A stretch of DNA of 57,240 nt from Proteobacteria bacterium CG1_02_64_396 (GTDB lineage: Bacteria > Pseudomonadota > MNWR01 > CG1-02-64-396), in NCBI GenBank assembly GCA_001872725.1, contig MNWR01000102.1:1-57240 (forward strand). The letters run 5' to 3'. The position numbers and the translations under genes were made by a program. Below are positions 1-57,240 of this stretch, in pieces. Numbering within the stretch: the stretch's first letter is position 1; each line of letters begins with the position of its first letter. A model generated the notes under the pieces. It saw nothing but the letters and a program-made list of their open reading frames with translations, was not told the DNA's origin and ran no database searches.

Positions 1-184
1 CCAACGGGGCCGGGATCTGTACGCGCTGCGAAAACAAACCGTCGAACCGGTTTTCGGCATCATCAAACAGGTGATGGGATTCCGGCAGTTTTCGCTGCGC
101 GGCCTGGCGAAGGTCAGTGGCGAATGGATCCTGGTGGCGTTGGCCTGGAACCTGAAACGGATGAATGTGCTGCGCATGGCCTGA
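1..184 (+). pseudogene. C-terminal end of a DDE transposase (IS1182/IS5-like), cut by the window edge
   Basis: The open frame enters from the left edge and stops at TGA 182-184. The last 60 residues read through YALRKQTVEPVFGIIKQ and GEWILVALAWNLKRM. This is the characteristic C-terminus of IS1182/IS5-type DDE transposases: the Glu of TVEP is the presumed third catalytic acid, and the Y-x2-R-x4-E-x6-K spacing resembles the YREK signature. The rest of the gene lies outside the window, so I cannot say whether it is intact. A terminal-repeat-like sequence follows about 140 bp downstream, consistent with the element's right end. Confidence 0.75.
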
Positions 185-325
185 ATAAGGCTCGCTGTCC
201 ACGGGGCAACGCCGTTTCAGCCCCTCAATCGCGCACAAAACAGCCCCCCGTTCACTCAGCCCTGCTCGCCGACTCGGGTACGACAATCAACGACGGTTTA
301 GCGCTCCCCCAATAGGGGGATGGGG

Positions 326-361
326 CAAGTCCGACAGACTCCTAGGAGTCTGTCGGACTTG
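326..361. repeat. 36-bp perfect palindrome: two transposon terminal repeats sharing a CTAG
   Basis: The left half reads CAAGTCCGACAGACTCCT and the right half is its exact reverse complement, meeting at CTAG. The same end sequence delimits the 216-bp element at 28465-28680. The simplest reading is the right end of the transposase-bearing element abutting the left end of another copy, with one CTAG target shared. Confidence 0.7.
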
Positions 362-580
362 AGGTTCGGCCACGGGGAGGCCTCCTACGCGCAATGGCTT
401 TTGCGTCGGTCCAGGCCTTGAAGCCCCCATCCCGGCGTCATCCCCGCCTGCGCGGGGATGACGCCGTGGGGGGGGCGGGACGCAATCGCGCCGGGGGCGG
501 CGCTCCTACCACATTGCCTGCGCGGGGATGGCGCTTCGAGGGGGGTGGGGTGGTGGACCGGTAAGTCCGACAGGCTCCTA
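342..580. mobile_element. possible degenerate MITE-like element with CTAGGAGTCTGTCGG ends
   Basis: The segment begins with CTAGGAGTCTGTCGGACTTG and ends with GTAAGTCCGACAGGCTCCTA, an inverted match with one or two mismatches. Its interior does not resemble the 28465-28680 element; it carries the hairpin at 434-465 and the inverted copy of the window-end tandem repeat. It may be a second non-autonomous copy or a mosaic of insertions, so the boundaries are tentative. Confidence 0.4.
434..534. repeat. inverted copy of the 67-bp repeat found tandemly at the right edge
   Basis: Reading 446-513, the series GCCTGCGCGGGGATGACG, GGGCGGGACGC, ATCGCGCCGG and GCGCTCCTACCAC matches, in reverse complement, the unit repeated at 57019-57240. 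A second partial unit begins at about 514. The hairpin at 434-465 (14-bp arms, loop of four) overlaps its start. Confidence 0.65.
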
Positions 581-967
581 AAAACAGCGCTCCGACTTGC
601 CACGAACGCTCGATCCTATGGTAGGAGCCCGGTCTCCGGGCGATTCACGGTCAACGCAGGATTGGATTTGGAGGGAAAGACCATCCGCAAGAGCGGTTCG
701 ACGGAGGTTGGGGCACCGGCTGCATCGCCCGCAGACCGGGCTTCTACTCCTGCCACAGGCCGCTTTCCCCAAAAAACCCGATCATCCCGAGCTTGTCGAG
801 GGATGGCGCGAACAACCCCCGCCCCCATTCCACCCTCGCTTTTATAATCTGCGTTCATCTGCGTCATCGCTGAAAAAAGCTTTTGAAATCCCCCCCATAC
901 CCCTTCCCGCCCATTCGGGGCAAAATCCCCCCACGACGTTTGATCCTCAACCTCCAGCGAGACCGCC

Positions 968-1273
968 ATGCGCCACGTCCACGAAGAACCCAACACCCCC
1001 TACGACCTGGCCGCCCAACAATCGGTGGAGCTGGCCAACCAACTCGCCGACGCCGACCAGGAGGCCGACATTTGGGACATCGCCGACGGCCTGTTGGCCG
1101 GAGCGATCCATTACTGGCTCTACAGCCGCCAGCCCTGCGAAGACCCCAAATGCAACGAATGTCTGCACACCGCCGAGGAGCGGATGGGTGATTTGATGCA
1201 GATGGCCAAAGAGATGGCCGAGAACAGCACCTATTACCACACCCCGAACGACCGCAACGTCGGGCGAGCTTGA
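968..1273 (+). CDS. small acidic protein of unknown function, 101 aa
   Basis: I do not recognise the family. The protein starts at the ATG at 968 and is acidic and mostly helical-looking. It has three closely spaced cysteines (C-x4-C-x2-C, in PCEDPKCNEC, about residues 57-65) that could bind a metal. Codon usage is like that of the neighbouring real genes and no signal peptide or membrane segment is present. It stands alone between the left repeat block and a convergent protease gene, so context gives no function. The region after its stop begins with a dispersed repeat (GGCGTCATTCCGGAGCC). Confidence 0.6.
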   Translation: MRHVHEEPNTPYDLAAQQSVELANQLADADQEADIWDIADGLLAGAIHYWLYSRQPCEDPKCNECLHTAEERMGDLMQMAKEMAENSTYYHTPNDRNVGRA

Positions 1274-1495
1274 GGGGGTTGATCGCAAAAGGGAAAGGCG
1301 TCATTCCGGAGCCCCGAAGGGGAATCCTGAATCCACCCGAAACCCCGCCTGCACCACAAGATGATCCCACCCCACGTCGAGGCGGCGTTGCAGGAGCACA
1401 CCGAGTATGTGCTGCGCGGCCAGGGGCGCTCGAATACCCCTATCGGGGGAGCGACGAGGTATTGCAAGGCGGCCCCTGAAGCGGCGGAGTTTTCC

Positions 1496-2734
1496 TTACT
1501 CCCCCTCCAGCCGCGCCACTCGAATCGGCGCGGGCGGATGGCTGTCGTGAAACGCCGAATAAAGGGGATCGGGGGTGAGGGTGGCGGCGTTGTCGGCGTA
1601 GAGCTTGACCAGTGCGGTGACCAGGTCGTGGCGGTCGGTTTGCTGTCCGGCGTAGCGGTCGGCCTCGAACTCGTGTTGGCGCGAATAGAGCGCCATCAAG
1701 GGATCAAGGAAGAAGCTGAAGACCGGCATCGCCAGCAAAAACAGGGCGATGGCGCCATGGGGGGAGGGGGTGGCGACGCCAAGACTGGCGTAGAACCAGG
1801 GTTCTGCAGCCAGCCAGCCCAGAATCCCCAGTGCCGCCAGCGAGGTGAGCCCCGTTAGCACCAGACGACGGCGGATGTGGTGCAGTTTGAAATGGCCCAG
1901 CTCGTGGGCCAGGACCGCCTCGATCTCGTCGGGGCTCAGCCGTTCGATCAGGGTGTCGTAAAAGACGATCCGCTTGCTTTTGCCGAAGCCGGTGAAGTAG
2001 GCGTTGCCGTGGCTGGAGCGGCGGCTGCCGTCCATGACGAAAATCCCCTGGCTGGTGAAACCGCTGCGGGCCAGAAGCGCTTCGATCCGGCGTTTGAGTT
2101 CCCCATCCTCAAGGGGGTTGAACGTGTTGAACCAGGGGGCGATGAAGGTGGGGTAGATCCAGATCATCAACACGATGAACCCCATCCACACCCCCCATAG
2201 CCACAGCCACCACAAGGGGCCGGCGGCGCTCATCAGCAGCAGGGCGACCCAAGCCAGCGGCAGGGTGACCGCCAACATCACCACCGCGTTTTTCAGGGTG
2301 TCGCTCCAAAACAGGGCCGGTGTGGTGCGGTTGAAGCCGAAACGGCTTTCGACCTTGAAGGTCTTCCACCAAGTCATCGGGATCTCCAACACCGTACCGA
2401 TCAGCGCCAGCGACATCAGCACCCCGGTCCCGGTGACGACCGGCCCCAGGGCAAAGGTGCGCCAAAGTTGGTCGAGGCTGTTCAGCCCGCCCCCCAACGT
2501 CCACCCCAGCACAATCAACGCGCCGATGCCCACCTCCCACATCGACATTCGGGTGTTGACCCCGGTGTAACGGGCCGCCTTGGTGTGCTCGGCGAGCGAG
2601 ATCGCCCCCTCGAAACGGGGAGGGACTTGGCCTGCATGGCGGGCGACAAAACCGATGTGGCGCAGCGCCAGCCACCACTCCACGGTGAGGGAGAGGGCGA
2701 GGAGGGCGAGGAAGATCGAGGTGAAAAGGGACAT
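1496..2734 (-). CDS. M48 family integral membrane metalloprotease, Ste24/HtpX-like
   Basis: This is a 412-residue zinc endopeptidase of the Ste24 (CAAX protease) type, predicted to sit in the inner membrane. The zinc site HELGH is at about 277-281, with the third ligand in SRQHEFEADRYA near residue 360, the arrangement typical of Ste24. Several hydrophobic segments precede and follow the active site. I chose the ATG at 2734 because AGGAAC lies just upstream and the hydrophobic N-terminus MSLFTSIFLALL follows. The frame stays open to 2953 but that extension is Pro/Gly/His-rich and unlike the family. The gene is monocistronic and divergent from coq7. Likely roles are membrane protein quality control or peptide processing; the substrate is unknown. 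Confidence 0.9.
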   Translation of the reverse strand: MSLFTSIFLALLALSLTVEWWLALRHIGFVARHAGQVPPRFEGAISLAEHTKAARYTGVNTRMSMWEVGIGALIVLGWTLGGGLNSLDQLWRTFALGPVVTGTGVLMSLALIGTVLEIPMTWWKTFKVESRFGFNRTTPALFWSDTLKNAVVMLAVTLPLAWVALLLMSAAGPLWWLWLWGVWMGFIVLMIWIYPTFIAPWFNTFNPLEDGELKRRIEALLARSGFTSQGIFVMDGSRRSSHGNAYFTGFGKSKRIVFYDTLIERLSPDEIEAVLAHELGHFKLHHIRRRLVLTGLTSLAALGILGWLAAEPWFYASLGVATPSPHGAIALFLLAMPVFSFFLDPLMALYSRQHEFEADRYAGQQTDRHDLVTALVKLYADNAATLTPDPLYSAFHDSHPPAPIRVARLEGE

Positions 2735-2822
2735 GGGTTTAGCTGTTCCTTTGATGTGCACGGCTTGATGTGGCTTGCCGCACACTGCGACGATTCGGTT
2801 ATGGGGGGCTACCCTCACCCCG

Positions 2823-2866
2823 ACCTGTCCCCCGTTGGGGGCTTCCTGCCGGTGAGAGGGACAGGT
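2823..2866. repeat. nested inverted repeat in the M48-coq7 intergenic region
   Basis: ACCTGTCCC (2823-2831) is matched by GGGACAGGT (2858-2866), with a second small hairpin CCCCCGTTGGGGG nested inside. It looks like a dispersed extragenic repeat rather than a terminator, since no T-tract follows. It lies between two divergent genes. Confidence 0.4.
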
Positions 2867-3032
2867 GGGGTTCGGCGGTGCTATCTGCGCCAGCATTGCA
2901 TCTGGGCCAGGGAAAACGCCGGGGATTGTGGCCCAAATCCCTTCATGCCCCAAATCGGGATTCCCCCCTTGTCCATCCCCAATCTATGGTAACTTCTGCC
3001 CCTCGACCGCATTTCGCAAAACCGAGGTGGCC

Positions 3033-3674
3033 ATGAAACGTAGACCCTCCCTTGCCGACCGCTTGATCCCCCATCTCGACCGCGCCCTGCGCACCCTCAC
3101 CGCGTCGCCGATCCACCACCGCCCCGATCCGGGGGCTGAGGTCGAAGATCCCCAGCCGATGACCGAGGCCGAAAAGCGGCACGTCATCGGGTTGATGCGG
3201 GTCAACTATGCCGGAGAGGTGGCGGCCCAGGGGCTCTATCAGGGGCAAAGCCTGACCGCCAACCACCCAGAGCTGGTCGACAAACTCCATCACGCCATGA
3301 ACGAGGAGGAGGACCATCTGGCTTGGTGCGCCGACCGGGTGCACGAGCTGGGGGGGCGGGTGTCGCTGCTGAATCCGATTTGGTACGCAGGATCGGTGGC
3401 CCTGGGGGCGGCGGCGGGGATTGCTGGGGATCGCTGGAACCTCGGCTTTTTGGCCGAAACCGAAAAACAGGTGGTCGATCACCTTCAGGGGCACTTGGAG
3501 ACCATGCCCGATCAGGCGATGCGCGCCAAGGCGGTGGTCCAGCAGATGCAGGTCGACGAGGGGCATCATCGCGACATGGCCTTGCACCACGGCGGGGCGG
3601 AGCTCCCCGAACCGATTCCGTCGCTGATGAAACTCAGCAGCAAATTGCTGACTAAGGGCTCGTACTGGATTTAA
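3033..3674 (+). CDS. coq7: 3-demethoxyubiquinol 3-hydroxylase (Coq7)
   Basis: The protein (213 aa) is a di-iron monooxygenase performing the late ring hydroxylation of ubiquinone biosynthesis at the membrane. The two ligand repeats are visible: Glu in NYAGEVAAQGLY and ExxH in EEEDHLAW, then Glu in LAETEKQVVDH and ExxH in DEGHHRDMA. The ATG at 3033 is preceded by GAGGTGG. The open frame extends upstream to 2865, but that part lies in a repeat. It shows the organism makes ubiquinone aerobically; UbiF is the alternative enzyme in enterobacteria. Confidence 0.93.
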   Translation: MKRRPSLADRLIPHLDRALRTLTASPIHHRPDPGAEVEDPQPMTEAEKRHVIGLMRVNYAGEVAAQGLYQGQSLTANHPELVDKLHHAMNEEEDHLAWCADRVHELGGRVSLLNPIWYAGSVALGAAAGIAGDRWNLGFLAETEKQVVDHLQGHLETMPDQAMRAKAVVQQMQVDEGHHRDMALHHGGAELPEPIPSLMKLSSKLLTKGSYWI

Positions 3675-3769
3675 GCCCGTGATCGCTTTGGGACCGGGAA
3701 GGGGGCTGAACAGCCGCGCTGCCAAAGGGGAAATTCCCTTGACAGCCCCGGTATTTCCGCCCCCTTTTC

Positions 3770-3799
3770 TTGACCGGTTTTACCCCTGACCGCTAGGAT
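3770..3799 (+). promoter_or_regulatory. candidate sigma70-type promoter for the rsx operon
   Basis: TTGACC (3770-3775) and TAGGAT (3794-3799) are separated by 18 bp, giving a leader of about 185 nt before the GTG of rsxA. The rest of the 3675-3990 gap shows only a short inverted repeat (AAGGG..CCCTT near 3725-3740) and a stray TTGACA at 3739-3744 without a matching -10. Confidence 0.3.
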
Positions 3800-3990
3800 C
3801 CCGCCCTCTCAAACAGGGGGGCGTTGGCTTTATGACAAAGCCGTGGTCTTGTCGCCTTTTCGACCGAGGCCGCTTGGAAAAAACCTTTCAAAAATAAGGG
3901 CAAAGCGGTTGGTTGCCGGTTGGCCTTACCTTTGCGACGTTGTGATTGCTTCCGTTACTGCTCAACTTGAATTTTTGAATAGGGTCGCTT

Positions 3991-4572
3991 GTGACCGAGA
4001 TCGTTCTCATCCTGGTATCGACCGTCCTGGTCAACAACTTCGTGTTGGCCAAGTTTCTCGGCGTCTGCCCTTTTCTTGGGGTCTCCAAGAAGGTAGAGAC
4101 CGCTGCCGGAATGTCGCTGGCGGTGCTTTTCGTGATGACCCTGGCTTCGGTGATGTCGTGGGTGATCCAGCACTGGCTGCTCGTCCCCTTCGGGCTTGAG
4201 TACCTGCAAACGATCTCCTTCATTTTGGTGATCGCCAGCCTCGTGCAGCTCACCGAGATCGTCATCCACAAGGCCTCACCCGTTCTTTATCAATCCCTTG
4301 GGATCTTTCTGCCCCTCATCACCACCAACTGCGCGGTGTTGGGCGTGGCGATCCTGAACATTCAGCAGGAGCACACCTTCTTGCAGAGCACCTTTTACGG
4401 GGTCGGTGCCGCCCTGGGCTTTGCACTGGTGTTGGTCCTCTTTGCCGGACTGCGCGAGCGGATTGATCGCGCCGACATCCCCCGGGCCTTTCAAGGGCCC
4501 GCCATCACCATGGTGACTGCCGGGTTGATGTCGGTGGCGTTTCTCGGCTTCGCCGGTTTGGTCAAGGCTTGA
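3991..4572 (+). CDS. rsxA: Rnf/Rsx electron transport complex subunit A
   Basis: This is an integral membrane subunit (193 aa) of the Rnf complex, which couples electron flow between ferredoxin and NAD to ion movement. In some bacteria it reduces SoxR. It starts with GTG (AGGG about 8 nt upstream) and reads [19 protein letters not shown] and [14 protein letters not shown]; these conserved cysteines hold the iron-sulfur cluster shared with RsxE. About six hydrophobic helices are visible and the length is normal. First gene of a six-gene operon in the canonical A-B-C-D-G-E order. Confidence 0.95.
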
Positions 4573-4620
4573 ATTTCATGAACCTTCTCAATCTTTCATA
4601 TAAATCCTGTGGAGTTCCCC

Positions 4621-5220
4621 ATGCTGTCCGCGATCCTGACGTTGGGGGGGCTTGCTCTCCTGGCGGGGCTGGGACTCGGATACGCCGGCAAGCGGCTTCG
4701 CGTCGAGGAAGACCCTCTGGTCGAAAAAGTCGACGCGATTTTGCCGCAGACCCAATGCGGTCAATGCGGCTATCCGGGTTGTAAGCCCTACGCAGAGGCC
4801 CTCGCCAACGGCGAGGCCGACATCAATCTCTGCCCCCCTGGTGGGGAGCGGGTGATTCGCGAGCTGGCCGAGCTGCTGGGGGTCGCCCCCAAGCCCTTGG
4901 ATGGGGCGGAGCCCGTCCCCAAGGTCGCGGTCATCGACGAGTCGGCGTGCATTGGCTGCACCCTTTGTCTGAAGGCCTGCCCAGTCGATGCCATCGTGGG
5001 GGCGGTCAAGCAGTACCACACCGTGGTGCGCGGCGCCTGCACCGGGTGCGAGCTGTGCCTGGCCCCCTGTCCCGCCGATTGCATCACCATGCAGCCCCTT
5101 CCCCCCGACGTGCGCCAATGGCGCTGGAGCAGCCCCGACAAGGTGCCGCCCTCCGCCCCCTCTGCCGAGGAGAACCAAGCCTCGGACGACGCCCCCTCCG
5201 CATCGAAAAAGGCGGCTTGA
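4621..5220 (+). CDS. rsxB: Rnf/Rsx electron transport complex subunit B
   Basis: This iron-sulfur subunit (199 aa) takes electrons from or gives them to ferredoxin. An N-terminal membrane anchor is followed by the four-cysteine cluster domain beginning CGQCGYPGC, then two 4Fe-4S motifs, [12 protein letters not shown] and [12 protein letters not shown]. The C-terminal tail is Ser/Ala/Pro-rich and probably disordered. I prefer the ATG at 4621 (GGAG just upstream) to the GTG at 4609 four codons earlier. It ends 4 bp before rsxC, implying coupled translation. Confidence 0.93.
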
Positions 5221-5224
5221 TCCC

Positions 5225-6760
5225 ATGCTCGTAAAGCTCGTCAAAGGGGCGTTGGGACACACCTTTGCCCGGGGTGGGGTGCACCCTCCGACCGAGAAAA
5301 AGGCGACCCAAGGTTCCGCCATCGAAACCCTCGATCCGCAAGGTGAGGTGATCCTTGCCCTAAACCAGCACATCGGCTCCCCGGCGTTGCCGGTCGTGGC
5401 GGTGGGGGACCGGGTCTTTGTGGGGACAACCGTGGCCCGCGCTACCGGTTTTATCTCCGCCCCGCTGCACAGTTCCGTTTCGGGGACTGTTACCGCCATC
5501 GAAAACCGTCCCTCGACCCACGCCTCGGGTTTGGCGGTTCCCTGCATCGTCATCGCCTCCGACGGGCAATTCACCCCCGATCTCGGACTCAAGGCGCTGG
5601 GCGATTGTGGCAAGCTGGGCCGTGACACCCTGCGCGAGGCGGTGCGGCTGGCCGGTTTGACCGGATTGGGCGGCGCCTCCTTCCCCACGGCGGTGAAGCT
5701 TTCCCCCCCCTCGAACCATCCGGTCGAAACCCTGGTGCTTAACGGGGTCGAGTGCGAGCCGTTCCTGACCTGCGACCACCGTTTGATGCTGGAGGCCCCC
5801 GAGGCGATCATCGCCGGGGGACGGGCGATGGCCCGCGCGGTTGGGGCGGCCAACATCGTCATCGCCATCGAAGCGAACAAGCCCGACGCCATCGCGGCGA
5901 TGAAGCAGGCGGCGGCCCCCTACCCCGAGATCGGCGTCGAGGTGTTGCCGGTCCGGTATCCGCAGGGTTCCGAAAAGCAGCTGATTCAGGCGCTGTTCGG
6001 GCTTGAGGTCCCCAGCCACGGGTTGCCACTCGACGTCGGGTTGGTGGTGCAAAACGTTGGGACCGCCTGGGCGGTCCACCATCTGCTGACCACCGGCGAA
6101 CCGTTGGTCAGCCGGGTGGTGACGGTGACCGGCCCGTTGGTTCCGCGGCCGAAGAACCTGCGGGTCCGTTTGGGCACCCCGCTGCGTGAAATCCTGGCCG
6201 CCTGCGGCGTCGACGAGAAGGTGATGAACCGCGCCACCGCGATCCTGGGCGGTCCGATGATGGGGACGATCCTGCTCAATCCCGATGCTCCGTTGGTCAA
6301 GGGGATCGGCGGCATCCTGGTCATGGACGGCTCCGTGCAGGAGCGCAATCCCGACCCCTGCATCCGCTGCGCCCGCTGCGTCACGGCCTGCCCGACCGGG
6401 CTGCTGCCCAACGAATTGGGATGGTTTGCCAAGACCGATCAATTCGAGCGCAGCCAGGAATACGACCTGTTCGATTGCATTGAATGCGGTTGCTGCGCCT
6501 TCGTTTGCCCCTCCCGGATTCCGTTGGTCCACTACTTCCGCTACGCCAAGAGCCAGATCTGGTTTGCCGAGCGCGAAAAGCGCAAAGCCGACGAGGCCAA
6601 GGAGCGCTCCGACGCCAAGAAGGCACGCATCGAGCGGGAGGAGGAGGAAAAACGGCGCAAGCGCGAGGAGGTCAAGGCCAAGATGGCGGCGGCTAAGCAA
6701 GAGGCCGACGCGACCAAGGTGGCACAGGCTGCCGAAGAGACGAGTGGAGAGCAGGCATGA
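5225..6760 (+). CDS. rsxC: Rnf/Rsx electron transport complex subunit C
   Basis: This peripheral subunit (511 aa) is the NADH/NAD and flavin-binding side of the complex. It has an N-terminal barrel region with FARGGVHPP, the Complex1-51K-like nucleotide/FMN domain (GLGGASFPTAVK, LNGVECEPFLTCDH), and two 4Fe-4S motifs near residues 378-430 (CIRCARCVTACP, CIECGCCAFVCPS). The tail from about 450 is a charged Lys/Glu coiled coil of modest length; enterobacterial RsxC has a much longer repeat tail. The ATG at 5225 has AAGGCGG upstream. It overlaps rsxD by 4 bp. Confidence 0.95.
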   Translation: MLVKLVKGALGHTFARGGVHPPTEKKATQGSAIETLDPQGEVILALNQHIGSPALPVVAVGDRVFVGTTVARATGFISAPLHSSVSGTVTAIENRPSTHASGLAVPCIVIASDGQFTPDLGLKALGDCGKLGRDTLREAVRLAGLTGLGGASFPTAVKLSPPSNHPVETLVLNGVECEPFLTCDHRLMLEAPEAIIAGGRAMARAVGAANIVIAIEANKPDAIAAMKQAAAPYPEIGVEVLPVRYPQGSEKQLIQALFGLEVPSHGLPLDVGLVVQNVGTAWAVHHLLTTGEPLVSRVVTVTGPLVPRPKNLRVRLGTPLREILAACGVDEKVMNRATAILGGPMMGTILLNPDAPLVKGIGGILVMDGSVQERNPDPCIRCARCVTACPTGLLPNELGWFAKTDQFERSQEYDLFDCIECGCCAFVCPSRIPLVHYFRYAKSQIWFAEREKRKADEAKERSDAKKARIEREEEEKRRKREEVKAKMAAAKQEADATKVAQAAEETSGEQA

Positions 6761-7854
6761 GCGGCCGGGTACTGGCATCCCCCTACATTCACTCCGGCGC
6801 TGCGGTCGACACCATCATGTATTGGGTGGTGGGGGCTTTACTCCCCGCCGCCGCCTGGGGTGTTTACTGCTTTGGCTGGCCCGCCTTCTGGACACTCTTT
6901 CTCGGAATCGGTAGCGCCATGGTCGCCGAATGGCTGACTTTGCGCGCCATGGGGCGCCCCAATCGGGTGCGCGATGGCTCGGCGGCCCTGACCGGTCTGT
7001 TGCTGGCGATGACCCTGCCCCCCTACGCCCCCTGGTGGCTGACGGTGCTCGGCTCGGTGGTCGCCATCGTCATCGGTAAGCAGATCTACGGCGGTCTGGG
7101 TTACAACCCCTTCAACCCCGCCCTGATTGCCCGCGTGATTTTGCTGGTGTCGTTCCCGGTCCACATGACGACCTGGCCGACCCCCATTTTTCTGCTCGAC
7201 GCCGGGCTCGACCCCTACAACTTCATGCAGGGTCTGGCGGTGACCTTCGGTTCGATCCTGCCCCAAGGGGTCACCTGGGATACCGTCACCTCGGCCTCGC
7301 TGTTGGGGCAATACCGCACCGAACTCTCGGCTGGGGCAACGGTGGGTGAGGCGCTGACGGCGGGGTCGGGGTATCCCGGCTACAGCTGGGTCGATCTGAT
7401 GTTGGGCCGCTCGGCGGGGAGCTTGGGCGAGGTTTCGGCCTTGCTCCTCTTGCTCGGCGGCGCGGTTTTGCTATTCAAACGAATCATCACCTGGCACATC
7501 CCGGTGGCGATGATCGGCGCGACCGTGGGGATGGCGGCGATCTTTTGGACCCTCGATCCCACCCATTACCTCGACCCCATGCTGCATCTGTTTTCGGGCG
7601 GTTTGATCCTCGGCGCCCTCTTCATGGCTACCGACATGGTCACCAGCCCGACCACCCCCAAGGGGCAGCTCATCTTCGGGGCGAGCATCGGCATCCTGAC
7701 CTACGTCATCCGCACCTGGGGCGGTTACCCCGAGGGGGTGTCGTTCGCCATCGTCATCATGAACATGGCAGTCCCCTTCATCGATCAGTACACCCGTCCC
7801 CGTGTCTACGGTCATGGCCGTAAGGTCCAGGGTTTTAAGGGGGGCGCACGATGA
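6757..7854 (+). CDS. rsxD: Rnf/Rsx electron transport complex subunit D
   Basis: This polytopic membrane subunit (365 aa) is a homologue of NqrB/RnfD. Conserved segments RVRDGSAALTGLLLAMTLPP and GGLGYNPFNPALIARV are present, and hydrophobic helices cover most of the chain. The covalent FMN site in this family usually reads S/T-x-A-T-P-L; here the aligned stretch is TSASLL (178-183), with Ser181 where a Thr is expected, by my recollection of the family. The start overlaps the rsxC stop (ATGA) and its end overlaps rsxG the same way. Confidence 0.94.
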   Translation: MSGRVLASPYIHSGAAVDTIMYWVVGALLPAAAWGVYCFGWPAFWTLFLGIGSAMVAEWLTLRAMGRPNRVRDGSAALTGLLLAMTLPPYAPWWLTVLGSVVAIVIGKQIYGGLGYNPFNPALIARVILLVSFPVHMTTWPTPIFLLDAGLDPYNFMQGLAVTFGSILPQGVTWDTVTSASLLGQYRTELSAGATVGEALTAGSGYPGYSWVDLMLGRSAGSLGEVSALLLLLGGAVLLFKRIITWHIPVAMIGATVGMAAIFWTLDPTHYLDPMLHLFSGGLILGALFMATDMVTSPTTPKGQLIFGASIGILTYVIRTWGGYPEGVSFAIVIMNMAVPFIDQYTRPRVYGHGRKVQGFKGGAR

Positions 7855-8450
7855 AGGATGTGGCGAAGATGGCCCTGATTCTGGGCGCGGTGGGTGTGGT
7901 GGCGACCGGCATTTTGGCGGGGGTGGAGCAGGCGACCCGCGGGCCGATTCAAGAGGCGGTGCGGCAAGAGATCCTGGCCGGACTGACTGTGGTGCTTCCC
8001 CCCTTCGACAACGCCCCCGATCAAGACACGGTGGAGCTGGCGATTGGCGATCCTGCCGGAGGCACCCGCACCGTTTATCGGGCGCGCATCGGCAAAGAGG
8101 TGGTCGGTGCCGCCTTCGTCGAGACCGCCCCCGACGGTTATTCGGGACGGATCGACATCCTCATGGGGGTAACCGCCGCTGGGGTGCTCAGCGGTATCCG
8201 GGTGGTGCAGCACGCCGAGACCCCCGGCCTGGGCGATAAGATCGTCCTCGATCATGCCTGGGTCGACTTCTTCAAGGGCAAAGCGCTCGGCAATCCCGAC
8301 GAAGCGCACTGGAAGGTGAAAAAGGATGGGGGGATCTTCGACCAGTTCACCGGCGCGACCATCACCCCCCGTGCCGTGGTCAAGGCGGTGAAACACGGAC
8401 TGGATGAGTTTCAGTCGCATCGACTGACCATTCTGGGCATTCACAACTAA
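7851..8450 (+). CDS. rsxG: Rnf/Rsx electron transport complex subunit G
   Basis: This single-pass membrane protein (199 aa) has a periplasmic FMN-binding domain. The covalent flavin motif TGAT is at 167-170 (FTGATITPRAV), so Thr170 is the expected attachment site. An N-terminal hydrophobic helix lies at about 6-24, and the conserved HAETPGLGDK (121-130) is visible. The ATG overlaps the rsxD stop codon. Its intact flavin motif contrasts with the altered one in the adjoining rsxD. Confidence 0.94.
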   Translation: MKDVAKMALILGAVGVVATGILAGVEQATRGPIQEAVRQEILAGLTVVLPPFDNAPDQDTVELAIGDPAGGTRTVYRARIGKEVVGAAFVETAPDGYSGRIDILMGVTAAGVLSGIRVVQHAETPGLGDKIVLDHAWVDFFKGKALGNPDEAHWKVKKDGGIFDQFTGATITPRAVVKAVKHGLDEFQSHRLTILGIHN

Positions 8451-8462
8451 CCGAGGTCCGAG

Positions 8463-9125
8463 ATGGAAGATAAAAGCTACTCCTCCATTGCCGCCGACGG
8501 TTTTTGGAACAACAACGCCGTCTTTGCTCAGCTTTTGGGAATGTGCCCCCTGCTGGCGGTGACCAGCACCGCCGAGAATGGCATTGCCATGGGGCTGGCC
8601 TCGATGGTGGTGTTGATCGGGGCCAATTTCGTGGTTTCGCTGATCCGCCACTGGATTCCCCGCGAGGTGCGGATTCCCGCCTACATCGTGGTGATCGCCA
8701 GCTTCGTCACCGTGGTCGACCTGACCATGAACGCCTACGTCCACGACCTGCACAAAACCCTGGGGCTCTTCATCCCGCTCATCGTGGTGAACTGCGCCAT
8801 CCTCGGGCGGGCCGAGGCCTTTGCCAGCAAGACGACCCCGGCGCGAGCCGCCTTCGATGGGGTGATGACCGGGCTGGGGTTCACCTTCGCCCTGTTCGTG
8901 CTTGGGGCGGTGCGTGAGGTGATCGGAATGGGGACGATCTTCGGAGTGTCGATCTTCGGGGGCGATTACATTCCGGTGCTGATGATGATCCTGCCCCCCG
9001 GCGCCTTCATCGCCCTGGGTTTCATTCTGGCTGGGGTACGGATCATCAACGACCGGCGCGAGGCCAAGAGGCAGGCCAAGCCGCATCCGGTCGAAAACCT
9101 ACAGGTGCAAGAGGCAAGCGCCTAA
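8463..9125 (+). CDS. rsxE: Rnf/Rsx electron transport complex subunit E
   Basis: This integral membrane subunit (220 aa) is paralogous to RsxA and shares its inverted-topology fold. Conserved NNNAVFAQLLGMCPLLAVT and PLIVVNCAILGRAEAFAS hold the cysteines that contribute to the intramembrane cluster. The ATG at 8463 follows an ACCGAGG element. The last gene of the operon; a strong extragenic hairpin follows 9 bp after the stop. No nth gene follows, unlike in enterobacteria. Confidence 0.94.
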   Translation: MEDKSYSSIAADGFWNNNAVFAQLLGMCPLLAVTSTAENGIAMGLASMVVLIGANFVVSLIRHWIPREVRIPAYIVVIASFVTVVDLTMNAYVHDLHKTLGLFIPLIVVNCAILGRAEAFASKTTPARAAFDGVMTGLGFTFALFVLGAVREVIGMGTIFGVSIFGGDYIPVLMMILPPGAFIALGFILAGVRIINDRREAKRQAKPHPVENLQVQEASA

Positions 9126-9223
9126 TTGAAGCGTGATCCCCGCGAAAGCGGGGATCCACCTCCAGGACGGCTCATTGAGTTTGGGTGGATTCCGGGTTCC
9201 CCTTCGGGGGCCCGAATGACGCC
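9126..9223. repeat. dispersed extragenic repeat with strong hairpin between rsxE and yacG
   Basis: GATCCCCGC (9135-9143), loop GAAA, GCGGGGATC (9148-9156) form a 9-bp perfect stem. A weaker second hairpin, CGGGTTCCCC ttc GGGGGCCCG, lies at about 9193-9213. This is the widespread proteobacterial 'GCGGGGATCC...GAATGACG' repeat type. It sits between convergent operons and could limit read-through, but lacks a T-tract. Confidence 0.6.
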
Positions 9224-9233
9224 AACTCGGTGG

Positions 9234-9446
9234 TTAGTGAAGAACCTTTCCCTCGGGGGACTCATCCCCATCCCACACCGCTTCATCCTCCAGCTTCTCG
9301 CCGGGAATCCGGTGCTCTTCGGTCACCCAGGCCCCCAGATCGATCATCTTGCAGCGCTCGCAGCAAAAGGGGCGGAAGGGGTTGTCTTGGCTCCACTGGG
9401 CCGGACCGCCGCATTGGGGGCAGCGGACCACTTTCGGTTGACTCAT
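9234..9446 (-). CDS. yacG: DNA gyrase inhibitor / zinc-binding protein YacG
   Basis: This is a 70-residue zinc protein. Four cysteines, CPQCGG near residue 9 and CCERCK near 28, form the YacG zinc ribbon, followed by the conserved [17 protein letters not shown]. coli YacG binds GyrB and inhibits gyrase; that role is known from the family, not shown here. The start overlaps the stop of the upstream gene by 4 bp (ATGA), so the two are probably translated together. The usual coaE and zapD neighbours are absent. Confidence 0.9.
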
Positions 9447-9841
9447 TGGCCGTCGTCCTCCTCGCCGTGAAAGAAGGCCTCGAAGTAGAAATCCCGACCG
9501 ATCAACGTTTCAATGGCCCCCATGCGGGCTCGTACCCCCTCCTCAATGATTTTGGCCAAAGCGGCGGCCTGGTCGCCGTCGACCAGAAATATGGCATCGA
9601 ACCACTCCTCGTCGAGTTCGAGCATCGCCTGTTCCATGGCAGTAGGGGGGGCGATGTAGACAAACCAGCTGGCGACCTGGGGATCCTCAGGGTCGACCTT
9701 GCGCAGCACGGCGTGGCCCAGCCAGGCTAGGCGTGCGGCAATGTTGAAGTCGGCGATCTCCAGCTTTTTGCCTTGGGTCCAGCGTTTGAGTTGGTTTTTG
9801 AGCGTCGCCAGATCGGCGACCGGGGGGAAAAGCGAACCCAT
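9443..9841 (-). CDS. unknown acidic protein coupled to yacG, 132 aa
   Basis: I do not recognise the family. The ATG at 9841 has AAGGAG six bases upstream, which sets the start; the frame continues a little further up without support. The chain is acidic, without signal peptide or membrane helices. Notable segments are [39 protein letters not shown] and [20 protein letters not shown]. It overlaps yacG by 4 bp and occupies the place that zapD takes in enterobacteria, but I see no resemblance to ZapD, which is also about twice as long. Confidence 0.7.
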
Positions 9842-9894
9842 GGGGGACTCCTTGAGAATAAGCGTCAAACGAAAGCCCCACGTTGGGGGCGGCA

Positions 9895-10473
9895 TTGAAT
9901 AACCCGGGCACCCAACCTGTGATCGCCGGGGTGATCCTATGTGGCGGGCTGTCGCGCCGGATGGGACGCGCTAAAGCGGGGGTCGAGCTGGGTGGGCGCT
10001 CATTGCTCGCCCACGTTGCCGACCGTTTGAGGCCCCGTGTCGACCGGGTGATCGCCGTGGCCGCCCCTCACACACCGGTGCCCAACGACGCCCATCTCGA
10101 CCAGGTGTTGATCGACGCGATCCCCGACCGGGGTCCGGCCCGCGCCCTGCTGGCCGCAGCTCGGCGCATCGAGGCCGATTGGCTGCTGGTGGCGGCGGTT
10201 GATCTGCCCTTGGCCGATCCTACCGTGTTTTCGTCCCCCGAGGGCGAGGTGGCCCAGGTGGCGGTGATCGACGGCAAAACCCAGCCCTTGTTCGCCCTCT
10301 ACCCCCGTACAGCGTTGCTCGCCATCGACCTGCCCGGCCCCGAGCGGATGATGGCGCTGCTGGAGCAAATCCCCTGGCAGCCGGTGCCGGTTTCAGGGCC
10401 GCGTTGGGAAAATCTCAATGACGAGGCGGCCCTGGCACGGTTGGTTGCGGCGTTGCCTGGGGTGACCGACTGA
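9895..10473 (+). CDS. mobA: molybdenum cofactor guanylyltransferase MobA
   Basis: The protein (about 192 aa) transfers GMP from GTP to molybdopterin to give the guanine dinucleotide cofactor. The N-terminal nucleotide-binding signature reads GVILCGGLSRRMGRAKA (consensus LAGGxSxRMGxDK), with a Cys in place of the usual Ala and Ala in place of the Asp. Later, DWLLVAAVDLPLADP corresponds to the metal-binding acidic motif. The start is uncertain: TTG at 9883, TTG at 9895 and GTG at 9919 are all possible and none has a good ribosome-binding site. It stands alone and is divergent from the yacG pair. Confidence 0.82.
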   Translation: MNNPGTQPVIAGVILCGGLSRRMGRAKAGVELGGRSLLAHVADRLRPRVDRVIAVAAPHTPVPNDAHLDQVLIDAIPDRGPARALLAAARRIEADWLLVAAVDLPLADPTVFSSPEGEVAQVAVIDGKTQPLFALYPRTALLAIDLPGPERMMALLEQIPWQPVPVSGPRWENLNDEAALARLVAALPGVTD

Positions 10474-10705
10474 TCGGCCCGAGGGCGGGCCTCCTACAAA
10501 TTTTTGCAGACATTGAAACCGGGCCCGTGGGGGCGGACAGTCCGGATCATCCTGATCCTGTCGAAGGGCCGCGAATGAAGAGGCAACCCCGGTTCCCTTC
10601 AGCCCAACCCATCTCCGACCGCACAACGCAGCTTCGCTTCGGCGACAGAGGTCGCCTCCCACAGCCCAAGGCGAACCGCTTTGCTCTTGCCAAACGCCTG
10701 TACTC
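10474..10705. other. intergenic stretch with dispersed repeat fragments
   Basis: No gene seen. It contains fragments of the extragenic repeats found elsewhere: GATCATCCTGATCCTGTCGAAGG, and CTTCGGCGACAGAGGTCGCCTCC, a form of the REP core present in the 27576, 30149 and 49771 repeats. Confidence 0.5.
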
Positions 10706-12310
10706 CTAAGTCCAGGCGATAGCCTGGGCAAATCGCCCCGGCCTCGCCTCGGTCATCCGCCCCTCCTGCGCCACCCGTTCCCCCCCGATCCAGACCCCCT
10801 CAATCCCCACCGGCGCCTGGAAAGGGTCGCTGAAATCGCTGCGGTCGGCGACGGCGTCGGGATCGAAGAGCACCAGATCGGCCCGCAGCCCCACCGCCAG
10901 CCGTCCCCGGTCGTGCAGTCCGAAGGCGCTTGCCGGTCGATGACTCATCTTCGCCACCGCCTCCTCAAGGGTGAACCACTGTTCTTCGCGCACCAGCTTG
11001 CCGAGCACCCGGGGGAAGGTGCCGAAGGCGCGTGGATGGGGCCGTCCTCGCCCCAGCGGCCCCTCGGGGACGATGGGACGGGTGGCGGCGTCGGAGGCGA
11101 CGAAGGCGTGGGGCGATTGCAGCACCAGGCGCAAATTCTCTTCACTCATGGTGAAGAGGAAGATGGCGATGAAGGTCCCCTCTTCGATGAGCAGGTCGAT
11201 CAGAAAATCGAGGGGCGCTTGCCCCCGGCTGGCCGCAGCCTCGGGCAGGCGCATCCCGATAAAAGGGCGATTTTGCTCGGTGACCAGATCGGCGATCACC
11301 ACCGCCGCCCAGTAGTCATCCCCCTTGGGGGCGAGTTCTTCTCGCATCCGGTTGCGGGCGCTGGCGTCGCGCAGCCGGGCAAGCTTTTCTTCCTTGGTTC
11401 CCGCGTTGGCCCAGTCCGGGAGCATCACCATGGCGGTGGTGTTCGAGGCGGTGTAGGGGTAGCGGTCGATGTGGACCGCGACCCCTTGTAACCGGGCCTG
11501 CTCGACCCGCTCTAAGGCGGTGGCCATCTTGTGCCAGTTGTGGGGGCGGCTGGTTTTCAGATGGCTGATCTGCAAGGGGCAACCGGCCTGCGCGGCCACC
11601 GCTATCACCTCGTCGATCGCCTCGATCAGCGCGTCGCTTTCGGAGCGCATGTGGGCGGTCAGCACCCCTCGGCCGCGCAGGCAGCGGGCCAGCGCCACCA
11701 GCTCCTCGCGGTGGGCATAAAGGCCGGGGGCGTAGATCAGCCCCAGCGACAGTCCCACCGCCCCTTGGTCGAGCGCTTCGATCAGCAGTCGCTCCATCGT
11801 GTGCAGCTCTTCATGCGTCGGAGGACGGTCGTCCCGCCCCATCACCGAGGCACGCAGACTGCCGTGACCGACCAGCAGCGCCAGGTTCATGGCGGGCCGC
11901 AGCGATTCGAGGTGGGATCCGTATTCGGCCACCGTGCGGAAAGGGGTGTCGATGCCCAAATGGGTCGAATAATCGTTGCGCCGCTCCTCCCATTCCCTGC
12001 CGAGCAGCGGGGCGGCGCCGTAGCCGCAGTTGCCCGCAACCTCGGTGGTCACCCCTTGCAGCACCTTGCTCGCCCCACTGGGGTCGGCCAGCAGGTGGTA
12101 TTCCGAGTGGCCATGCACGTCGACGAAGCCGGGGGCTAGGGTCAGACCTTGGGCATCGCAGCGCTCAGCGGCCAGAAGATCGCCAGGGGGGTGCCCCTCG
12201 CCCATGGCTGCGATCTTCCCACCGTGGACCCCCAACCATCCAAAACAGGCCGGGGTGCCGGTGCCGTCGAGGATCTGGGCGTTGAGGATGAGCAGGTCAA
12301 GGGCGGGCAT
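10706..12310 (-). CDS. D-aminoacylase / N-acyl-D-amino-acid deacylase-type amidohydrolase
   Basis: This metal-dependent amidohydrolase (534 aa) has a TIM-barrel fold. Visible motifs in order are VDVHGHSEY (the HxH metal pair, about 65-73), GNCGYGAAP (the metal-bridging Cys of the D-aminoacylase group), HMRSESDAL, QISHLKTS (metal His) and FVASDAATRP (catalytic Asp). The N-terminal LLILNAQILDGTG and C-terminal GLRADLVLFDPD strands form the usual small beta-sandwich. The substrate is probably an N-acyl-D-amino acid or a D-peptide, perhaps from peptidoglycan. I start it at the ATG at 12310 with GGTGG upstream. It runs with folB and folK on the same strand, 12 bp after folK. Confidence 0.88.
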   Translation of the reverse strand: MPALDLLILNAQILDGTGTPACFGWLGVHGGKIAAMGEGHPPGDLLAAERCDAQGLTLAPGFVDVHGHSEYHLLADPSGASKVLQGVTTEVAGNCGYGAAPLLGREWEERRNDYSTHLGIDTPFRTVAEYGSHLESLRPAMNLALLVGHGSLRASVMGRDDRPPTHEELHTMERLLIEALDQGAVGLSLGLIYAPGLYAHREELVALARCLRGRGVLTAHMRSESDALIEAIDEVIAVAAQAGCPLQISHLKTSRPHNWHKMATALERVEQARLQGVAVHIDRYPYTASNTTAMVMLPDWANAGTKEEKLARLRDASARNRMREELAPKGDDYWAAVVIADLVTEQNRPFIGMRLPEAAASRGQAPLDFLIDLLIEEGTFIAIFLFTMSEENLRLVLQSPHAFVASDAATRPIVPEGPLGRGRPHPRAFGTFPRVLGKLVREEQWFTLEEAVAKMSHRPASAFGLHDRGRLAVGLRADLVLFDPDAVADRSDFSDPFQAPVGIEGVWIGGERVAQEGRMTEARPGRFAQAIAWT

Positions 12311-12322
12311 CGGATCCACCAG

Positions 12323-12823
12323 TCAAAGGGCAAGAGGCTCGGGAAGATGCAGAGGATCACCGAGGCGCAGCGATTGGGTGCGGATGGGGACCATGGCGTA
12401 GGGGGGCTGGCGCTCGGGATCGAGCAGAGCCAATGGCCAGCGCACGAAGGGGTAACGCTGCAAGTCGCGGTGGGGCAGTCCCGAGTCGATCAGGTCGCCG
12501 AGCAGCAGCAGGTCAAGATCGAGGCTGCGCGGGGCGTAGCGCTCCCCGTCGCGGCGACGTCCCACCAGATGCTCGATCCGCCGTAGCGCCGCCCGAACGG
12601 TCGTGGGATTCCACGCGGTGGTGAAGCGCAGCACCGTGTTCCAGAAGTCGGGTTTGCCGTCGGGTTGGTTGTCGGGCCCCAGGGAGGCGGTGACGAACAT
12701 AGGGGCGACTTCAAGATCGGGCCAAAGACGGCGCAGAGTGGCCAAAGCCAAGGGGACGTGGCGCTGCGGGTCGACATTGCTGCCCAGGGCGACGTAGGCG
12801 ATACGGGGGATGGGTTCGAACAA
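12323..12823 (-). CDS. folK: 2-amino-4-hydroxy-6-hydroxymethyldihydropteridine pyrophosphokinase (FolK)
   Basis: The protein (about 166 aa) pyrophosphorylates 6-hydroxymethyl-dihydropterin in folate synthesis. It begins with the family start AYVALGSNVDPQ and has the HPPK signature RYAPRSLDLDLLLLGD. The probable start is a TTG at 12823 with GGAGGG eight bases upstream, 4 bp after the folB stop; the frame runs further into folB but that extension is unlike the family. Directly coupled to folB, the preceding pathway enzyme. Confidence 0.92.
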   Translation of the reverse strand: MFEPIPRIAYVALGSNVDPQRHVPLALATLRRLWPDLEVAPMFVTASLGPDNQPDGKPDFWNTVLRFTTAWNPTTVRAALRRIEHLVGRRRDGERYAPRSLDLDLLLLGDLIDSGLPHRDLQRYPFVRWPLALLDPERQPPYAMVPIRTQSLRLGDPLHLPEPLAL

Positions 12824-12827
12824 CCGG

Positions 12828-13193
12828 TCAACCCTCCGCTCGGCTGCGCTGGATCCGCACCCCGACGTTCTCGGCACCACGCACCGCCCCCGGCTTGGAG
12901 AGCTTGAGTTGCAGCCACGCGACGTTGAATTCGCTCAAGACGGTGGCGGCGATCTCCTCGGCCAGCTTTTCGACCAGGAAGAACTCGGCCTCCCGCACCA
13001 GGGCGATGATCCGCTTGGAGACCTTCTTGTAGTCCAGGGCGTCGACGATGTCGTCGGAGGCGCCGGCGGGGCGATTGTCCCAGGCCATCTCTAAATCGAT
13101 GCGGACGTGTTGGCGGATCTCTCGCTCCCAGTCGTAGATGCCGATGACGGTATCGACCACCAATCCTTCGATTAACACGATGTCGCGGGGCAT
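12828..13193 (-). CDS. folB: dihydroneopterin aldolase (FolB)
   Basis: This 121-residue enzyme cleaves dihydroneopterin to the substrate of FolK. Family features are GLVVDTVIGIYDWERE (with the catalytic-site Glu), DALDYKKVSKRI, EFFLVEKLAEEIA (conserved Lys) and VAWLQLKLSKPGAV. AGGAG precedes the ATG at 13193. First gene of the folB-folK-amidohydrolase transcription unit, divergent from proS across a 490-bp gap. Confidence 0.94.
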   Translation of the reverse strand: MPRDIVLIEGLVVDTVIGIYDWEREIRQHVRIDLEMAWDNRPAGASDDIVDALDYKKVSKRIIALVREAEFFLVEKLAEEIAATVLSEFNVAWLQLKLSKPGAVRGAENVGVRIQRSRAEG

Positions 13194-13684
13194 GGGGGCT
13201 CCTGTTGGGGTTGAATTGACTGGCAGTAGCCCAGAGGGTAGCGGGGGGCGGCGGGGGGGTGCAACGGCGCTAGAGGTAGGGTCTTTCGGATTTCGTTACC
13301 GGGTGGGAGTGTGCTCCGCCAAGTATCCAACAATTTCTGTGGAAAACTTTGTGGAAAAGGGGTGGGTAACGGGAGAAGTCCCTTGCAGGGGTGGGGTGTC
13401 TTTCTTGTGCACACAGTTAGGGCAAATATCTTATAAGTCATTGTAATATATTATGTTTCTAAATATTACAAGAGTTTAACCAGTCTGGCTCTTCCATGGG
13501 GGTGGGGTAAGTGCCCTAAGTGAAGGCGGTTGTTGATTTCTTCGCTTCACGGCAGTGGTTACGGGTATTTCCGACCTGCAAGTCCGAGTTAGGCGGTCCT
13601 CAAGTCAGGTTTCATTGTCTGTCCCCATCGGGCAAGATTGGGGCGCTTTTTCTTTTCCCTCTTTGGTTTGCGACGGACACCCTC
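13194..13684. other. 490-bp gene-free region upstream of folB and proS, with an AT-rich island
   Basis: No gene is seen. Between about 13420 and 13480 the base composition drops sharply to AT-rich sequence (ATATCTTATAAGTC, TAATATATTATG), unlike anything near it, and contains a 9-bp inverted repeat. Just before proS, GGGGCG is followed by CTTTTTCTTTTCC at about 13640-13660, which could be a weak terminator-like or leader element. A GTGAAG..CTTCAC hairpin lies at 13520-13550. Confidence 0.5.
13441..13471. promoter_or_regulatory. AT-rich inverted repeat upstream of proS
   Basis: TTGTAATAT (13441-13449) and ATATTACAA (13463-13471) are perfect 9-bp arms with a 13-nt spacer. The site lies in an AT-rich island between the divergent folB and proS genes. 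It could be an operator for a dimeric regulator or the promoter region itself; no regulator gene is adjacent. Confidence 0.35.
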
Positions 13685-15409
13685 ATGCAGCTCTCGACCC
13701 TTCTGGTCCCCACCCTCAAAGAAACCCCTGCCCAGGCCGAATTGGCCAGCCACCGTTTGATGCTTCGCGCCGGTCTCATCCGCCAGGTCACCTCGGGGCT
13801 GTACACCTACCTCCCCCTGGGGCTCAAAGCGCTGCGGCGGATCGAGCAGGTGGTGCGCGAAGAAATGGACGGCATCGGCGCTCAAGAGGTGTTGATGCCG
13901 ATGGTACAACCGGCGGAGCTGTGGCAAAGCTCGGGGCGTTGGGAACAGTACGGCAAGGAGCTGCTGCGTTTTAAAGACCGTCACGACCGGGAGATGGCAC
14001 TCGGCCCCACCCACGAAGAGGTGGTGACCGATTTGGTCGCCTCGCAAGTACGTTCCTACAAGCAATTACCACTGGTGCTGTATCAAATTCAAACCAAGTT
14101 TCGCGACGAAATCCGTCCCCGCTTCGGGGTGATGCGGGCCCGCGAGTTCGTGATGAAGGACGCTTACTCCTTCCACGCCACCTCTGAGGATGTCGCCGCC
14201 ACCTACCGAGCGATGTACGACGCCTACGGCCGCATCTTTACCCGGTTGGGGCTGCGCTTTCGGGCGGTGGAGGCCGACACCGGCTCCATCGGCGGCAGCG
14301 CCTCCCATGAATTCCAGGTCTTGGCCGAGGCGGGGGAGGATCTTCTTGCGGTCTGCGACGCCTGCGATTACGCCGCCAACGTGGAGCAGGCGGTGGGTCG
14401 TCCCCGGGTTGTCGCGCCTTTGGCGGGGGAGGGGGTGCAAAAGGTGCCGACCCCCGGCAAAAGCTCGATTGAGGATGTGGCGGCGATGCTCGGGGTCGAT
14501 CCGGCCCAGACGGTGAAGGCGCTGGTGTTGCAAGGGGACGACGGCAAGGTGCGGCTGGTTTTCGTGCGCGGCGATCATCAGCTCAACGAGATCAAGCTGG
14601 GCAAGGCGACCGGGGTCGACGATTGGATCATGGTCGACGGGGAGCGGGTGGCTGAGCTGACCGGCCAGCCGGCCGGTTTTATCGGCCCCCAAGGTTTGAA
14701 GGGGGGGATCGAGGTCTGGGTCGACGAGGCGGCCGCCGCCCTGCCCCGGTTCGCCGCCGGGGCGGGGGAGGTCGACCACCACGTCCGCGGTCTGAGCTGG
14801 CGGGACGAGGGGATTGCCCCCCACCACGTGGCCGATCTGCGTCAGGTGGCCCAAAATGACGGTTGTCCCCGGTGTCGTGGCGAGCTCAATCTGGTGCGCG
14901 GCATCGAGGTGGGGCATGTCTTCCATCTGGGCAACAAATACAGTGCCGCCATGGGGGCGACCTTCCTCGACGGCTCGGGCGAGGCCCAGGTGATGGAGAT
15001 GGGCTGCTACGGCATTGGGGTCTCCCGCTTGATCGCCGCTGTGATCGAGCAACACCACGACGAAGACGGCATCGTCTGGCCGGTGGGGGTCGCCCCCTAC
15101 CGGTTGCATGTGGTTGTTCTGGATGGGGAGGACCCCGAGGTCGCCGCCGCCTGGGCCAGCCTTGAGGGGCAGTTGCAACACGCTGGGATCGAGCCCTTGG
15201 TCGACGACCGCGACCTGCGTCCGGGGATCAAATTCAAAGAGGCCGATCTGCTCGGGATGCCCTACCGTTGGGTTCTGGGCAAACGGGGGATCGGCAAGGG
15301 GATTGTCGAGGTGGCCCATCGTGACGCCAAGTTGAAGGAAGAGGTCAAGTTGGAGGAGGCGGTGACCCACCTTGCCGCGCTGCTGGCACCCCAAAACGAA
15401 GAACCATAA
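13685..15409 (+). CDS. proS: prolyl-tRNA synthetase, bacterial type with editing domain
   Basis: This class II aminoacyl-tRNA synthetase (574 aa) charges tRNA-Pro. Motif 2 and 3 regions are visible (FRDEIRPRFGVMRAREFVMKDAYS and GIGVSRLIAAVIEQ), and the TGSIGGSASHEF segment is conserved. A YbaK-like insertion domain that edits mischarged alanine occupies about residues 230-390. CPRCRGELN precedes the anticodon-binding C-terminal domain. The ATG at 13685 fits the family N-terminus MQLSTLLVPTLKETP; the frame is open upstream to 13520 but without family similarity. It ends 10 bp before the UspA gene. Confidence 0.96.
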   Translation: MQLSTLLVPTLKETPAQAELASHRLMLRAGLIRQVTSGLYTYLPLGLKALRRIEQVVREEMDGIGAQEVLMPMVQPAELWQSSGRWEQYGKELLRFKDRHDREMALGPTHEEVVTDLVASQVRSYKQLPLVLYQIQTKFRDEIRPRFGVMRAREFVMKDAYSFHATSEDVAATYRAMYDAYGRIFTRLGLRFRAVEADTGSIGGSASHEFQVLAEAGEDLLAVCDACDYAANVEQAVGRPRVVAPLAGEGVQKVPTPGKSSIEDVAAMLGVDPAQTVKALVLQGDDGKVRLVFVRGDHQLNEIKLGKATGVDDWIMVDGERVAELTGQPAGFIGPQGLKGGIEVWVDEAAAALPRFAAGAGEVDHHVRGLSWRDEGIAPHHVADLRQVAQNDGCPRCRGELNLVRGIEVGHVFHLGNKYSAAMGATFLDGSGEAQVMEMGCYGIGVSRLIAAVIEQHHDEDGIVWPVGVAPYRLHVVVLDGEDPEVAAAWASLEGQLQHAGIEPLVDDRDLRPGIKFKEADLLGMPYRWVLGKRGIGKGIVEVAHRDAKLKEEVKLEEAVTHLAALLAPQNEEP

Positions 15410-15419
15410 GGAGGTCATC

Positions 15420-15899
15420 ATGAACGTCGATCTGCGTCAGACCTTTTACGAACACATCGCGGTGGCGACCGACTTTTCGCCCCACGCCGATCTGGCCCTC
15501 TCTTATGCCATCCGCACCGCCAAGCTGCACGGCGCGGCGCTGGACATCCTGCACGTGGTGCAGGATCTGATCGTCTACCCCGAGGATCCCAGCATGATGG
15601 TCCCCCTGGGCGACATGGCCGATCAGCTGGCCAAGATCGCCGAGGCGCAGATGGGGCGGTTGCTGGCCCGATCCGACATGGAGGGGCTTGAGGTTCATCC
15701 CCACATCATCCGCACGGTCGATTCCCCCTATGTGGCGTTGGTCGAGGGAGCGACCGAGGCGGGGGCCGATTTGCTGGTGATGGGCAGTCACGGTCGCGGC
15801 GGCCTTGCCCACATTCTGCTCGGCTCCACCGCCGAAAAGGTGGTGCGCAAAGCCCCCATGCCGGTGTTGGTGGTCAAAATGGCGGAGGACGAGGACTGA
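15420..15899 (+). CDS. universal stress protein, UspA family
   Basis: This soluble Rossmann-like protein (159 aa) has the ATP-binding signature G-x2-G-x9-G-S/T (GSHGRGGLAHILLGST, near 128-143), so it belongs to the nucleotide-binding MJ0577-like branch. The N-terminus YEHIAVATDFSPHADLAL is typical. The ATG at 15420 has a near-perfect AAGGAGGT ribosome-binding site, stronger than that of the neighbouring genes. Probably co-transcribed with proS. The stress or ligand it responds to cannot be told. Confidence 0.9.
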   Translation: MNVDLRQTFYEHIAVATDFSPHADLALSYAIRTAKLHGAALDILHVVQDLIVYPEDPSMMVPLGDMADQLAKIAEAQMGRLLARSDMEGLEVHPHIIRTVDSPYVALVEGATEAGADLLVMGSHGRGGLAHILLGSTAEKVVRKAPMPVLVVKMAEDED

Positions 15900-15924
15900 C
15901 CCTGTGATTCTCTGTCGAGGGATC

Positions 15925-16422
15925 ATGGGCCTTGCCACGGTGTTGCTCGCCGCAATTCTGTTGCTGGGCGCCGCTTCGGCCCAGGCCGACGAGGCCATCC
16001 CGCTGACGGCCAGTGACCGGGTTTTTATCGCCTCGGTGGCGACCGACGCCAGGGTGTTCCACGCCGCCGAACCCGAGGGGCTGGCGATTCAGATTCTTCA
16101 GGCCGCCCGACGTCACAGCCTCGACCCCTATCTGGTGGCGGCGGTGATTCGGGTCGAGAGCGGTTACAACCCCTATGCAGTCTCCAAGGCTGGGGCGCTG
16201 GGGCTGATGCAAGTCATGCCCTTCTGGCGCGAGGTGCTGGCGGTTCCTCGGGCCAATCTGATGAAACCGGCAGTGAACCTCGATGTGGGTTGTCAGGTGT
16301 TGGCCCGGTATCTCAAGCAATACGGGGGCAAGGTAACCCGTGCCTTGGGGGCCTACCACGGCTCCTGGCCCTCCCGGGTGTATCCCCAAAAAATCGAAAA
16401 AGCCTATGCGGCCCTTTATTGA
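15925..16422 (+). CDS. lytic transglycosylase, SLT domain, periplasmic
   Basis: This is a small lytic transglycosylase (165 aa) cleaving peptidoglycan glycan strands. A signal peptide of about 22 residues ends in SAQA before DEAIP. The catalytic Glu is in AAVIRVESGYNPYAVSKAGA, followed by the conserved GLMQVMP and ALGAYHGS. The ATG at 15925 has GAGGG five bases upstream; a GTG at 15904 is a less likely alternative. The protein is close to the minimum length for a single SLT domain, with no extra binding domain. Confidence 0.88.
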   Translation: MGLATVLLAAILLLGAASAQADEAIPLTASDRVFIASVATDARVFHAAEPEGLAIQILQAARRHSLDPYLVAAVIRVESGYNPYAVSKAGALGLMQVMPFWREVLAVPRANLMKPAVNLDVGCQVLARYLKQYGGKVTRALGAYHGSWPSRVYPQKIEKAYAALY

Positions 16423-16461
16423 TCGGGGCCGTCGACCCAAAACCACAGGTTTGAACGCTCC

Positions 16462-17070
16462 ATGACCGAGTCCCTTGAACTGTTGTCGATTGCCCTGGCC
16501 GCCTACCTGCTCGGCTCGGTTCCTACCGGGGTGGTGGTGGCCCGCGTTATGGGCATGGGCGACCTGCGTCAAAGCGGTAGCGGCAACATCGGGGCGACCA
16601 ATGCCCTGCGGGTGGGTGGCAAAAAGGCGGGGGCGCTGACCCTGATCGGCGACATGCTCAAAGGGGCTGCGGCGGTGCTGCTGGCGCTCGGGCTGAGCGA
16701 TCATCCCTTGGCGGGGGTGGCGGCTGCCGGTGCGGCGGTGCTGGGGCACCTGTTCCCCGTTTTTTTGGGATTCAAGGGGGGCAAGGGGGTGGCAACAGGG
16801 CTGGGGGTCTTTGCGGTCCTCCATCCGTTGGCGACCGGGGCGGCGGTGGCCTCCTGGCTGGCGACCTTCATGGCGACCAAAATCTCGTCGCTGTCGGCGC
16901 TGGTGGCACTGCTGGTGTTACCGGCGGTGGTGTGGTTTTCGGGGGCCGAGCCCGCCATGCGCTGGTTGGCGGTCTGCCTATGTCTGCTGATCGTATTTAA
17001 ACACCACAGCAACATCAGACGACTCATTCAAGGGACCGAGCCTAGATTCGGTCGCAAAGGGGAGGGGTGA
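16462..17070 (+). CDS. plsY: glycerol-3-phosphate acyltransferase PlsY
   Basis: This membrane acyltransferase (202 aa) transfers acyl groups from acyl phosphate to glycerol-3-phosphate, the first step of phospholipid synthesis. The three conserved cytosolic motifs are present: YLLGSVPTG, RQSGSGNIGATNALRVGGKK, and HLFPVFLGFKGGKGVATGLG. Five membrane helices fit the known topology. The stop is immediately followed by the ATG of the LysM gene. Confidence 0.95.
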   Translation: MTESLELLSIALAAYLLGSVPTGVVVARVMGMGDLRQSGSGNIGATNALRVGGKKAGALTLIGDMLKGAAAVLLALGLSDHPLAGVAAAGAAVLGHLFPVFLGFKGGKGVATGLGVFAVLHPLATGAAVASWLATFMATKISSLSALVALLVLPAVVWFSGAEPAMRWLAVCLCLLIVFKHHSNIRRLIQGTEPRFGRKGEG

Positions 17071-18234
17071 ATGTTGGGGATGCGAAAGCCAAGGCGGGGG
17101 ATGGGGGCGGCGCTGCTCGGTGCCAGCTTGTGTTGGATGGCGGCGGGGGCACAGGCCGACGAGTCCAATCGGGCCGTGGAGGGCGACACCCTACAGGTCG
17201 AAGACATGCAGGTGCCGGTCGGGACCGTCTATACCGTGGTGAAGGGCGACACCCTGTGGGGGATCGCCGCCAAGTTCATGAAGGATCCCTTTCGCTGGAT
17301 GGAGATCTGGGAAGGCAACCACCAGATCACCAACCCCGATCTGATTTACCCCGGCGATCAAATCGCTCTGATTCGGGGGGCGGATGGCCGATTGCATGTG
17401 GTGGTGCAGCCAAAACCCACCCAGATTGTGGCCCCGCCGCCGCCCCCACAGCCCAGCTACGCCGATAACGTCGAGGTTCTTGGGCCGCAGGTGGTTGAAG
17501 AGGAGGTCGTCCGCCACGATAAGCTTCAGACCAAGGACCGAGCCCTGATGCTCCCCTTCCTGGAGCGTATCGATCTGGTTACCCCCGAGATGTTCGGTTC
17601 TGCGGGCGCCATCGCCCGTAGTTACGACGGTCGGATCACCATAGCCACCGGCGACAAGGTTTACGTGCGCCTGGACAACGAAACCCCCCAGGGAACCCGG
17701 TTCATAGTGATGCGCCGCGACCGGGAGGTCACCGACCCCGAGACCGGCAAGGTGATTGGTACCGTGGTGCTCAACCTGGGGACCTTGGTGACCGACTCCG
17801 AATCGGAGCGGGGTTTTCAACGAGCCGAGGTCACCAACGCCTTTGCCGATATCCACCCCGAAGACCGTTTGATCCCCTACCGCGATCCGATCACCACCTT
17901 GACTCCGGTCGACCCCCCCGTCCGGGTGGTGGGCCGCATCGCCGATTTCATGGATCCGGTGAACGAGGCGGGTCAAAACCAGATCGTTATCCTCAATCGG
18001 GGAATGGGCGCTGGGCTGGTTTTGGGGGAATACCTCAAGCTGATTCGCCCCGGTGGCACCTTCACCGATCCGGTGACCGACCGGGTGCAGATGTTGCCCA
18101 ACGAAATCATCGGCACCTTGATGGTGGTGACCCTCAACGAACGTAGCGCGTTTGCCATCGTCGTCGAGACCAAGGAGCCAGTGCGGCGCAGCTACGGCTT
18201 CTTGGGCGAGCCCCCCCCGCCACAGCGCCCTTAA
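17071..18234 (+). CDS. LysM domain protein, exported
   Basis: The 387-residue protein has a positively charged N-terminus and hydrophobic signal segment ending GAQA before DESN. One LysM peptidoglycan-binding domain covers about 50-105 (YTVVKGDTLWGIAAKFMKDP, NPDLIYPGDQIAL), followed by a short proline-rich linker (APPPPPQPS) and an unassigned domain of about 250 residues. GGGGAGGGG precedes the ATG, which touches the plsY stop. A LysM gene directly ahead of dprA is a recurrent proteobacterial arrangement, sometimes annotated as a DprA-linked LysM protein. The role is unknown; a cell-wall function is likely. Confidence 0.88.
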   Translation: MLGMRKPRRGMGAALLGASLCWMAAGAQADESNRAVEGDTLQVEDMQVPVGTVYTVVKGDTLWGIAAKFMKDPFRWMEIWEGNHQITNPDLIYPGDQIALIRGADGRLHVVVQPKPTQIVAPPPPPQPSYADNVEVLGPQVVEEEVVRHDKLQTKDRALMLPFLERIDLVTPEMFGSAGAIARSYDGRITIATGDKVYVRLDNETPQGTRFIVMRRDREVTDPETGKVIGTVVLNLGTLVTDSESERGFQRAEVTNAFADIHPEDRLIPYRDPITTLTPVDPPVRVVGRIADFMDPVNEAGQNQIVILNRGMGAGLVLGEYLKLIRPGGTFTDPVTDRVQMLPNEIIGTLMVVTLNERSAFAIVVETKEPVRRSYGFLGEPPPPQRP

Positions 18235-18255
18235 TCCCCTTCTAGAGTCGCCCCG

Positions 18256-19374
18256 ATGGCCCCCCCGATGCTGCCCCTTTTGGCGCCTGCCCAGGGCACC
18301 AGCCGCCGTTTGGCGTGGATCGCCCTGTCGGCGCGGGGGATGGCCCCCGCCACCTTAGCCAAGGGGTTGGCCGCCGAGGGGGGCGATCCGGTGCGGCTGT
18401 TGCAGGCTGGCAGCCATCCCCGCTTGCCCCTGAGTTCGCCTGGGGGGGACGGCTGGAAGCTGGCGGCGGGCAGCATTCTCATGTCCTGCCAAAAACAGGG
18501 GATCGAGATCATCACCCCCGAGGACGGCGACTGGCCCGAATCGCTGCGCCAACTGCCCGACCCCCCCGCCGCTTTATATGTACGTGGCCCCCTCGCTTTG
18601 CTGCACCGCCCCAAGCGGGTGGCGCTGGTCGGCTCGCGTCGGGCCGGGGCGGTCGATCTGAACGGAGTGCGCCGTCTGGCCGAGGGGCTCTCAAGGCAGG
18701 GGGTGACGGTGGTCAGCGGGTTGGCGATGGGGGTCGATGCCGCAGCCCATGCCGGCGCCCTTGGGGGCAGCGGCGGTACCATCGCGGTGCTCGCTTCGGG
18801 GGTTGAAGCCCCGACACCACGCTACAACGAACGACTCGCCCAACGCATGCTCGACAGCGGTTCCCTGCTGTGCTCGGAACACCCCCCCGGCACCCGTCCC
18901 CAGAAGATCTACTTCCCTTGGCGCAATCGATTGATCGCCGCCCTGAGCCGGGGGGTGGTGATGGCGGCGGTAGGGGAGCAATCGGGGGCTTTGATTACCG
19001 CTCGGCTCGCCCTCGATCTGGGACGAGAGGTGATGGTGGTGCCCGGTCCCCCCGACGCTGCCCATGCGGGGGGGCACCGTTTGATTCGCCAAGGGGCCAC
19101 CCTTGTGACCCAGGTGGGGGAGATTCTCGAACAGCAGGGCTGGCCCCTGGAGGACGACCCTCTGGCCCAACCGGCGCTGCCCATGGCGAGCGATCCCCAG
19201 ATCCTGAAGGTCATTTCGATCCTCGAAAGCGGCCCCGCCGGGATGGACCGTCTGGCCCTGGGCAGCGGTTTGACACTCCCGGAGCTTTCCACCATTCTCG
19301 CCCACCTTTCGTTGAGCGGTCATATCGATCTGCTTCCCGGGGACCGCTATGGACTTGCGGCGGGGCCGGTTTAG
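18256..19374 (+). CDS. dprA: DNA processing protein DprA (Smf)
   Basis: The protein (372 aa) binds incoming single-stranded DNA and loads RecA during natural transformation. The Rossmann-like core is clear: VALVGSRRAGAVDLNG, VVSGLAMGVDAAAHAGAL, GTIAVLASGVE, SEHPPGTRPQKIYFPWRNR and SGALITARLALDLGREV. A C-terminal winged-helix region follows (ILESGPAGMDRLALGSGLTL). Order lysM-dprA-topA is conserved in several proteobacterial groups. With the TfoX-N protein at 52591 it is the only competence-linked gene here. Confidence 0.94.
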   Translation: MAPPMLPLLAPAQGTSRRLAWIALSARGMAPATLAKGLAAEGGDPVRLLQAGSHPRLPLSSPGGDGWKLAAGSILMSCQKQGIEIITPEDGDWPESLRQLPDPPAALYVRGPLALLHRPKRVALVGSRRAGAVDLNGVRRLAEGLSRQGVTVVSGLAMGVDAAAHAGALGGSGGTIAVLASGVEAPTPRYNERLAQRMLDSGSLLCSEHPPGTRPQKIYFPWRNRLIAALSRGVVMAAVGEQSGALITARLALDLGREVMVVPGPPDAAHAGGHRLIRQGATLVTQVGEILEQQGWPLEDDPLAQPALPMASDPQILKVISILESGPAGMDRLALGSGLTLPELSTILAHLSLSGHIDLLPGDRYGLAAGPV

Positions 19375-19444
19375 GAGCCCTTGAGTTTCTCAAACCAAGC
19401 CAGCAATCCCCTCCACCCCTCGCTTTAGACCGTTCGAGATCCCC

Positions 19445-21784
19445 ATGGCAGGACCACTGGTTCTGGTCGAATCGCCCGCCAAGGCGAAGACCATCGAAAA
19501 ATTCCTGGGTCACGGCGCTAAGGTTTTGGCGACCTACGGCCACGTGCGCGCCCTGGCTCGGCGCAACGGATCGGTCCGTCCCGACGAGGACTTCGCCGTT
19601 CGGTACGAAATCCTCAAAGACTCCCAAACCCAGCTCGATCGGATCGCCAAGGAACTCAAGGGGCGCGAGCAGCTGATTCTGGCCACCGACCCCGACCGCG
19701 AGGGGGAGGCGATTGCCTGGCATGTGGCCCAGTGGCTTGAAGAACAGGGGCTGCTTGAGGGGCGCGACGTCAAGCGGGTCTCCTTCAACGAGATCACCAA
19801 GAAGGCGGTGCAAGAGGCGATGGCCGCCCCCCGCGAGGTGGCGGTCGATCTGGTCGACGCCCAGCAGGCCCGCTCCGCCCTCGATTACCTGGTCGGCTTC
19901 ACCCTCTCCCCCCTGCTCTGGAAGAAGGTCACCCGTGGCCTGTCGGCGGGTCGGGTGCAGTCGGTGGCGCTGCGCTTGATCTGCGACCGCGAGGCCGAGA
20001 TCGAGGCCTTCAAGCCCCGCGAATACTGGACCATCGACGCCCAGCTCAAGGCGGGCAAGGCCAAACCCTTCCCGGCCAAGCTCAGCCGCTTGGGTGAAGA
20101 CAAACTCGACAAATTCAGCATCAACAACGGCGACGCAGCGCAGCGCGCCGTGGTCGAGGTGCAGGCGGCGCCGCTGACGGTGCTGACGGTCGAAAAGAAA
20201 GAGAAAAAGCGCAACCCCGCCCCTCCCTTCACCACCTCGACCCTGCAACAAGAGGCCAGTCGTAAGTTGGGAATGAGCGCCAAGCAGACGATGCGGGCCG
20301 CCCAAGAGTTGTACGAAGGGGTCGACATCGGCGGCGAGACGGTCGGTTTGATTACCTACATGCGAACCGATTCGACCACCCTGTCGCAGGAGGCGCTCGA
20401 CGGCATCCGCGCCCTGATCGGCGACCGCTTCGGCCCCCCCTATCTGCCCAAAAACCCCAAGATCTACAAGACCAAAGCCAAGAATGCCCAGGAGGCCCAC
20501 GAGGCGATTCGCCCCTCCGATGTGGCCCGTACCCCCGACGATCTCAAAGGGGTGCTGGGGCGTAATCCACTGCGGCTCTACACCTTGATTTGGCAGCGGG
20601 CGGTCGCCTGTCAGATGAATGCGGCGGTGTTCGACGTGGTGGGGGTCGACATCGGCCACGACCGCGCCGTGCTGCGCGCCTCGGGTTCAACCCTGCGTTT
20701 CGACGGCTTCCTCAAGCTTTACGAAGAGGGGCGCGATACCCCCAGCGAGGATGAAGAGGACCAACAACGCCGCCTGCCCCCGCTTGAGGTGGGTCAAACG
20801 GTCGATCTGGTCGAGCTGCTCCCCAACCAACATTTCACCGAGCCTCCGCCACGCTTCAACGAGGCGACTCTGGTTAAGACGCTGGAGAGTTACGGCATCG
20901 GCCGCCCCTCCACCTACGCCACGATCATGTCGACGATTCAAGAGCGGGGTTACGTCAAGCTGGAGAGCCGCCAGTTTCAACCGACCCAGATCGGCAAGGT
21001 GGTCAGCGACTTCTTGGTCGCCCACTTTCCTCGCTACGTCGACTCCTCCTTCACCGCCCATGTCGAAGACGACCTCGATGCCATCAGCCGGGGCGAGCGG
21101 CCCTGGAAGGGGGTACTCAAGGAGTTCTGGGATCCCTTCGCCGAGGCGGTGAAGGCGACCGACAAGGGGGTGAGCAAGGCCGAGGGGTTGACCGAGAGCT
21201 CCGACCGTCCCTGCCCCCAATGTGGCAAACCGTTGGTGATCCGGGTCGGGCGGTATGGCCGTTTCTACGCCTGCACCGGCTACCCCGAGTGCAAATTCAA
21301 AGAGACGATCCGCGAAGAGGGTGAAGAGCCCTCGGCCCCAGAAATCTTGGAGGGGACGCAGTGCCCCACCTGCGGCAAGCCGTTGGCGATGCGCAAGGGC
21401 CGTTTCGGTCTGTTCAAGGCCTGCTCCGACTACCCCACCTGCAAGACGGTGGTACGCGATCCCAAACCCGAGGCCCGCGATACCGGCATCGTCTGCGACG
21501 AGTGCGGCGAGGGACATTTCGTCGAGAAAACCTCGCGGCGCGGCAAAATATTCTTTTCGTGCAACCGTTACCCCAAGTGTAAAAACGCCTTGTGGAACGA
21601 GCCGATTCCGGTGCCGTGTCCCAAGTGCAAGGCGCCTTACCTGACCGCCAAGCGGCTCAAACGGGGCGACGAGGCACTGTGCGCCAAAGAGGGGTGCGAC
21701 TTCAAAGCCCCCCTGGCCGAGGTCTATCCCCAAGGGGTGAATCCCGCCGGGGTCACACCTAAGACGGGAGCTTCTGAATCTTGA
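19445..21784 (+). CDS. topA: DNA topoisomerase I (type IA)
   Basis: This 779-residue enzyme relaxes negative supercoils. The TOPRIM domain is N-terminal (LVLVESPAKAKTIEKFLG, ILATDPDREGEAIAWH), and the active-site Tyr lies in GLITYMRTDSTTLS. The C-terminal part contains four zinc ribbons: CPQCGKP..C..YPECKF, CPTCGKP..C..YPTCKT, CDECGEG..C..YPKCKN and CPKCKAP..C..EGCDF. The ATG at 19445 fits the family start. It overlaps the TTG start of trmFO by 4 bp. Confidence 0.97.
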   Translation: MAGPLVLVESPAKAKTIEKFLGHGAKVLATYGHVRALARRNGSVRPDEDFAVRYEILKDSQTQLDRIAKELKGREQLILATDPDREGEAIAWHVAQWLEEQGLLEGRDVKRVSFNEITKKAVQEAMAAPREVAVDLVDAQQARSALDYLVGFTLSPLLWKKVTRGLSAGRVQSVALRLICDREAEIEAFKPREYWTIDAQLKAGKAKPFPAKLSRLGEDKLDKFSINNGDAAQRAVVEVQAAPLTVLTVEKKEKKRNPAPPFTTSTLQQEASRKLGMSAKQTMRAAQELYEGVDIGGETVGLITYMRTDSTTLSQEALDGIRALIGDRFGPPYLPKNPKIYKTKAKNAQEAHEAIRPSDVARTPDDLKGVLGRNPLRLYTLIWQRAVACQMNAAVFDVVGVDIGHDRAVLRASGSTLRFDGFLKLYEEGRDTPSEDEEDQQRRLPPLEVGQTVDLVELLPNQHFTEPPPRFNEATLVKTLESYGIGRPSTYATIMSTIQERGYVKLESRQFQPTQIGKVVSDFLVAHFPRYVDSSFTAHVEDDLDAISRGERPWKGVLKEFWDPFAEAVKATDKGVSKAEGLTESSDRPCPQCGKPLVIRVGRYGRFYACTGYPECKFKETIREEGEEPSAPEILEGTQCPTCGKPLAMRKGRFGLFKACSDYPTCKTVVRDPKPEARDTGIVCDECGEGHFVEKTSRRGKIFFSCNRYPKCKNALWNEPIPVPCPKCKAPYLTAKRLKRGDEALCAKEGCDFKAPLAEVYPQGVNPAGVTPKTGASES

Positions 21785-23148
21785 GTCGGGTGACGGTGGT
21801 CGGCGGGGGTCTGGCCGGAAGCGAAGCGGCCTGGCGCCTGGCCGAGGCGGGGGTCGAGGTACGGCTGATCGAGATGCGCCCGGTGGTCTCAACCGCAGCC
21901 CACACCGGGTCGGGATTGGGCGAACTGGTCTGCTCCAATTCGCTGCGCGGGACCGGTCGGGCCAGCGCCGTCGGGGTGCTCAAAGAAGAGATGCAGATGA
22001 TGGGCTCCCTGGTCATGCAGGCGGCCCAAGCGACCCAGGTTCCGGCGGGCGGCGCCTTGGCGGTCGACCGGGAGGCCTTCTCGGCCTGGATCACCCAAAA
22101 ACTCGAATCCCACCCCCGCATCGCCATCGAGCGGCGTGAGGTCACCGCCATCCCCGAACACGGCAGCGACGCCCCGGTGGTGCTCGCCTCCGGCCCGCTA
22201 ACCTCAGCCCCTCTGCACGCCGCCATCGAAACCCTCACTGGCGAGCCCCACATCGCCTTCTTCGACGCCATCGCCCCCATCGTCGATGCCGAGACGGTCG
22301 ACATGAACGTCTGTTGGTGGGGCAGCCGCTACGGCAAGGGGGGGGACGATTACCTCAATTGCCCGATGGATCGGATGCAGTACGAAACCTTCGTCGACGC
22401 CCTGCTCGAAGCCGAGAAGGTGCCGCTGCACGAATTCGAGGACACCCCCTTCTTCGAGGGGTGTATGCCGGTCGAGGTGATGGCCGAGCGGGGGCGGGAG
22501 ACGCTCCGTTTTGGCCCCATGAAGCCGGTGGGACTGACCAACCCCCGCAACGGCCAGATCTACCATGCCGTCGTGCAACTGCGCCAAGACAACCGGCGTA
22601 AAAGCCTGCTCAACATGGTCGGTTTTCAGACCAAGATGACCTACCCGGCCCAGCAAAGGGTGCTGCGCACCATTCCGGGGCTGGAGAACGCCGAGTTCTT
22701 CAGAATGGGCTCAGTGCACCGCAACACCTTCATCCGCGCCCCCCGTTTGCTTGACGCTGCCTTGAGCCTCAAGGGGCATCCAGGGCTACATTTTGCCGGT
22801 CAGATCACCGGGGTTGAGGGGTATGTGGAGTCGGCGGCGACCGGAATGTGGGTTGGTGAGGTGTTGGCCCGCCGCTTGAGTGGACAAGGCGAGACCGAAC
22901 TGCCCCCCCCCACCACCGCCCTGGGTTCGCTGCTGCGTCACCTGCTCGAATCGGAGCCCGATCACTTCGCCCCCTCCAACGTCCATTTTGGCCTCTTCGC
23001 CCCCCTGGAGGGAATCAAGGGGCGGCGTGGGGTGCGCCGGGCCGCCATGGGGGATCGGGCCATCGCCGAGTTCGCCCCCTGGTTGGGGATCGAGCCGCCT
23101 GCCGAGACCTCCGAGGCCGTCCCCGACGAAAGATCGGGCGATGTCTGA
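21781..23148 (+). CDS. trmFO: tRNA m5U54 methyltransferase, folate/FAD-dependent (TrmFO)
   Basis: This flavoprotein (455 aa) uses methylenetetrahydrofolate to methylate U54 of tRNA. The FAD-binding GGGLAGSEAAWRLAEAG is at 8-24. Family blocks include TGSGLGELVCSNSLRG, DYLNCPMDRMQYETF, RFGPMKPVGL, MVGFQTKMTYPAQQRVLR and FAGQITGVEGYVES. It starts with TTG overlapping the topA stop. TrmFO replaces TrmA in Firmicutes, many alpha- and deltaproteobacteria and some deep lineages; its presence is a useful taxonomic clue. Order topA-trmFO is typical of several of these groups. Confidence 0.95.
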   Translation: MSRVTVVGGGLAGSEAAWRLAEAGVEVRLIEMRPVVSTAAHTGSGLGELVCSNSLRGTGRASAVGVLKEEMQMMGSLVMQAAQATQVPAGGALAVDREAFSAWITQKLESHPRIAIERREVTAIPEHGSDAPVVLASGPLTSAPLHAAIETLTGEPHIAFFDAIAPIVDAETVDMNVCWWGSRYGKGGDDYLNCPMDRMQYETFVDALLEAEKVPLHEFEDTPFFEGCMPVEVMAERGRETLRFGPMKPVGLTNPRNGQIYHAVVQLRQDNRRKSLLNMVGFQTKMTYPAQQRVLRTIPGLENAEFFRMGSVHRNTFIRAPRLLDAALSLKGHPGLHFAGQITGVEGYVESAATGMWVGEVLARRLSGQGETELPPPTTALGSLLRHLLESEPDHFAPSNVHFGLFAPLEGIKGRRGVRRAAMGDRAIAEFAPWLGIEPPAETSEAVPDERSGDV

Positions 23149-24472
23149 TTCCCTGCGGCCCCGTTCCTACCTGCACCGCATCCCCGGTTCCACCCCCCCC
23201 AGCCGCTGGAATCGCCTGAAGGCAGCCGTCGCTCATCTGCGCCGCATGCCCCGCAAGGTTTCGGTTGCGCTGGTGGTGTTGATAGGGTGGATCACGATTC
23301 AGACAGCGCTCCCCTCCGCCCCCGAACCCAAGGCCAAGCGTTGGGTGAGCGACCTTGAAATCGGAGCGGTCGATCCCGAAACAGCCATGAATGTGAGGGG
23401 GGGCGACTTGGTGGTGGCGCTCAACGCGGGGCAAAACCTGGAGCAGCTCTTTTCGGCTCAGGGGTGGAGCGTCGCCGAATCCTACGCGGTGGCCAAAGCG
23501 GCTAAACCGCTGCTGGCTGTGGGCCGCTGGCAGGCGGGGGTGCCGATCACCGTGGGGCTGGAGGGCAGCCTCCCCGCCTCGTTTCGCTACCCCGACGGGA
23601 CCCGCGATCTTCTGCTGGAGCGGCACGACGAGGGGTGGCAGGGTCAATGGCAGGAGCACCCCCTTGAGTTACGGGTGACGGCGGCCAGTGGCGAGATCCG
23701 CTCTTCGTTGTGGGAGGCTGCCCAAGAGGCCGGATTACCCGAAAACCTGATTATGGAGATGGCCGAGCTTTTCGCCTGGGATATCGATTTCTCAAGGGAT
23801 TTGCGCCCCGGCGACCGGTTTTCGCTGCTGTTCGAAGAGCGGTTCGATCACGGTAAATCGGCGGGGGCTGGCCCTATCTTGATGGTCCGCTTCACCAACG
23901 AGGGACAGACCTACACGGCGGTTCGGTTCGAGGCCAGTGCCGGACAACCCCAGTATTTCACCGAGGAGGGCAAACCGATTGTGCGCGCCTTCCTGCGGGC
24001 GCCCCTGAAGTTTTCCCGCATCTCCTCCTCGTATGGCATGCGTTACCACCCCATTCAAAAGACATGGAAACAGCACACCGGCATCGACTACGCCGCCGCC
24101 AGCGGCACCCCGGTGCGGGCTGTGGGGGATGGTCGGGTCACCTTCCGGGGCTGGAAGGGGGGGTACGGCAACTTCGTGGTCATCCGCCACAACGCCACCT
24201 ACGAATCGGCCTACGGCCACCTGCGCGGTTTTGCCCGTGGTTTGTCGGTAGGCGACCGGGTGCAGCAGGGCGAAATCATCGGTTATGTCGGCATGACCGG
24301 ATTGGCCACCGGCCCCCATCTGCATTTTGAATTCCGCAAGAACGGCACGTTTATCAATCCCCGCAGCATCAAGCCCCCCCCGACTGCCGGGCTCGTCGGC
24401 GAACGGGCCCAACACTTCGCCCAGCAACGCGAACACCTGGGGCGAATCCTCGAAAGCCAGCTCGGCGGCTGA
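23141..24472 (+). CDS. M23 family metallopeptidase, membrane-anchored (MepM/LytM type)
   Basis: This murein endopeptidase (443 aa) is predicted to be anchored by a helix at about 40-56 with the rest in the periplasm. An N-terminal LysM/OapA-like region is followed by the M23 domain at about 290-410: zinc ligands in GMRYHP and QHTGIDYAA, and the HLHFEF motif near 392. The domain seems complete, so it is probably an active endopeptidase. The ATG at 23141 overlaps the end of trmFO by 8 bp; the frame is open further upstream inside trmFO but is not plausible. The partner SLT transglycosylase is at 15925. Confidence 0.9.
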   Translation: MSDSLRPRSYLHRIPGSTPPSRWNRLKAAVAHLRRMPRKVSVALVVLIGWITIQTALPSAPEPKAKRWVSDLEIGAVDPETAMNVRGGDLVVALNAGQNLEQLFSAQGWSVAESYAVAKAAKPLLAVGRWQAGVPITVGLEGSLPASFRYPDGTRDLLLERHDEGWQGQWQEHPLELRVTAASGEIRSSLWEAAQEAGLPENLIMEMAELFAWDIDFSRDLRPGDRFSLLFEERFDHGKSAGAGPILMVRFTNEGQTYTAVRFEASAGQPQYFTEEGKPIVRAFLRAPLKFSRISSSYGMRYHPIQKTWKQHTGIDYAAASGTPVRAVGDGRVTFRGWKGGYGNFVVIRHNATYESAYGHLRGFARGLSVGDRVQQGEIIGYVGMTGLATGPHLHFEFRKNGTFINPRSIKPPPTAGLVGERAQHFAQQREHLGRILESQLGG

Positions 24473-24475
24473 TGA

Positions 24476-24508
24476 AAAAAGGTGTATTTTCGAAAAAACA
24501 ACCTTTTT
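24476..24508 (+). terminator. possible weak hairpin terminator after the M23 gene
   Basis: AAAAAGGT (24476-24483) pairs with ACCTTTTT (24501-24508) around a 17-nt loop, directly after the stop codon of the M23 gene. The T-tract lies within the stem, so this may be a bidirectional AT-rich terminator or just an AT-rich promoter-proximal stretch for the ParA gene. Confidence 0.3.
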
Positions 24509-24586
24509 GTAACGTAGGTTGCAGTTCCCTCTTGATGAATAACTTCAATGCAGTTAGTTTGTTCATTGAGGGGGGAGGGATAACCG

Positions 24587-25597
24587 ATGCAGCTGCGCCA
24601 ATTCACCAGAAAAACCACCCAATCCGTCGAGGGCATCATGGTCGCACCGCGATCGTGGGATGAAATGTCGGGGGTCTACCCCAACGCCACCGAAACGCAG
24701 CCGACCCTGTTGGCCGTCGGGGGTGGCAAGGGGGGGGTCGGCAAGACCCTGGTGACCACCAGTATCGGGATCGCTATGGCCCAACAGGGCAAGCGCGTGG
24801 TCCTGATCGACCTCGATTTAGGGGGGGCGAACCTTCATTCCAGCCTCGGGGTACGCGACAGCCGCGCCAGCCTCAACGATCTGTTCGGCAGCGCCGAACA
24901 GCTGGGCGATTTGGTGATCGAGACCGGGATCGAGGGGCTGGGGATGGTCAGCGGTGCCCACGACGCCCTGAACATCGCCAATCTGCCGTTCCAGCAAAAA
25001 GAGAAGCTGGTGCGCCATCTGCGCAAGGTCGATGCCGACTACGTCATCCTCGACCTGGGGGCGGGGACCACCTACAACACCCTCGACTTCTTCATTGCCG
25101 CCGACATCGGCATCGTCACCACCATCCCCGAACCGACCTCCATCGAGAACACCTACTGTTTTATCAAAAGTGCCTTTTTCCGCCTGCTCAACGCCCCCGG
25201 CCAGCCTCAAGATGTGCGTCAGGTGATTCAAGAGGCGTTGCTGCGTCGCCACGATGATGCGCTGAGCATCCGTAGCGCCTCCGATCTGGTGCGGGAGATC
25301 GAGCGGATCGATCCGGTCTATGGCCGTACCTTGAAGATCCGGCTGCGCCAGCTCGATCTGCGTTTGGTCCTCAATCAGGTGCTCGATACCGCCGACATCC
25401 AACTTGGCCGTTCGATGGAGATGGTGACCCGCCGTTATTTCGGGCTGGAGATGCCGGTGCTTGGTTGCATCCTGCACGACCGCTCGGTGCAGCGTTCGGT
25501 GCGGGCGCAGCGCCCCTTCATGTTGGAATACCCCAATTCGCGGGCGGCAGCGACCTTCGAACAGATCGCCCGCAGCGTGATGCAGGGCGAGGAGTAA
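24587..25597 (+). CDS. ParA/MinD-family ATPase (FlhG-like)
   Basis: This deviant Walker-A ATPase (336 aa) has GGGKGGVGKT at 45-54, switch I DLDLGGANLHSSLG and Walker B DYVILDLGAGT. A leader of about 40 residues precedes the P-loop. Such proteins position polar structures or flagella or segregate cargo. No flagellar, chemotaxis or chromosome-partition gene is nearby to choose between these. It lacks an obvious FlhG-type N-terminal FlhF-activating helix. The stop is 3 bp before the J-domain/HTH gene, so both probably act together. Confidence 0.88.
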   Translation: MQLRQFTRKTTQSVEGIMVAPRSWDEMSGVYPNATETQPTLLAVGGGKGGVGKTLVTTSIGIAMAQQGKRVVLIDLDLGGANLHSSLGVRDSRASLNDLFGSAEQLGDLVIETGIEGLGMVSGAHDALNIANLPFQQKEKLVRHLRKVDADYVILDLGAGTTYNTLDFFIAADIGIVTTIPEPTSIENTYCFIKSAFFRLLNAPGQPQDVRQVIQEALLRRHDDALSIRSASDLVREIERIDPVYGRTLKIRLRQLDLRLVLNQVLDTADIQLGRSMEMVTRRYFGLEMPVLGCILHDRSVQRSVRAQRPFMLEYPNSRAAATFEQIARSVMQGEE

Positions 25598-25600
25598 GAC

Positions 25601-26227
25601 GTGTCCTCGAACGAAACGACACCAACCCACTACGAGCTGCTTGGGGTCTCCCGCAAGGCCAGCGGTGTCGAGGTCGCCTCGGCCTACCGTGCCGCCAAGC
25701 AGGCCTGGGATCCCCAATCCCTGGCGGTCTATTCCCTTTATTCCCATAACGAGTTGTCGGCGATCAACCATCAGCTCGACGAGGCCTACCGTACCCTCTC
25801 CGACCCCTTTTTGCGCGCCCGCTACGACGCCGCTCTGGCGGGACAGGAACCCACCGGCCCGGCCGCGATGGGGACGCCCACCCTCTCCGAGGTCTCGCCG
25901 GGGGAGGAGCAAATGGCCCAAGAGGAGGCGCCCCACGAGCTCGATCCCGCCCTATTGGAGGAGATCGAGCAGACCGATTGCTTCGACGGCCCCCTTCTGG
26001 CCCGCATTCGGCAAGCCAAGGGGATCTCCATCGAAGAGATCGCCGACCGCACCAAGATTGGCCGCAATCATCTGCGCGAGATCGAGGCCGAGCAGTTCAG
26101 CCGCCCCATCGCAGCCGTCTACCTCAAGGGTTACCTCAAGCAGTATGCCCTGGTCATCGGTCTAGACCCCGACAGGGTGCTATCGACCTACCCCTCGCTC
26201 CAAAATCACGGCAATTGGGTGGGGTGA
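25601..26227 (+). CDS. J-domain-like plus RodZ-type HTH fusion protein
   Basis: The 208-residue protein starts with GTG 3 bp after the ParA stop. Residues about 8-75 resemble a DnaJ J-domain (YELLGVSRKASGVEVASAYR ... EAYRTLSDPFLRARYDAAL), but the catalytic HPD loop is replaced by WDPQ, so it should not stimulate Hsp70. Residues about 130-200 form a RodZ-like HTH_25 domain (IRQAKGISIEEIADRTKIG, AVYLKGYLKQYA). No membrane segment follows the HTH, unlike RodZ. A cytosolic DNA-binding or adaptor role with the ParA ATPase is inferred; similar ParA/J-HTH pairs occur in deltaproteobacteria, to my recollection. Confidence 0.82.
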   Translation: MSSNETTPTHYELLGVSRKASGVEVASAYRAAKQAWDPQSLAVYSLYSHNELSAINHQLDEAYRTLSDPFLRARYDAALAGQEPTGPAAMGTPTLSEVSPGEEQMAQEEAPHELDPALLEEIEQTDCFDGPLLARIRQAKGISIEEIADRTKIGRNHLREIEAEQFSRPIAAVYLKGYLKQYALVIGLDPDRVLSTYPSLQNHGNWVG

Positions 26228-26302
26228 CGCCGACGGGCCTGTTTCCCCGCAAGGGTCGGGGTACACTGCCGCCCCCAGGTCACCATCGAGGAATTCCCCC
26301 TT

Positions 26303-27448
26303 ATGAACTGCGCCCCCACGGCCTCCATGCCCGATTGTTGCGATCCGGTTGCCCTTGCCCAAGCGCTGATCCGCTTTGCCTCCGTCACCCCCGAAGACCA
26401 CGGTTGCCAGGCGGCGTTGGCCGATTGGTGCATCACCCTCGGTGGTCGGGTGGAGTGGATGCCATTTGGCAACATCACCAATCTGGTGGTCCGCTTCGGC
26501 GCCGCCGAAAACCCCCGTTTCTGCCTGGCCGGGCACACCGACGTGGTGCCGGTGGGGCGTCCCGAATCGTGGACGGTTGCCCCCTTTGGTGGGGAGGTGA
26601 TCGGGGGATTTCTCTACGGGCGTGGGGCGGTCGACATGAAGGGGGCCATCGCAGCCATGGTGGCCGCCATCGCCCGCGAAAAACGGGGGGGGGGTGACCC
26701 TGAGGTGATCCTGGTGATTACCGGCGACGAAGAGGGGGACAGCGTCGACGGCACCGACAAGATGCTGCACGCCCTGGCCGCACGGGGCGCGCTGCCGGAG
26801 CAGGCGGTGGTGGGGGAGCCGACCAATCCCACAAAATTGGGGCAGACGATCAAGAACGGACGGCGCGGCACCGTCAACGGCACCATCACCATCCTGGGGA
26901 TGCAGGGGCATGCCGCCTATCCGGCCCAGGCCGACAATCCCATCCACCGGGGTCTTCCTGCGCTGCATGAGCTGGCGAGTTTAAAACTCGACGACGGCTA
27001 CCCCGGGTTTTCTCCGACCTCGATCCAGATCACCAACCTCAACGCAGGCGTCGGGGCGAGCAACGTCATTCCGGGGCGGATGAGCGCCGTGGTCGACATC
27101 CGCTATAGCCCTGCCATCAATTTTGCCGGGATCGAGACGGCGATTTGTCAGGTGCTTGAGCGTCATAACCTGCGCTACGAGCTTGAGTTGGTCCACCACG
27201 GCGTCGCCTTCGCCACCCCCCCCGGCCCTTTGGTCGAAAAGGTGCGGCAAGCGGTTGTTCGCCATACCGGCATGGAGCCGGAGCTTTCCACCTCAGGCGG
27301 CACCTCCGATGCCCGATTTTTCAAGGTTTACGGGGTCGAGGTGGTCGAGTTCGGTTTGGTGGGGCAGAGCATGCACCGGGCCGACGAGCGGACCGCTGTG
27401 GATGACCTGGAGCGACTGACCGAGATCTATCGGGCGTTGTTGCGGTAG
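26303..27448 (+). CDS. dapE: succinyl-diaminopimelate desuccinylase
   Basis: This M20 family di-zinc hydrolase (381 aa) is in the lysine/meso-diaminopimelate pathway. The metal-binding His-Asp is in CLAGHTDVVPVG, the bridging Asp in YGRGAVDMKGA, the catalytic Glu pair in ITGDEEGDS, and VGEPTNP and STSGGTSDARF are conserved. The dimerisation domain is inserted at about 180-295. The ATG at 26303 has GAGGAA upstream. The N-terminus carries a few additional residues (MNCAPTASMPDCCD) before the usual start. It ends the long plus-strand housekeeping run. Confidence 0.95.
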   Translation: MNCAPTASMPDCCDPVALAQALIRFASVTPEDHGCQAALADWCITLGGRVEWMPFGNITNLVVRFGAAENPRFCLAGHTDVVPVGRPESWTVAPFGGEVIGGFLYGRGAVDMKGAIAAMVAAIAREKRGGGDPEVILVITGDEEGDSVDGTDKMLHALAARGALPEQAVVGEPTNPTKLGQTIKNGRRGTVNGTITILGMQGHAAYPAQADNPIHRGLPALHELASLKLDDGYPGFSPTSIQITNLNAGVGASNVIPGRMSAVVDIRYSPAINFAGIETAICQVLERHNLRYELELVHHGVAFATPPGPLVEKVRQAVVRHTGMEPELSTSGGTSDARFFKVYGVEVVEFGLVGQSMHRADERTAVDDLERLTEIYRALLR

Positions 27449-28162
27449 GAGATTTTCAGAGGCGGGGGTCGAAAACCAACCGTAGGCGCCACGAGGCTGC
27501 GTGGCTTTCGCCCCCCTTTCATTTCAGGCGCTTACGCCCTTGATATGCGCACGCATCCAGCGCTCGTCGGGGATCTTAGGGAAGCGCCGATTGATGTGGC
27601 GCTTCCGAGTGGCCCAAGGATGGGCTGCCAAAATAGCGCTGTCGTAGGAGGCGATAGCGCTGTCGTAGGAGGCGACCCCGTCGCCGAAGCCCTGCTGAAA
27701 AAGGCAGTATGCCTCTAATCAGCGCTTCCTTAGAGATGCCCGCTGGGTTCCCCCGCTGGGTGAAGGGGCAGGGTTGGGGGGCGTGGGTAAGTTGAGATGC
27801 GCCTGTTCTCAGAAGATTGCGACGGCGTTTGGCGCATGACAGTGTCGGCGATGATCGACCCATGCCGTTGTTGGGCGCAAAGTAACGCGGTCGGCTTGGA
27901 GCGTTAGCATCCCCCTTGGCGGGGGTGTGGCTCCTGGGGTCGGTGGCCCTTGGCTCGCTCGACCTTGAAATGCCGCCCCCGACTGCAACCTTATTGAAGA
28001 GCCGAAGTTGTAGGCTCGGACCCCGTTCGCGAACGGCGGGCCAAGGGTTGCCCACAGGCACGGATGTTCGGTGACAGGAGCGGTGGGATTATGCGGCAGG
28101 CAGCAAGGAGGACACATTCCAGATGGTTTCAATCCACACGGACTTAATCCTGGATTGCAATA
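27449..28162. other. 713-bp gene-free accessory segment with a repeat element
   Basis: Apart from the inverted-repeat element at 27576-27732, I see no gene. Several short hairpin-forming motifs occur (for example CCCCCTTGGCGGGGG near 27912), and short open frames on the minus strand show no family features. A GTTTCAATCCACACGG stretch near 28127 resembles the end of a CRISPR repeat but occurs once. Confidence 0.5.
27576..27732. repeat. GGAAGCGC-type inverted-repeat element, copy A
   Basis: The copy starts TTAGGGAAGCGCCGATT and ends AATCAGCGCTTCCTTAG. The left end can itself fold (GAAGCGCC..GGCGCTTC). The interior has the REP-like core GTCGTAGGAGGCGACC..GTCGCCGAAGC; a 22-bp piece (ATAGCGCTGTCGTAGGAGGCG) is duplicated in tandem in this copy only. 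It has the same orientation as the copies at 30149 and 55322. Confidence 0.75.
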
Positions 28163-28468
28163 ATGACGAAGTTTTCTCGCGTAGGACCTTTTGCTTTTGT
28201 GGCCCTTATGAGCGCGTGGACTGCTATTTTTAGTGCGGCTATCGTTGCCATATATTATGTAAAAACGGCAGATCTTATGATGAAAATATCAATACCAACA
28301 TTTGCTACTATCGTTGTGCCCATAATCATGGGATGCGCCATTGGCTATGGCGGTGCAATTGTAGTGACTGCTTGCACCGGAAACAAAATAGCCAACAACT
28401 TGATAATTGTAATGTCGGGAGGACTGGGGAGCATGATTACCCCGTTAATAATTTGGTGGCACCTCTAG
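28163..28468 (+). CDS. small hydrophobic membrane protein, probably truncated at its 3' end
   Basis: I do not recognise the family. The 101-residue protein is almost entirely three membrane helices (about 10-33, 45-70, 78-100) with ACTGNKIANN in a loop. Codons and base composition are clearly AT-richer than in the neighbours, suggesting recent transfer. The stop TAG (28466-28468) lies inside the terminal CTAG of the MITE at 28465-28680, so the original C-terminus may have been cut off by that insertion. It is surrounded on both sides by repeats. Confidence 0.6.
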   Translation: MTKFSRVGPFAFVALMSAWTAIFSAAIVAIYYVKTADLMMKISIPTFATIVVPIIMGCAIGYGGAIVVTACTGNKIANNLIIVMSGGLGSMITPLIIWWHL

Positions 28469-28680
28469 GAGTCTGTCGGACTTGAGATCGTCCTACTCGG
28501 CAATTGCTCCTGCATTGCTCTACCTCCTGCATCCATGCGGTCGTGCGCCGGCGGGTAATCGGTCCAAATTTCCCCGGTTTTTCGTCACATAGCCACCACT
28601 ATGATCCTCAAAACCGTGAAAATTTGGCCTCGATTCCCCACTCGGCTCGCTACGGACGCTCAAGCCCGACAGACTCCTAG
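28465..28680. mobile_element. 216-bp MITE-like element with 22-bp terminal inverted repeats
   Basis: The left end CTAGGAGTCTGTCGGACTTG (28465 on) matches the reverse complement of the right end, finishing at 28680, over 22 bp with one mismatch. Both ends include CTAG, a probable target sequence. No coding capacity is seen. The interior contains AAATTT..CCGG and ACCGTGAAAATTTGG stretches suggestive of further internal pairing. The same ends flank the transposase fragment at the left edge, so that IS family probably mobilised it. Confidence 0.8.
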
Positions 28681-28835
28681 GAAGCGCTGATCGAAGTGGT
28701 GCCCTCTCGATGGAGAAACAATAAATAATCGACGTTCCAGTCGTGGCTGAGTGGCCTAGGCATCTTTCTACTTCAACGAATAAAAAAACCGGCACTAAGG
28801 CCGGTTTTTTTTGTTACAAACGCCCCCTCAAACCG
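28678..28835. other. intergenic: truncated repeat start and dsbC terminator region
   Basis: TAGGAAGCGCTGATCGAAG at 28678 is the beginning of a GGAAGCGC-type element with no recognisable right end, directly abutting the MITE. The remainder holds the bidirectional terminator at 28782-28812 and no gene. Confidence 0.5.
28782..28812 (-). terminator. Rho-independent, potentially bidirectional terminator after dsbC
   Basis: Seven A, CCGGC, loop ACTAAG, GCCGG, eight T. It lies 23 bp beyond the dsbC stop and reads as a good terminator on both strands; on the minus strand it ends dsbC transcription. Confidence 0.85.
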
Positions 28836-29564
28836 CTATTTATCTGCCAACCACTTCATCAACTCCTCTACCGTAAAATGACCCGCATGAATCCGTCCAT
28901 CGGGGGCGATCAGGGTGGGGGTGCCCATGATCTCTTGGCTGTCGGCAAATGCCACTACCTTGTCGATGGGGGCGGTGCAGCCGGGGCGGGGGGCGGGGGG
29001 ATTCTTGCCGAGTAGCATCCAGTCTTCGAACGCTTTCAAGGGATTGGGGGCGCACCAGATGGCGCGGGCATGTTCGGGCGCCTCCGGGTGAATCTGCTCG
29101 ATGGGGCGCAGCAAAATGTGAACCCGAACCTGCTTGGCCTTGACCAGCTCCTGCTCCAAAGCCTTGCAATGGGGGCAGTCGGGGTCGGTCAGCAGCGCCA
29201 CCTCAGGAGCATCTTTGGGGCCCCGGTCGATGGCGGCATCGAGTGGTACTGTCATCCATGCGACCCGTTTGATCTCCTCTCCACGGCGGCTGGTGATGTC
29301 GATTTTCTCTTGGGTGTCGACGATCCGGCCCAAGAAGAGGTAGCGACCCGTTTGGTCGCAATAAGCCAGTTTGCTCCCCACCACCAGCTCGAAAATCCCG
29401 GGTACCTCGGGCATTTCGCGGATTGTGTCGATCTTCAGATCGGGTAGGGCGGCCCGGATGCGCTGCTCGGTGGCTTGATCCACCGCTTGGGCAATGCCGT
29501 GTATCGACATGAGCAGAACAAGGGCTGCGAGCAGGGTGCGTAGGGGGCGGGGGGCGAGAGGCAT
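28836..29564 (-). CDS. dsbC: thiol:disulfide interchange protein DsbC/G-like, periplasmic
   Basis: This is a 242-residue disulfide isomerase or reductase. A signal peptide ends near GIAQA before VDQAT, an N-terminal DsbC dimerisation domain follows (EMPEVPGIFELVVGSKLAYCD), and then the thioredoxin domain with DCPHC and the cis-Pro loop GTPTLI. An extra cysteine pair (WCAP, GCTAP) resembles that of other DsbC proteins. The ATG at 29564 has GGAGAAG upstream; the frame is open much further up into the divergent deaminase gene but this is a shadow. Divergent from the guanine-deaminase-like gene. Confidence 0.9.
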   Translation of the reverse strand: MPLAPRPLRTLLAALVLLMSIHGIAQAVDQATEQRIRAALPDLKIDTIREMPEVPGIFELVVGSKLAYCDQTGRYLFLGRIVDTQEKIDITSRRGEEIKRVAWMTVPLDAAIDRGPKDAPEVALLTDPDCPHCKALEQELVKAKQVRVHILLRPIEQIHPEAPEHARAIWCAPNPLKAFEDWMLLGKNPPAPRPGCTAPIDKVVAFADSQEIMGTPTLIAPDGRIHAGHFTVEELMKWLADK

Positions 29565-29654
29565 GACTTCTCCATGGTCGTTTTTGGATTGAAAATCGGT
29601 CGGCCGTGCCATCATACCGATCTTTGCCCCCCTCCATACCCCTGGAAACCCGCC

Positions 29655-30125
29655 ATGAGCCACGAAACCTTCATGCGCCGCGCCATCGAGTTGTCGAAGC
29701 AAAGCCTGTCGCTGCAAGGCAACGGTCCTTTCGGGGCGGTGATCGTTCGGGAGGGGGTCATCGTTGGGGAGGGGGTCAATCAGGTGGTGACTACCCCCGA
29801 TCCCACCGCCCATGCCGAGGTGGTTGCCATCCGCGCCGCCGCTGCTGCGCTCAACCGCTTTGATCTGAGCGGCTGCACCCTCTACACCAGCTGCGCCCCC
29901 TGCCCGATGTGCCTGGCCGCCGCCTGGTGGGCCCGGATCGAGACGATCTACTACGGGGCCGAGCCGGAGGATGCGGCAGCGGTGGGGTTCGACGATGCAG
30001 CGTTTTTCGAGCAGATGCGTCTGCCTGCCGCTGGTCGGGCTGTCCCGGCCATTGGGCTGTTGCGGGGCGAGGCCCAAAGGGTGCTCAAGGCCTGGGGCGA
30101 GGCCGAGGAGCGGGTTCTGTATTGA
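29655..30125 (+). CDS. nucleoside/guanine deaminase-like protein
   Basis: This is a zinc-dependent deaminase of the cytidine deaminase fold (156 aa). The zinc ligands and catalytic Glu are in PTAHAEVVAIRAAA and TSCAPCPMCLAAA. The C-terminal YYGAEPEDAAAVGFDDAAFF resembles Bacillus GuaD, which deaminates guanine to xanthine; tRNA-adenosine deaminase (TadA) is a less likely alternative, as it differs in the C-terminal helix. The start at 29655 follows GAAACCCGCC without a clear ribosome-binding site. The repeat copy B begins 23 bp after its stop. Confidence 0.83.
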   Translation: MSHETFMRRAIELSKQSLSLQGNGPFGAVIVREGVIVGEGVNQVVTTPDPTAHAEVVAIRAAAAALNRFDLSGCTLYTSCAPCPMCLAAAWWARIETIYYGAEPEDAAAVGFDDAAFFEQMRLPAAGRAVPAIGLLRGEAQRVLKAWGEAEERVLY

Positions 30126-30148
30126 CAGCGGGTACGAATGAGAGCCTC

Positions 30149-30283
30149 TAAGGAAGCGCCGATTGAATAGCGCTTCCGAGCGACCCAGGGGTGGGTCGCC
30201 ACAATAGCGCTGTCGTAGGAGGCGACCTAAGTCGCCGAAGCCCTGCTGAAAAAGGCAGGAGGCCTTTGTTCAGCGCTTCCCAA
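30149..30283. repeat. GGAAGCGC-type inverted-repeat element, copy B
   Basis: The copy starts TAAGGAAGCGCCGATTGAAT and ends CAGCGCTTCCCAAG. The left hairpin GGAAGCGC..GCGCTTCC and the core GTAGGAGGCGACCTAAGTCG are intact. At about 135 bp it is the shortest complete copy. Confidence 0.75.
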
Positions 30284-30310
30284 GTTTCAATCCGGCCATT
30301 TGGAGCCTTC

Positions 30311-30943
30311 ATGAATGCCCTTCCCCCCGTCCGTGCGACGGTGTTTTACGACGTGATTTGCCCCTTTTGTTACATCGGTGACCGCCGTCTGGGACAGATG
30401 CACGACTACTTCGACCTAAGCGTCGATTGGCGCCCCATCGAGATTCATCCCGACACCCCCGAGGCGGGGCGGGCGGTGGCCGATTTGGGGTATCCCCTTG
30501 AGCAACTTCAGGCGATGCAGGCCCATCTGGCGCGGATGGGGCGGGAGGAGGGGATCGACCTGATGCAGCTGGAGCGGGTCTCGAATTCCCACCGCGCCTT
30601 GCTACTGCTGGAGGCGGCGCGGGATGAGGGGGAGGGGTTCTTTGCCGCGCTGCAAGAGATCCTCTTTCACGCCTTTTTTACCCTGGGGCGCGACATCGGT
30701 GATCCTGCGGTGCTCAAAACGTTGGCCGCCCAGGCGGGACTCCCCCTCGAAACGGTCGAATTGGCCTGGAACGATCCCATTTATGAGGAACGACTGGCCG
30801 AAAACCAGCAGTGGGCCAAGAAGATAGGGGTACGCGGAACCCCTACCGTCATCTTCAATGACCATTTGGCGGTGGCGGGGGCGGTCCCCCTGAAAACCTT
30901 GATGCAGGCCGCCGCCGAGGCGCTCGGCCAGACGGCCAACTGA
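30311..30943 (+). CDS. DsbA family oxidoreductase, FrnE/2-hydroxychromene isomerase-like
   Basis: This cytosolic thioredoxin-fold protein (210 aa) has no signal peptide. The active-site-like motif CPFC is near the N-terminus (FYDVICPFCYIGDRR), with a helical insertion and the cis-Pro loop GTPTVIFN. This FrnE branch contains protein-disulfide oxidoreductases and polyketide-related enzymes. The stop overlaps the ATG of the next gene by one base (TGATG), so they are co-translated. Confidence 0.86.
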   Translation: MNALPPVRATVFYDVICPFCYIGDRRLGQMHDYFDLSVDWRPIEIHPDTPEAGRAVADLGYPLEQLQAMQAHLARMGREEGIDLMQLERVSNSHRALLLLEAARDEGEGFFAALQEILFHAFFTLGRDIGDPAVLKTLAAQAGLPLETVELAWNDPIYEERLAENQQWAKKIGVRGTPTVIFNDHLAVAGAVPLKTLMQAAAEALGQTAN

Positions 30944-31758
30944 TGGGGTTGTCTCCGGCGGTTGTGGGCGGCTATGAACCCTGGAACACCCTGGGGCGGG
31001 GTCGGATGCTTCATTTTGGGGATGACGGCGACACCAGCGTCGAGGTACGGGAGGAGGGGCGCTACCGCTGGCTGACCTTCTCGGGGGGGGCGCCCCAAAG
31101 TGCGTTGGACCGGGAGGAGCCGGGGCGGCTGGTCTTCGAGCACCTGCACTGGCTCCAGGGGTGGATGCTCTTTCGCGACCTCCCCAAGCGGATGTTGATT
31201 CTGGGGCTCGGGGGGGGCGATTTGGTCCGCTTTGCCCTGACGGCGCTGCCCGAAACCGAGATCGTTGCAGTCGAGTGGAGCCAGCCGGTGATCGAGGCGG
31301 CCCATCAGTTTTTTCATGTGCCCCGCGTTGAGCCCCGGTTGCGGGTGGTGCAGGCCGATGCCTTTGGCTGGGTTGAGCAATGCCAAGAGCGGTTCGACGT
31401 GGTGCTGATGGATCTGTTTGCAGGCGACCTAAGCCCGGTCGACCGCTTGAGCGTCACCTGGTTGACGGCGCTGCAAACGATTCTGACCCCCGATGGGGCG
31501 GTGGCGCTGAATTTGATTCCGGGGCGGGCGGGCGACACCCAGACGGTGGCGCGGCGGCTGCGCATTGTGTTTGGGGGCGAGGCCTACACCCTGACCGCCC
31601 CCCGCAGCGGGAATCTGGTCATGCTCGCCTTCCCCTGGCTCGCACGGCGGGCGGCGCAGTCGATGGAGCGGCGGGGCAAGGTGTTGCAGGTGCGGTTGGG
31701 GATCGACTTCAAGGCGATGGTGCGAAGGTTGCGGGCCGACAACCCCGGACTGAGCTGA
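30943..31758 (+). CDS. spermidine synthase-like methyltransferase-fold protein
   Basis: The protein (271 aa) has a class I Rossmann core: MLILGLGGGDLVRFAL binds the nucleotide-like cofactor, EIVAVEWSQPVIEAA is the acidic strand end, and FDVVLMDLFAGD is the catalytic-loop region of aminopropyltransferases. It lacks an obvious YH..E gate typical of SpeE, so a true polyamine synthase activity is not established. Its start overlaps the stop of the FrnE-like gene. No polyamine pathway gene is adjacent. Confidence 0.78.
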   Translation: MGLSPAVVGGYEPWNTLGRGRMLHFGDDGDTSVEVREEGRYRWLTFSGGAPQSALDREEPGRLVFEHLHWLQGWMLFRDLPKRMLILGLGGGDLVRFALTALPETEIVAVEWSQPVIEAAHQFFHVPRVEPRLRVVQADAFGWVEQCQERFDVVLMDLFAGDLSPVDRLSVTWLTALQTILTPDGAVALNLIPGRAGDTQTVARRLRIVFGGEAYTLTAPRSGNLVMLAFPWLARRAAQSMERRGKVLQVRLGIDFKAMVRRLRADNPGLS

Positions 31759-31791
31759 GGTTGTGATGGGTCGTGGTGGAGGGGCGCTGGG

Positions 31792-34179
31792 TTAATCCAC
31801 CGGCCAAACAAAGTGCTCTTCTTGGAACAATCGAACGCAGGCCGCCACCACCTCGGCGTCAAAGAGGGTGCCTGCCCCCTTTTGAATCTGCTCCAGCGCC
31901 GCCACCTGTCCCAAAGAGGGGCGGTAGGGGCGGTGGGACGAAATCGCCTCGACCACGTCGGCCACCGCCACAATGCGGGCCTCTATGATGATCCGATCCC
32001 CTTTTAAGCCTTGCGGATAACCGCTGCCGTCGAGCCGCTCGTGGTGTTGCCGGGTGATGTCGGCGATGGGCCAGGGGAAGTCGATCCCCTTGAGGATCTG
32101 ATACCCCGCCTCGGGATGAGCCTGAACCAGTTTTACCTCCAACTCGTTTAAGCAGGCCGGTTTGCTCAGGATCTCGGCGGGGATCTGAATCTTGCCGATG
32201 TCGTGGATCATCGCCCCGATCCGAATCCCCTCCTGTTGTACCTCATCCAATCCCAACTCTTGAGCAATGGCACCGGCCAGCGCAGCCACCCGCCGTTCGT
32301 GACCGGCAGTGTAGGGGTCGCGCAGCTCCACCATGGCCGAGATCGCCGCCACGGTGCCGTCCAAGGTTTGGTCGATACGGGCCAGGGTTTGCTCCAAGGC
32401 GTGTTTGCCGGCGACCTCGGCGGCCCGCAGCCGCTGTCCGGCGATGCCGAACGCCAGGTTGTTGGCCAGTTCTTGCAGCAGGGGTTTGGTGTTGGGGGCG
32501 AAGGGGTCGGGGCTATTCGATAGCAACACCAGGGTGCCCAGCTCCTGCCCGTTGTGGCGCAGCGGCAGTAGCCCCAATGCGCCGTGGGGGCGTGCGGGGA
32601 CGAGACAGGTGGCAAACCCCTCTTGCAACGGGGAGGGGTGACAGTTGTGCAGAAGCCGGGCCGCCTGCTGGGGCTCGATTCCGGCGGCGGTGCGCACCAC
32701 GCCCCAGAGGGGCTCGGCCCCGTCGTTCGAGGGGGGGACGGGGGCACAGACCCAGGCGGCCTGAAAAACATTGGATTCGACCACCACCCGACAAACCGTG
32801 GCGATCAGGGCCGATTCATCCTCGGCCTGGACCAACGCGAGGTTGCTGCCGCTGAGGATCCGTAGCGCCAGGGTCAGTCGGTCCCGTTCATGCTCGGTGG
32901 CGAGCCGTTCGGTAATGTCTTCGCTGTAGGCCACCCCCACCGATTCCGAATCGGGCAGGTCGAGGGGGGCGCCGCTGACCAGGATGTGGCGCACCAGCCC
33001 ATTTTTACAGCGGATGGAAACCGGGACGTCACTCATTGGCTCACGCCCCATCAATACCGCCTTCATCGCCTGCTGCGCCCGCTGGCGGTCGGCATCGTCC
33101 GCGAGCAAATCGAGGAGCGACATCCCCACCAGCTCCTCTTGGCTGTATCCGTTGTGCCGCGAGGTGGCGCGATTAACCAAGGTAAAACGGCCCTGGCGGT
33201 CGAAGGTGTAGATCGGAATCGTGGCGTGGTCGAGGACGGCTTGTAGGAAGGTGTTGCTGGTTTGAAGGGCACGACGACTGCGGTCGCGGGCGAGCCGGGC
33301 GCCGATCATCCCGGCGGCGGTGCGCAGCAGCTCGGCCTCGGCGGAACTCCAGCGCCCGGTTTGCCGGGTATCGTCAAACCCCATGAAGCCGTCGATTACC
33401 CCGTCGGGGGCGACCAGGGGGACCACCACCAGAGGGCGAATGTGCTGCCGACGCAGCAGCGCCTGTTCCGCCCGGGCCTCTTCGGGCATGGCGTCAACAT
33501 CGGCGATGAAGAGCGTCCGTTTATTGAGGATGTGCGCCATCCACCAGGGGAAAGGCTCAAACGATTGCCTTTGCATTTGATCGATTTGGGGCGTGACTCC
33601 CGGCGCGCACCACTCGTGGGTGTTGCTGATCGTGTTGCTGTCGGCATCGAACAAAAAGAGGTAGGCCCGGTCGGCTTGGGACGCTTGGCCCAAGGCTGCC
33701 AAGCCGGCATTTAGGTCGAGATCGGTCTCGGCCAGAAGAACCGACAGGCGGTTAAGCGCCTGCTCCAAACGCTGGTGTTGCCGCAGGGTGTTCTCGGCCA
33801 GCGTGCGCGGTGAGATGTCGCGCAAAATGCCCAACGCATAATGAATGCCGTGGTGATCGAGGGTGGAGAGCGACAACTCGATGGGGAGGGGCTGGCCGTT
33901 TTTGTGGATGGCGGTCAGTTCCAAGGTTCGCCCCAACATGGGGCCGAGCCCCGAATGGCGAAAAGCGGCAAGCCCTTTGTGGGCCTGGGTGCGTTGCATC
34001 GGGGGGACCAGGGTGTCGTGCAGGTGGCGACCGAGCAATTCGTCGGGGGTGTAGCCGAGCAGGGTGGTCAGGGCGGGATTGGCGTAGACCACCATGCCGT
34101 CGTCGTCCATGAGGATGACGGTATCTCGGGCTGCGTCGGCCATGCCTTGAAACAAAATAGGGTCGAGGGTGGAGGGCAA
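31792..34179 (-). CDS. PAS-GAF-PAS-GAF-HD-GYP c-di-GMP phosphodiesterase
   Basis: This cytosolic multi-sensor (795 aa) has a PAS domain at about 10-125, GAF at 135-290, a second PAS at 315-430, a GAF-like domain at 450-590, and an HD-GYP domain at 603-795. The HD-GYP residues are complete: His in YTAGHERRV, HDIGK at 659-663, and HHERLDGSGYP at 712-722; c-di-GMP hydrolysis is expected. No membrane segment is seen. It starts with TTG, supported by AAGGAG six bases upstream. It sits head-to-tail before two diguanylate cyclases, placing opposite activities side by side. Confidence 0.9.
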   Translation of the reverse strand: MPSTLDPILFQGMADAARDTVILMDDDGMVVYANPALTTLLGYTPDELLGRHLHDTLVPPMQRTQAHKGLAAFRHSGLGPMLGRTLELTAIHKNGQPLPIELSLSTLDHHGIHYALGILRDISPRTLAENTLRQHQRLEQALNRLSVLLAETDLDLNAGLAALGQASQADRAYLFLFDADSNTISNTHEWCAPGVTPQIDQMQRQSFEPFPWWMAHILNKRTLFIADVDAMPEEARAEQALLRRQHIRPLVVVPLVAPDGVIDGFMGFDDTRQTGRWSSAEAELLRTAAGMIGARLARDRSRRALQTSNTFLQAVLDHATIPIYTFDRQGRFTLVNRATSRHNGYSQEELVGMSLLDLLADDADRQRAQQAMKAVLMGREPMSDVPVSIRCKNGLVRHILVSGAPLDLPDSESVGVAYSEDITERLATEHERDRLTLALRILSGSNLALVQAEDESALIATVCRVVVESNVFQAAWVCAPVPPSNDGAEPLWGVVRTAAGIEPQQAARLLHNCHPSPLQEGFATCLVPARPHGALGLLPLRHNGQELGTLVLLSNSPDPFAPNTKPLLQELANNLAFGIAGQRLRAAEVAGKHALEQTLARIDQTLDGTVAAISAMVELRDPYTAGHERRVAALAGAIAQELGLDEVQQEGIRIGAMIHDIGKIQIPAEILSKPACLNELEVKLVQAHPEAGYQILKGIDFPWPIADITRQHHERLDGSGYPQGLKGDRIIIEARIVAVADVVEAISSHRPYRPSLGQVAALEQIQKGAGTLFDAEVVAACVRLFQEEHFVWPVD

Positions 34180-34322
34180 CGCAGACTCCTTGTCGATCGG
34201 GGGGGAAGCTCCATCCTCTCTTTTTCAGAACCGCTTGGGAATCTCTTTTGAAACAGGGGGTTGAGACCGGTCGTTCGAGGGGGGGGCTGAGGCGGTGGGG
34301 TTGAACCCCTAAAAATCGGGGA

Positions 34323-35078
34323 TTAAACCAGGAAGGGGCGTCCGTCTCGCCAGACCGCGATGCGGTCGCGCCCCCGATCTTTGGCGGCGTACATCGCCAG
34401 ATCGGCCTGACGCAGCAGATCGTTCAAATCGCGCCCCCCGCGTTCACATTCGGTCACCCCGATACTCACAGTCAGGTGAACCTGCCCCTGTTCGATGGCA
34501 ATGGGGGCCTGCTTGAGCCCTTGGGCGATACGCATGGCCAGGGTTTGCCCCCCTTCGAGCCGGGTATGGGGCATCAGGATCGCGAACTCCTCCCCCCCCA
34601 TCCGCCCCACCACGTCGACCGCACGAACCTGCTCACGCAGCACCTCGCCAAAGACCCGTAGCGCCCGATCCCCCGCCTCGTGGCCGTGCAGATCATTGAT
34701 CCGCTTGAAGTAGTCGATGTCGAGCATCAGCAGGGTGATCGGGAAGCTATAGCGACTTGCCTGATGCATCGCCTCCTCGGCCAGCTCGAAGAAGTGACGA
34801 CGGGTTCGGGCGCCGGTCAACTCGTCGGTGGTGGCCAAGGTGCGCAGCTCGCGATTGAGCTTCTCTAACGCCAGCAGGTGTCGATAGGTTTGATAGGTGT
34901 GGATTGGGGCGAGCAGCAGGGGGATGGCGATGGCCAGGGTGACCCCCATAGCCCAATCCTCGACCTCCATGATCTCAAGGGTGAGGATGGTGATCGTCAC
35001 CGATAGGGTCACCATGAGGGTGGAGATCAGAACCAGGGATCGGGCCATGCCGAGTCGCAAAAGGAGGGAGGGTTTCAT
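34323..35078 (-). CDS. membrane diguanylate cyclase (GGDEF), paralogue 1
   Basis: The protein (251 aa) has two membrane helices at about 12-37 and 43-60, a short cytosolic linker, and a GGDEF domain from about 84. The active site is GGEEF at about 160, and the product-inhibition I-site RAVD lies five residues upstream (RxxD). The start is ATG 35078, or TTG 35081 just before it, with AGGGAGG in the wrong place for a clean choice. It is a paralogue of the next gene, sharing the linker pattern LAPxHTYxTY and LATxDxLTG. Confidence 0.88.
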   Translation of the reverse strand: MKPSLLLRLGMARSLVLISTLMVTLSVTITILTLEIMEVEDWAMGVTLAIAIPLLLAPIHTYQTYRHLLALEKLNRELRTLATTDELTGARTRRHFFELAEEAMHQASRYSFPITLLMLDIDYFKRINDLHGHEAGDRALRVFGEVLREQVRAVDVVGRMGGEEFAILMPHTRLEGGQTLAMRIAQGLKQAPIAIEQGQVHLTVSIGVTECERGGRDLNDLLRQADLAMYAAKDRGRDRIAVWRDGRPFLV

Positions 35079-35200
35079 CAATGGTGCGTCCCAGAGAAAC
35101 GATGCCGAATCGAGGGAGGCACCCTAGGCGATTGGACCGCTACACTAAACGGGTAATTTGTATGCAGATAATAAAGAGGGGAGGAGGCTACGCAGGGGGG

Positions 35201-35932
35201 TTATGCCAGTGCGATACGATCCCGGCCCTCATTTTTGGCGCGGTACATCGCCTGATCGGCATCGCGCAACAAGCGCCCCAGGTCGGCCTGCCCCCCTTGG
35301 CTGCCGGCGATGCCGATGCTGACGGTGACCACAACCGAGCCGTGATCGATGGGCAGGCTCAGATGGCGAAGCGCCCGGCGAATTCGCTCCCCCGCCACCC
35401 GTCCCCCCTCTTGATCGGTATGGGGCAGCAGCATGGCGAACTCTTCTCCGCCGATTCGACCGATCAGGTCGCTTTCCCGTTTGACGTCGGCCAGCAAGCG
35501 TCCCAAAGCGGACAAGGCCACATCCCCCGCCTCGTGGCCGAAGTCGTCGTTGATCTGTTTAAACCGGTCGATGTCGATCATGAGCAGGGCGACGGGGAAG
35601 CGGTGCCGCCGGGCCTGGGTGAGCACCGTTTGCGCCTGTTCGAGGAAGTTGCGCCGATTCAGGCACCCGGTTAGATCGTCGATGGTGGCCAGTTGTTGCA
35701 GGGTTTTTTGGGTCTGGTCGAGTTGATGGATGACCGTGTAGGTCAAGTAGGTGTGGGGCGGAGCCAACGTCAGGGGGATGACGGCGGCAAGGCTGAGCCC
35801 CAATTGCCAGTCTTGAACGCCCAACATCGACAAAATGGCCGTTGTTAGGGCGATGGAGGCCAAAATCGCGGTCGTAGTGGCTGCGGCGATGGAGCGCCCC
35901 AGGCCGTGGTGGGTAAACAGTGAATGCAGCAT
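35201..35932 (-). CDS. membrane diguanylate cyclase (GGDEF), paralogue 2
   Basis: The protein (243 aa) has the same architecture as its neighbour: two helices at about 15-60, the linker with LAPPHTYLTY, and a GGDEF domain with GGEEF at about 162 and an I-site RESD five residues upstream. Start ATG 35932; the frame is open to 36172 but the extension is low-complexity Gly. The pair looks like a tandem duplication with about 120 bp between copies. Both should be active and feedback-inhibited. Confidence 0.88.
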   Translation of the reverse strand: MLHSLFTHHGLGRSIAAATTTAILASIALTTAILSMLGVQDWQLGLSLAAVIPLTLAPPHTYLTYTVIHQLDQTQKTLQQLATIDDLTGCLNRRNFLEQAQTVLTQARRHRFPVALLMIDIDRFKQINDDFGHEAGDVALSALGRLLADVKRESDLIGRIGGEEFAMLLPHTDQEGGRVAGERIRRALRHLSLPIDHGSVVVTVSIGIAGSQGGQADLGRLLRDADQAMYRAKNEGRDRIALA

Positions 35933-36194
35933 GAATGACCGTGGTTTGGGGGGAATGCTTGACCGGATGGGGGGCTGGGCGGGCAGGATAAAAAAAAACC
36001 CTACGGAGCTGAACTTGCAATGTTTGGGTGTATTTAACGCCAATATTTGTTGGACGCTGCCCCCGACGAGGTTCAAAACAAGCCATCCTCCCCCCCCAAA
36101 AATCTGCCCGAAAAACCATCCATCCCCCCCCGCGATTATCCCCATCCCCCCTGTTACACTCCCGCCCCCCATCCATCATCTGCCCGGACCCTCC

Positions 36195-38096
<1,902 letters not shown>

Positions 38097-38112
38097 CCTT
38101 CATGTTGTCGCC

Positions 38113-38170
38113 ATTCCGGGGCGGCCTTGCCGAATCCGGAATCCCCCCGATGTCGAGACGCTTCGGGGGG
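38113..38170. repeat. two successive hairpins after the ABC-F gene
   Basis: ATTCCGG (38113-38119) pairs with CCGGAAT (38136-38142); CCCCCCGA (38143-38150) pairs with TCGGGGGG (38163-38170). They lie 16 bp after the ABC-F stop and just before the parE remnant of the opposite strand. They resemble dispersed extragenic repeats and may contribute to termination, but no T-tract follows. Confidence 0.4.
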
Positions 38171-38197
38171 AGCCACATCCACAACGGGGTTGGATTG

Positions 38198-38275
38198 TTA
38201 CGATTCCAAATCGGCTCGATTCACATCCAGGCTTTTGTGCAAAACCCGCACGATTCGGCTTGAAAAATTCGGCAT
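38198..38275 (-). pseudogene. remnant of a parE-type toxin gene (C-terminus only)
   Basis: A 25-codon frame starts at an ATG overlapping the parD stop (TGATG) and reads SSRIVRVLHKSLDVNRADL. The RIVRVLHKSLDV stretch matches the conserved C-terminal strand of ParE/RelE toxins (IIRVLHxxxD), whereas the preceding roughly 70 residues of the toxin are missing. I infer an internal deletion joining the start codon to the tail. Confidence 0.55.
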
Positions 38276-38513
38276 CAGCCCGGTTCTTGATCCCTTTCGG
38301 CCACAAAGCGCTCGTCGTTGTATTGCGCCGTATCGCTTTGACGCCCCTCCGCGATCATTCGCCGCAAGAGTTCGAGTTTGCGTTCGTCGCTTTCAAACAG
38401 GCGCAAACCTGCACGGACCACCTCTGGCGCCGAGCCAACCCGTCCTTCGGTCGTTGGCTGGCAATGAATGGATTGAAATGTTCACCCAAGCTGACGCTGG
38501 TATTTTTTGCCAT
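38275..38513 (-). pseudogene. parD-type antitoxin gene broken by a frameshift
   Basis: It starts MAKNTSVSLGEHFNPFIASQ, the ParD/CC2985 ribbon-helix-helix N-terminus. The frame then breaks near 38445 and continues in another frame as GRVGSAPEVVRAGLRLFESD ... RRMIAEGRQSDTAQ to a stop at 38275-38277. The total of 239 nt is not a multiple of three. Joined, the two parts give a normal-length ParD. With the parE remnant below it, this is a dead type II toxin-antitoxin locus. Confidence 0.8.
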
Positions 38514-38602
38514 GACGATCACCTCGCGGTACCAATAAATACCAAACACATTCAGATCGCAACGCAGGTTCACCGCGATGCCATCCAACAGGAGGAGTGG
38601 CC

Positions 38603-38968
38603 ATGCGCAAATCCCCAGAGGTCGATGCCTACATCGCGGCGCAACCGCCCCAAGCGCGGCAGGCGCTCGAAACGTTGCGGGCCTGCATCCGGCGGGCGAC
38701 GCCCGATGTGCATGAACTCATGAACTACAACATCCCCGCTTTTGCTCTGGTCGAGGGGGGTAAGCGCGACCAGCAAATCATGATCGCGGGGTACGCAAAG
38801 CACGTCGGGTTTTATCCCCATCCCGACACCATCGAGGCCTTTGCCGACCGGCTGGCCGACTTCACCTTCGCCAAGGGCTCAATCCAGTTCCCGTTGAACC
38901 GGCCGATTCCCGAGGACTTGGTGGAGGCGATGACGCGTTACCGGTGGTTGCAATTGCACCCGCAATGA
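38603..38968 (+). CDS. DUF1801 (YdhG-like) domain protein
   Basis: This is a 121-residue SufE/YdhG-type small protein. Family features are VDAYIAAQPPQARQALETLR, the DVHELMNYNIPAF segment, QIMIAGYAKHVGFYPHPD and the C-terminal KGSIQFPLNRPIPEDLV. The ATG at 38603 follows AGGAGG. The biochemical function of the family is not known to me; some members are annotated as iron-chaperone-like. It stands alone between the dead toxin-antitoxin locus and a broken glyoxalase-like gene. Confidence 0.85.
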   Translation: MRKSPEVDAYIAAQPPQARQALETLRACIRRATPDVHELMNYNIPAFALVEGGKRDQQIMIAGYAKHVGFYPHPDTIEAFADRLADFTFAKGSIQFPLNRPIPEDLVEAMTRYRWLQLHPQ

Positions 38969-39117
38969 CCCCGCTTTGAAGGGCCGCGACGAAGGCAGGG
39001 CATGTCCCGCTTCCCCTGTTTCATGACCCCCCCGCAGCCGGATCCCCGCCGCGCAGCAGAACACCGCCGAGATCGAGGGGTGTTTTTTCAAGGGGATGAC
39101 GGCGGCCAGATGGCCTT

Positions 39118-39522
39118 TTGGGAAGCGCAGGATTACCCCCCAACGACCATCTCGACCACCCGGTTCTGACCGTCGCCGACATCGAGGCCACCTGCCTCTT
39201 TTACACCCGGGCGCTGGGGATGGGGGTGACCACCTTCGGGGCGAGGCGCAAGGCGCTGACCTTCGGACGGCAGAAGATCAACCTGCACCAGCAGGGGGGG
39301 AATTCGAGCCCAAGGCGGCGCGCCCCACCCCCGGCAGCGCCGACCTGTGTTTCATCACCCCAACCCCACCGGAGGAGGTCGCCCGTCATTGGGACGCGCT
39401 CGGGCTGACGGTGGAAGCGGGGCCGGTGCGACGCAAGTGGGGCGACCGGGCCGATCCTTTCGCTCTACATCCGCGATCCCGACGACAACCTGATCGAGGT
39501 GGCCAACTCGATCGAGGGGTGA
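39118..39522 (+). pseudogene. VOC (glyoxalase-like) family gene with two frameshifts
   Basis: Three consecutive pieces in different frames assemble into one VOC protein: DHPVLTVADIEATCLFYTRA and FGRQKINLHQQGG; then FEPKAARPTPGSADLCFITP and LTVEAGPVRRKWGDRA; then LYIRDPDDNLIEVANSIEG with the stop at 39520-39522. The first break is at a G homopolymer near 39293-39300, the second near 39452-39462. The start codon is not clear. It could be a true pseudogene or carry sequencing errors at the homopolymer. Confidence 0.78.
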
Positions 39523-39810
39523 GCTGGGTGGTGGATGCTTGGGAGGGGCGGATGAAACACCCGCCCGCCGGGTTTGAGGGCAGCTGATGACGACGGGATT
39601 GCCCCTTCATATCGCGGCGAGGGCGCCGCTCCGACAAGAAAACCGACCGTTGCCCCATCGTCACGACCCGAACCCCGCGCATTCATCGGGTGCGTTGAAG
39701 GCAATCGGCCCTGCAAGCGCTGGCGGGGCGATGTATCCTCCCTCGGTCGATTGAGCGCTCCTATTCCACCTCGACCCGATCTTTGATGGTCGCCGCGAAC
39801 CGGGTACCCC
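39523..39810. other. intergenic region upstream of lgt
   Basis: No gene is seen. Fragments resemble the extragenic repeats (ATATCGCGGCGAGGGCGCCG). The sequence ATTGAGCGCTCCTATTCC lies about 70 bp before lgt; no clear promoter was recognised. Confidence 0.4.
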
Positions 39811-40623
39811 ATGCTGCTGCACTGGAAGTTCGATCCCATCCTCATCTCCTTCGGTCCGGTCGCCATCCACTGGTACGGGCTGCTCTTTGTCGGGGCGTTT
39901 TTGCTCGGGCAGACCATGCTGATGCGGTTTTTCAAAGCCGAGGGGGTGCCGCCGGAGTATGTGGAGCGGCTGCTGCTGTATGCCCTGGTCGGCACCATCG
40001 TCGGCGCCCGTTTGGTCCATTGCCTGTTCTACGACCCCGACTACTACCTGAGCCACCCGCTGGCGATCCTGCGCATTTGGGAGGGGGGGCTGGCCAGCCA
40101 TGGGGGGACGGTCGGGCTGATTTTGGGACTGTGGTGGGGCAGCCGCCCCATGCGGGGTGAGGTCCCCTTCCTCTGGCTGCTCGACCGGGTCGCGGTCGCC
40201 ACCGCCTTCAGCGTCGTCTTGATCCGCATCGCCAACTTCCTCAACTCCGAAATCCTCGGCATTCCCACCTCGGGCCGTTGGGGGGTGGTGTTCGAGGCGG
40301 TCGATGGGCTGCCCCGCCATCCGGTGCAGCTTTACGAAGCGACCGCCTATCTGCTGATCGGGGTGATTCTGCTGACCGTCTACCGCCGCCTGGGCAAACA
40401 CACCCCCCACGGACTGCTCTTCGGTTGGTTCATGACCCTGCTGTTCTCGGCCCGCATCGGCCTTGAGTTTTTCAAGGTGCATCAGGCCGCCTACGCGGGC
40501 GGCATGACCTTCAGCGTCGGGCAATACCTGAGTTTGCCCTTTGTTGCGTTGGGGGTGTTCATGATTGTTTGGTCTAAAAAGCGCCCCCCCCTGAGCGACG
40601 AGGCGGGGGGCGGAAAGGCCTGA
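39811..40623 (+). CDS. lgt: prolipoprotein diacylglyceryl transferase
   Basis: This seven-helix inner membrane enzyme (270 aa) transfers diacylglycerol from phosphatidylglycerol to the lipobox cysteine of lipoproteins. The signature IRIANFLNSEILG (G/RxxNFxNxE) and the essential region GLASHGGTVGLILG are present, as are the N-terminal HWYGLLF and C-terminal RIGLEFFKVHQ blocks. Start ATG 39811 without a strong ribosome-binding site. Not in an operon. Confidence 0.95.
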   Translation: MLLHWKFDPILISFGPVAIHWYGLLFVGAFLLGQTMLMRFFKAEGVPPEYVERLLLYALVGTIVGARLVHCLFYDPDYYLSHPLAILRIWEGGLASHGGTVGLILGLWWGSRPMRGEVPFLWLLDRVAVATAFSVVLIRIANFLNSEILGIPTSGRWGVVFEAVDGLPRHPVQLYEATAYLLIGVILLTVYRRLGKHTPHGLLFGWFMTLLFSARIGLEFFKVHQAAYAGGMTFSVGQYLSLPFVALGVFMIVWSKKRPPLSDEAGGGKA

Positions 40624-40711
40624 TCCCCCCTCGATGGAACGCTGAGTTCGGTCTATTTTGGCGGGGCGCTTCAACCCCGATTGAAGGACAGCAACCCAAC
40701 CAGAGCCCCCC

Positions 40712-41209
40712 ATGCCGACCTTTCAAAACCCCACCACCCAAACCATCGTCGACTTCATCCGCGGCATCGGCATCGAGGTCCGCCAAGAGCCCTTGGGGGA
40801 AACCTTCCTGCCCGGTATCCGCATCTTTGCAGGGGCGCTGTTGGTGGACGAACCCAAGCTCGCCCATCCCGGCGATCTGCTCCACGAGGCGGGCCATCTG
40901 GCGGTGGTTCCCGCCGCCATCCGCCCCCTGCTGACCGACAACGTGCGCGAAACCCACCCTGATGGGGCGTCTGGGGAGAGCGAGTCGATTGCCTGGTCCT
41001 TTGCTGCCGCCTTGGCCGCCGGGATCGATCCCGCAGTGGTGTTCCACAGCAACGGCTACCACGGCGCCTCGCAGGGGTTGCTCTTCAATTTTCAGATGGG
41101 GGTCCCCATCGGCCTGTCCCCCCTGCTGGCGGCGGGGATGACGGTGTTTCCCGGCTCCCCCGAGGGGCCGCCGCCGTTTCCCCATATGCTGGAGTGGGTG
41201 CGGGGGTGA
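40712..41209 (+). CDS. unknown protein with a HExxH motif
   Basis: The protein (165 aa) is soluble by appearance. HEAGHLAVVP near residues 58-67 (LLHEAGHLA) has the zincin HExxH pattern, and a Glu in GESESIAWSFAAALAAGI could be the third ligand. The N-terminus FQNPTTQTIVDFIRGIGIEV and C-terminal MTVFPGSPEGPPPFPHM are not known to me. I cannot assign a family, and activity as a peptidase is unproven. Start ATG 40712 near the N-terminus of the recognisable sequence. Confidence 0.65.
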   Translation: MPTFQNPTTQTIVDFIRGIGIEVRQEPLGETFLPGIRIFAGALLVDEPKLAHPGDLLHEAGHLAVVPAAIRPLLTDNVRETHPDGASGESESIAWSFAAALAAGIDPAVVFHSNGYHGASQGLLFNFQMGVPIGLSPLLAAGMTVFPGSPEGPPPFPHMLEWVRG

Positions 41210-41282
41210 GGGGCGGTTTGGTGGATGCGGTCAGCCAGGGGTGCATGTGAATCAGAGCGGTGCGGTGGGGATGGCGTATCCC

Positions 41283-41421
41283 TGGGGAAGCGCCGATTCA
41301 AGGCCCTCTGCCTTTTTCAGCGACGCTTGGCAAAAACCCAAAGCTTCGGCGACTTAGGTCGCCTCCTACGACAGCAGAGCTGGGCCGCTCGGAAGCGCCG
41401 ATTCAATCGGCGCTTCCTTAA
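41283..41421. repeat. GGAAGCGC-type inverted-repeat element, copy D
   Basis: The copy reads GGGGAAGCGCCGATTCAAGG at its left end and CGATTCAATCGGCGCTTCCTTAA at its right end, where a second inner hairpin GGAAGCGCC..GGCGCTTCC forms. The core CTTCGGCGACTTAGGTCGCC is inverted relative to copies A, B and F. Its right end lies 11 bp from the stop of the LodB-like gene. Confidence 0.75.
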
Positions 41422-41431
41422 CCCCCAGCCC

Positions 41432-42547
41432 CTAACCCGCAAACGAAATCCCCCGCCGCGTCCAAAATGGCTCCCCGGCCCACCGCCGTTCTTGTTGGTA
41501 GTAGTGGCTCCGCTCGTGCAAATACCGCCCCACCGCCCCATTCAGCCGCTGGGCATGGTCCCGCAATCCCGCATCGCTACCCTCCAGCCATTGCCGCATC
41601 GCTTGAGCCCCGGCGATCCCATCGGTCAGGGCAACGTTGATGCCCGACGAGGTCAGGGGATCCATGCCGATGGCGGCATCGCCCAGGGCGATCCAGCCCG
41701 GCCCCGAGACCCGATCAGCAAACCCGGAGTGGGCTGGATAGGCCAGAACCGCCTCCCCTGCACAGCCCCTGTCACTTGGTAGCATGCGGCGCAACTCCTC
41801 GGTTTCATCGATTAAAACCGCCAGATTTTCGGGGTGGGAAAGTTGGTGGGTGTGGATCAAATCGGCGTCCGACATGAAGGCGGTCAGCAGTCTTTTGCCG
41901 GGGATGGCAGCGGCGTACCACCACCCCAGGGGGTGGGACTCAATCAACGATAGGTGGGTCAGGGGGTGGCCATCGGGAGCGGGATGAATCTGGGCCAGCG
42001 CCGTTAATGTGTCGATGCGACGACGTTGGGCCCCCAATCGGGTCGCCAAGGCCGAGCCCCGCCCGGTGGCGTCGATCAGCCCCGTAGCCGCCAACACCCT
42101 GCCCCCCTCCAGCCGCAATCCCCAACCACCATCGGGCAGTGAGCCCACTTCGGTCACTCCACCTTCGATCGCCACGGCGCCGCGCATACGGGCTTGATCC
42201 AGCAACCAGCGGTCGAAGGCGGCCCGGTCCAGATGCCAGCCGTGCCCCTGCGCGTGGACCAGATAATCCTGCTCGGTCACCGCGCCGCCCCCCCACACCG
42301 CCCGGTTGCCATGGCAGGGCAGGTGGCCCAGGGGGCGCAAATCGCCCGGCAAACCGAGCCGTTCCAATAGGGAGGAAACCGAAGGGGTCGCCGATTCCCC
42401 GATCCGGTAACGCTCCGGATCGGGGGGGCGATGGATCAGTGCAACCTTCAACGCAGTCGCGCCGCCGCCCAACAAGGCCAGGGCGGCGGCGCATCCAGCC
42501 GGACCACTTCCGGCAATCGCCACATCGAAGCGGTCCATGGGGGTCAT
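41432..42547 (-). CDS. LodB-like FAD-dependent oxidoreductase
   Basis: The flavoprotein (371 aa) has the N-terminal dinucleotide-binding motif FDVAIAGSGPAGCAAALALL and the second FAD motif GWIALGDAAIGMDPLTSSG, the pattern of the tryptophan-halogenase/geranylgeranyl-reductase group to which LodB and GoxB belong. In known systems LodB is needed to form the cysteine tryptophylquinone of LodA. Here its ATG overlaps the stop of the LodA-like gene (TGATG), which supports the same job. The halogenase motif WxWxIP is not seen. Confidence 0.82.
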   Translation of the reverse strand: MTPMDRFDVAIAGSGPAGCAAALALLGGGATALKVALIHRPPDPERYRIGESATPSVSSLLERLGLPGDLRPLGHLPCHGNRAVWGGGAVTEQDYLVHAQGHGWHLDRAAFDRWLLDQARMRGAVAIEGGVTEVGSLPDGGWGLRLEGGRVLAATGLIDATGRGSALATRLGAQRRRIDTLTALAQIHPAPDGHPLTHLSLIESHPLGWWYAAAIPGKRLLTAFMSDADLIHTHQLSHPENLAVLIDETEELRRMLPSDRGCAGEAVLAYPAHSGFADRVSGPGWIALGDAAIGMDPLTSSGINVALTDGIAGAQAMRQWLEGSDAGLRDHAQRLNGAVGRYLHERSHYYQQERRWAGEPFWTRRGISFAG

Positions 42548-44307
42548 CGGGGATTGGCCCTGGCCACCTCAACCAGCAGCGGCCTGGTTTCATCCCCTTC
42601 GTTGTAGATAAAGCCCAGATCCATCCACTTGACCACCATCTCGGTATCCTGAGAAAACTGGATGAAATCGGCGGCGTTCATGTTGTAGTCGGTGCCGATC
42701 CAGGGGACCTGTTCGATCTCTTTGGCCTGGACCGATTCCCAAATCGAACCCCTGGGTTGGGCATTGGGCACAAGTTTGCGGTAGACGAACAGGGGACGCT
42801 GAGCGGGCCACCACCACACGGTGCGGTCGCCGACGTTTTGGGCCGAACACTCGTTGAAATCGGCCTGCCAGGGGATCGCCATGAATTTGGTGACATCCCC
42901 GGGCTCCAGCCCCTGAAGGGGATCCCAACCCAGGCTTAAGGGGAAGGGGATCTCTGCTTTGGGACGAATGCGGAAAGGGGAGGCGTAGATCTGGGTCAAC
43001 CGCGACACCCAGGTCATCTCGATCCCCGGCGAGAAGGCGCCCCCCACACAGTTTTCGAGGACTGCTTGAGTCAACGCCTGCCCCGCATGGGGGGAGGGGG
43101 GCGTTTCGTCATCGAACCAGCCGTTGGCCCACTGCGCCAGCATGAAGTACTGGGTGTCGGTCAAACGCAGGAACTTCGAGGGGGTTTTGTCGACCGGGCC
43201 AATGCTCGAATCGCCCGCCAGGTAGGGCATCATCGTCCCCCCGGTGGCGCCGCCAATCAGGGTGTTCACATCGTTGGGGGCCCGCATGTAGTCGAGGATG
43301 CGCCGCCGCATGCCGTTCATCCCCGGCGCGGGGTCGCCCAGCATCCCCATGTCGAAGGTGTGGGGCTTGGGGGGGATCGCCACCACCCAGGGGTAGGTTT
43401 GCCCACGGTCCAGAATCGGTTTGATGTCGCGGGCGAAATTGGGCCTGAAGCCATTTGCGCCATCCCGCCACAAGCCATCGGCGTACATGTCGGGGCGGTA
43501 GCCCATCTTGCGCACCGCCACGTCGAAGATGGTGTCGTGCAGGCTGACCAGGTTGAGCACCTGGGGGGCATACGAGGGTGGACCCACCAAGACCCAGGCG
43601 GAGGTCGCCTCAACGGTGGTGCCATTTTTGAAAACCACGGTGGCGGTCACCGGACCATCGGAGGTGTCGTCGAACCAGCCGTCGTTGTTGGCGTAGGTGT
43701 CGATGTTCTCGTGACCGGGCATCGCCCCGGCATGGCCATGGCCACCCAGGACCAACAGTCTTCCCACGCTGTCGGTCCGTAGTCCCCCCAGGGTGTCGAT
43801 GATGAAGGGTTTGATGTTCTCGGGAGGGAAGCGGTGTTTGGCATGTGGCGTCGAGTTGCGGTCGAACTCGGCGCTCTGATCGGCTCCTGAAACGGTGCGC
43901 GGGCCGGGATCGGCGATGAGCCGCTGCCGTGCGGTCGGGTCGGTGATCCCACCATTACGCAGCGGGTGGTTCGAGGCGTAGCCGTCTTCCCCCAGGTTGG
44001 TTTGAAACTCGTACCAAATGGGCTTTTTGTTGGCCAGATGGACCGTCCATCGGATCTCGGCAATCTCGCTGTCTTCCAACGAAACCGGGGTGCAGGAGCC
44101 GTCCTTCTCGGTGCGCATGATTTGAAAGCGGGCCGCCTGGCGTTTGAGCGCCCCATTGGCATCGCGGAAATCCCCAGGTTTGAAGGGGGTGCCGTCGGCA
44201 TTGATGGGTAAACCGGCCACCGTTTCGGGGCCGATGTAGAAATCGTCGCTGATGCCCACCCGGGCCACCCCGATGGCGGGGTAAATCGCATACGTCGTTT
44301 CAGCCAT
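42544..44307 (-). CDS. LodA/GoxA-like oxidase with putative cysteine tryptophylquinone cofactor
   Basis: The protein (587 aa) starts TYAIYPAIGVARVGIS as LodA-type proteins do and carries the family signatures LVLGGHGHAG, ALTQAVLENCVGGAFSPG and IPWQADFNECS..WWWPAQRP. Cys420 is the expected quinone cysteine; the partner is Trp480 or one of Trp498-500, which I cannot decide without alignment. Known members oxidise lysine or glycine, giving hydrogen peroxide. It is shorter than the roughly 700-residue marine lysine oxidase. GAGGGAT precedes the ATG at 44307. No signal peptide. It lies between the ferritin-like and the LodB-like genes. Confidence 0.88.
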   Translation of the reverse strand: MAETTYAIYPAIGVARVGISDDFYIGPETVAGLPINADGTPFKPGDFRDANGALKRQAARFQIMRTEKDGSCTPVSLEDSEIAEIRWTVHLANKKPIWYEFQTNLGEDGYASNHPLRNGGITDPTARQRLIADPGPRTVSGADQSAEFDRNSTPHAKHRFPPENIKPFIIDTLGGLRTDSVGRLLVLGGHGHAGAMPGHENIDTYANNDGWFDDTSDGPVTATVVFKNGTTVEATSAWVLVGPPSYAPQVLNLVSLHDTIFDVAVRKMGYRPDMYADGLWRDGANGFRPNFARDIKPILDRGQTYPWVVAIPPKPHTFDMGMLGDPAPGMNGMRRRILDYMRAPNDVNTLIGGATGGTMMPYLAGDSSIGPVDKTPSKFLRLTDTQYFMLAQWANGWFDDETPPSPHAGQALTQAVLENCVGGAFSPGIEMTWVSRLTQIYASPFRIRPKAEIPFPLSLGWDPLQGLEPGDVTKFMAIPWQADFNECSAQNVGDRTVWWWPAQRPLFVYRKLVPNAQPRGSIWESVQAKEIEQVPWIGTDYNMNAADFIQFSQDTEMVVKWMDLGFIYNEGDETRPLLVEVARANPR

Positions 44308-44358
44308 GGTCGTTATCCCTCTTGTCCTTTTTGCTTTTTGTGGTTGTGTGGGTTGGGC

Positions 44359-45669
44359 TCAGAGGTGCAGTCCCAGGCGTGTGCTGGTCTCTTCGATCCT
44401 GGCGACGTGAGCGGTGACCTGTTGCAACGTTTGCAACAGCGCTTGGTCGCGGCTTGCGGCGGTATCGGCGCCCCGCTGAAGCAGGGCCTTTTTACCCTTA
44501 CGCAGATCCTTCTCGACCGCATGTGTCAACGTTTCAAACCCCTTGAGTTGCTCTTTCAGGGAGCGTTTGTCGTACTGCCAGGTGGGGGCGGCGTTGGGTC
44601 CGATGTTGCCGCTGCCCTCCTTCCAAATCGGGGTCTGCATCAGGTGGACGGCCAGATTGGGCAGATGCTGGTGCATGATCGGCACCACATGTTCGAAGAA
44701 CAGGCGATGGAAACCCTCCCCCTTCTGGAAGGAGTGTTCGAGGCTACGCAGCATCAGCGAATACAGGGCGTTGAATCGTTCGGCCAGGGCCAGCGCCCGG
44801 GGATTGGTTTGGTAATCGTCAAGATTGGGCACCGCGACGATGGGGTAGACATCGGGCAGGGGGGCGACCCCGTCGGCGACCTGCTTGAATTTGAAGTAGT
44901 GGGACTGCTCCAGTGGTGTGCCGATGATCGGGCCATACTGCCCGTCCACCCTTTGGCCGTAATGGTTGTAACTCCCCCACGGTTGCAGCGGGACCAGGGG
45001 ATGCCCCGGTCGCTCCCCCCCTTCGCCCTGTTGCACGATCTGGCGAATGCCTCGCTTGGCCGATTCAAGATCGCGCACCTCGACGATCTGCCCGCCCCCC
45101 CTGCCGAAGTAGTAGTCCTGGTACTGAGCGTAACCCTCGGCGTCGGCAAATATGGTGGTTCCCCGCTGCTGAGCCTGCGCCTCCAGGTACTCGATGCCGT
45201 CCTGAATCGCTTTATAGAACTGCCCGATGGTCTGGATGTTTTGGTTCTCGGGGGGCGACTCAAAGGTGGCGGGGGTTTCGATCCCCATGAAGACCTCTTG
45301 GTAGACCGAGACGGTGGCCTGCCGCAGCCCGATGTAGGGGGTGGTTTTGGGGTCCCCGTTGGGAATGTAGGTGGGGTAGACCGGGGTGAAGGGGCCGGTG
45401 AAACGGGGAATGCCCCCCACCGCCACGAGCAGGTTGGCCGCTTGGTAGACGTGGTACATCTCCTCCATCGCGACACTTGCCGTCAGTCGGAAGGCGTTAC
45501 AGGAACGGTCGGTCATCGAATACAAGGCGGTGGAATAGGCGGGGATGGTCGCGAACTCCAGCGTGACCGCGTTTTGCAGGTAATCGCGCAATTCCTCGAT
45601 GGTCCGGATGGGTTTGTAGTGGTAACTGCTGCTCAAAAACCTCAATTGTTGCTCAAGCTTGCGATCCAT
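44359..45669 (-). CDS. ferritin-like domain protein (VioB N-terminal / iminophenyl-pyruvate dimer synthase type)
   Basis: The protein (436 aa) begins with a segment like the VioB ferritin-like domain: IRTIEELRDYLQNAVTLEFA, IPAYSTALYSM and VAMEEMYHVYQAANLL. A Glu and an ExxH (EMYH) are visible in the first half; the second helix pair is less clear (HSFQKGEGFHRLFFEHV). The VioB domain processes amino-acid-derived imines in violacein synthesis. The rest of VioB is absent, so violacein is not implied. AGGAGA precedes the ATG at 45669. It starts the minus-strand unit feeding into the oxidase. Confidence 0.82.
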   Translation of the reverse strand: MDRKLEQQLRFLSSSYHYKPIRTIEELRDYLQNAVTLEFATIPAYSTALYSMTDRSCNAFRLTASVAMEEMYHVYQAANLLVAVGGIPRFTGPFTPVYPTYIPNGDPKTTPYIGLRQATVSVYQEVFMGIETPATFESPPENQNIQTIGQFYKAIQDGIEYLEAQAQQRGTTIFADAEGYAQYQDYYFGRGGGQIVEVRDLESAKRGIRQIVQQGEGGERPGHPLVPLQPWGSYNHYGQRVDGQYGPIIGTPLEQSHYFKFKQVADGVAPLPDVYPIVAVPNLDDYQTNPRALALAERFNALYSLMLRSLEHSFQKGEGFHRLFFEHVVPIMHQHLPNLAVHLMQTPIWKEGSGNIGPNAAPTWQYDKRSLKEQLKGFETLTHAVEKDLRKGKKALLQRGADTAASRDQALLQTLQQVTAHVARIEETSTRLGLHL

Positions 45670-45911
45670 GGGGCTCTCCTGTAGATCCTGGTTTTGGGGG
45701 AAACTGCCGAAGGAATCCAATGACAGGCAGGTGGGGCGGTGGGCATGACGGACCACAGGATGGCGCGCCAGGGGGGGCGCCCGAATGATCGGGTCGAGGG
45801 GGGGATCAACGGGGGGAAGGTGTGATTCATGAAGAGCCTCGCTGTCCGTGCGTTGCAGATTCAATCCATCGATTGTTCAGTCTTTGATGAAAAAACTTAT
45901 AAAGCAACAGT

Positions 45912-45927
45912 TTAAATGCACATTTAA
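45912..45927. promoter_or_regulatory. 16-bp palindrome, candidate operator
   Basis: TTAAATG (45912-45918) and CATTTAA (45921-45927) are perfect arms with a 2-bp centre. The site sits in the AT-rich part of the divergent region, where a dimeric regulator could control both units. No regulator gene is adjacent. Confidence 0.4.
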
Positions 45928-46051
45928 TCTTGCCTCCTGCCTGAAGGTAGGGAGGATGTTCGAATCTCGTCGACAGGAGGTCGCCCCCCCCCCGCATGCC
46001 CACCTTCCGCCGAATACCCCGGGTTTAATAGGACGATTGTCGTGCCTTCAT

Positions 46052-46076
46052 ACGCGGTCGCATCGTGCGACCGCGT
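46052..46076 (+). promoter_or_regulatory. strong leader hairpin ahead of the beta-barrel gene
   Basis: ACGCGGTCGCA (46052-46062), loop TCG, TGCGACCGCGT (46066-46076): an 11-bp perfect stem about 20 bp before the ribosome-binding site AAGGAG and followed by only TT. It may be an operator, an mRNA-stabilising hairpin or a leader control element; it lacks the T-tract needed for a terminator. Confidence 0.45.
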
Positions 46077-46106
46077 TTCACGCAGGGATATCAAGGAGAG
46101 CGCACC

Positions 46107-46940
46107 ATGAACACAAGCTTCCGCGCAGCAGCCCCGTCCGTTCAGGTTCAAGAGGGGCTTGGCCCCCTGGCCGAATTGCCCGGTACCTGGGTCGGTTCGG
46201 GATTCAACCTGATCGCCTTGCCCAATTTCGAGGGGGGGAGCGATTTTCGGCTCAAGCTCAACGCCACGGCCGAAAGCCTGAGCTTCACCGTCATCGGGGC
46301 GCCGATCCCGAATCGGGGTTCGGCACAGAGCGACATCTCGTACCTGGGGCTGCACTATCTCCAGCAGGTCAACGATGCCCAGACCCACGAAGGGCTGCAC
46401 ATCGAGCCGGGTTTATGGCTCAACATTCCGGCCACCACCGATCCGGATCAACCCCCCACCCTGGTGCGTCAGGCCAGCGTCCCCCACGGCGATTCGCTCC
46501 TGGCCCAGGGGTCGACCATCACGATTCAAGAGGGACCGGTATTCGAGCCGGTCTCCACCACGCCGATCATCATTCCGCCCAAAACGATTCCCACGCTCGG
46601 CTACTTCGATCCCTACAGCAATCCGAACCTTCCCCCCGGCATCTCCCGGGCTGCCGTCGCCAATCCCAACCTGATTTTGGAAGAGGCCATCCAAGGGCAG
46701 ACCATCACCTCGACCACGGTCATCTCGGTTTCGACCGAACCTGTGGGGGGTATCGTCAACATCCCCTTCATCCAGACCAACGCCAATGCCACCCGCATGG
46801 AATCGATCTTCTGGGTTGAAACGATCCAAAATCAGGACGGCAGTCAGACGCTGCAATTGCAGTACAGCCAGACCGTGATCCTGAATTTTCTGGGTATCGA
46901 CTGGCCCCACGTTTCGGTGGGGACGTTGTTGAAGCAATAA
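46107..46940 (+). CDS. putative beta-barrel (heme-binding/nitrobindin-like) protein
   Basis: The 277-residue protein has no signal peptide; AAGGAG precedes the ATG at 46107. GPLAELPGTWVGSGFNLIAL near residues 17-36 is reminiscent of the first strand of nitrobindin/lipocalin-like barrels (L..L.GTW.G.G), and alternating hydrophobic strands follow. TYLQQV-like (LHYLQQVND) and LHIEPGLWLN segments occur in proteins I have seen annotated as heme-binding. This is recollection rather than proof; no clear heme ligand can be named. It is divergent from the ferritin-like gene and 62 bp before the dioxygenase gene. Confidence 0.68.
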   Translation: MNTSFRAAAPSVQVQEGLGPLAELPGTWVGSGFNLIALPNFEGGSDFRLKLNATAESLSFTVIGAPIPNRGSAQSDISYLGLHYLQQVNDAQTHEGLHIEPGLWLNIPATTDPDQPPTLVRQASVPHGDSLLAQGSTITIQEGPVFEPVSTTPIIIPPKTIPTLGYFDPYSNPNLPPGISRAAVANPNLILEEAIQGQTITSTTVISVSTEPVGGIVNIPFIQTNANATRMESIFWVETIQNQDGSQTLQLQYSQTVILNFLGIDWPHVSVGTLLKQ

Positions 46941-46949
46941 CGAAAAAAG

Positions 46950-46980
46950 ACCGGGGCTTGCGCTGCCTGCGAGCCCCGGT
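46950..46980. terminator. hairpin between the beta-barrel and dioxygenase genes
   Basis: ACCGGGGCT (46950-46958) pairs with AGCCCCGGT (46972-46980), 9-bp stem. The minus-strand version is followed by six T, the plus-strand version only by TTTG, so it may be a partial terminator or attenuator separating the two genes. Confidence 0.4.
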
Positions 46981-47002
46981 TTGCCATTCAAAGGAGCGCC
47001 TC

Positions 47003-48034
47003 ATGCCCGAAGCCCTCGCCGCCGTTACCTCCCGAGACCTCGGTGCCCTGGGCATCCTCCACCTGCGTCGCATGTGGGCCCGCACCCGACTGACGGTACA
47101 GGGTTCTGCCGTTGAAAAGGCTGACGAGGAGTGGCTCCTCGACAACCTGGTTTTCGACGGATTGGGGTTGGGTCTGGAGCCGACGATCCAGTTTCTGCAT
47201 GGCGGTGCCGCGTCGTACGAGGATTTCGAGCGCTGGATTTTGGAGCAGGGCGATGGCGGACTCGATCCGGCCCGGCGTGAACGGATCAACCGGGCAATCC
47301 GGGCGGTGCTCGATCCCGAGGTTGTCGGTCCGACCCTTGAGACCTTGAACAACCACCCCGAACCGGTTTTGAGCCAAGAGGATCTGGCCCACTTCGAGGC
47401 GCACGGCTACGTCGTACTGAAAAACGCGGTGCCCACAGGGGGGGCTGCGGCGGCGGCCCAGGCGGTGTGGGATCACCTGGGGGCCAGCCCCGATGATGTC
47501 GAGAGCTGGTACCGTCCCAAGGTGGCGCAGCAAAAGATCATGGTGCAGCTCTTTCAACACCCAGCGCTGGAGGCCAATCGGCAATCGCCCCGCATCCACC
47601 GCGCCTTTGCCCAGTTGTGGCAGACCGAAAAGCTCTGGGTCACCACCGACCGGGTCAGCTTCAATCCCCCGGAGCGGCACGACTACCGGTTCCCTGGTCC
47701 CGACCTGCATTGGGACGCCTACTTCACCATCCCCTTTGCATTCGGGCTGCAAGGGGTGCTCTACCTGACCGATACCGAGGCGGAGCAGGGGGCCTTCACC
47801 TGTGTGCCCGGTTTTCATCACCGCATCGACGCATGGCTCGCCGCGTTGCCCAAGGGGAGTGATCCGCAGATGCAGGATTTACATGCCCTGGGGCCGAAGC
47901 CGATCCCCGGCAAGGGGGGCGACATGGTCATCTGGCACCATGGCCTCCCCCACGGCAGCCGCCCCAACCGCGCTTCGGTGCCCCGGTTGGTGCAGTACAT
48001 CAAGCTCTATCCGGTGCATCACGTCGGGTTGTAG
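47003..48034 (+). CDS. PhyH-type Fe(II)/2-oxoglutarate dioxygenase with extra N-terminal domain
   Basis: The protein (343 aa) carries a double-stranded beta-helix from about 125: metal ligands in LHWDAYF (HxD) and HHGLPHGSRPNRA (distal His and the 2-oxoglutarate-binding Arg), with CVPGFHHRID between. The first 120 residues (RRMWARTRLTVQGSAVEKAD, LLDNLVFDGLGLGLEPTIQF) match no domain I know. AAAGGAG precedes the ATG at 47003. Probably co-transcribed with the beta-barrel gene and part of the LodA cluster, where it could hydroxylate the substrate or product. Confidence 0.82.
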   Translation: MPEALAAVTSRDLGALGILHLRRMWARTRLTVQGSAVEKADEEWLLDNLVFDGLGLGLEPTIQFLHGGAASYEDFERWILEQGDGGLDPARRERINRAIRAVLDPEVVGPTLETLNNHPEPVLSQEDLAHFEAHGYVVLKNAVPTGGAAAAAQAVWDHLGASPDDVESWYRPKVAQQKIMVQLFQHPALEANRQSPRIHRAFAQLWQTEKLWVTTDRVSFNPPERHDYRFPGPDLHWDAYFTIPFAFGLQGVLYLTDTEAEQGAFTCVPGFHHRIDAWLAALPKGSDPQMQDLHALGPKPIPGKGGDMVIWHHGLPHGSRPNRASVPRLVQYIKLYPVHHVGL

Positions 48035-48189
48035 AGGGCGCTGAGCCGCGCTGTATTACCTGCGATGTTGCCAACGGCTGCGTGCCCGAAAACCGGGTTC
48101 CCACACGCAAGACGCATGTTCCCAGTCACGTGTGGGGGCCCGGTTTCCGGGCGCTGCCGGTGGGTTGACTCCTCAAGCAACAACCGCCC

Positions 48190-48597
48190 CTACGAAAACC
48201 ACCTTAAAAATGCCGCCGCCGTCAAAGCGGTCGCCCCGAGGGCCAGCGATACCCCCCAAACCGTGCGGGGGTGAACCAGGGGGCCGACCGCTTGGCGCCA
48301 CCAATACAGGGCGGCGATGGCAAAGCCCAACCCGGCGCAAACCACCTTGATGCCCAGCGCGGCGACGGCGATGCCGTGGATGTCGGGGAAGTGGCCGTAG
48401 TAGTAGAGGCTGGTGGCTCCAAAGGCCCCCCCCGCAGCCACCTGCACCGCCCAGGCGATTGCCAGCCACAGCGCCAGGCGCCGATGGCTGGAGATCGAAG
48501 CCTGGACCCGCCACACCCCGATGGTCGCCAGCCCCACAATCGCCACCGCTCCGAAGTTATGGATCACCTGAATCAAGGCATAGAGAAGGTTCTGCAT
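48190..48597 (-). CDS. four-helix membrane protein
   Basis: The protein (135 aa) has four hydrophobic helices (about 5-27, 40-62, 72-98, 110-132). Histidines near the first helix and the second loop (QVIHNFGAV, YYGHFPDIHG) could be heme or metal ligands as in CopD-like proteins, but I cannot assign the family. It starts 9 bp after the stop of the secreted protein gene, so the two form an operon. Confidence 0.72.
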   Translation of the reverse strand: MQNLLYALIQVIHNFGAVAIVGLATIGVWRVQASISSHRRLALWLAIAWAVQVAAGGAFGATSLYYYGHFPDIHGIAVAALGIKVVCAGLGFAIAALYWWRQAVGPLVHPRTVWGVSLALGATALTAAAFLRWFS

Positions 48598-48606
48598 GGC
48601 GGCCCC

Positions 48607-49026
48607 CTACTGCACGGTGAACGATACGGAGGTTTCGATCCCGGTCAGGGTGTGGCTGGAGGTCGCCTCCTTGACCGCCACGGTGTGTTTGCCGGGGGTC
48701 AGGTCGGGCAGCGGCACCTTGCAGGGGCAGCGGGTCACGTCGTGGGTAATGATCGGGTTTTGGTCGTCGACGTAGACGTGCAGGTGGTTGCCGTTGGGTC
48801 CCAACGTCACCTCGTAGCGCAGCACGACGCCGCTGCCCCCCATCAAGGTTTCGCCCTGCTTGGGCGAGAGGAGGGTGATCGCTCCGCCGCCCTCGCCCCC
48901 CTGCGCCATCGGCATCGTTGGGACCTCTTTGGGGCCATAGCCCGAGGCCGAGGCGCCTGAGACCATCAGCAGCAGCGTGCAGGTCATCAACGCGGTGGGA
49001 ATCGCAGCGAAAGGTCTGTTTTTCAT
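48607..49026 (-). CDS. exported small beta-sandwich-like protein
   Basis: The protein (139 aa) has a signal peptide (MKNRPFAAIPTALMTCTLLL, cleavage near ASA before SGYG). The mature part has GNHLHVYVDDQNP followed by TRCPCKVPLPDLTPGKHTV, consistent with a small Ig-like fold and with His and CPC residues that might bind a metal such as copper; this is inference. A Gly-rich linker lies near 45-52. AAGGAGA precedes the ATG at 49026. First gene of the pair with the membrane protein. Confidence 0.75.
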   Translation of the reverse strand: MKNRPFAAIPTALMTCTLLLMVSGASASGYGPKEVPTMPMAQGGEGGGAITLLSPKQGETLMGGSGVVLRYEVTLGPNGNHLHVYVDDQNPIITHDVTRCPCKVPLPDLTPGKHTVAVKEATSSHTLTGIETSVSFTVQ

Positions 49027-49185
49027 GGCCGTCTCCTTTGTGGGAACACCCGCGGGGCATGGAGGGATCGATACGGGCATCGTCCTCCACTTTGGGGTTA
49101 TGGAGACCTTGATTATTGAAATAAGTGCCTGATTTCATTGTTGAAAATATGGGGTTCATCCGTGCGAGCCCGACCCGACCCCCGG

Positions 49186-49701
49186 TTACTCCCCCTCCCA
49201 ATACCCCAACGACTGACCCTCCCGACCCAGGTGATAGAACATCCTCGGTTTGCCCTCGGGGTCGGTGCCCAGGTTGGCCAGAATCCCGAACTTGCCCGAA
49301 TCGGGGTATTCGGCAATTTCGGGCGACAACTTGGTGCTCACCGCCAGATAGCGCAGCTCCTCCACGCCGGTGTTGAGAATTTGATGGGCGGTTTCGGGGC
49401 CTCCGGGGGGGCAGGCGACGATGTCGCCTTGGCGGATGGGGTAGGTTTGCTCACCCATGCGCACCTCGCCGCACCCCTGCAACACGAAGAACATCTCTTC
49501 GTTGACGTGGTGGTTGTGCAAGGGAAAAGCCCGTTTACCGGGGGGGACAGCGGTGATGTTGTAGCCGAGCTTTTGAGCCCCCACCTTGGGGCCGATCATC
49601 CCGATTTGGGCGTCGAAGCGCTGCGCCGTCTCGCCGGTGGGGGCAAGGAAAGGGGGACGGGGTTCGAGGACAACATCGGCGATGTTGAGGATCGGTTTCA
49701 T
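49186..49701 (-). CDS. cupin domain protein
   Basis: This 171-residue single-domain cupin has motif 1 PLHNHHVNEEMFFVLQGCG (His-His and Glu metal ligands) and motif 2 PPGGPETAHQILN (final His). The sequence after the barrel (AEYPDSGKFGILANLG) has the dimer-tail pattern common in stand-alone cupins. AAGGAG precedes the ATG at 49701. The ligand or reaction is unknown. Not coupled to the adjacent genes. Confidence 0.87.
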   Translation of the reverse strand: MKPILNIADVVLEPRPPFLAPTGETAQRFDAQIGMIGPKVGAQKLGYNITAVPPGKRAFPLHNHHVNEEMFFVLQGCGEVRMGEQTYPIRQGDIVACPPGGPETAHQILNTGVEELRYLAVSTKLSPEIAEYPDSGKFGILANLGTDPEGKPRMFYHLGREGQSLGYWEGE

Positions 49702-49770
49702 GGCAGGCTCCTTGGGGGATGGAATGGTGGAGGGTGGATGTTGGGGCATCCCTGCCCCCGGTTGGAATCC

Positions 49771-49980
49771 CTTGGGAAACGCTGATTCAAGGCCTCCTGC
49801 CTTGAATCAACACGCCTGGCAAAAACCAAAAGTAGGCGCCCTGAGGCGGCGATGGTTTTTGCTTCACGTTCAAAATCAGCAGGGCTTCGGCGACTTAGGT
49901 CGCCTCCTACGGACGTTCCTGATTTTGGCGGCCCATCCCTGGGCCGCTCGGAAGCGCTCATCCATCAGCGCTTCCCTTAC
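49771..49980. repeat. GGAAGCGC-type inverted-repeat element, copy E
   Basis: The long form (210 bp) reads CTTGGGAAACGCTGATTCAA at its left end and ATCAGCGCTTCCCTTAC at its right. It contains GGCAAAAACCAAAAGTAGGC and the core CTTCGGCGACTTAGGTCGCC. Its right end contains the TAA stop (minus strand, 49979-49977) of the VOC gene. It is the inverted counterpart of copy F. Confidence 0.8.
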
Positions 49981-50345
49981 CCCATGCTGTGCAGGCCGAT
50001 GTGGTTGCCTTCGCAGTCCTGAAAGATGGCAATCGAGCCGATCTTCTCGCTGAGGAAGGTCTTGGGCATGACCACCTTCCCCCCCGCCGCCTCGACCCGT
50101 CCCAGCGGGGTGGCCAGATCGTCGCCGCCGTTCAGGTAGATCAGGCTCCCCCCTGGGCCTGGTTGCATATGCTCCGCCTTGCAGAGCGCGCCTCCGGTGG
50201 CCGGCTCCTCATTGGGGAAGAGGCCGAACTGCATCGGCCCCATTGCCTCGTGCCGCAGGCTGACGCCAAAGACCTCCTCGTAAAAGCGGGTGGCCCGCTC
50301 GTAGTCGGCGACGGGGATTTCGAACCAGTTGATCAGGGTGTTCAT
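49977..50345 (-). CDS. VOC (glyoxalase/bleomycin-resistance-like) protein
   Basis: The protein (122 aa) is a small metal-dependent-fold enzyme or binding protein with two beta-alpha-beta-beta-beta modules: INWFEIPVADYERATRFYEE and VVMPKTFLSEKIGSIAIFQD. GGAGG precedes the ATG at 50345. The stop TAA lies inside the terminal repeat of copy E. Divergent from a WYL-type regulator across a TGACA-N6-TGTCA site, a recurrent pairing in proteobacteria, so it is probably under that regulator's control. Substrate unknown. Confidence 0.88.
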   Translation of the reverse strand: MNTLINWFEIPVADYERATRFYEEVFGVSLRHEAMGPMQFGLFPNEEPATGGALCKAEHMQPGPGGSLIYLNGGDDLATPLGRVEAAGGKVVMPKTFLSEKIGSIAIFQDCEGNHIGLHSMG

Positions 50346-50401
50346 GACTGCCTCCATAAAGGTGGAAAAACAACGAGGCGAACAGGATGAACCGGGGCTC
50401 C

Positions 50402-50417
50402 TGACAGCGTGGTGTCA
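50402..50417. promoter_or_regulatory. candidate operator TGACA-N6-TGTCA
   Basis: A perfect 5-bp inverted repeat with a 6-bp spacer (GCGTGG) lies 57 bp before the VOC start and 135 bp before the divergent WYL regulator. A half site, CCTGACA, recurs at about 50456. The TGACA..TGTCA form is what I would expect for YafY-type HTH/WYL regulators controlling VOC genes; this is inference. Confidence 0.5.
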
Positions 50418-50551
50418 GCAGGGGATGTGGTGGGGGCGAGCGGGGGAGGGGTATCCTGACAACGGGGTGGCGGGAGGGCGGTGGCCAGAGGTTTTTTTGT
50501 AGGCCGGACCTCGCCGCGCTCCTCCGGCCTACATTTTTCCTGAGGTGTTTC

Positions 50552-51229
50552 ATGCGCCGCGCCGATCGCCTTTTTCAGATTGTCCTTCTGCTCGGTCGTG
50601 GCCGGGCGGTGACCGCCCATGAGCTGGCCCAGGCGTTGGAGGTCTCCGAGCGCACCATCTACCGTGACATCGCCGACCTGTCGCTGACCGGGGTGCCGGT
50701 TTCGGGGGAGGCGGGGGTGGGGTACATGATGCGCGGTGGGTATCAGATTCCGCCGTTGATGTTCGACGCCGAGGAGCTGGCCGCCCTGGCGCTCGGGGGG
50801 CGGATGGTGCAGGGGTGGGGCGATGCCGACATGGGCAAGGCGGCGCAGCGGGCGCTGCTCAAGATCGAGGCGGTGATCCCCGAAGCCCGTAGGGATCAGC
50901 TCACCAGGCAAGCGATGTTGGTCCCCGATTTTCATGTTCCGACCAACATGGTCGCCCCTTTGAGCACCCTGCGCCGCGCCATCGAGGCCAGTCGCAAGGT
51001 CCGCTTCGACTACACCCGCGCCGACGGAAGCCCCTCCACCCGCACCGTCTGGCCCGCCGGGCTCTTCTTTTGGGGCGGCTCCTGGACCTTGGGGGGGTGG
51101 TGCGAGCTGCGCGGACAGCTGCGCACCTTTCGCCTGGACCGGATGGGTACCCTCGAAACCCTCACCGAACGCTTCGACAGTCGGGGGGGGGAGCTGCTGG
51201 AGGATTACATTCGGGCCGCTTCGGGGTAG
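50552..51229 (+). CDS. YafY-type transcriptional regulator (HTH-11 plus WYL)
   Basis: The protein (225 aa) has an N-terminal DeoR/HTH-11 winged helix (TAHELAQALEVSERTIYRDI), a linker, and a WYL effector domain of the FxxGGSW variety (GLFFWGGSWTLGGWCELR, RTFRLDRMGTLETL). The WYL triad is seen as W-T-L instead of W-Y-L. Likely represses or activates its divergent VOC neighbour and itself. Start ATG 50552 after CCTGAGGTG. Confidence 0.88.
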   Translation: MRRADRLFQIVLLLGRGRAVTAHELAQALEVSERTIYRDIADLSLTGVPVSGEAGVGYMMRGGYQIPPLMFDAEELAALALGGRMVQGWGDADMGKAAQRALLKIEAVIPEARRDQLTRQAMLVPDFHVPTNMVAPLSTLRRAIEASRKVRFDYTRADGSPSTRTVWPAGLFFWGGSWTLGGWCELRGQLRTFRLDRMGTLETLTERFDSRGGELLEDYIRAASG

Positions 51230-51445
51230 GGAGGGGGGCGGTTTTGTGTGGGCGCGGCTCCTCCGGTCATTCTGAGTTTGTCGAAGGGGGCGCAATTGAA
51301 GAGGCAACCCGCTTCGTCATGCCCCCCTGAGCGATCCATCGCCATTCGCCACCGCGCTTCGCAGCCAGAGGTGGCCCCCTCCGCGTTTCTGGGCACCCCG
51401 TGAGTCCTTCGCCCCCGAACCCAACCCCCACAACCAAGGTTTCCC
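51230..51445. other. intergenic with repeat fragments
   Basis: No gene is seen. GGTCATTCTGAGTTTGTCGAAGG is a dispersed repeat fragment, and CGCCATTCGCCACCGCG is followed by GAGGTGGCCCC. The AlkC-type gene begins at 51446. Confidence 0.4.
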
Positions 51446-52558
51446 ATGGCTGAACCGCTCAAAAACCAATACGGCCCCGAGATCCCCGCCCGCATCGCCG
51501 CCATGATTGCGGCGGTCCACCCCTCTTTTGCAACCGAACTTTTCCTGGTCGACGCCCTGGACGGCTACGACGACCTGTCGCTCACTCAGCGGGGTTGGGC
51601 CATCGCCCGGGCGTTGCACCGCCATTTGCCCGACCCCTACCCCGAGGCGGTTGAGATTCTGCTCGGTAGCCTCGGCCCCAAAATCGAATCCGTCGAAGGG
51701 GCGGGGATGGCCCCCTTTGTCTACCTGCCCCACGTCTTCTTTGTCGCCGAATACGGTCTTGGGGATTTCGAAACCTCGATGCGGGCGCAGTACGAACTCA
51801 CCCAGCGCTTTACCGCCGAGTTCTCGATCCGCCCGTTTTTGCGGCAGCACCCCGAGGCGACCCTGGCCCGGCTGACCACCTGGACCCAGGACCCCAGCCA
51901 CCACGTCCGCCGCCTGGTATCGGAGGGGAGCCGCCCCCGCTTGCCCTGGGCGCCACGTTTAACCCATTTTCAGCGCGACCCGGCTCCGGTGCTGGCCCTG
52001 CTCGAACGTCTCAAGGACGATCCCTCCCTCTACGTGCGCCGCTCGGTGGCCAACAACCTCAACGACATCGGCAAGGATCACCCCGATCTGCTGGCCGCCA
52101 CCGCCCGGCGTTGGCTCGTCGAGGCCAGCCCGGAACGGCAATGGCTGGTCCACCATGCCCTGCGTTCGGCGATCAAGCGGGGGGAAGTGGGAGCGTTGGC
52201 GGCCCTGGGGGCGGGGCAGCAGGCCGATGTGGTGGTGGAGCGGGTCACCATCGACCCTGCTGTGCCCCACATCGGCGGAGGGGTGACCATCACCTTCGAT
52301 CTGGTGTCGAGCGCCGTTCAGCCCCAGGATCTGCTCGTCGATCTGAAGATTCACTTCGTGAAAAAATCGGGTCGAACCACCCCCAAGGTGTTTAAAATCA
52401 AGCGGTTGAACCTGGCGCCGGGGGGGCGGGCGAGCCTGCGCAAAACCGTGGCATTAACCGCGATGAGCACCCGCCAACACTACCCCGGACGGCACGAGGT
52501 CGAGGCGGTGGTGAATGGTCGCAGCTACCCCATTGGGGCGTTCAATCTGCGGGACTGA
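51446..52558 (+). CDS. DNA alkylation repair protein, AlkC/AlkD family
   Basis: The HEAT-like-repeat DNA glycosylase (370 aa) starts MAEPLKNQYGPEIPARIAAM as AlkC proteins do. HEAT-like repeats follow up to about 250 (LARLTTWTQDPSHHVRRLVS, LKDDPSLYVRRSVANNLNDI). A C-terminal domain of about 110 residues (ITFDLVSSAVQPQDLLVDLK ... PGRHEVEAVVNGRSYPIGAF) fits the Ig-like domain known in the AlkC-beta group. It excises N3- and N7-alkylated purines without base flipping in related proteins. Co-directional with the TfoX-N gene 32 bp downstream. Confidence 0.88.
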   Translation: MAEPLKNQYGPEIPARIAAMIAAVHPSFATELFLVDALDGYDDLSLTQRGWAIARALHRHLPDPYPEAVEILLGSLGPKIESVEGAGMAPFVYLPHVFFVAEYGLGDFETSMRAQYELTQRFTAEFSIRPFLRQHPEATLARLTTWTQDPSHHVRRLVSEGSRPRLPWAPRLTHFQRDPAPVLALLERLKDDPSLYVRRSVANNLNDIGKDHPDLLAATARRWLVEASPERQWLVHHALRSAIKRGEVGALAALGAGQQADVVVERVTIDPAVPHIGGGVTITFDLVSSAVQPQDLLVDLKIHFVKKSGRTTPKVFKIKRLNLAPGGRASLRKTVALTAMSTRQHYPGRHEVEAVVNGRSYPIGAFNLRD

Positions 52559-52590
52559 ACCTCCTGCATTCAATCCACGCGAGGTGTGCC

Positions 52591-52953
52591 ATGGCATCCG
52601 ACCGCTCTTTTGTTCAATACGTGTGTGACCAAATGGGGGCCGCTGGGCAGATCACCTTCCGCGCCATGTTTGGGGAGTACGCCCTCTACTGCGGCGGCAA
52701 GGTGGTGGCGCTGGTCTGCGACGACCGGGTGTTCCTCAAGCCGACCGCCGCCGCGCAGACGCTGGTGGGGGCGGTGGAGCAGGCTCCCCCCTATCCGGGG
52801 GCCAAGCCCCACTGGGTGATCGATGCCCTGCTCGACGATGCCGAAACCCTGGCGCAGTTGATTCACACCACCGCCGACGCGCTGCCCATGCCCAAGCCCA
52901 AAAAACCCAGGGCCCAAAAGAGGGCGAAGAAAGAGCCATCCGGGGGGGCGTAA
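52591..52953 (+). CDS. TfoX N-terminal domain protein
   Basis: The protein (120 aa) contains only the TfoX/Sxy N-terminal domain: GQITFRAMFGEYALYCGGKVV, VCDDRVFLKPT and AKPHWVIDALLDD. A Lys/Arg/Pro-rich tail (about 100-117) follows. Full-length TfoX regulates competence through CRP, but stand-alone N-domain proteins have no proven role. It follows the AlkC-type gene closely. Confidence 0.85.
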   Translation: MASDRSFVQYVCDQMGAAGQITFRAMFGEYALYCGGKVVALVCDDRVFLKPTAAAQTLVGAVEQAPPYPGAKPHWVIDALLDDAETLAQLIHTTADALPMPKPKKPRAQKRAKKEPSGGA

Positions 52954-53066
52954 GGCTCGACCCCGGTTTTGGCGTTGCATCCAAGCGCCCCGGATCAAGG
53001 CGGGGCCTCTTCGGTTGCAGAATTCCCCCGCACCACGCCACCGGCCCACCCCCAAAGAAGGTCGCC

Positions 53067-54821
53067 ATGAGACACCTCGTCACCACCGTTACCACCCTAG
53101 AAGGGTTTGAGACTTGGCTGCGCGAGTCGCTACCGACCGACGCCGGGGCGGTGTTGATCCAGCTGTTTGTGGGTCAACAAGATCGGGTTTGGATGGAGGG
53201 CCTGGCCGCCGTGGCGACCCAGATTGCGCCTTGGGCGGTGGTGGTCGGGGCGACCTCGGCGGGGGAGATCGACCGGGGGTTGGTGCGGCTTAAAACGACG
53301 GTTGTCTCGGCACTGGTTTTCGATTCCAGTCACCTCAAAGGGGTGATGATCGAGGGGGATCGGGGACTGGAGGTCGGCAGGCAAATCGGCGCCGCCTTGG
53401 TCGACATTCCCGAACTCAAGGGGGTTTTGCTGCTCGCCCCGGTGACCCGAATCGACGCCGCCCAGGTGGCGCTGGGGCTGGGCGAGGTTTTGCCCGACAC
53501 GCCCCTGTTCGGCGGCGGGGCAGCGGGGATATTGGGCCAGGACGACGATCCGGGTTTGCTGCTGGGCACCCGCATCAGCAACCGGGGCTGCGTCGCTGTG
53601 GCCTTGTCGGGCGCCGATCTGCACCTTGAAACCCACCTCTTCATGGGTTGGAAAAGCCTCGGCCCGGTGATGCAACTGACCGGGGTTGAGGGGTTCGACA
53701 TCCGCACCATCGACGACGCCCCCGCCATCGAGGCCTATCGCAAATACCTGGGGATCGATCCCAGCGACGAAGAGCTTTTTTTGTTCGAATTCCCCCTGCT
53801 CATCCAGCGGGGCGAGCAAGCGGTGGCCCGCAACCCGGTCTCCTCCAGCCGTGGGGGGGCAGTGCGGTTGGTGGCCGATGTGCATCAAGGGGAGGAGGCT
53901 CGGCTCGGCTACCTCGATGTGGATGCCATCGCCGAGCGGGTGCGGGCGGTGCTGACGGTATTGTCCCGGTTTGCCCCCGAGGCGGTGCTGCTGTACTCCT
54001 GCATTTGCCGCCGATTTACCCTGCAAAACGATGTCGCGTTCGAAATCCTTCCCTTTCAGGCATTGGCTGCAACCGCCGGGTTTTTCACCTATGGGGAGTT
54101 TGCGCTCAGTGGTGGCGCCCCCCAGTTGCTCAACTCCAGCCAGGTGGTGGTCGCCTTGCGAGAGGGGGCGGCGGCGGGGCCGGTCACCCTTGCCGAGGAT
54201 GCTCAAACGGTCGATCCCATCAGCCTGCGCCACGCCCGCACCACCAGCCGTCTGTTCCGGTTCATCGGCTCGTTGAGCGAGGAGCTGGAGCTGGCCAACG
54301 CCAGGCTGCGGTATCAATCGGAACACGACCCCCTGACCGGCGCCCGCAACCGCCGCGCCCTCGACGATGACCTGGAGCGGGAGATGGCCCGAGCCCATCG
54401 CTACGGTCGACCGCTGGCGCTGGTGATGTTCGATTTGGATCACTTTAAACGCTTCAACGACGACTACGGCCATGCGGCGGGGGACTTGGTGCTGGTGCGG
54501 TCGGTCGAGGCGGTGCATGCAGCCATACGGAGCAGCGACACCCTGGTCCGCTTTGGAGGCGAGGAGTTTTTGGTGTTGCTGCCCGAGACCGATCTTGAGG
54601 GGGCGTTTGAATTGGCCGAAAAGCTGCGCCACGCGATCCGGGGGCTTGTATTAAACCTGGGCGCCACCCCTTTACCCCCCGTCACCGCCTCCTTTGGGGT
54701 GGCCCTCTTCCCCCACCATGGCCACGATGGCGACACCCTGCTCAAGGCGGTTGATGCGGCGACCTACCGAGCCAAAGAGGGGGGAAGAGACCGGGTGGTG
54801 CGGGCCGAGGCAATCCCGTAA
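53067..54821 (+). CDS. FIST-GGDEF signalling protein
   Basis: The protein (584 aa) has an N-terminal FIST_N domain (about 15-200, GATSAGEI), FIST_C (about 215-370, with GFFTYGEFA), a short coiled coil (SLSEELELANARLRYQSEHD) and a C-terminal GGDEF domain. The active site is RFGGEEFL near residue 497; an RSSD I-site lies five residues upstream, so product inhibition is likely. FIST domains are thought to bind amino-acid-like small ligands. It would link an external or cytosolic small molecule to c-di-GMP. No membrane segment. Confidence 0.92.
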   Translation: MRHLVTTVTTLEGFETWLRESLPTDAGAVLIQLFVGQQDRVWMEGLAAVATQIAPWAVVVGATSAGEIDRGLVRLKTTVVSALVFDSSHLKGVMIEGDRGLEVGRQIGAALVDIPELKGVLLLAPVTRIDAAQVALGLGEVLPDTPLFGGGAAGILGQDDDPGLLLGTRISNRGCVAVALSGADLHLETHLFMGWKSLGPVMQLTGVEGFDIRTIDDAPAIEAYRKYLGIDPSDEELFLFEFPLLIQRGEQAVARNPVSSSRGGAVRLVADVHQGEEARLGYLDVDAIAERVRAVLTVLSRFAPEAVLLYSCICRRFTLQNDVAFEILPFQALAATAGFFTYGEFALSGGAPQLLNSSQVVVALREGAAAGPVTLAEDAQTVDPISLRHARTTSRLFRFIGSLSEELELANARLRYQSEHDPLTGARNRRALDDDLEREMARAHRYGRPLALVMFDLDHFKRFNDDYGHAAGDLVLVRSVEAVHAAIRSSDTLVRFGGEEFLVLLPETDLEGAFELAEKLRHAIRGLVLNLGATPLPPVTASFGVALFPHHGHDGDTLLKAVDAATYRAKEGGRDRVVRAEAIP

Positions 54822-54914
54822 CAACCCTGGGAGCGACACCAAGGGCGATGCGACCCCTTTTAAATGAGACCCTGTTCAAACCGGTCATTTCCACCGTCGA
54901 TGAAGGAGCACCCC

Positions 54915-55325
54915 ATGAGTCAGCACCAAGGGCAATGCCACTGCGGCGCAATCCGCTATCTGCTCAAGATGAAGCCGATGCGGGTGGTGAACTGCCACTG
55001 TAACTTCTGCCGGAGCCACACCGGCGCCCCCTTTTCCACCTTTGCAGCGGTTGCCCAAACCCGTTTCGAAATCGAGATGGGGGAGGAGCACCTGAGTCGG
55101 TACAAGGTGGGGGAGCGGGGGATCAAACACTTCTGCAGCCAATGCGGCACCCCTTTGTTCAACCAGAACCACAAGTTTCCCGGTTTGAACATGGTCTACC
55201 TCGGCACCCTGGCCAACGCCCACAACTTCACCCCCGCCATCAACGTTTGGTGCGATAGCAAACTCGACTGGGTTGATGGGGTTGGAACGATTGAGTCGAA
55301 GGGGCAGGGGGTGGAAAGGTCTTAA
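54915..55325 (+). CDS. GFA (glutathione-dependent formaldehyde-activating) family protein
   Basis: The zinc protein (136 aa) has the family cysteines in GQCHCGAIRY, NCHCNFCRSHTG and FCSQCGTPLFNQ. The fold matches Gfa but the family is functionally diverse. AAGGAG precedes the ATG at 54915. Its stop TAA (55323-55325) is part of the terminal repeat of the element at 55322-55528, so the C-terminus may be determined by that insertion. Confidence 0.88.
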   Translation: MSQHQGQCHCGAIRYLLKMKPMRVVNCHCNFCRSHTGAPFSTFAAVAQTRFEIEMGEEHLSRYKVGERGIKHFCSQCGTPLFNQNHKFPGLNMVYLGTLANAHNFTPAINVWCDSKLDWVDGVGTIESKGQGVERS

Positions 55326-55528
55326 GGAAGCGCTGATGGATGAGCGCTTCCGAGCGACCCAGGGATGGGCCGCCAAAATAACGCTGTCGTAGAAGGCGAC
55401 CTAAATCGCCGAAGCTCTGCCGATTTTAAAAGCGAAGCAAAAACCATCGCCGCCTCAGGGCGCCTACTTTTGGTTTTTGCCGGGCGTGCCGATTCAAGGC
55501 AGGATGCCTTGAGTCGGCGTTTCCTTAA
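55322..55528. repeat. GGAAGCGC-type inverted-repeat element, copy F
   Basis: The long form (207 bp) starts TTAAGGAAGCGCTGATGGAT and ends GAGTCGGCGTTTCCTTAA. It is in inverted orientation relative to E and also contains the GCGCCTACTTTTGGTTTTTG segment. The first TAA of the terminal repeat is the stop codon of the GFA gene. Nothing else is seen in the rest of the 55326-55657 gap except a short upstream region with TTGAGGAGT as ribosome-binding site. Confidence 0.8.
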
Positions 55529-55657
55529 CCTGTTGGAGCGCCCCCTTCCCGCGTATCCCGCTGGCGTCAAGGGGATTCAACAGTCCGACACCTGTGGAGG
55601 CGGCTTGGTTGGCGTATCCTGACAGGCATTCATTCAACGCACCTTGAGGAGTCGTCG

Positions 55658-56650
55658 ATGTACAGCGAAGAGGATCTCGATGCCGCCATCGCGGCGGGGG
55701 TACTGACCCCCGAGGCGGTTCATGATTTCAGGGCCCATGTGGCTGCACAGCGCCGCACGGTGGCGGTCGACGAGGAGCATGTGAGGCTGCTGAGCGGGTT
55801 CAACGACATCTTTGTGGTCATCGCCTGCCTGCTGCTGTTGCTGGCGGTCGGCTGGATCGGGTCGGAGGTGCTCGGTGCGCTCGGGCTGACCCTACAAGCG
55901 GCGACCGCCTGGGGGCTGAGTGAATTTTTTGTGCTCAAGCGGCGCATGGCGCTGCCCGCCATCGTGCTGCTGCTCGTTTTTGTGGGCGGCGTCTACCTGA
56001 CCGGATTGGCCCTGCTGGAGGGACACGAGGGGTACGACATCATTCTGGCCGGGGGACTGGCGAGCGTGGCGGCTTGGCTGCACTGGCGCCGTTTCAAGGT
56101 GCCGATCACGGTAGCGGCGGGTATGGGGGCGCTGTCGGTGTTGGTGATCGGGACGCTCCTGCAAATGATTCCAGCGATCCGCGAGTGGGTGCTCCTGCTT
56201 GTCTTGATCGCTGGTGTCGGGGTGTTCGTGCTGGCGATGCGCTGGGATTTCAGCGACCGGGTCCGCGAGACCGGACGCTCCGACGTCGCCTTTTGGCTCC
56301 ACCTTCTGGCTGCGCCGATGATGATCCACCCGGTCTTTACCGTGGCGGCCCACGGCGGCGAGCCCTCGTTGGGGCAGGCGCTGGTGGTGGTGGGGCTCTA
56401 CCTGCTCATCGCCTGGGTTTCGCTGCTGATCGACCGCCGCGCCCTGATGGTCTCGGCCCTCGGCTACGTGCTCTACGCCTTTTCGAATCTGCTCAAACTC
56501 TACGGGGTGGTCAGCCTCGGCTTTGCCTTCACGGCGCTGGCCATCGGCGGCTTGCTCTTGCTGCTCTCGGCCTTTTGGCATGGCGCCCGGCAGGGGGTGG
56601 TCAGCCGGATGCCAGTGGGGTGGCAGGAGCGGTTGCCGCCTTTGCGGTGA
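55658..56650 (+). CDS. DUF2157-like polytopic membrane protein
   Basis: The protein (330 aa) has a soluble N-terminal helix bundle of about 45 residues (YSEEDLDAAIAAGVLTPEAV) followed by around ten hydrophobic helices. The arrangement resembles DUF2157 membrane proteins, of unknown function. GAGGAGT precedes the ATG at 55658. It is 24 bp ahead of the broken tautomerase gene and may once have been co-transcribed. Confidence 0.7.
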   Translation: MYSEEDLDAAIAAGVLTPEAVHDFRAHVAAQRRTVAVDEEHVRLLSGFNDIFVVIACLLLLLAVGWIGSEVLGALGLTLQAATAWGLSEFFVLKRRMALPAIVLLLVFVGGVYLTGLALLEGHEGYDIILAGGLASVAAWLHWRRFKVPITVAAGMGALSVLVIGTLLQMIPAIREWVLLLVLIAGVGVFVLAMRWDFSDRVRETGRSDVAFWLHLLAAPMMIHPVFTVAAHGGEPSLGQALVVVGLYLLIAWVSLLIDRRALMVSALGYVLYAFSNLLKLYGVVSLGFAFTALAIGGLLLLLSAFWHGARQGVVSRMPVGWQERLPPLR

Positions 56651-56674
56651 AGACAGCGAAGTCAAGGAGCCCCT

Positions 56675-56955
56675 ATGGCCGGCGTCCTGATCGAAGTCGG
56701 CAAGTCCTACACCCCGGCGCAAGAGATCGCACTTATGGAGGCGGTGATGGGGCGCTGCGGGAGGCGCTTCAGCTGCAGCACAACGACCGCAACGTCCGCC
56801 TCGTCGCCCACGAGTCCTACCGTTTTTTCTGCGCCCCCGAGCTGAACGAACCCAAACACTTCACCCACATCACCACTGACCTCTTCGCCGGCCGCTCCCT
56901 GGCGACCAAACGGCGCTTGTACATGAGCATCGCCGCCAATCTAGGGAAGCGTTGA
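56675..56955 (+). pseudogene. tautomerase family gene, frameshifted and truncated by a repeat insertion
   Basis: The ATG at 56675 has AAGGAG upstream and reads AGVLIEVGKSYTPAQEIALM. The frame breaks near 56745 (GTGATGGGGCG) and resumes as ALREALQLQHNDRNVRLVAH ... EPKHFTHITTDLFAGRSLAT. It ends AANLGKR-stop, where GGGAAGCGTTGA belongs to the GGAAGCGC-type repeat starting at 56942. The sequence resembles 4-oxalocrotonate-tautomerase-like proteins of about 135-140 aa, so the last 40 or so residues are missing. Confidence 0.75.
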
Positions 56956-57018
56956 TTAAAGGCCTCCTGCCTTTTTCAGCGACGCTCGGCAAAAACCAAA
57001 AATAGGCGCCCATGAGGC
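56942..57018. repeat. GGAAGCGC-type inverted-repeat element, copy G (left part)
   Basis: The copy starts TAGGGAAGCGTTGATTAAAG and continues GGCCTCCTGCC and GGCAAAAACCAAAAATAGGCG, as in copy E. It then runs directly into the 67-bp tandem repeat; no right end is seen within the window. Confidence 0.75.
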
Positions 57019-57240
57019 GACGTGGTAGGAGCGCCGCCCTCGGCGCGATGGCGTCCCGCCCCCCGCAGCGTCATCCCCGCGCAGGCGACGTGGTAGGAGC
57101 GCCGCCCCGGCGCGATGGCGTCCCGCCCCCCGCAGCGTCATCCCCGCGCAGGCGACGTGGTAGGAGCGCCGCCCCGGCGCGATGGCGTCCCGCCCCCCGC
57201 AGCGTCATCCCCGCGCAGGCGACGTGGTAGGAGCGCCGCC
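57019..57240. repeat. 67-bp tandem repeat running off the window end
   Basis: Units start at 57019, 57087, 57154 and 57221 (the last cut by the edge). They are near-identical; the first has one extra base. Each contains GACGTGGTAGGAGCGCCGCC, a GCGCCG..CGGCGC hairpin core and CAGCGTCATCCCCGCGCAGG. Copy number is unknown because the array continues outside. An inverted copy lies near the left end of the window. Confidence 0.85.

Follow-up and report, generated by a model that had tools for sequence, protein, structure and literature searches.

A conserved LodA/LodB quinoprotein oxidase cassette with ferritin-like and predicted haem-barrel partners, possibly for peroxide management

The window, a stretch of 57,240 nucleotides from Proteobacteria bacterium CG1_02_64_396 (contig MNWR01000102.1), carries five neighbouring genes that raise the question of whether they form one system, and of what a ferritin-like protein and a haem-barrel protein would do beside a LodA-type oxidase. 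A first-pass annotation of this DNA proposed a five-enzyme pathway that oxidises an amine or amino acid and then processes the resulting imine. An ORF check of the window confirmed five intact reading frames at the places it gave, and the protein families it named were upheld by Pfam and NCBIfam profile matches for all five genes.

The predicted cysteine tryptophylquinone (CTQ) oxidase (42544..44307, minus strand) matches the Pfam families LodA_N (E 3.9e-67) and LodA_C (E 5.1e-43), both above cut-offs. Alignment to 3WEU and 2YMW identifies C487 and W500 as the CTQ residues and equates D483 with LodA D512; the 3WEU references are C516, W581 and D512. Cys487, Trp500 and Asp483 are invariant in all 80 LodAs compared. 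The Cys/Trp pair expected in the first-pass annotation is thus intact, but its cysteine had been misassigned: Cys420 is contradicted by the 3WEU numbering and is missing from most LodAs outside the subclade described below. The LodB/GoxB-type flavin-dependent maturase (371 residues; 41432..42547, minus strand) overlaps the LodA gene by 4 bases. It matches NCBIfam GoxB (1.3e-70) and LodB (6.6e-68), each below the equivalog cut-off, and a gene of this type adjoins LodA, downstream, in nearly all relatives. The pair resembles LodA/LodB (the lysine epsilon-oxidase system of Marinomonas mediterranea) and GoxA/GoxB in its LodA_N and LodA_C domains, its CTQ Cys/Trp/Asp set and the adjoining maturase. 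The window LodA is shorter, with 587 residues against 726 in M. mediterranea LodA, has Ser426 where LodA has C448, and scores below the equivalog cut-offs for lysine epsilon-oxidase LodA (404 against 600 bits) and glycine oxidase GoxA (243 against 750 bits).

The ferritin-like protein, FER (436 residues; 44359..45669, minus strand), starts at an ATG at 45669 with AGGAG ahead of it. It matches PF12902 with an E value of 2.2e-40. The first-pass annotation had called it a VioB N-terminal type; the match in fact falls in the C-terminal half of VioB (residues ~595–936), and the N-terminal ~590 residues of the 998-residue VioB are missing from FER. The EExxH-type, QGEG and SHF motifs of VioB are retained. 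Both proteins contain the PF12902 domain and the same candidate metal ligands, which in FER are E38, E69/E70, H73, E131, E216 and H257, invariant in 32 homologues. The FER model (pLDDT 86) finds 3HL1 as the best PDB fold (E 1e-8), followed by bacterioferritins, and there is a profile match to bacterioferritin (E 0.0045). The modelled four-helix fold and the carboxylate/histidine candidate ligands place FER in the ferritin-like superfamily as a putative diiron protein.

A divergent intergenic region (45670..46106), presumed to hold the promoters of both transcription units, separates FER from the plus-strand genes; a promoter scan of this region found no sigma-70 consensus site. The first plus-strand gene (46107..46940) encodes FMP, a predicted FMP-type haem-binding beta-barrel protein of 277 residues. 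Its match to NF040572 (heme_bind_FMP) has an E value of 1.8e-89 and 300 bits against a curated cut-off of 150. It falls below the “peroxidase, FMP-type” equivalog NF040571 (82 against 300 bits), whereas the adjacent FMPs of loci L029 and L036 and a non-adjacent FMP in the L014 genome lie far above this cut-off; L029, L036 and L150 score 541–612 bits. The peroxidase label is NCBI's own, and we found no primary source for it in searchable papers. The AlphaFold2 model of FMP (pLDDT 78.6) gave nine PDB matches at E ≤ 0.001, all nitrobindins, with target TM scores of 0.67–0.71; a nitrobindin-like haem beta-barrel is therefore the predicted fold. The C-terminal PH motif, which like the predicted haem beta-barrel is shared with nitrobindins and the NCBIfam FMP family, is invariant in 12 of 12 sequences and offers H268 as candidate proximal histidine. 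FMP is longer than the nitrobindins (~155 residues), and PDB sequence searches with the single sequence or the profile returned no match, to nitrobindins or otherwise.

Are these genes linked beyond the window? FER is adjacent to LodA in 37 of the 38 members of one LodA subclade and in none of the 42 other LodAs examined. This subclade spans Pseudomonadota, Cyanobacteria, Actinobacteria and Acidobacteria. FER, LodA and LodB form a same-strand unit with FER directly upstream of LodA, their co-occurrence being conserved at these 37 loci, and the unit is largely co-inherited on the LodA tree (two changes). Locus L021 has LodA and LodB, and FER was found nowhere in its genome. The presence of FMP changes eight times on the same tree, with three different positions relative to FER–LodA–LodB, and more than half of the cassettes are without it. 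FMP shares the cassette locus in 12 cases, with three more inferred across contig breaks, which supports its linkage. A full-length FMP is encoded in 16 of the 37 genomes that carry related LodAs, compared with 3 of 399 genomes of the phylum (the window's own genome among them). In Azospirillum and Methylocystaceae cassettes a divergent di-haem putative peroxidase replaces FMP. FER–LodA–LodB, often with FMP, is a real, widely conserved bacterial operon. The LodA subfamily is marked in three independent ways, by the tree, by the serine at the LodA C448 position and by its near-obligate ferritin-like neighbour, and it gains a second conserved partner with a predicted nitrobindin-like fold.

The Marinomonas lodA gene has been described in an operon with lodB alone (PMC4417212). 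The first-pass statement that known LodA operons need only LodB passes over two published observations: a PF12902 ferritin-like neighbour of the fungal group V lodA/lodB genes, noted in 2015 without a function, and the fusion of some other LodAs to catalase-fold or iron-redox domains (PMC4417212). The fungal loci resemble the window in bringing together ferritin-like, LodA-like and LodB-like genes; they differ in that lodB lies in the opposite orientation and FMP is not mentioned (PMC4417212). The window-type cassette differs from LodA/LodB and GoxA/GoxB in nearly always including FER and often FMP. In searchable papers the bacterial cassette is apparently without earlier description, PMC4417212 being the only relevant source.

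We give about an even chance to a peroxide-managing role for this quinoprotein oxidase cassette, in which FER and FMP would serve LodA and LodB as dedicated partners for H2O2. The reaction, the substrate class and the partner roles we infer as follows. LodB would assist the making of cysteine tryptophylquinone in LodA, which would then oxidise a primary amine or amino acid and release H2O2. FMP, as a nitrobindin-fold haem protein, may be a haem peroxidase for this H2O2, and FER may act through non-haem iron to destroy the peroxide or put it to use.

Loci with a different oxidoreductase bear on these roles. In Rhizobium, Sinorhizobium, Pseudoalteromonas and Gloeothece a GMC oxidoreductase gene is followed directly by FER, and in Agrobacterium and Pararhizobium by FER and FMP together; around half of the inspected non-LodA PF12902 loci have no GMC neighbour. 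In the Rhizobiaceae operons the FER family is the same, as is the FMP family in Agrobacterium and Pararhizobium, with an FAD oxidoreductase in place of the CTQ oxidase and other genes of sugar metabolism. GMC oxidoreductases are FAD-dependent, contain no CTQ, are not amine oxidases and yield no amine-derived imine. Any need shared with the LodA cassettes is therefore likely to be H2O2, although the GMC partners are putative oxidases and may be dehydrogenases. Together with the di-haem putative peroxidase that replaces FMP, this favours H2O2 handling, an alternative the first-pass annotation had left open, as better supported than its imine-processing pathway. The conserved linkage of FER and FMP, the peroxidase-level scores of some related FMPs and the catalase-fold or iron-redox fusions of other LodAs (PMC4417212) point the same way; the low peroxidase score of the window FMP and the many cassettes that lack FMP count against it. 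The recurrence of the same partners beside FAD-dependent enzymes points to an exchangeable peroxide-handling module, which makes the function of PF12902, including the half of VioB that it forms, directly testable. Also in favour, in the window's genome we found no match to a haem catalase, a KatG-type peroxidase or a Mn catalase; two CCP/MauG-type peroxidases are encoded elsewhere, so the genome is not devoid of peroxidases.

VioB itself could speak for another role. It forms a carbon–carbon bond and acts on indole-3-pyruvate imine; by analogy, the fold and candidate ligands it shares with FER would argue against peroxide handling. FER could then be a stand-alone half-VioB diiron enzyme that couples or oxidises the imine or aldehyde released by LodA, using O2 or H2O2, to give a small product, with the CTQ oxidase replacing the flavoprotein VioA and FMP adding a haem oxidation. 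The retained motifs fit this proposal, and a complete vioABCDE operon lies next to, and convergent with, the cassettes of Chromobacterium vaccinii and C. piscinae. These are the only two genomes in which a vio operon was seen beside the cassette, and no vioA, C, D or E partner lies beside that of the window. The proposal also has to do without the first half of VioB, which FMP does not supply (its profile has no match to VioB), and no further biosynthetic gene is conserved next to the cassette. With the GMC pairings, whose products are not imines, these points make it unlikely. If true, it would make the widespread cassette an unrecognised minimal biosynthetic system.

Similarly doubtful is a role for FER as an additional factor in the maturation or assembly of the LodAs of this subclade, for instance by providing iron/O2 chemistry for CTQ formation with LodB. 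The near-invariance of FER, not shared by FMP, and its place directly upstream of LodA agree with such a role; the two-gene Marinomonas operon (PMC4417212), the L021 genome and the FER relatives beside GMC enzymes, which need no CTQ, count against it.

The limits of the cassette can also be drawn. The PhyH-family 2-oxoglutarate dioxygenase (343 residues; 47003..48034, plus strand; PF05721, E 6.1e-12) starts 62 bases past the FMP gene, in the same orientation, and has the H-x-D and distal His of its fold, but a five-enzyme pathway that includes it is very improbable: no related LodA locus has an adjacent PhyH homologue, and strong homologues occur in 1 of 24 whole genomes of relatives, on a separate contig, against 7 of 398 in the background (Fisher p 0.38). 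We therefore dropped PhyH, which adjoins the cassette without belonging to it. Of the plus-strand pair that the first-pass annotation had tied to the LodA genes, FMP stands and PhyH does not, and the co-occurrence in unrelated genera that it proposed as a check holds for FER–LodA–LodB and FMP. An all-against-all neighbour comparison added no conserved cassette genes beyond the lineage-specific di-haem and Hint-domain genes that the Azospirillum/Methylocystaceae group carries. The same comparison also returned widespread families, scattered over the loci.

The region 41432–48034 of the window holds five genes, all intact. Three lie on the minus strand and are transcribed in the order FER (44359–45669; a ferritin-like protein, PF12902 by Pfam), LodA (42544–44307; a putative cysteine tryptophylquinone (CTQ) oxidase, LodA_N/LodA_C by Pfam) and LodB (41432–42547; LodB/GoxB-type maturase by NCBIfam). 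FER and LodA are 51 bases apart; LodA and LodB overlap by 4 bases. The plus-strand FMP gene (46107–46940; heme_bind_FMP by NCBIfam) diverges from this trio across 437 bases and is followed after 62 bases by PhyH (47003–48034, plus strand; PhyH by Pfam). In this genome lodA, FMP and PF12902 are all single-copy genes, and its nearest relatives in the compared set share only its phylum. Beyond PhyH sit two small minus-strand genes (48190–49080), one whose product is probably a membrane protein and matches DUF420 weakly, the other with a sub-threshold DUF6130/CopC-like match.

We scanned 84,980 genomes and took the 80 top-ranking LodA loci for comparison, adding two loci from plasmids, a genome of the same phylum and the window itself. 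The loci split into two sets by PF12902. LodAs at about 47% identity or more are directly preceded by a PF12902 gene on their own strand and followed by LodB; no PF12902 gene is present at the locus of the more distant LodAs in the compared set. The sample was picked by likeness to the window and therefore says little on distant LodAs generally. FER adjoins LodA in 37 of the 38 members of this subclade (one contig-split case counted in), and its presence requires two changes on the 80-row LodA tree, a quick tree without bootstraps. Hosts are alpha-, beta- and gammaproteobacteria, Calothrix, Nonomuraea, Kutzneria and an acidobacterium. Ramlibacter sp. WS9 (L033:12003–15156) has a second, distant LodA–LodB pair (35% identity) convergent with its FER-type cassette.

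The first-pass annotation had proposed a pathway of all five enzymes, tying the plus-strand pair to it by divergence and proximity only; co-occurrence in other genera upholds FER–LodA–LodB and FMP and leaves out PhyH. An FMP homologue lies inside the cassette at 12 loci, window counted, either 5′ of FER (Chromobacterium, Ramlibacter, Halomonas, Saccharospirillum, Oceanobacter) or 3′ of LodB (Burkholderia sp. Bp8963, Oceanospirillum); the window is the sole divergent case among the compared loci. Three further linkages are inferred across contig breaks. Of 37 genomes with related LodAs, 16 encode a full-length FMP, versus 3 of 399 of the phylum, the window's own among the three (Fisher p 2e-16, kinship of genomes ignored). 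With eight changes on the LodA tree, FMP has been repeatedly gained or lost. PhyH adjoins no related LodA in the compared loci, and a strong homologue is found in 1 of 24 related-LodA genomes, on another contig, versus 7 of 398 background genomes (p 0.38). The cassette represents a subfamily of LodA in which partners of the iron and heme type are conserved. In fungi, a ferritin-like gene next to lodA/lodB was described in 2015 (PMC4417212). We found no description of the bacterial cassette or of FMP as its partner in the literature searched, which included few subscription journals.

In LodA, CTQ is formed by C516 and W581 (PMC4417212). Alignment with 3WEU (native numbering) places window C487, D483 and W500 at C516, D512 and W581, and all three are kept in 80/80 aligned LodAs. 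Cys420, initially taken for the cofactor residue, is therefore not part of the CTQ pair; it is present in 37/38 of the FER subclade versus 8/42 other LodAs. The position of LodA C448 is Ser426 in the window and His (chain residue 583) in the PlGoxA alignment. Serine occupies it in 36/38 of the subclade, cysteine in 36/42 of the others, which makes differences in substrate or kinetics plausible.

The predicted FER model (pLDDT 86, 32 sequences) matches 3HL1, a Caulobacter ferritin-like structure, and then weakly bacterioferritins and Dps. E38, E69, E70, H73, E131, E216 and H257 are invariant in 32 homologues. Residues 595–936 of VioB align with the FER profile, which keeps the EExxH-type, QGEG and SHF motifs; by this alignment FER represents VioB's C-terminal half in stand-alone form, not the N-terminal type first suggested. 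The predicted FMP model (pLDDT 78.6, pTM 0.82; alignment of 12 sequences) has nitrobindins as its sole matches at E ≤ 0.001. Against the 'peroxidase, FMP-type' profile (cut-off 300 bits) the FMPs of L029, L036 and L150 score 541–612 bits, the first two in cassettes, the third elsewhere in the L014 genome; the window FMP scores 82 bits and meets the broader FMP family only.

The computations establish which genes are present, their linkage, the cofactor residues and the folds; from them we infer the cassette reaction, its substrate and the roles of its members. We favour the idea that FER and FMP deal with H2O2 rather than act on the oxidation product, on four grounds. Both families also accompany GMC oxidoreductases, here putative oxidases: FER lies directly behind one on plasmids of Rhizobium, Sinorhizobium, Pseudoalteromonas and Gloeothece (in Gloeothece a Dyp-type peroxidase lies close by), and one gene row in Agrobacterium and Pararhizobium holds FER, FMP and GMC oxidoreductases. 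GMC glycoside 3-oxidases make H2O2 (PMC10646112). A divergent, putative di-haem peroxidase (PF06537) is encoded in the Azospirillum and Methylocystaceae cassettes (L009, L010, L015–L018, L046), which contain no FMP. Fusions to catalase-fold or iron-redox domains exist among other LodAs (PMC4417212). The window genome gave no match to haem catalase, KatG-type peroxidase or Mn catalase; two CCP/MauG-type peroxidases are present. We note a Hint-domain protein downstream in the same Azospirillum/Methylocystaceae cassettes, except L017, which runs off its contig.

It is also possible that FER acts on the oxidase product, because VioB itself consumes one. In Chromobacterium vaccinii (L037:6812–19301) an FMP–FER–LodA–LodB operon adjoins a complete vioABCDE operon, convergent with vioE at 65 bases, and overlapping contig ends (L027 and L194) give the same arrangement in C. 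piscinae. A part for FER in CTQ formation is possible, given its near-invariance in the subclade; against this, the whole L021 genome contains no FER and the family serves GMC enzymes too. PF12902 genes also lie beside a tyrosinase gene (Acaryochloris, L165), R-body genes (Burkholderia pyrrocinia, L166) and an ebo cluster (Aureibacter, L167), with no LodA- or GMC-type oxidase recognised at these three loci. Where a GMC oxidoreductase is directly followed by the PF12902 protein (L156, L157, L160, L162, L163, L199), the pair is usually accompanied by a small unnamed protein, an iolE-like gene and a sugar isomerase gene.
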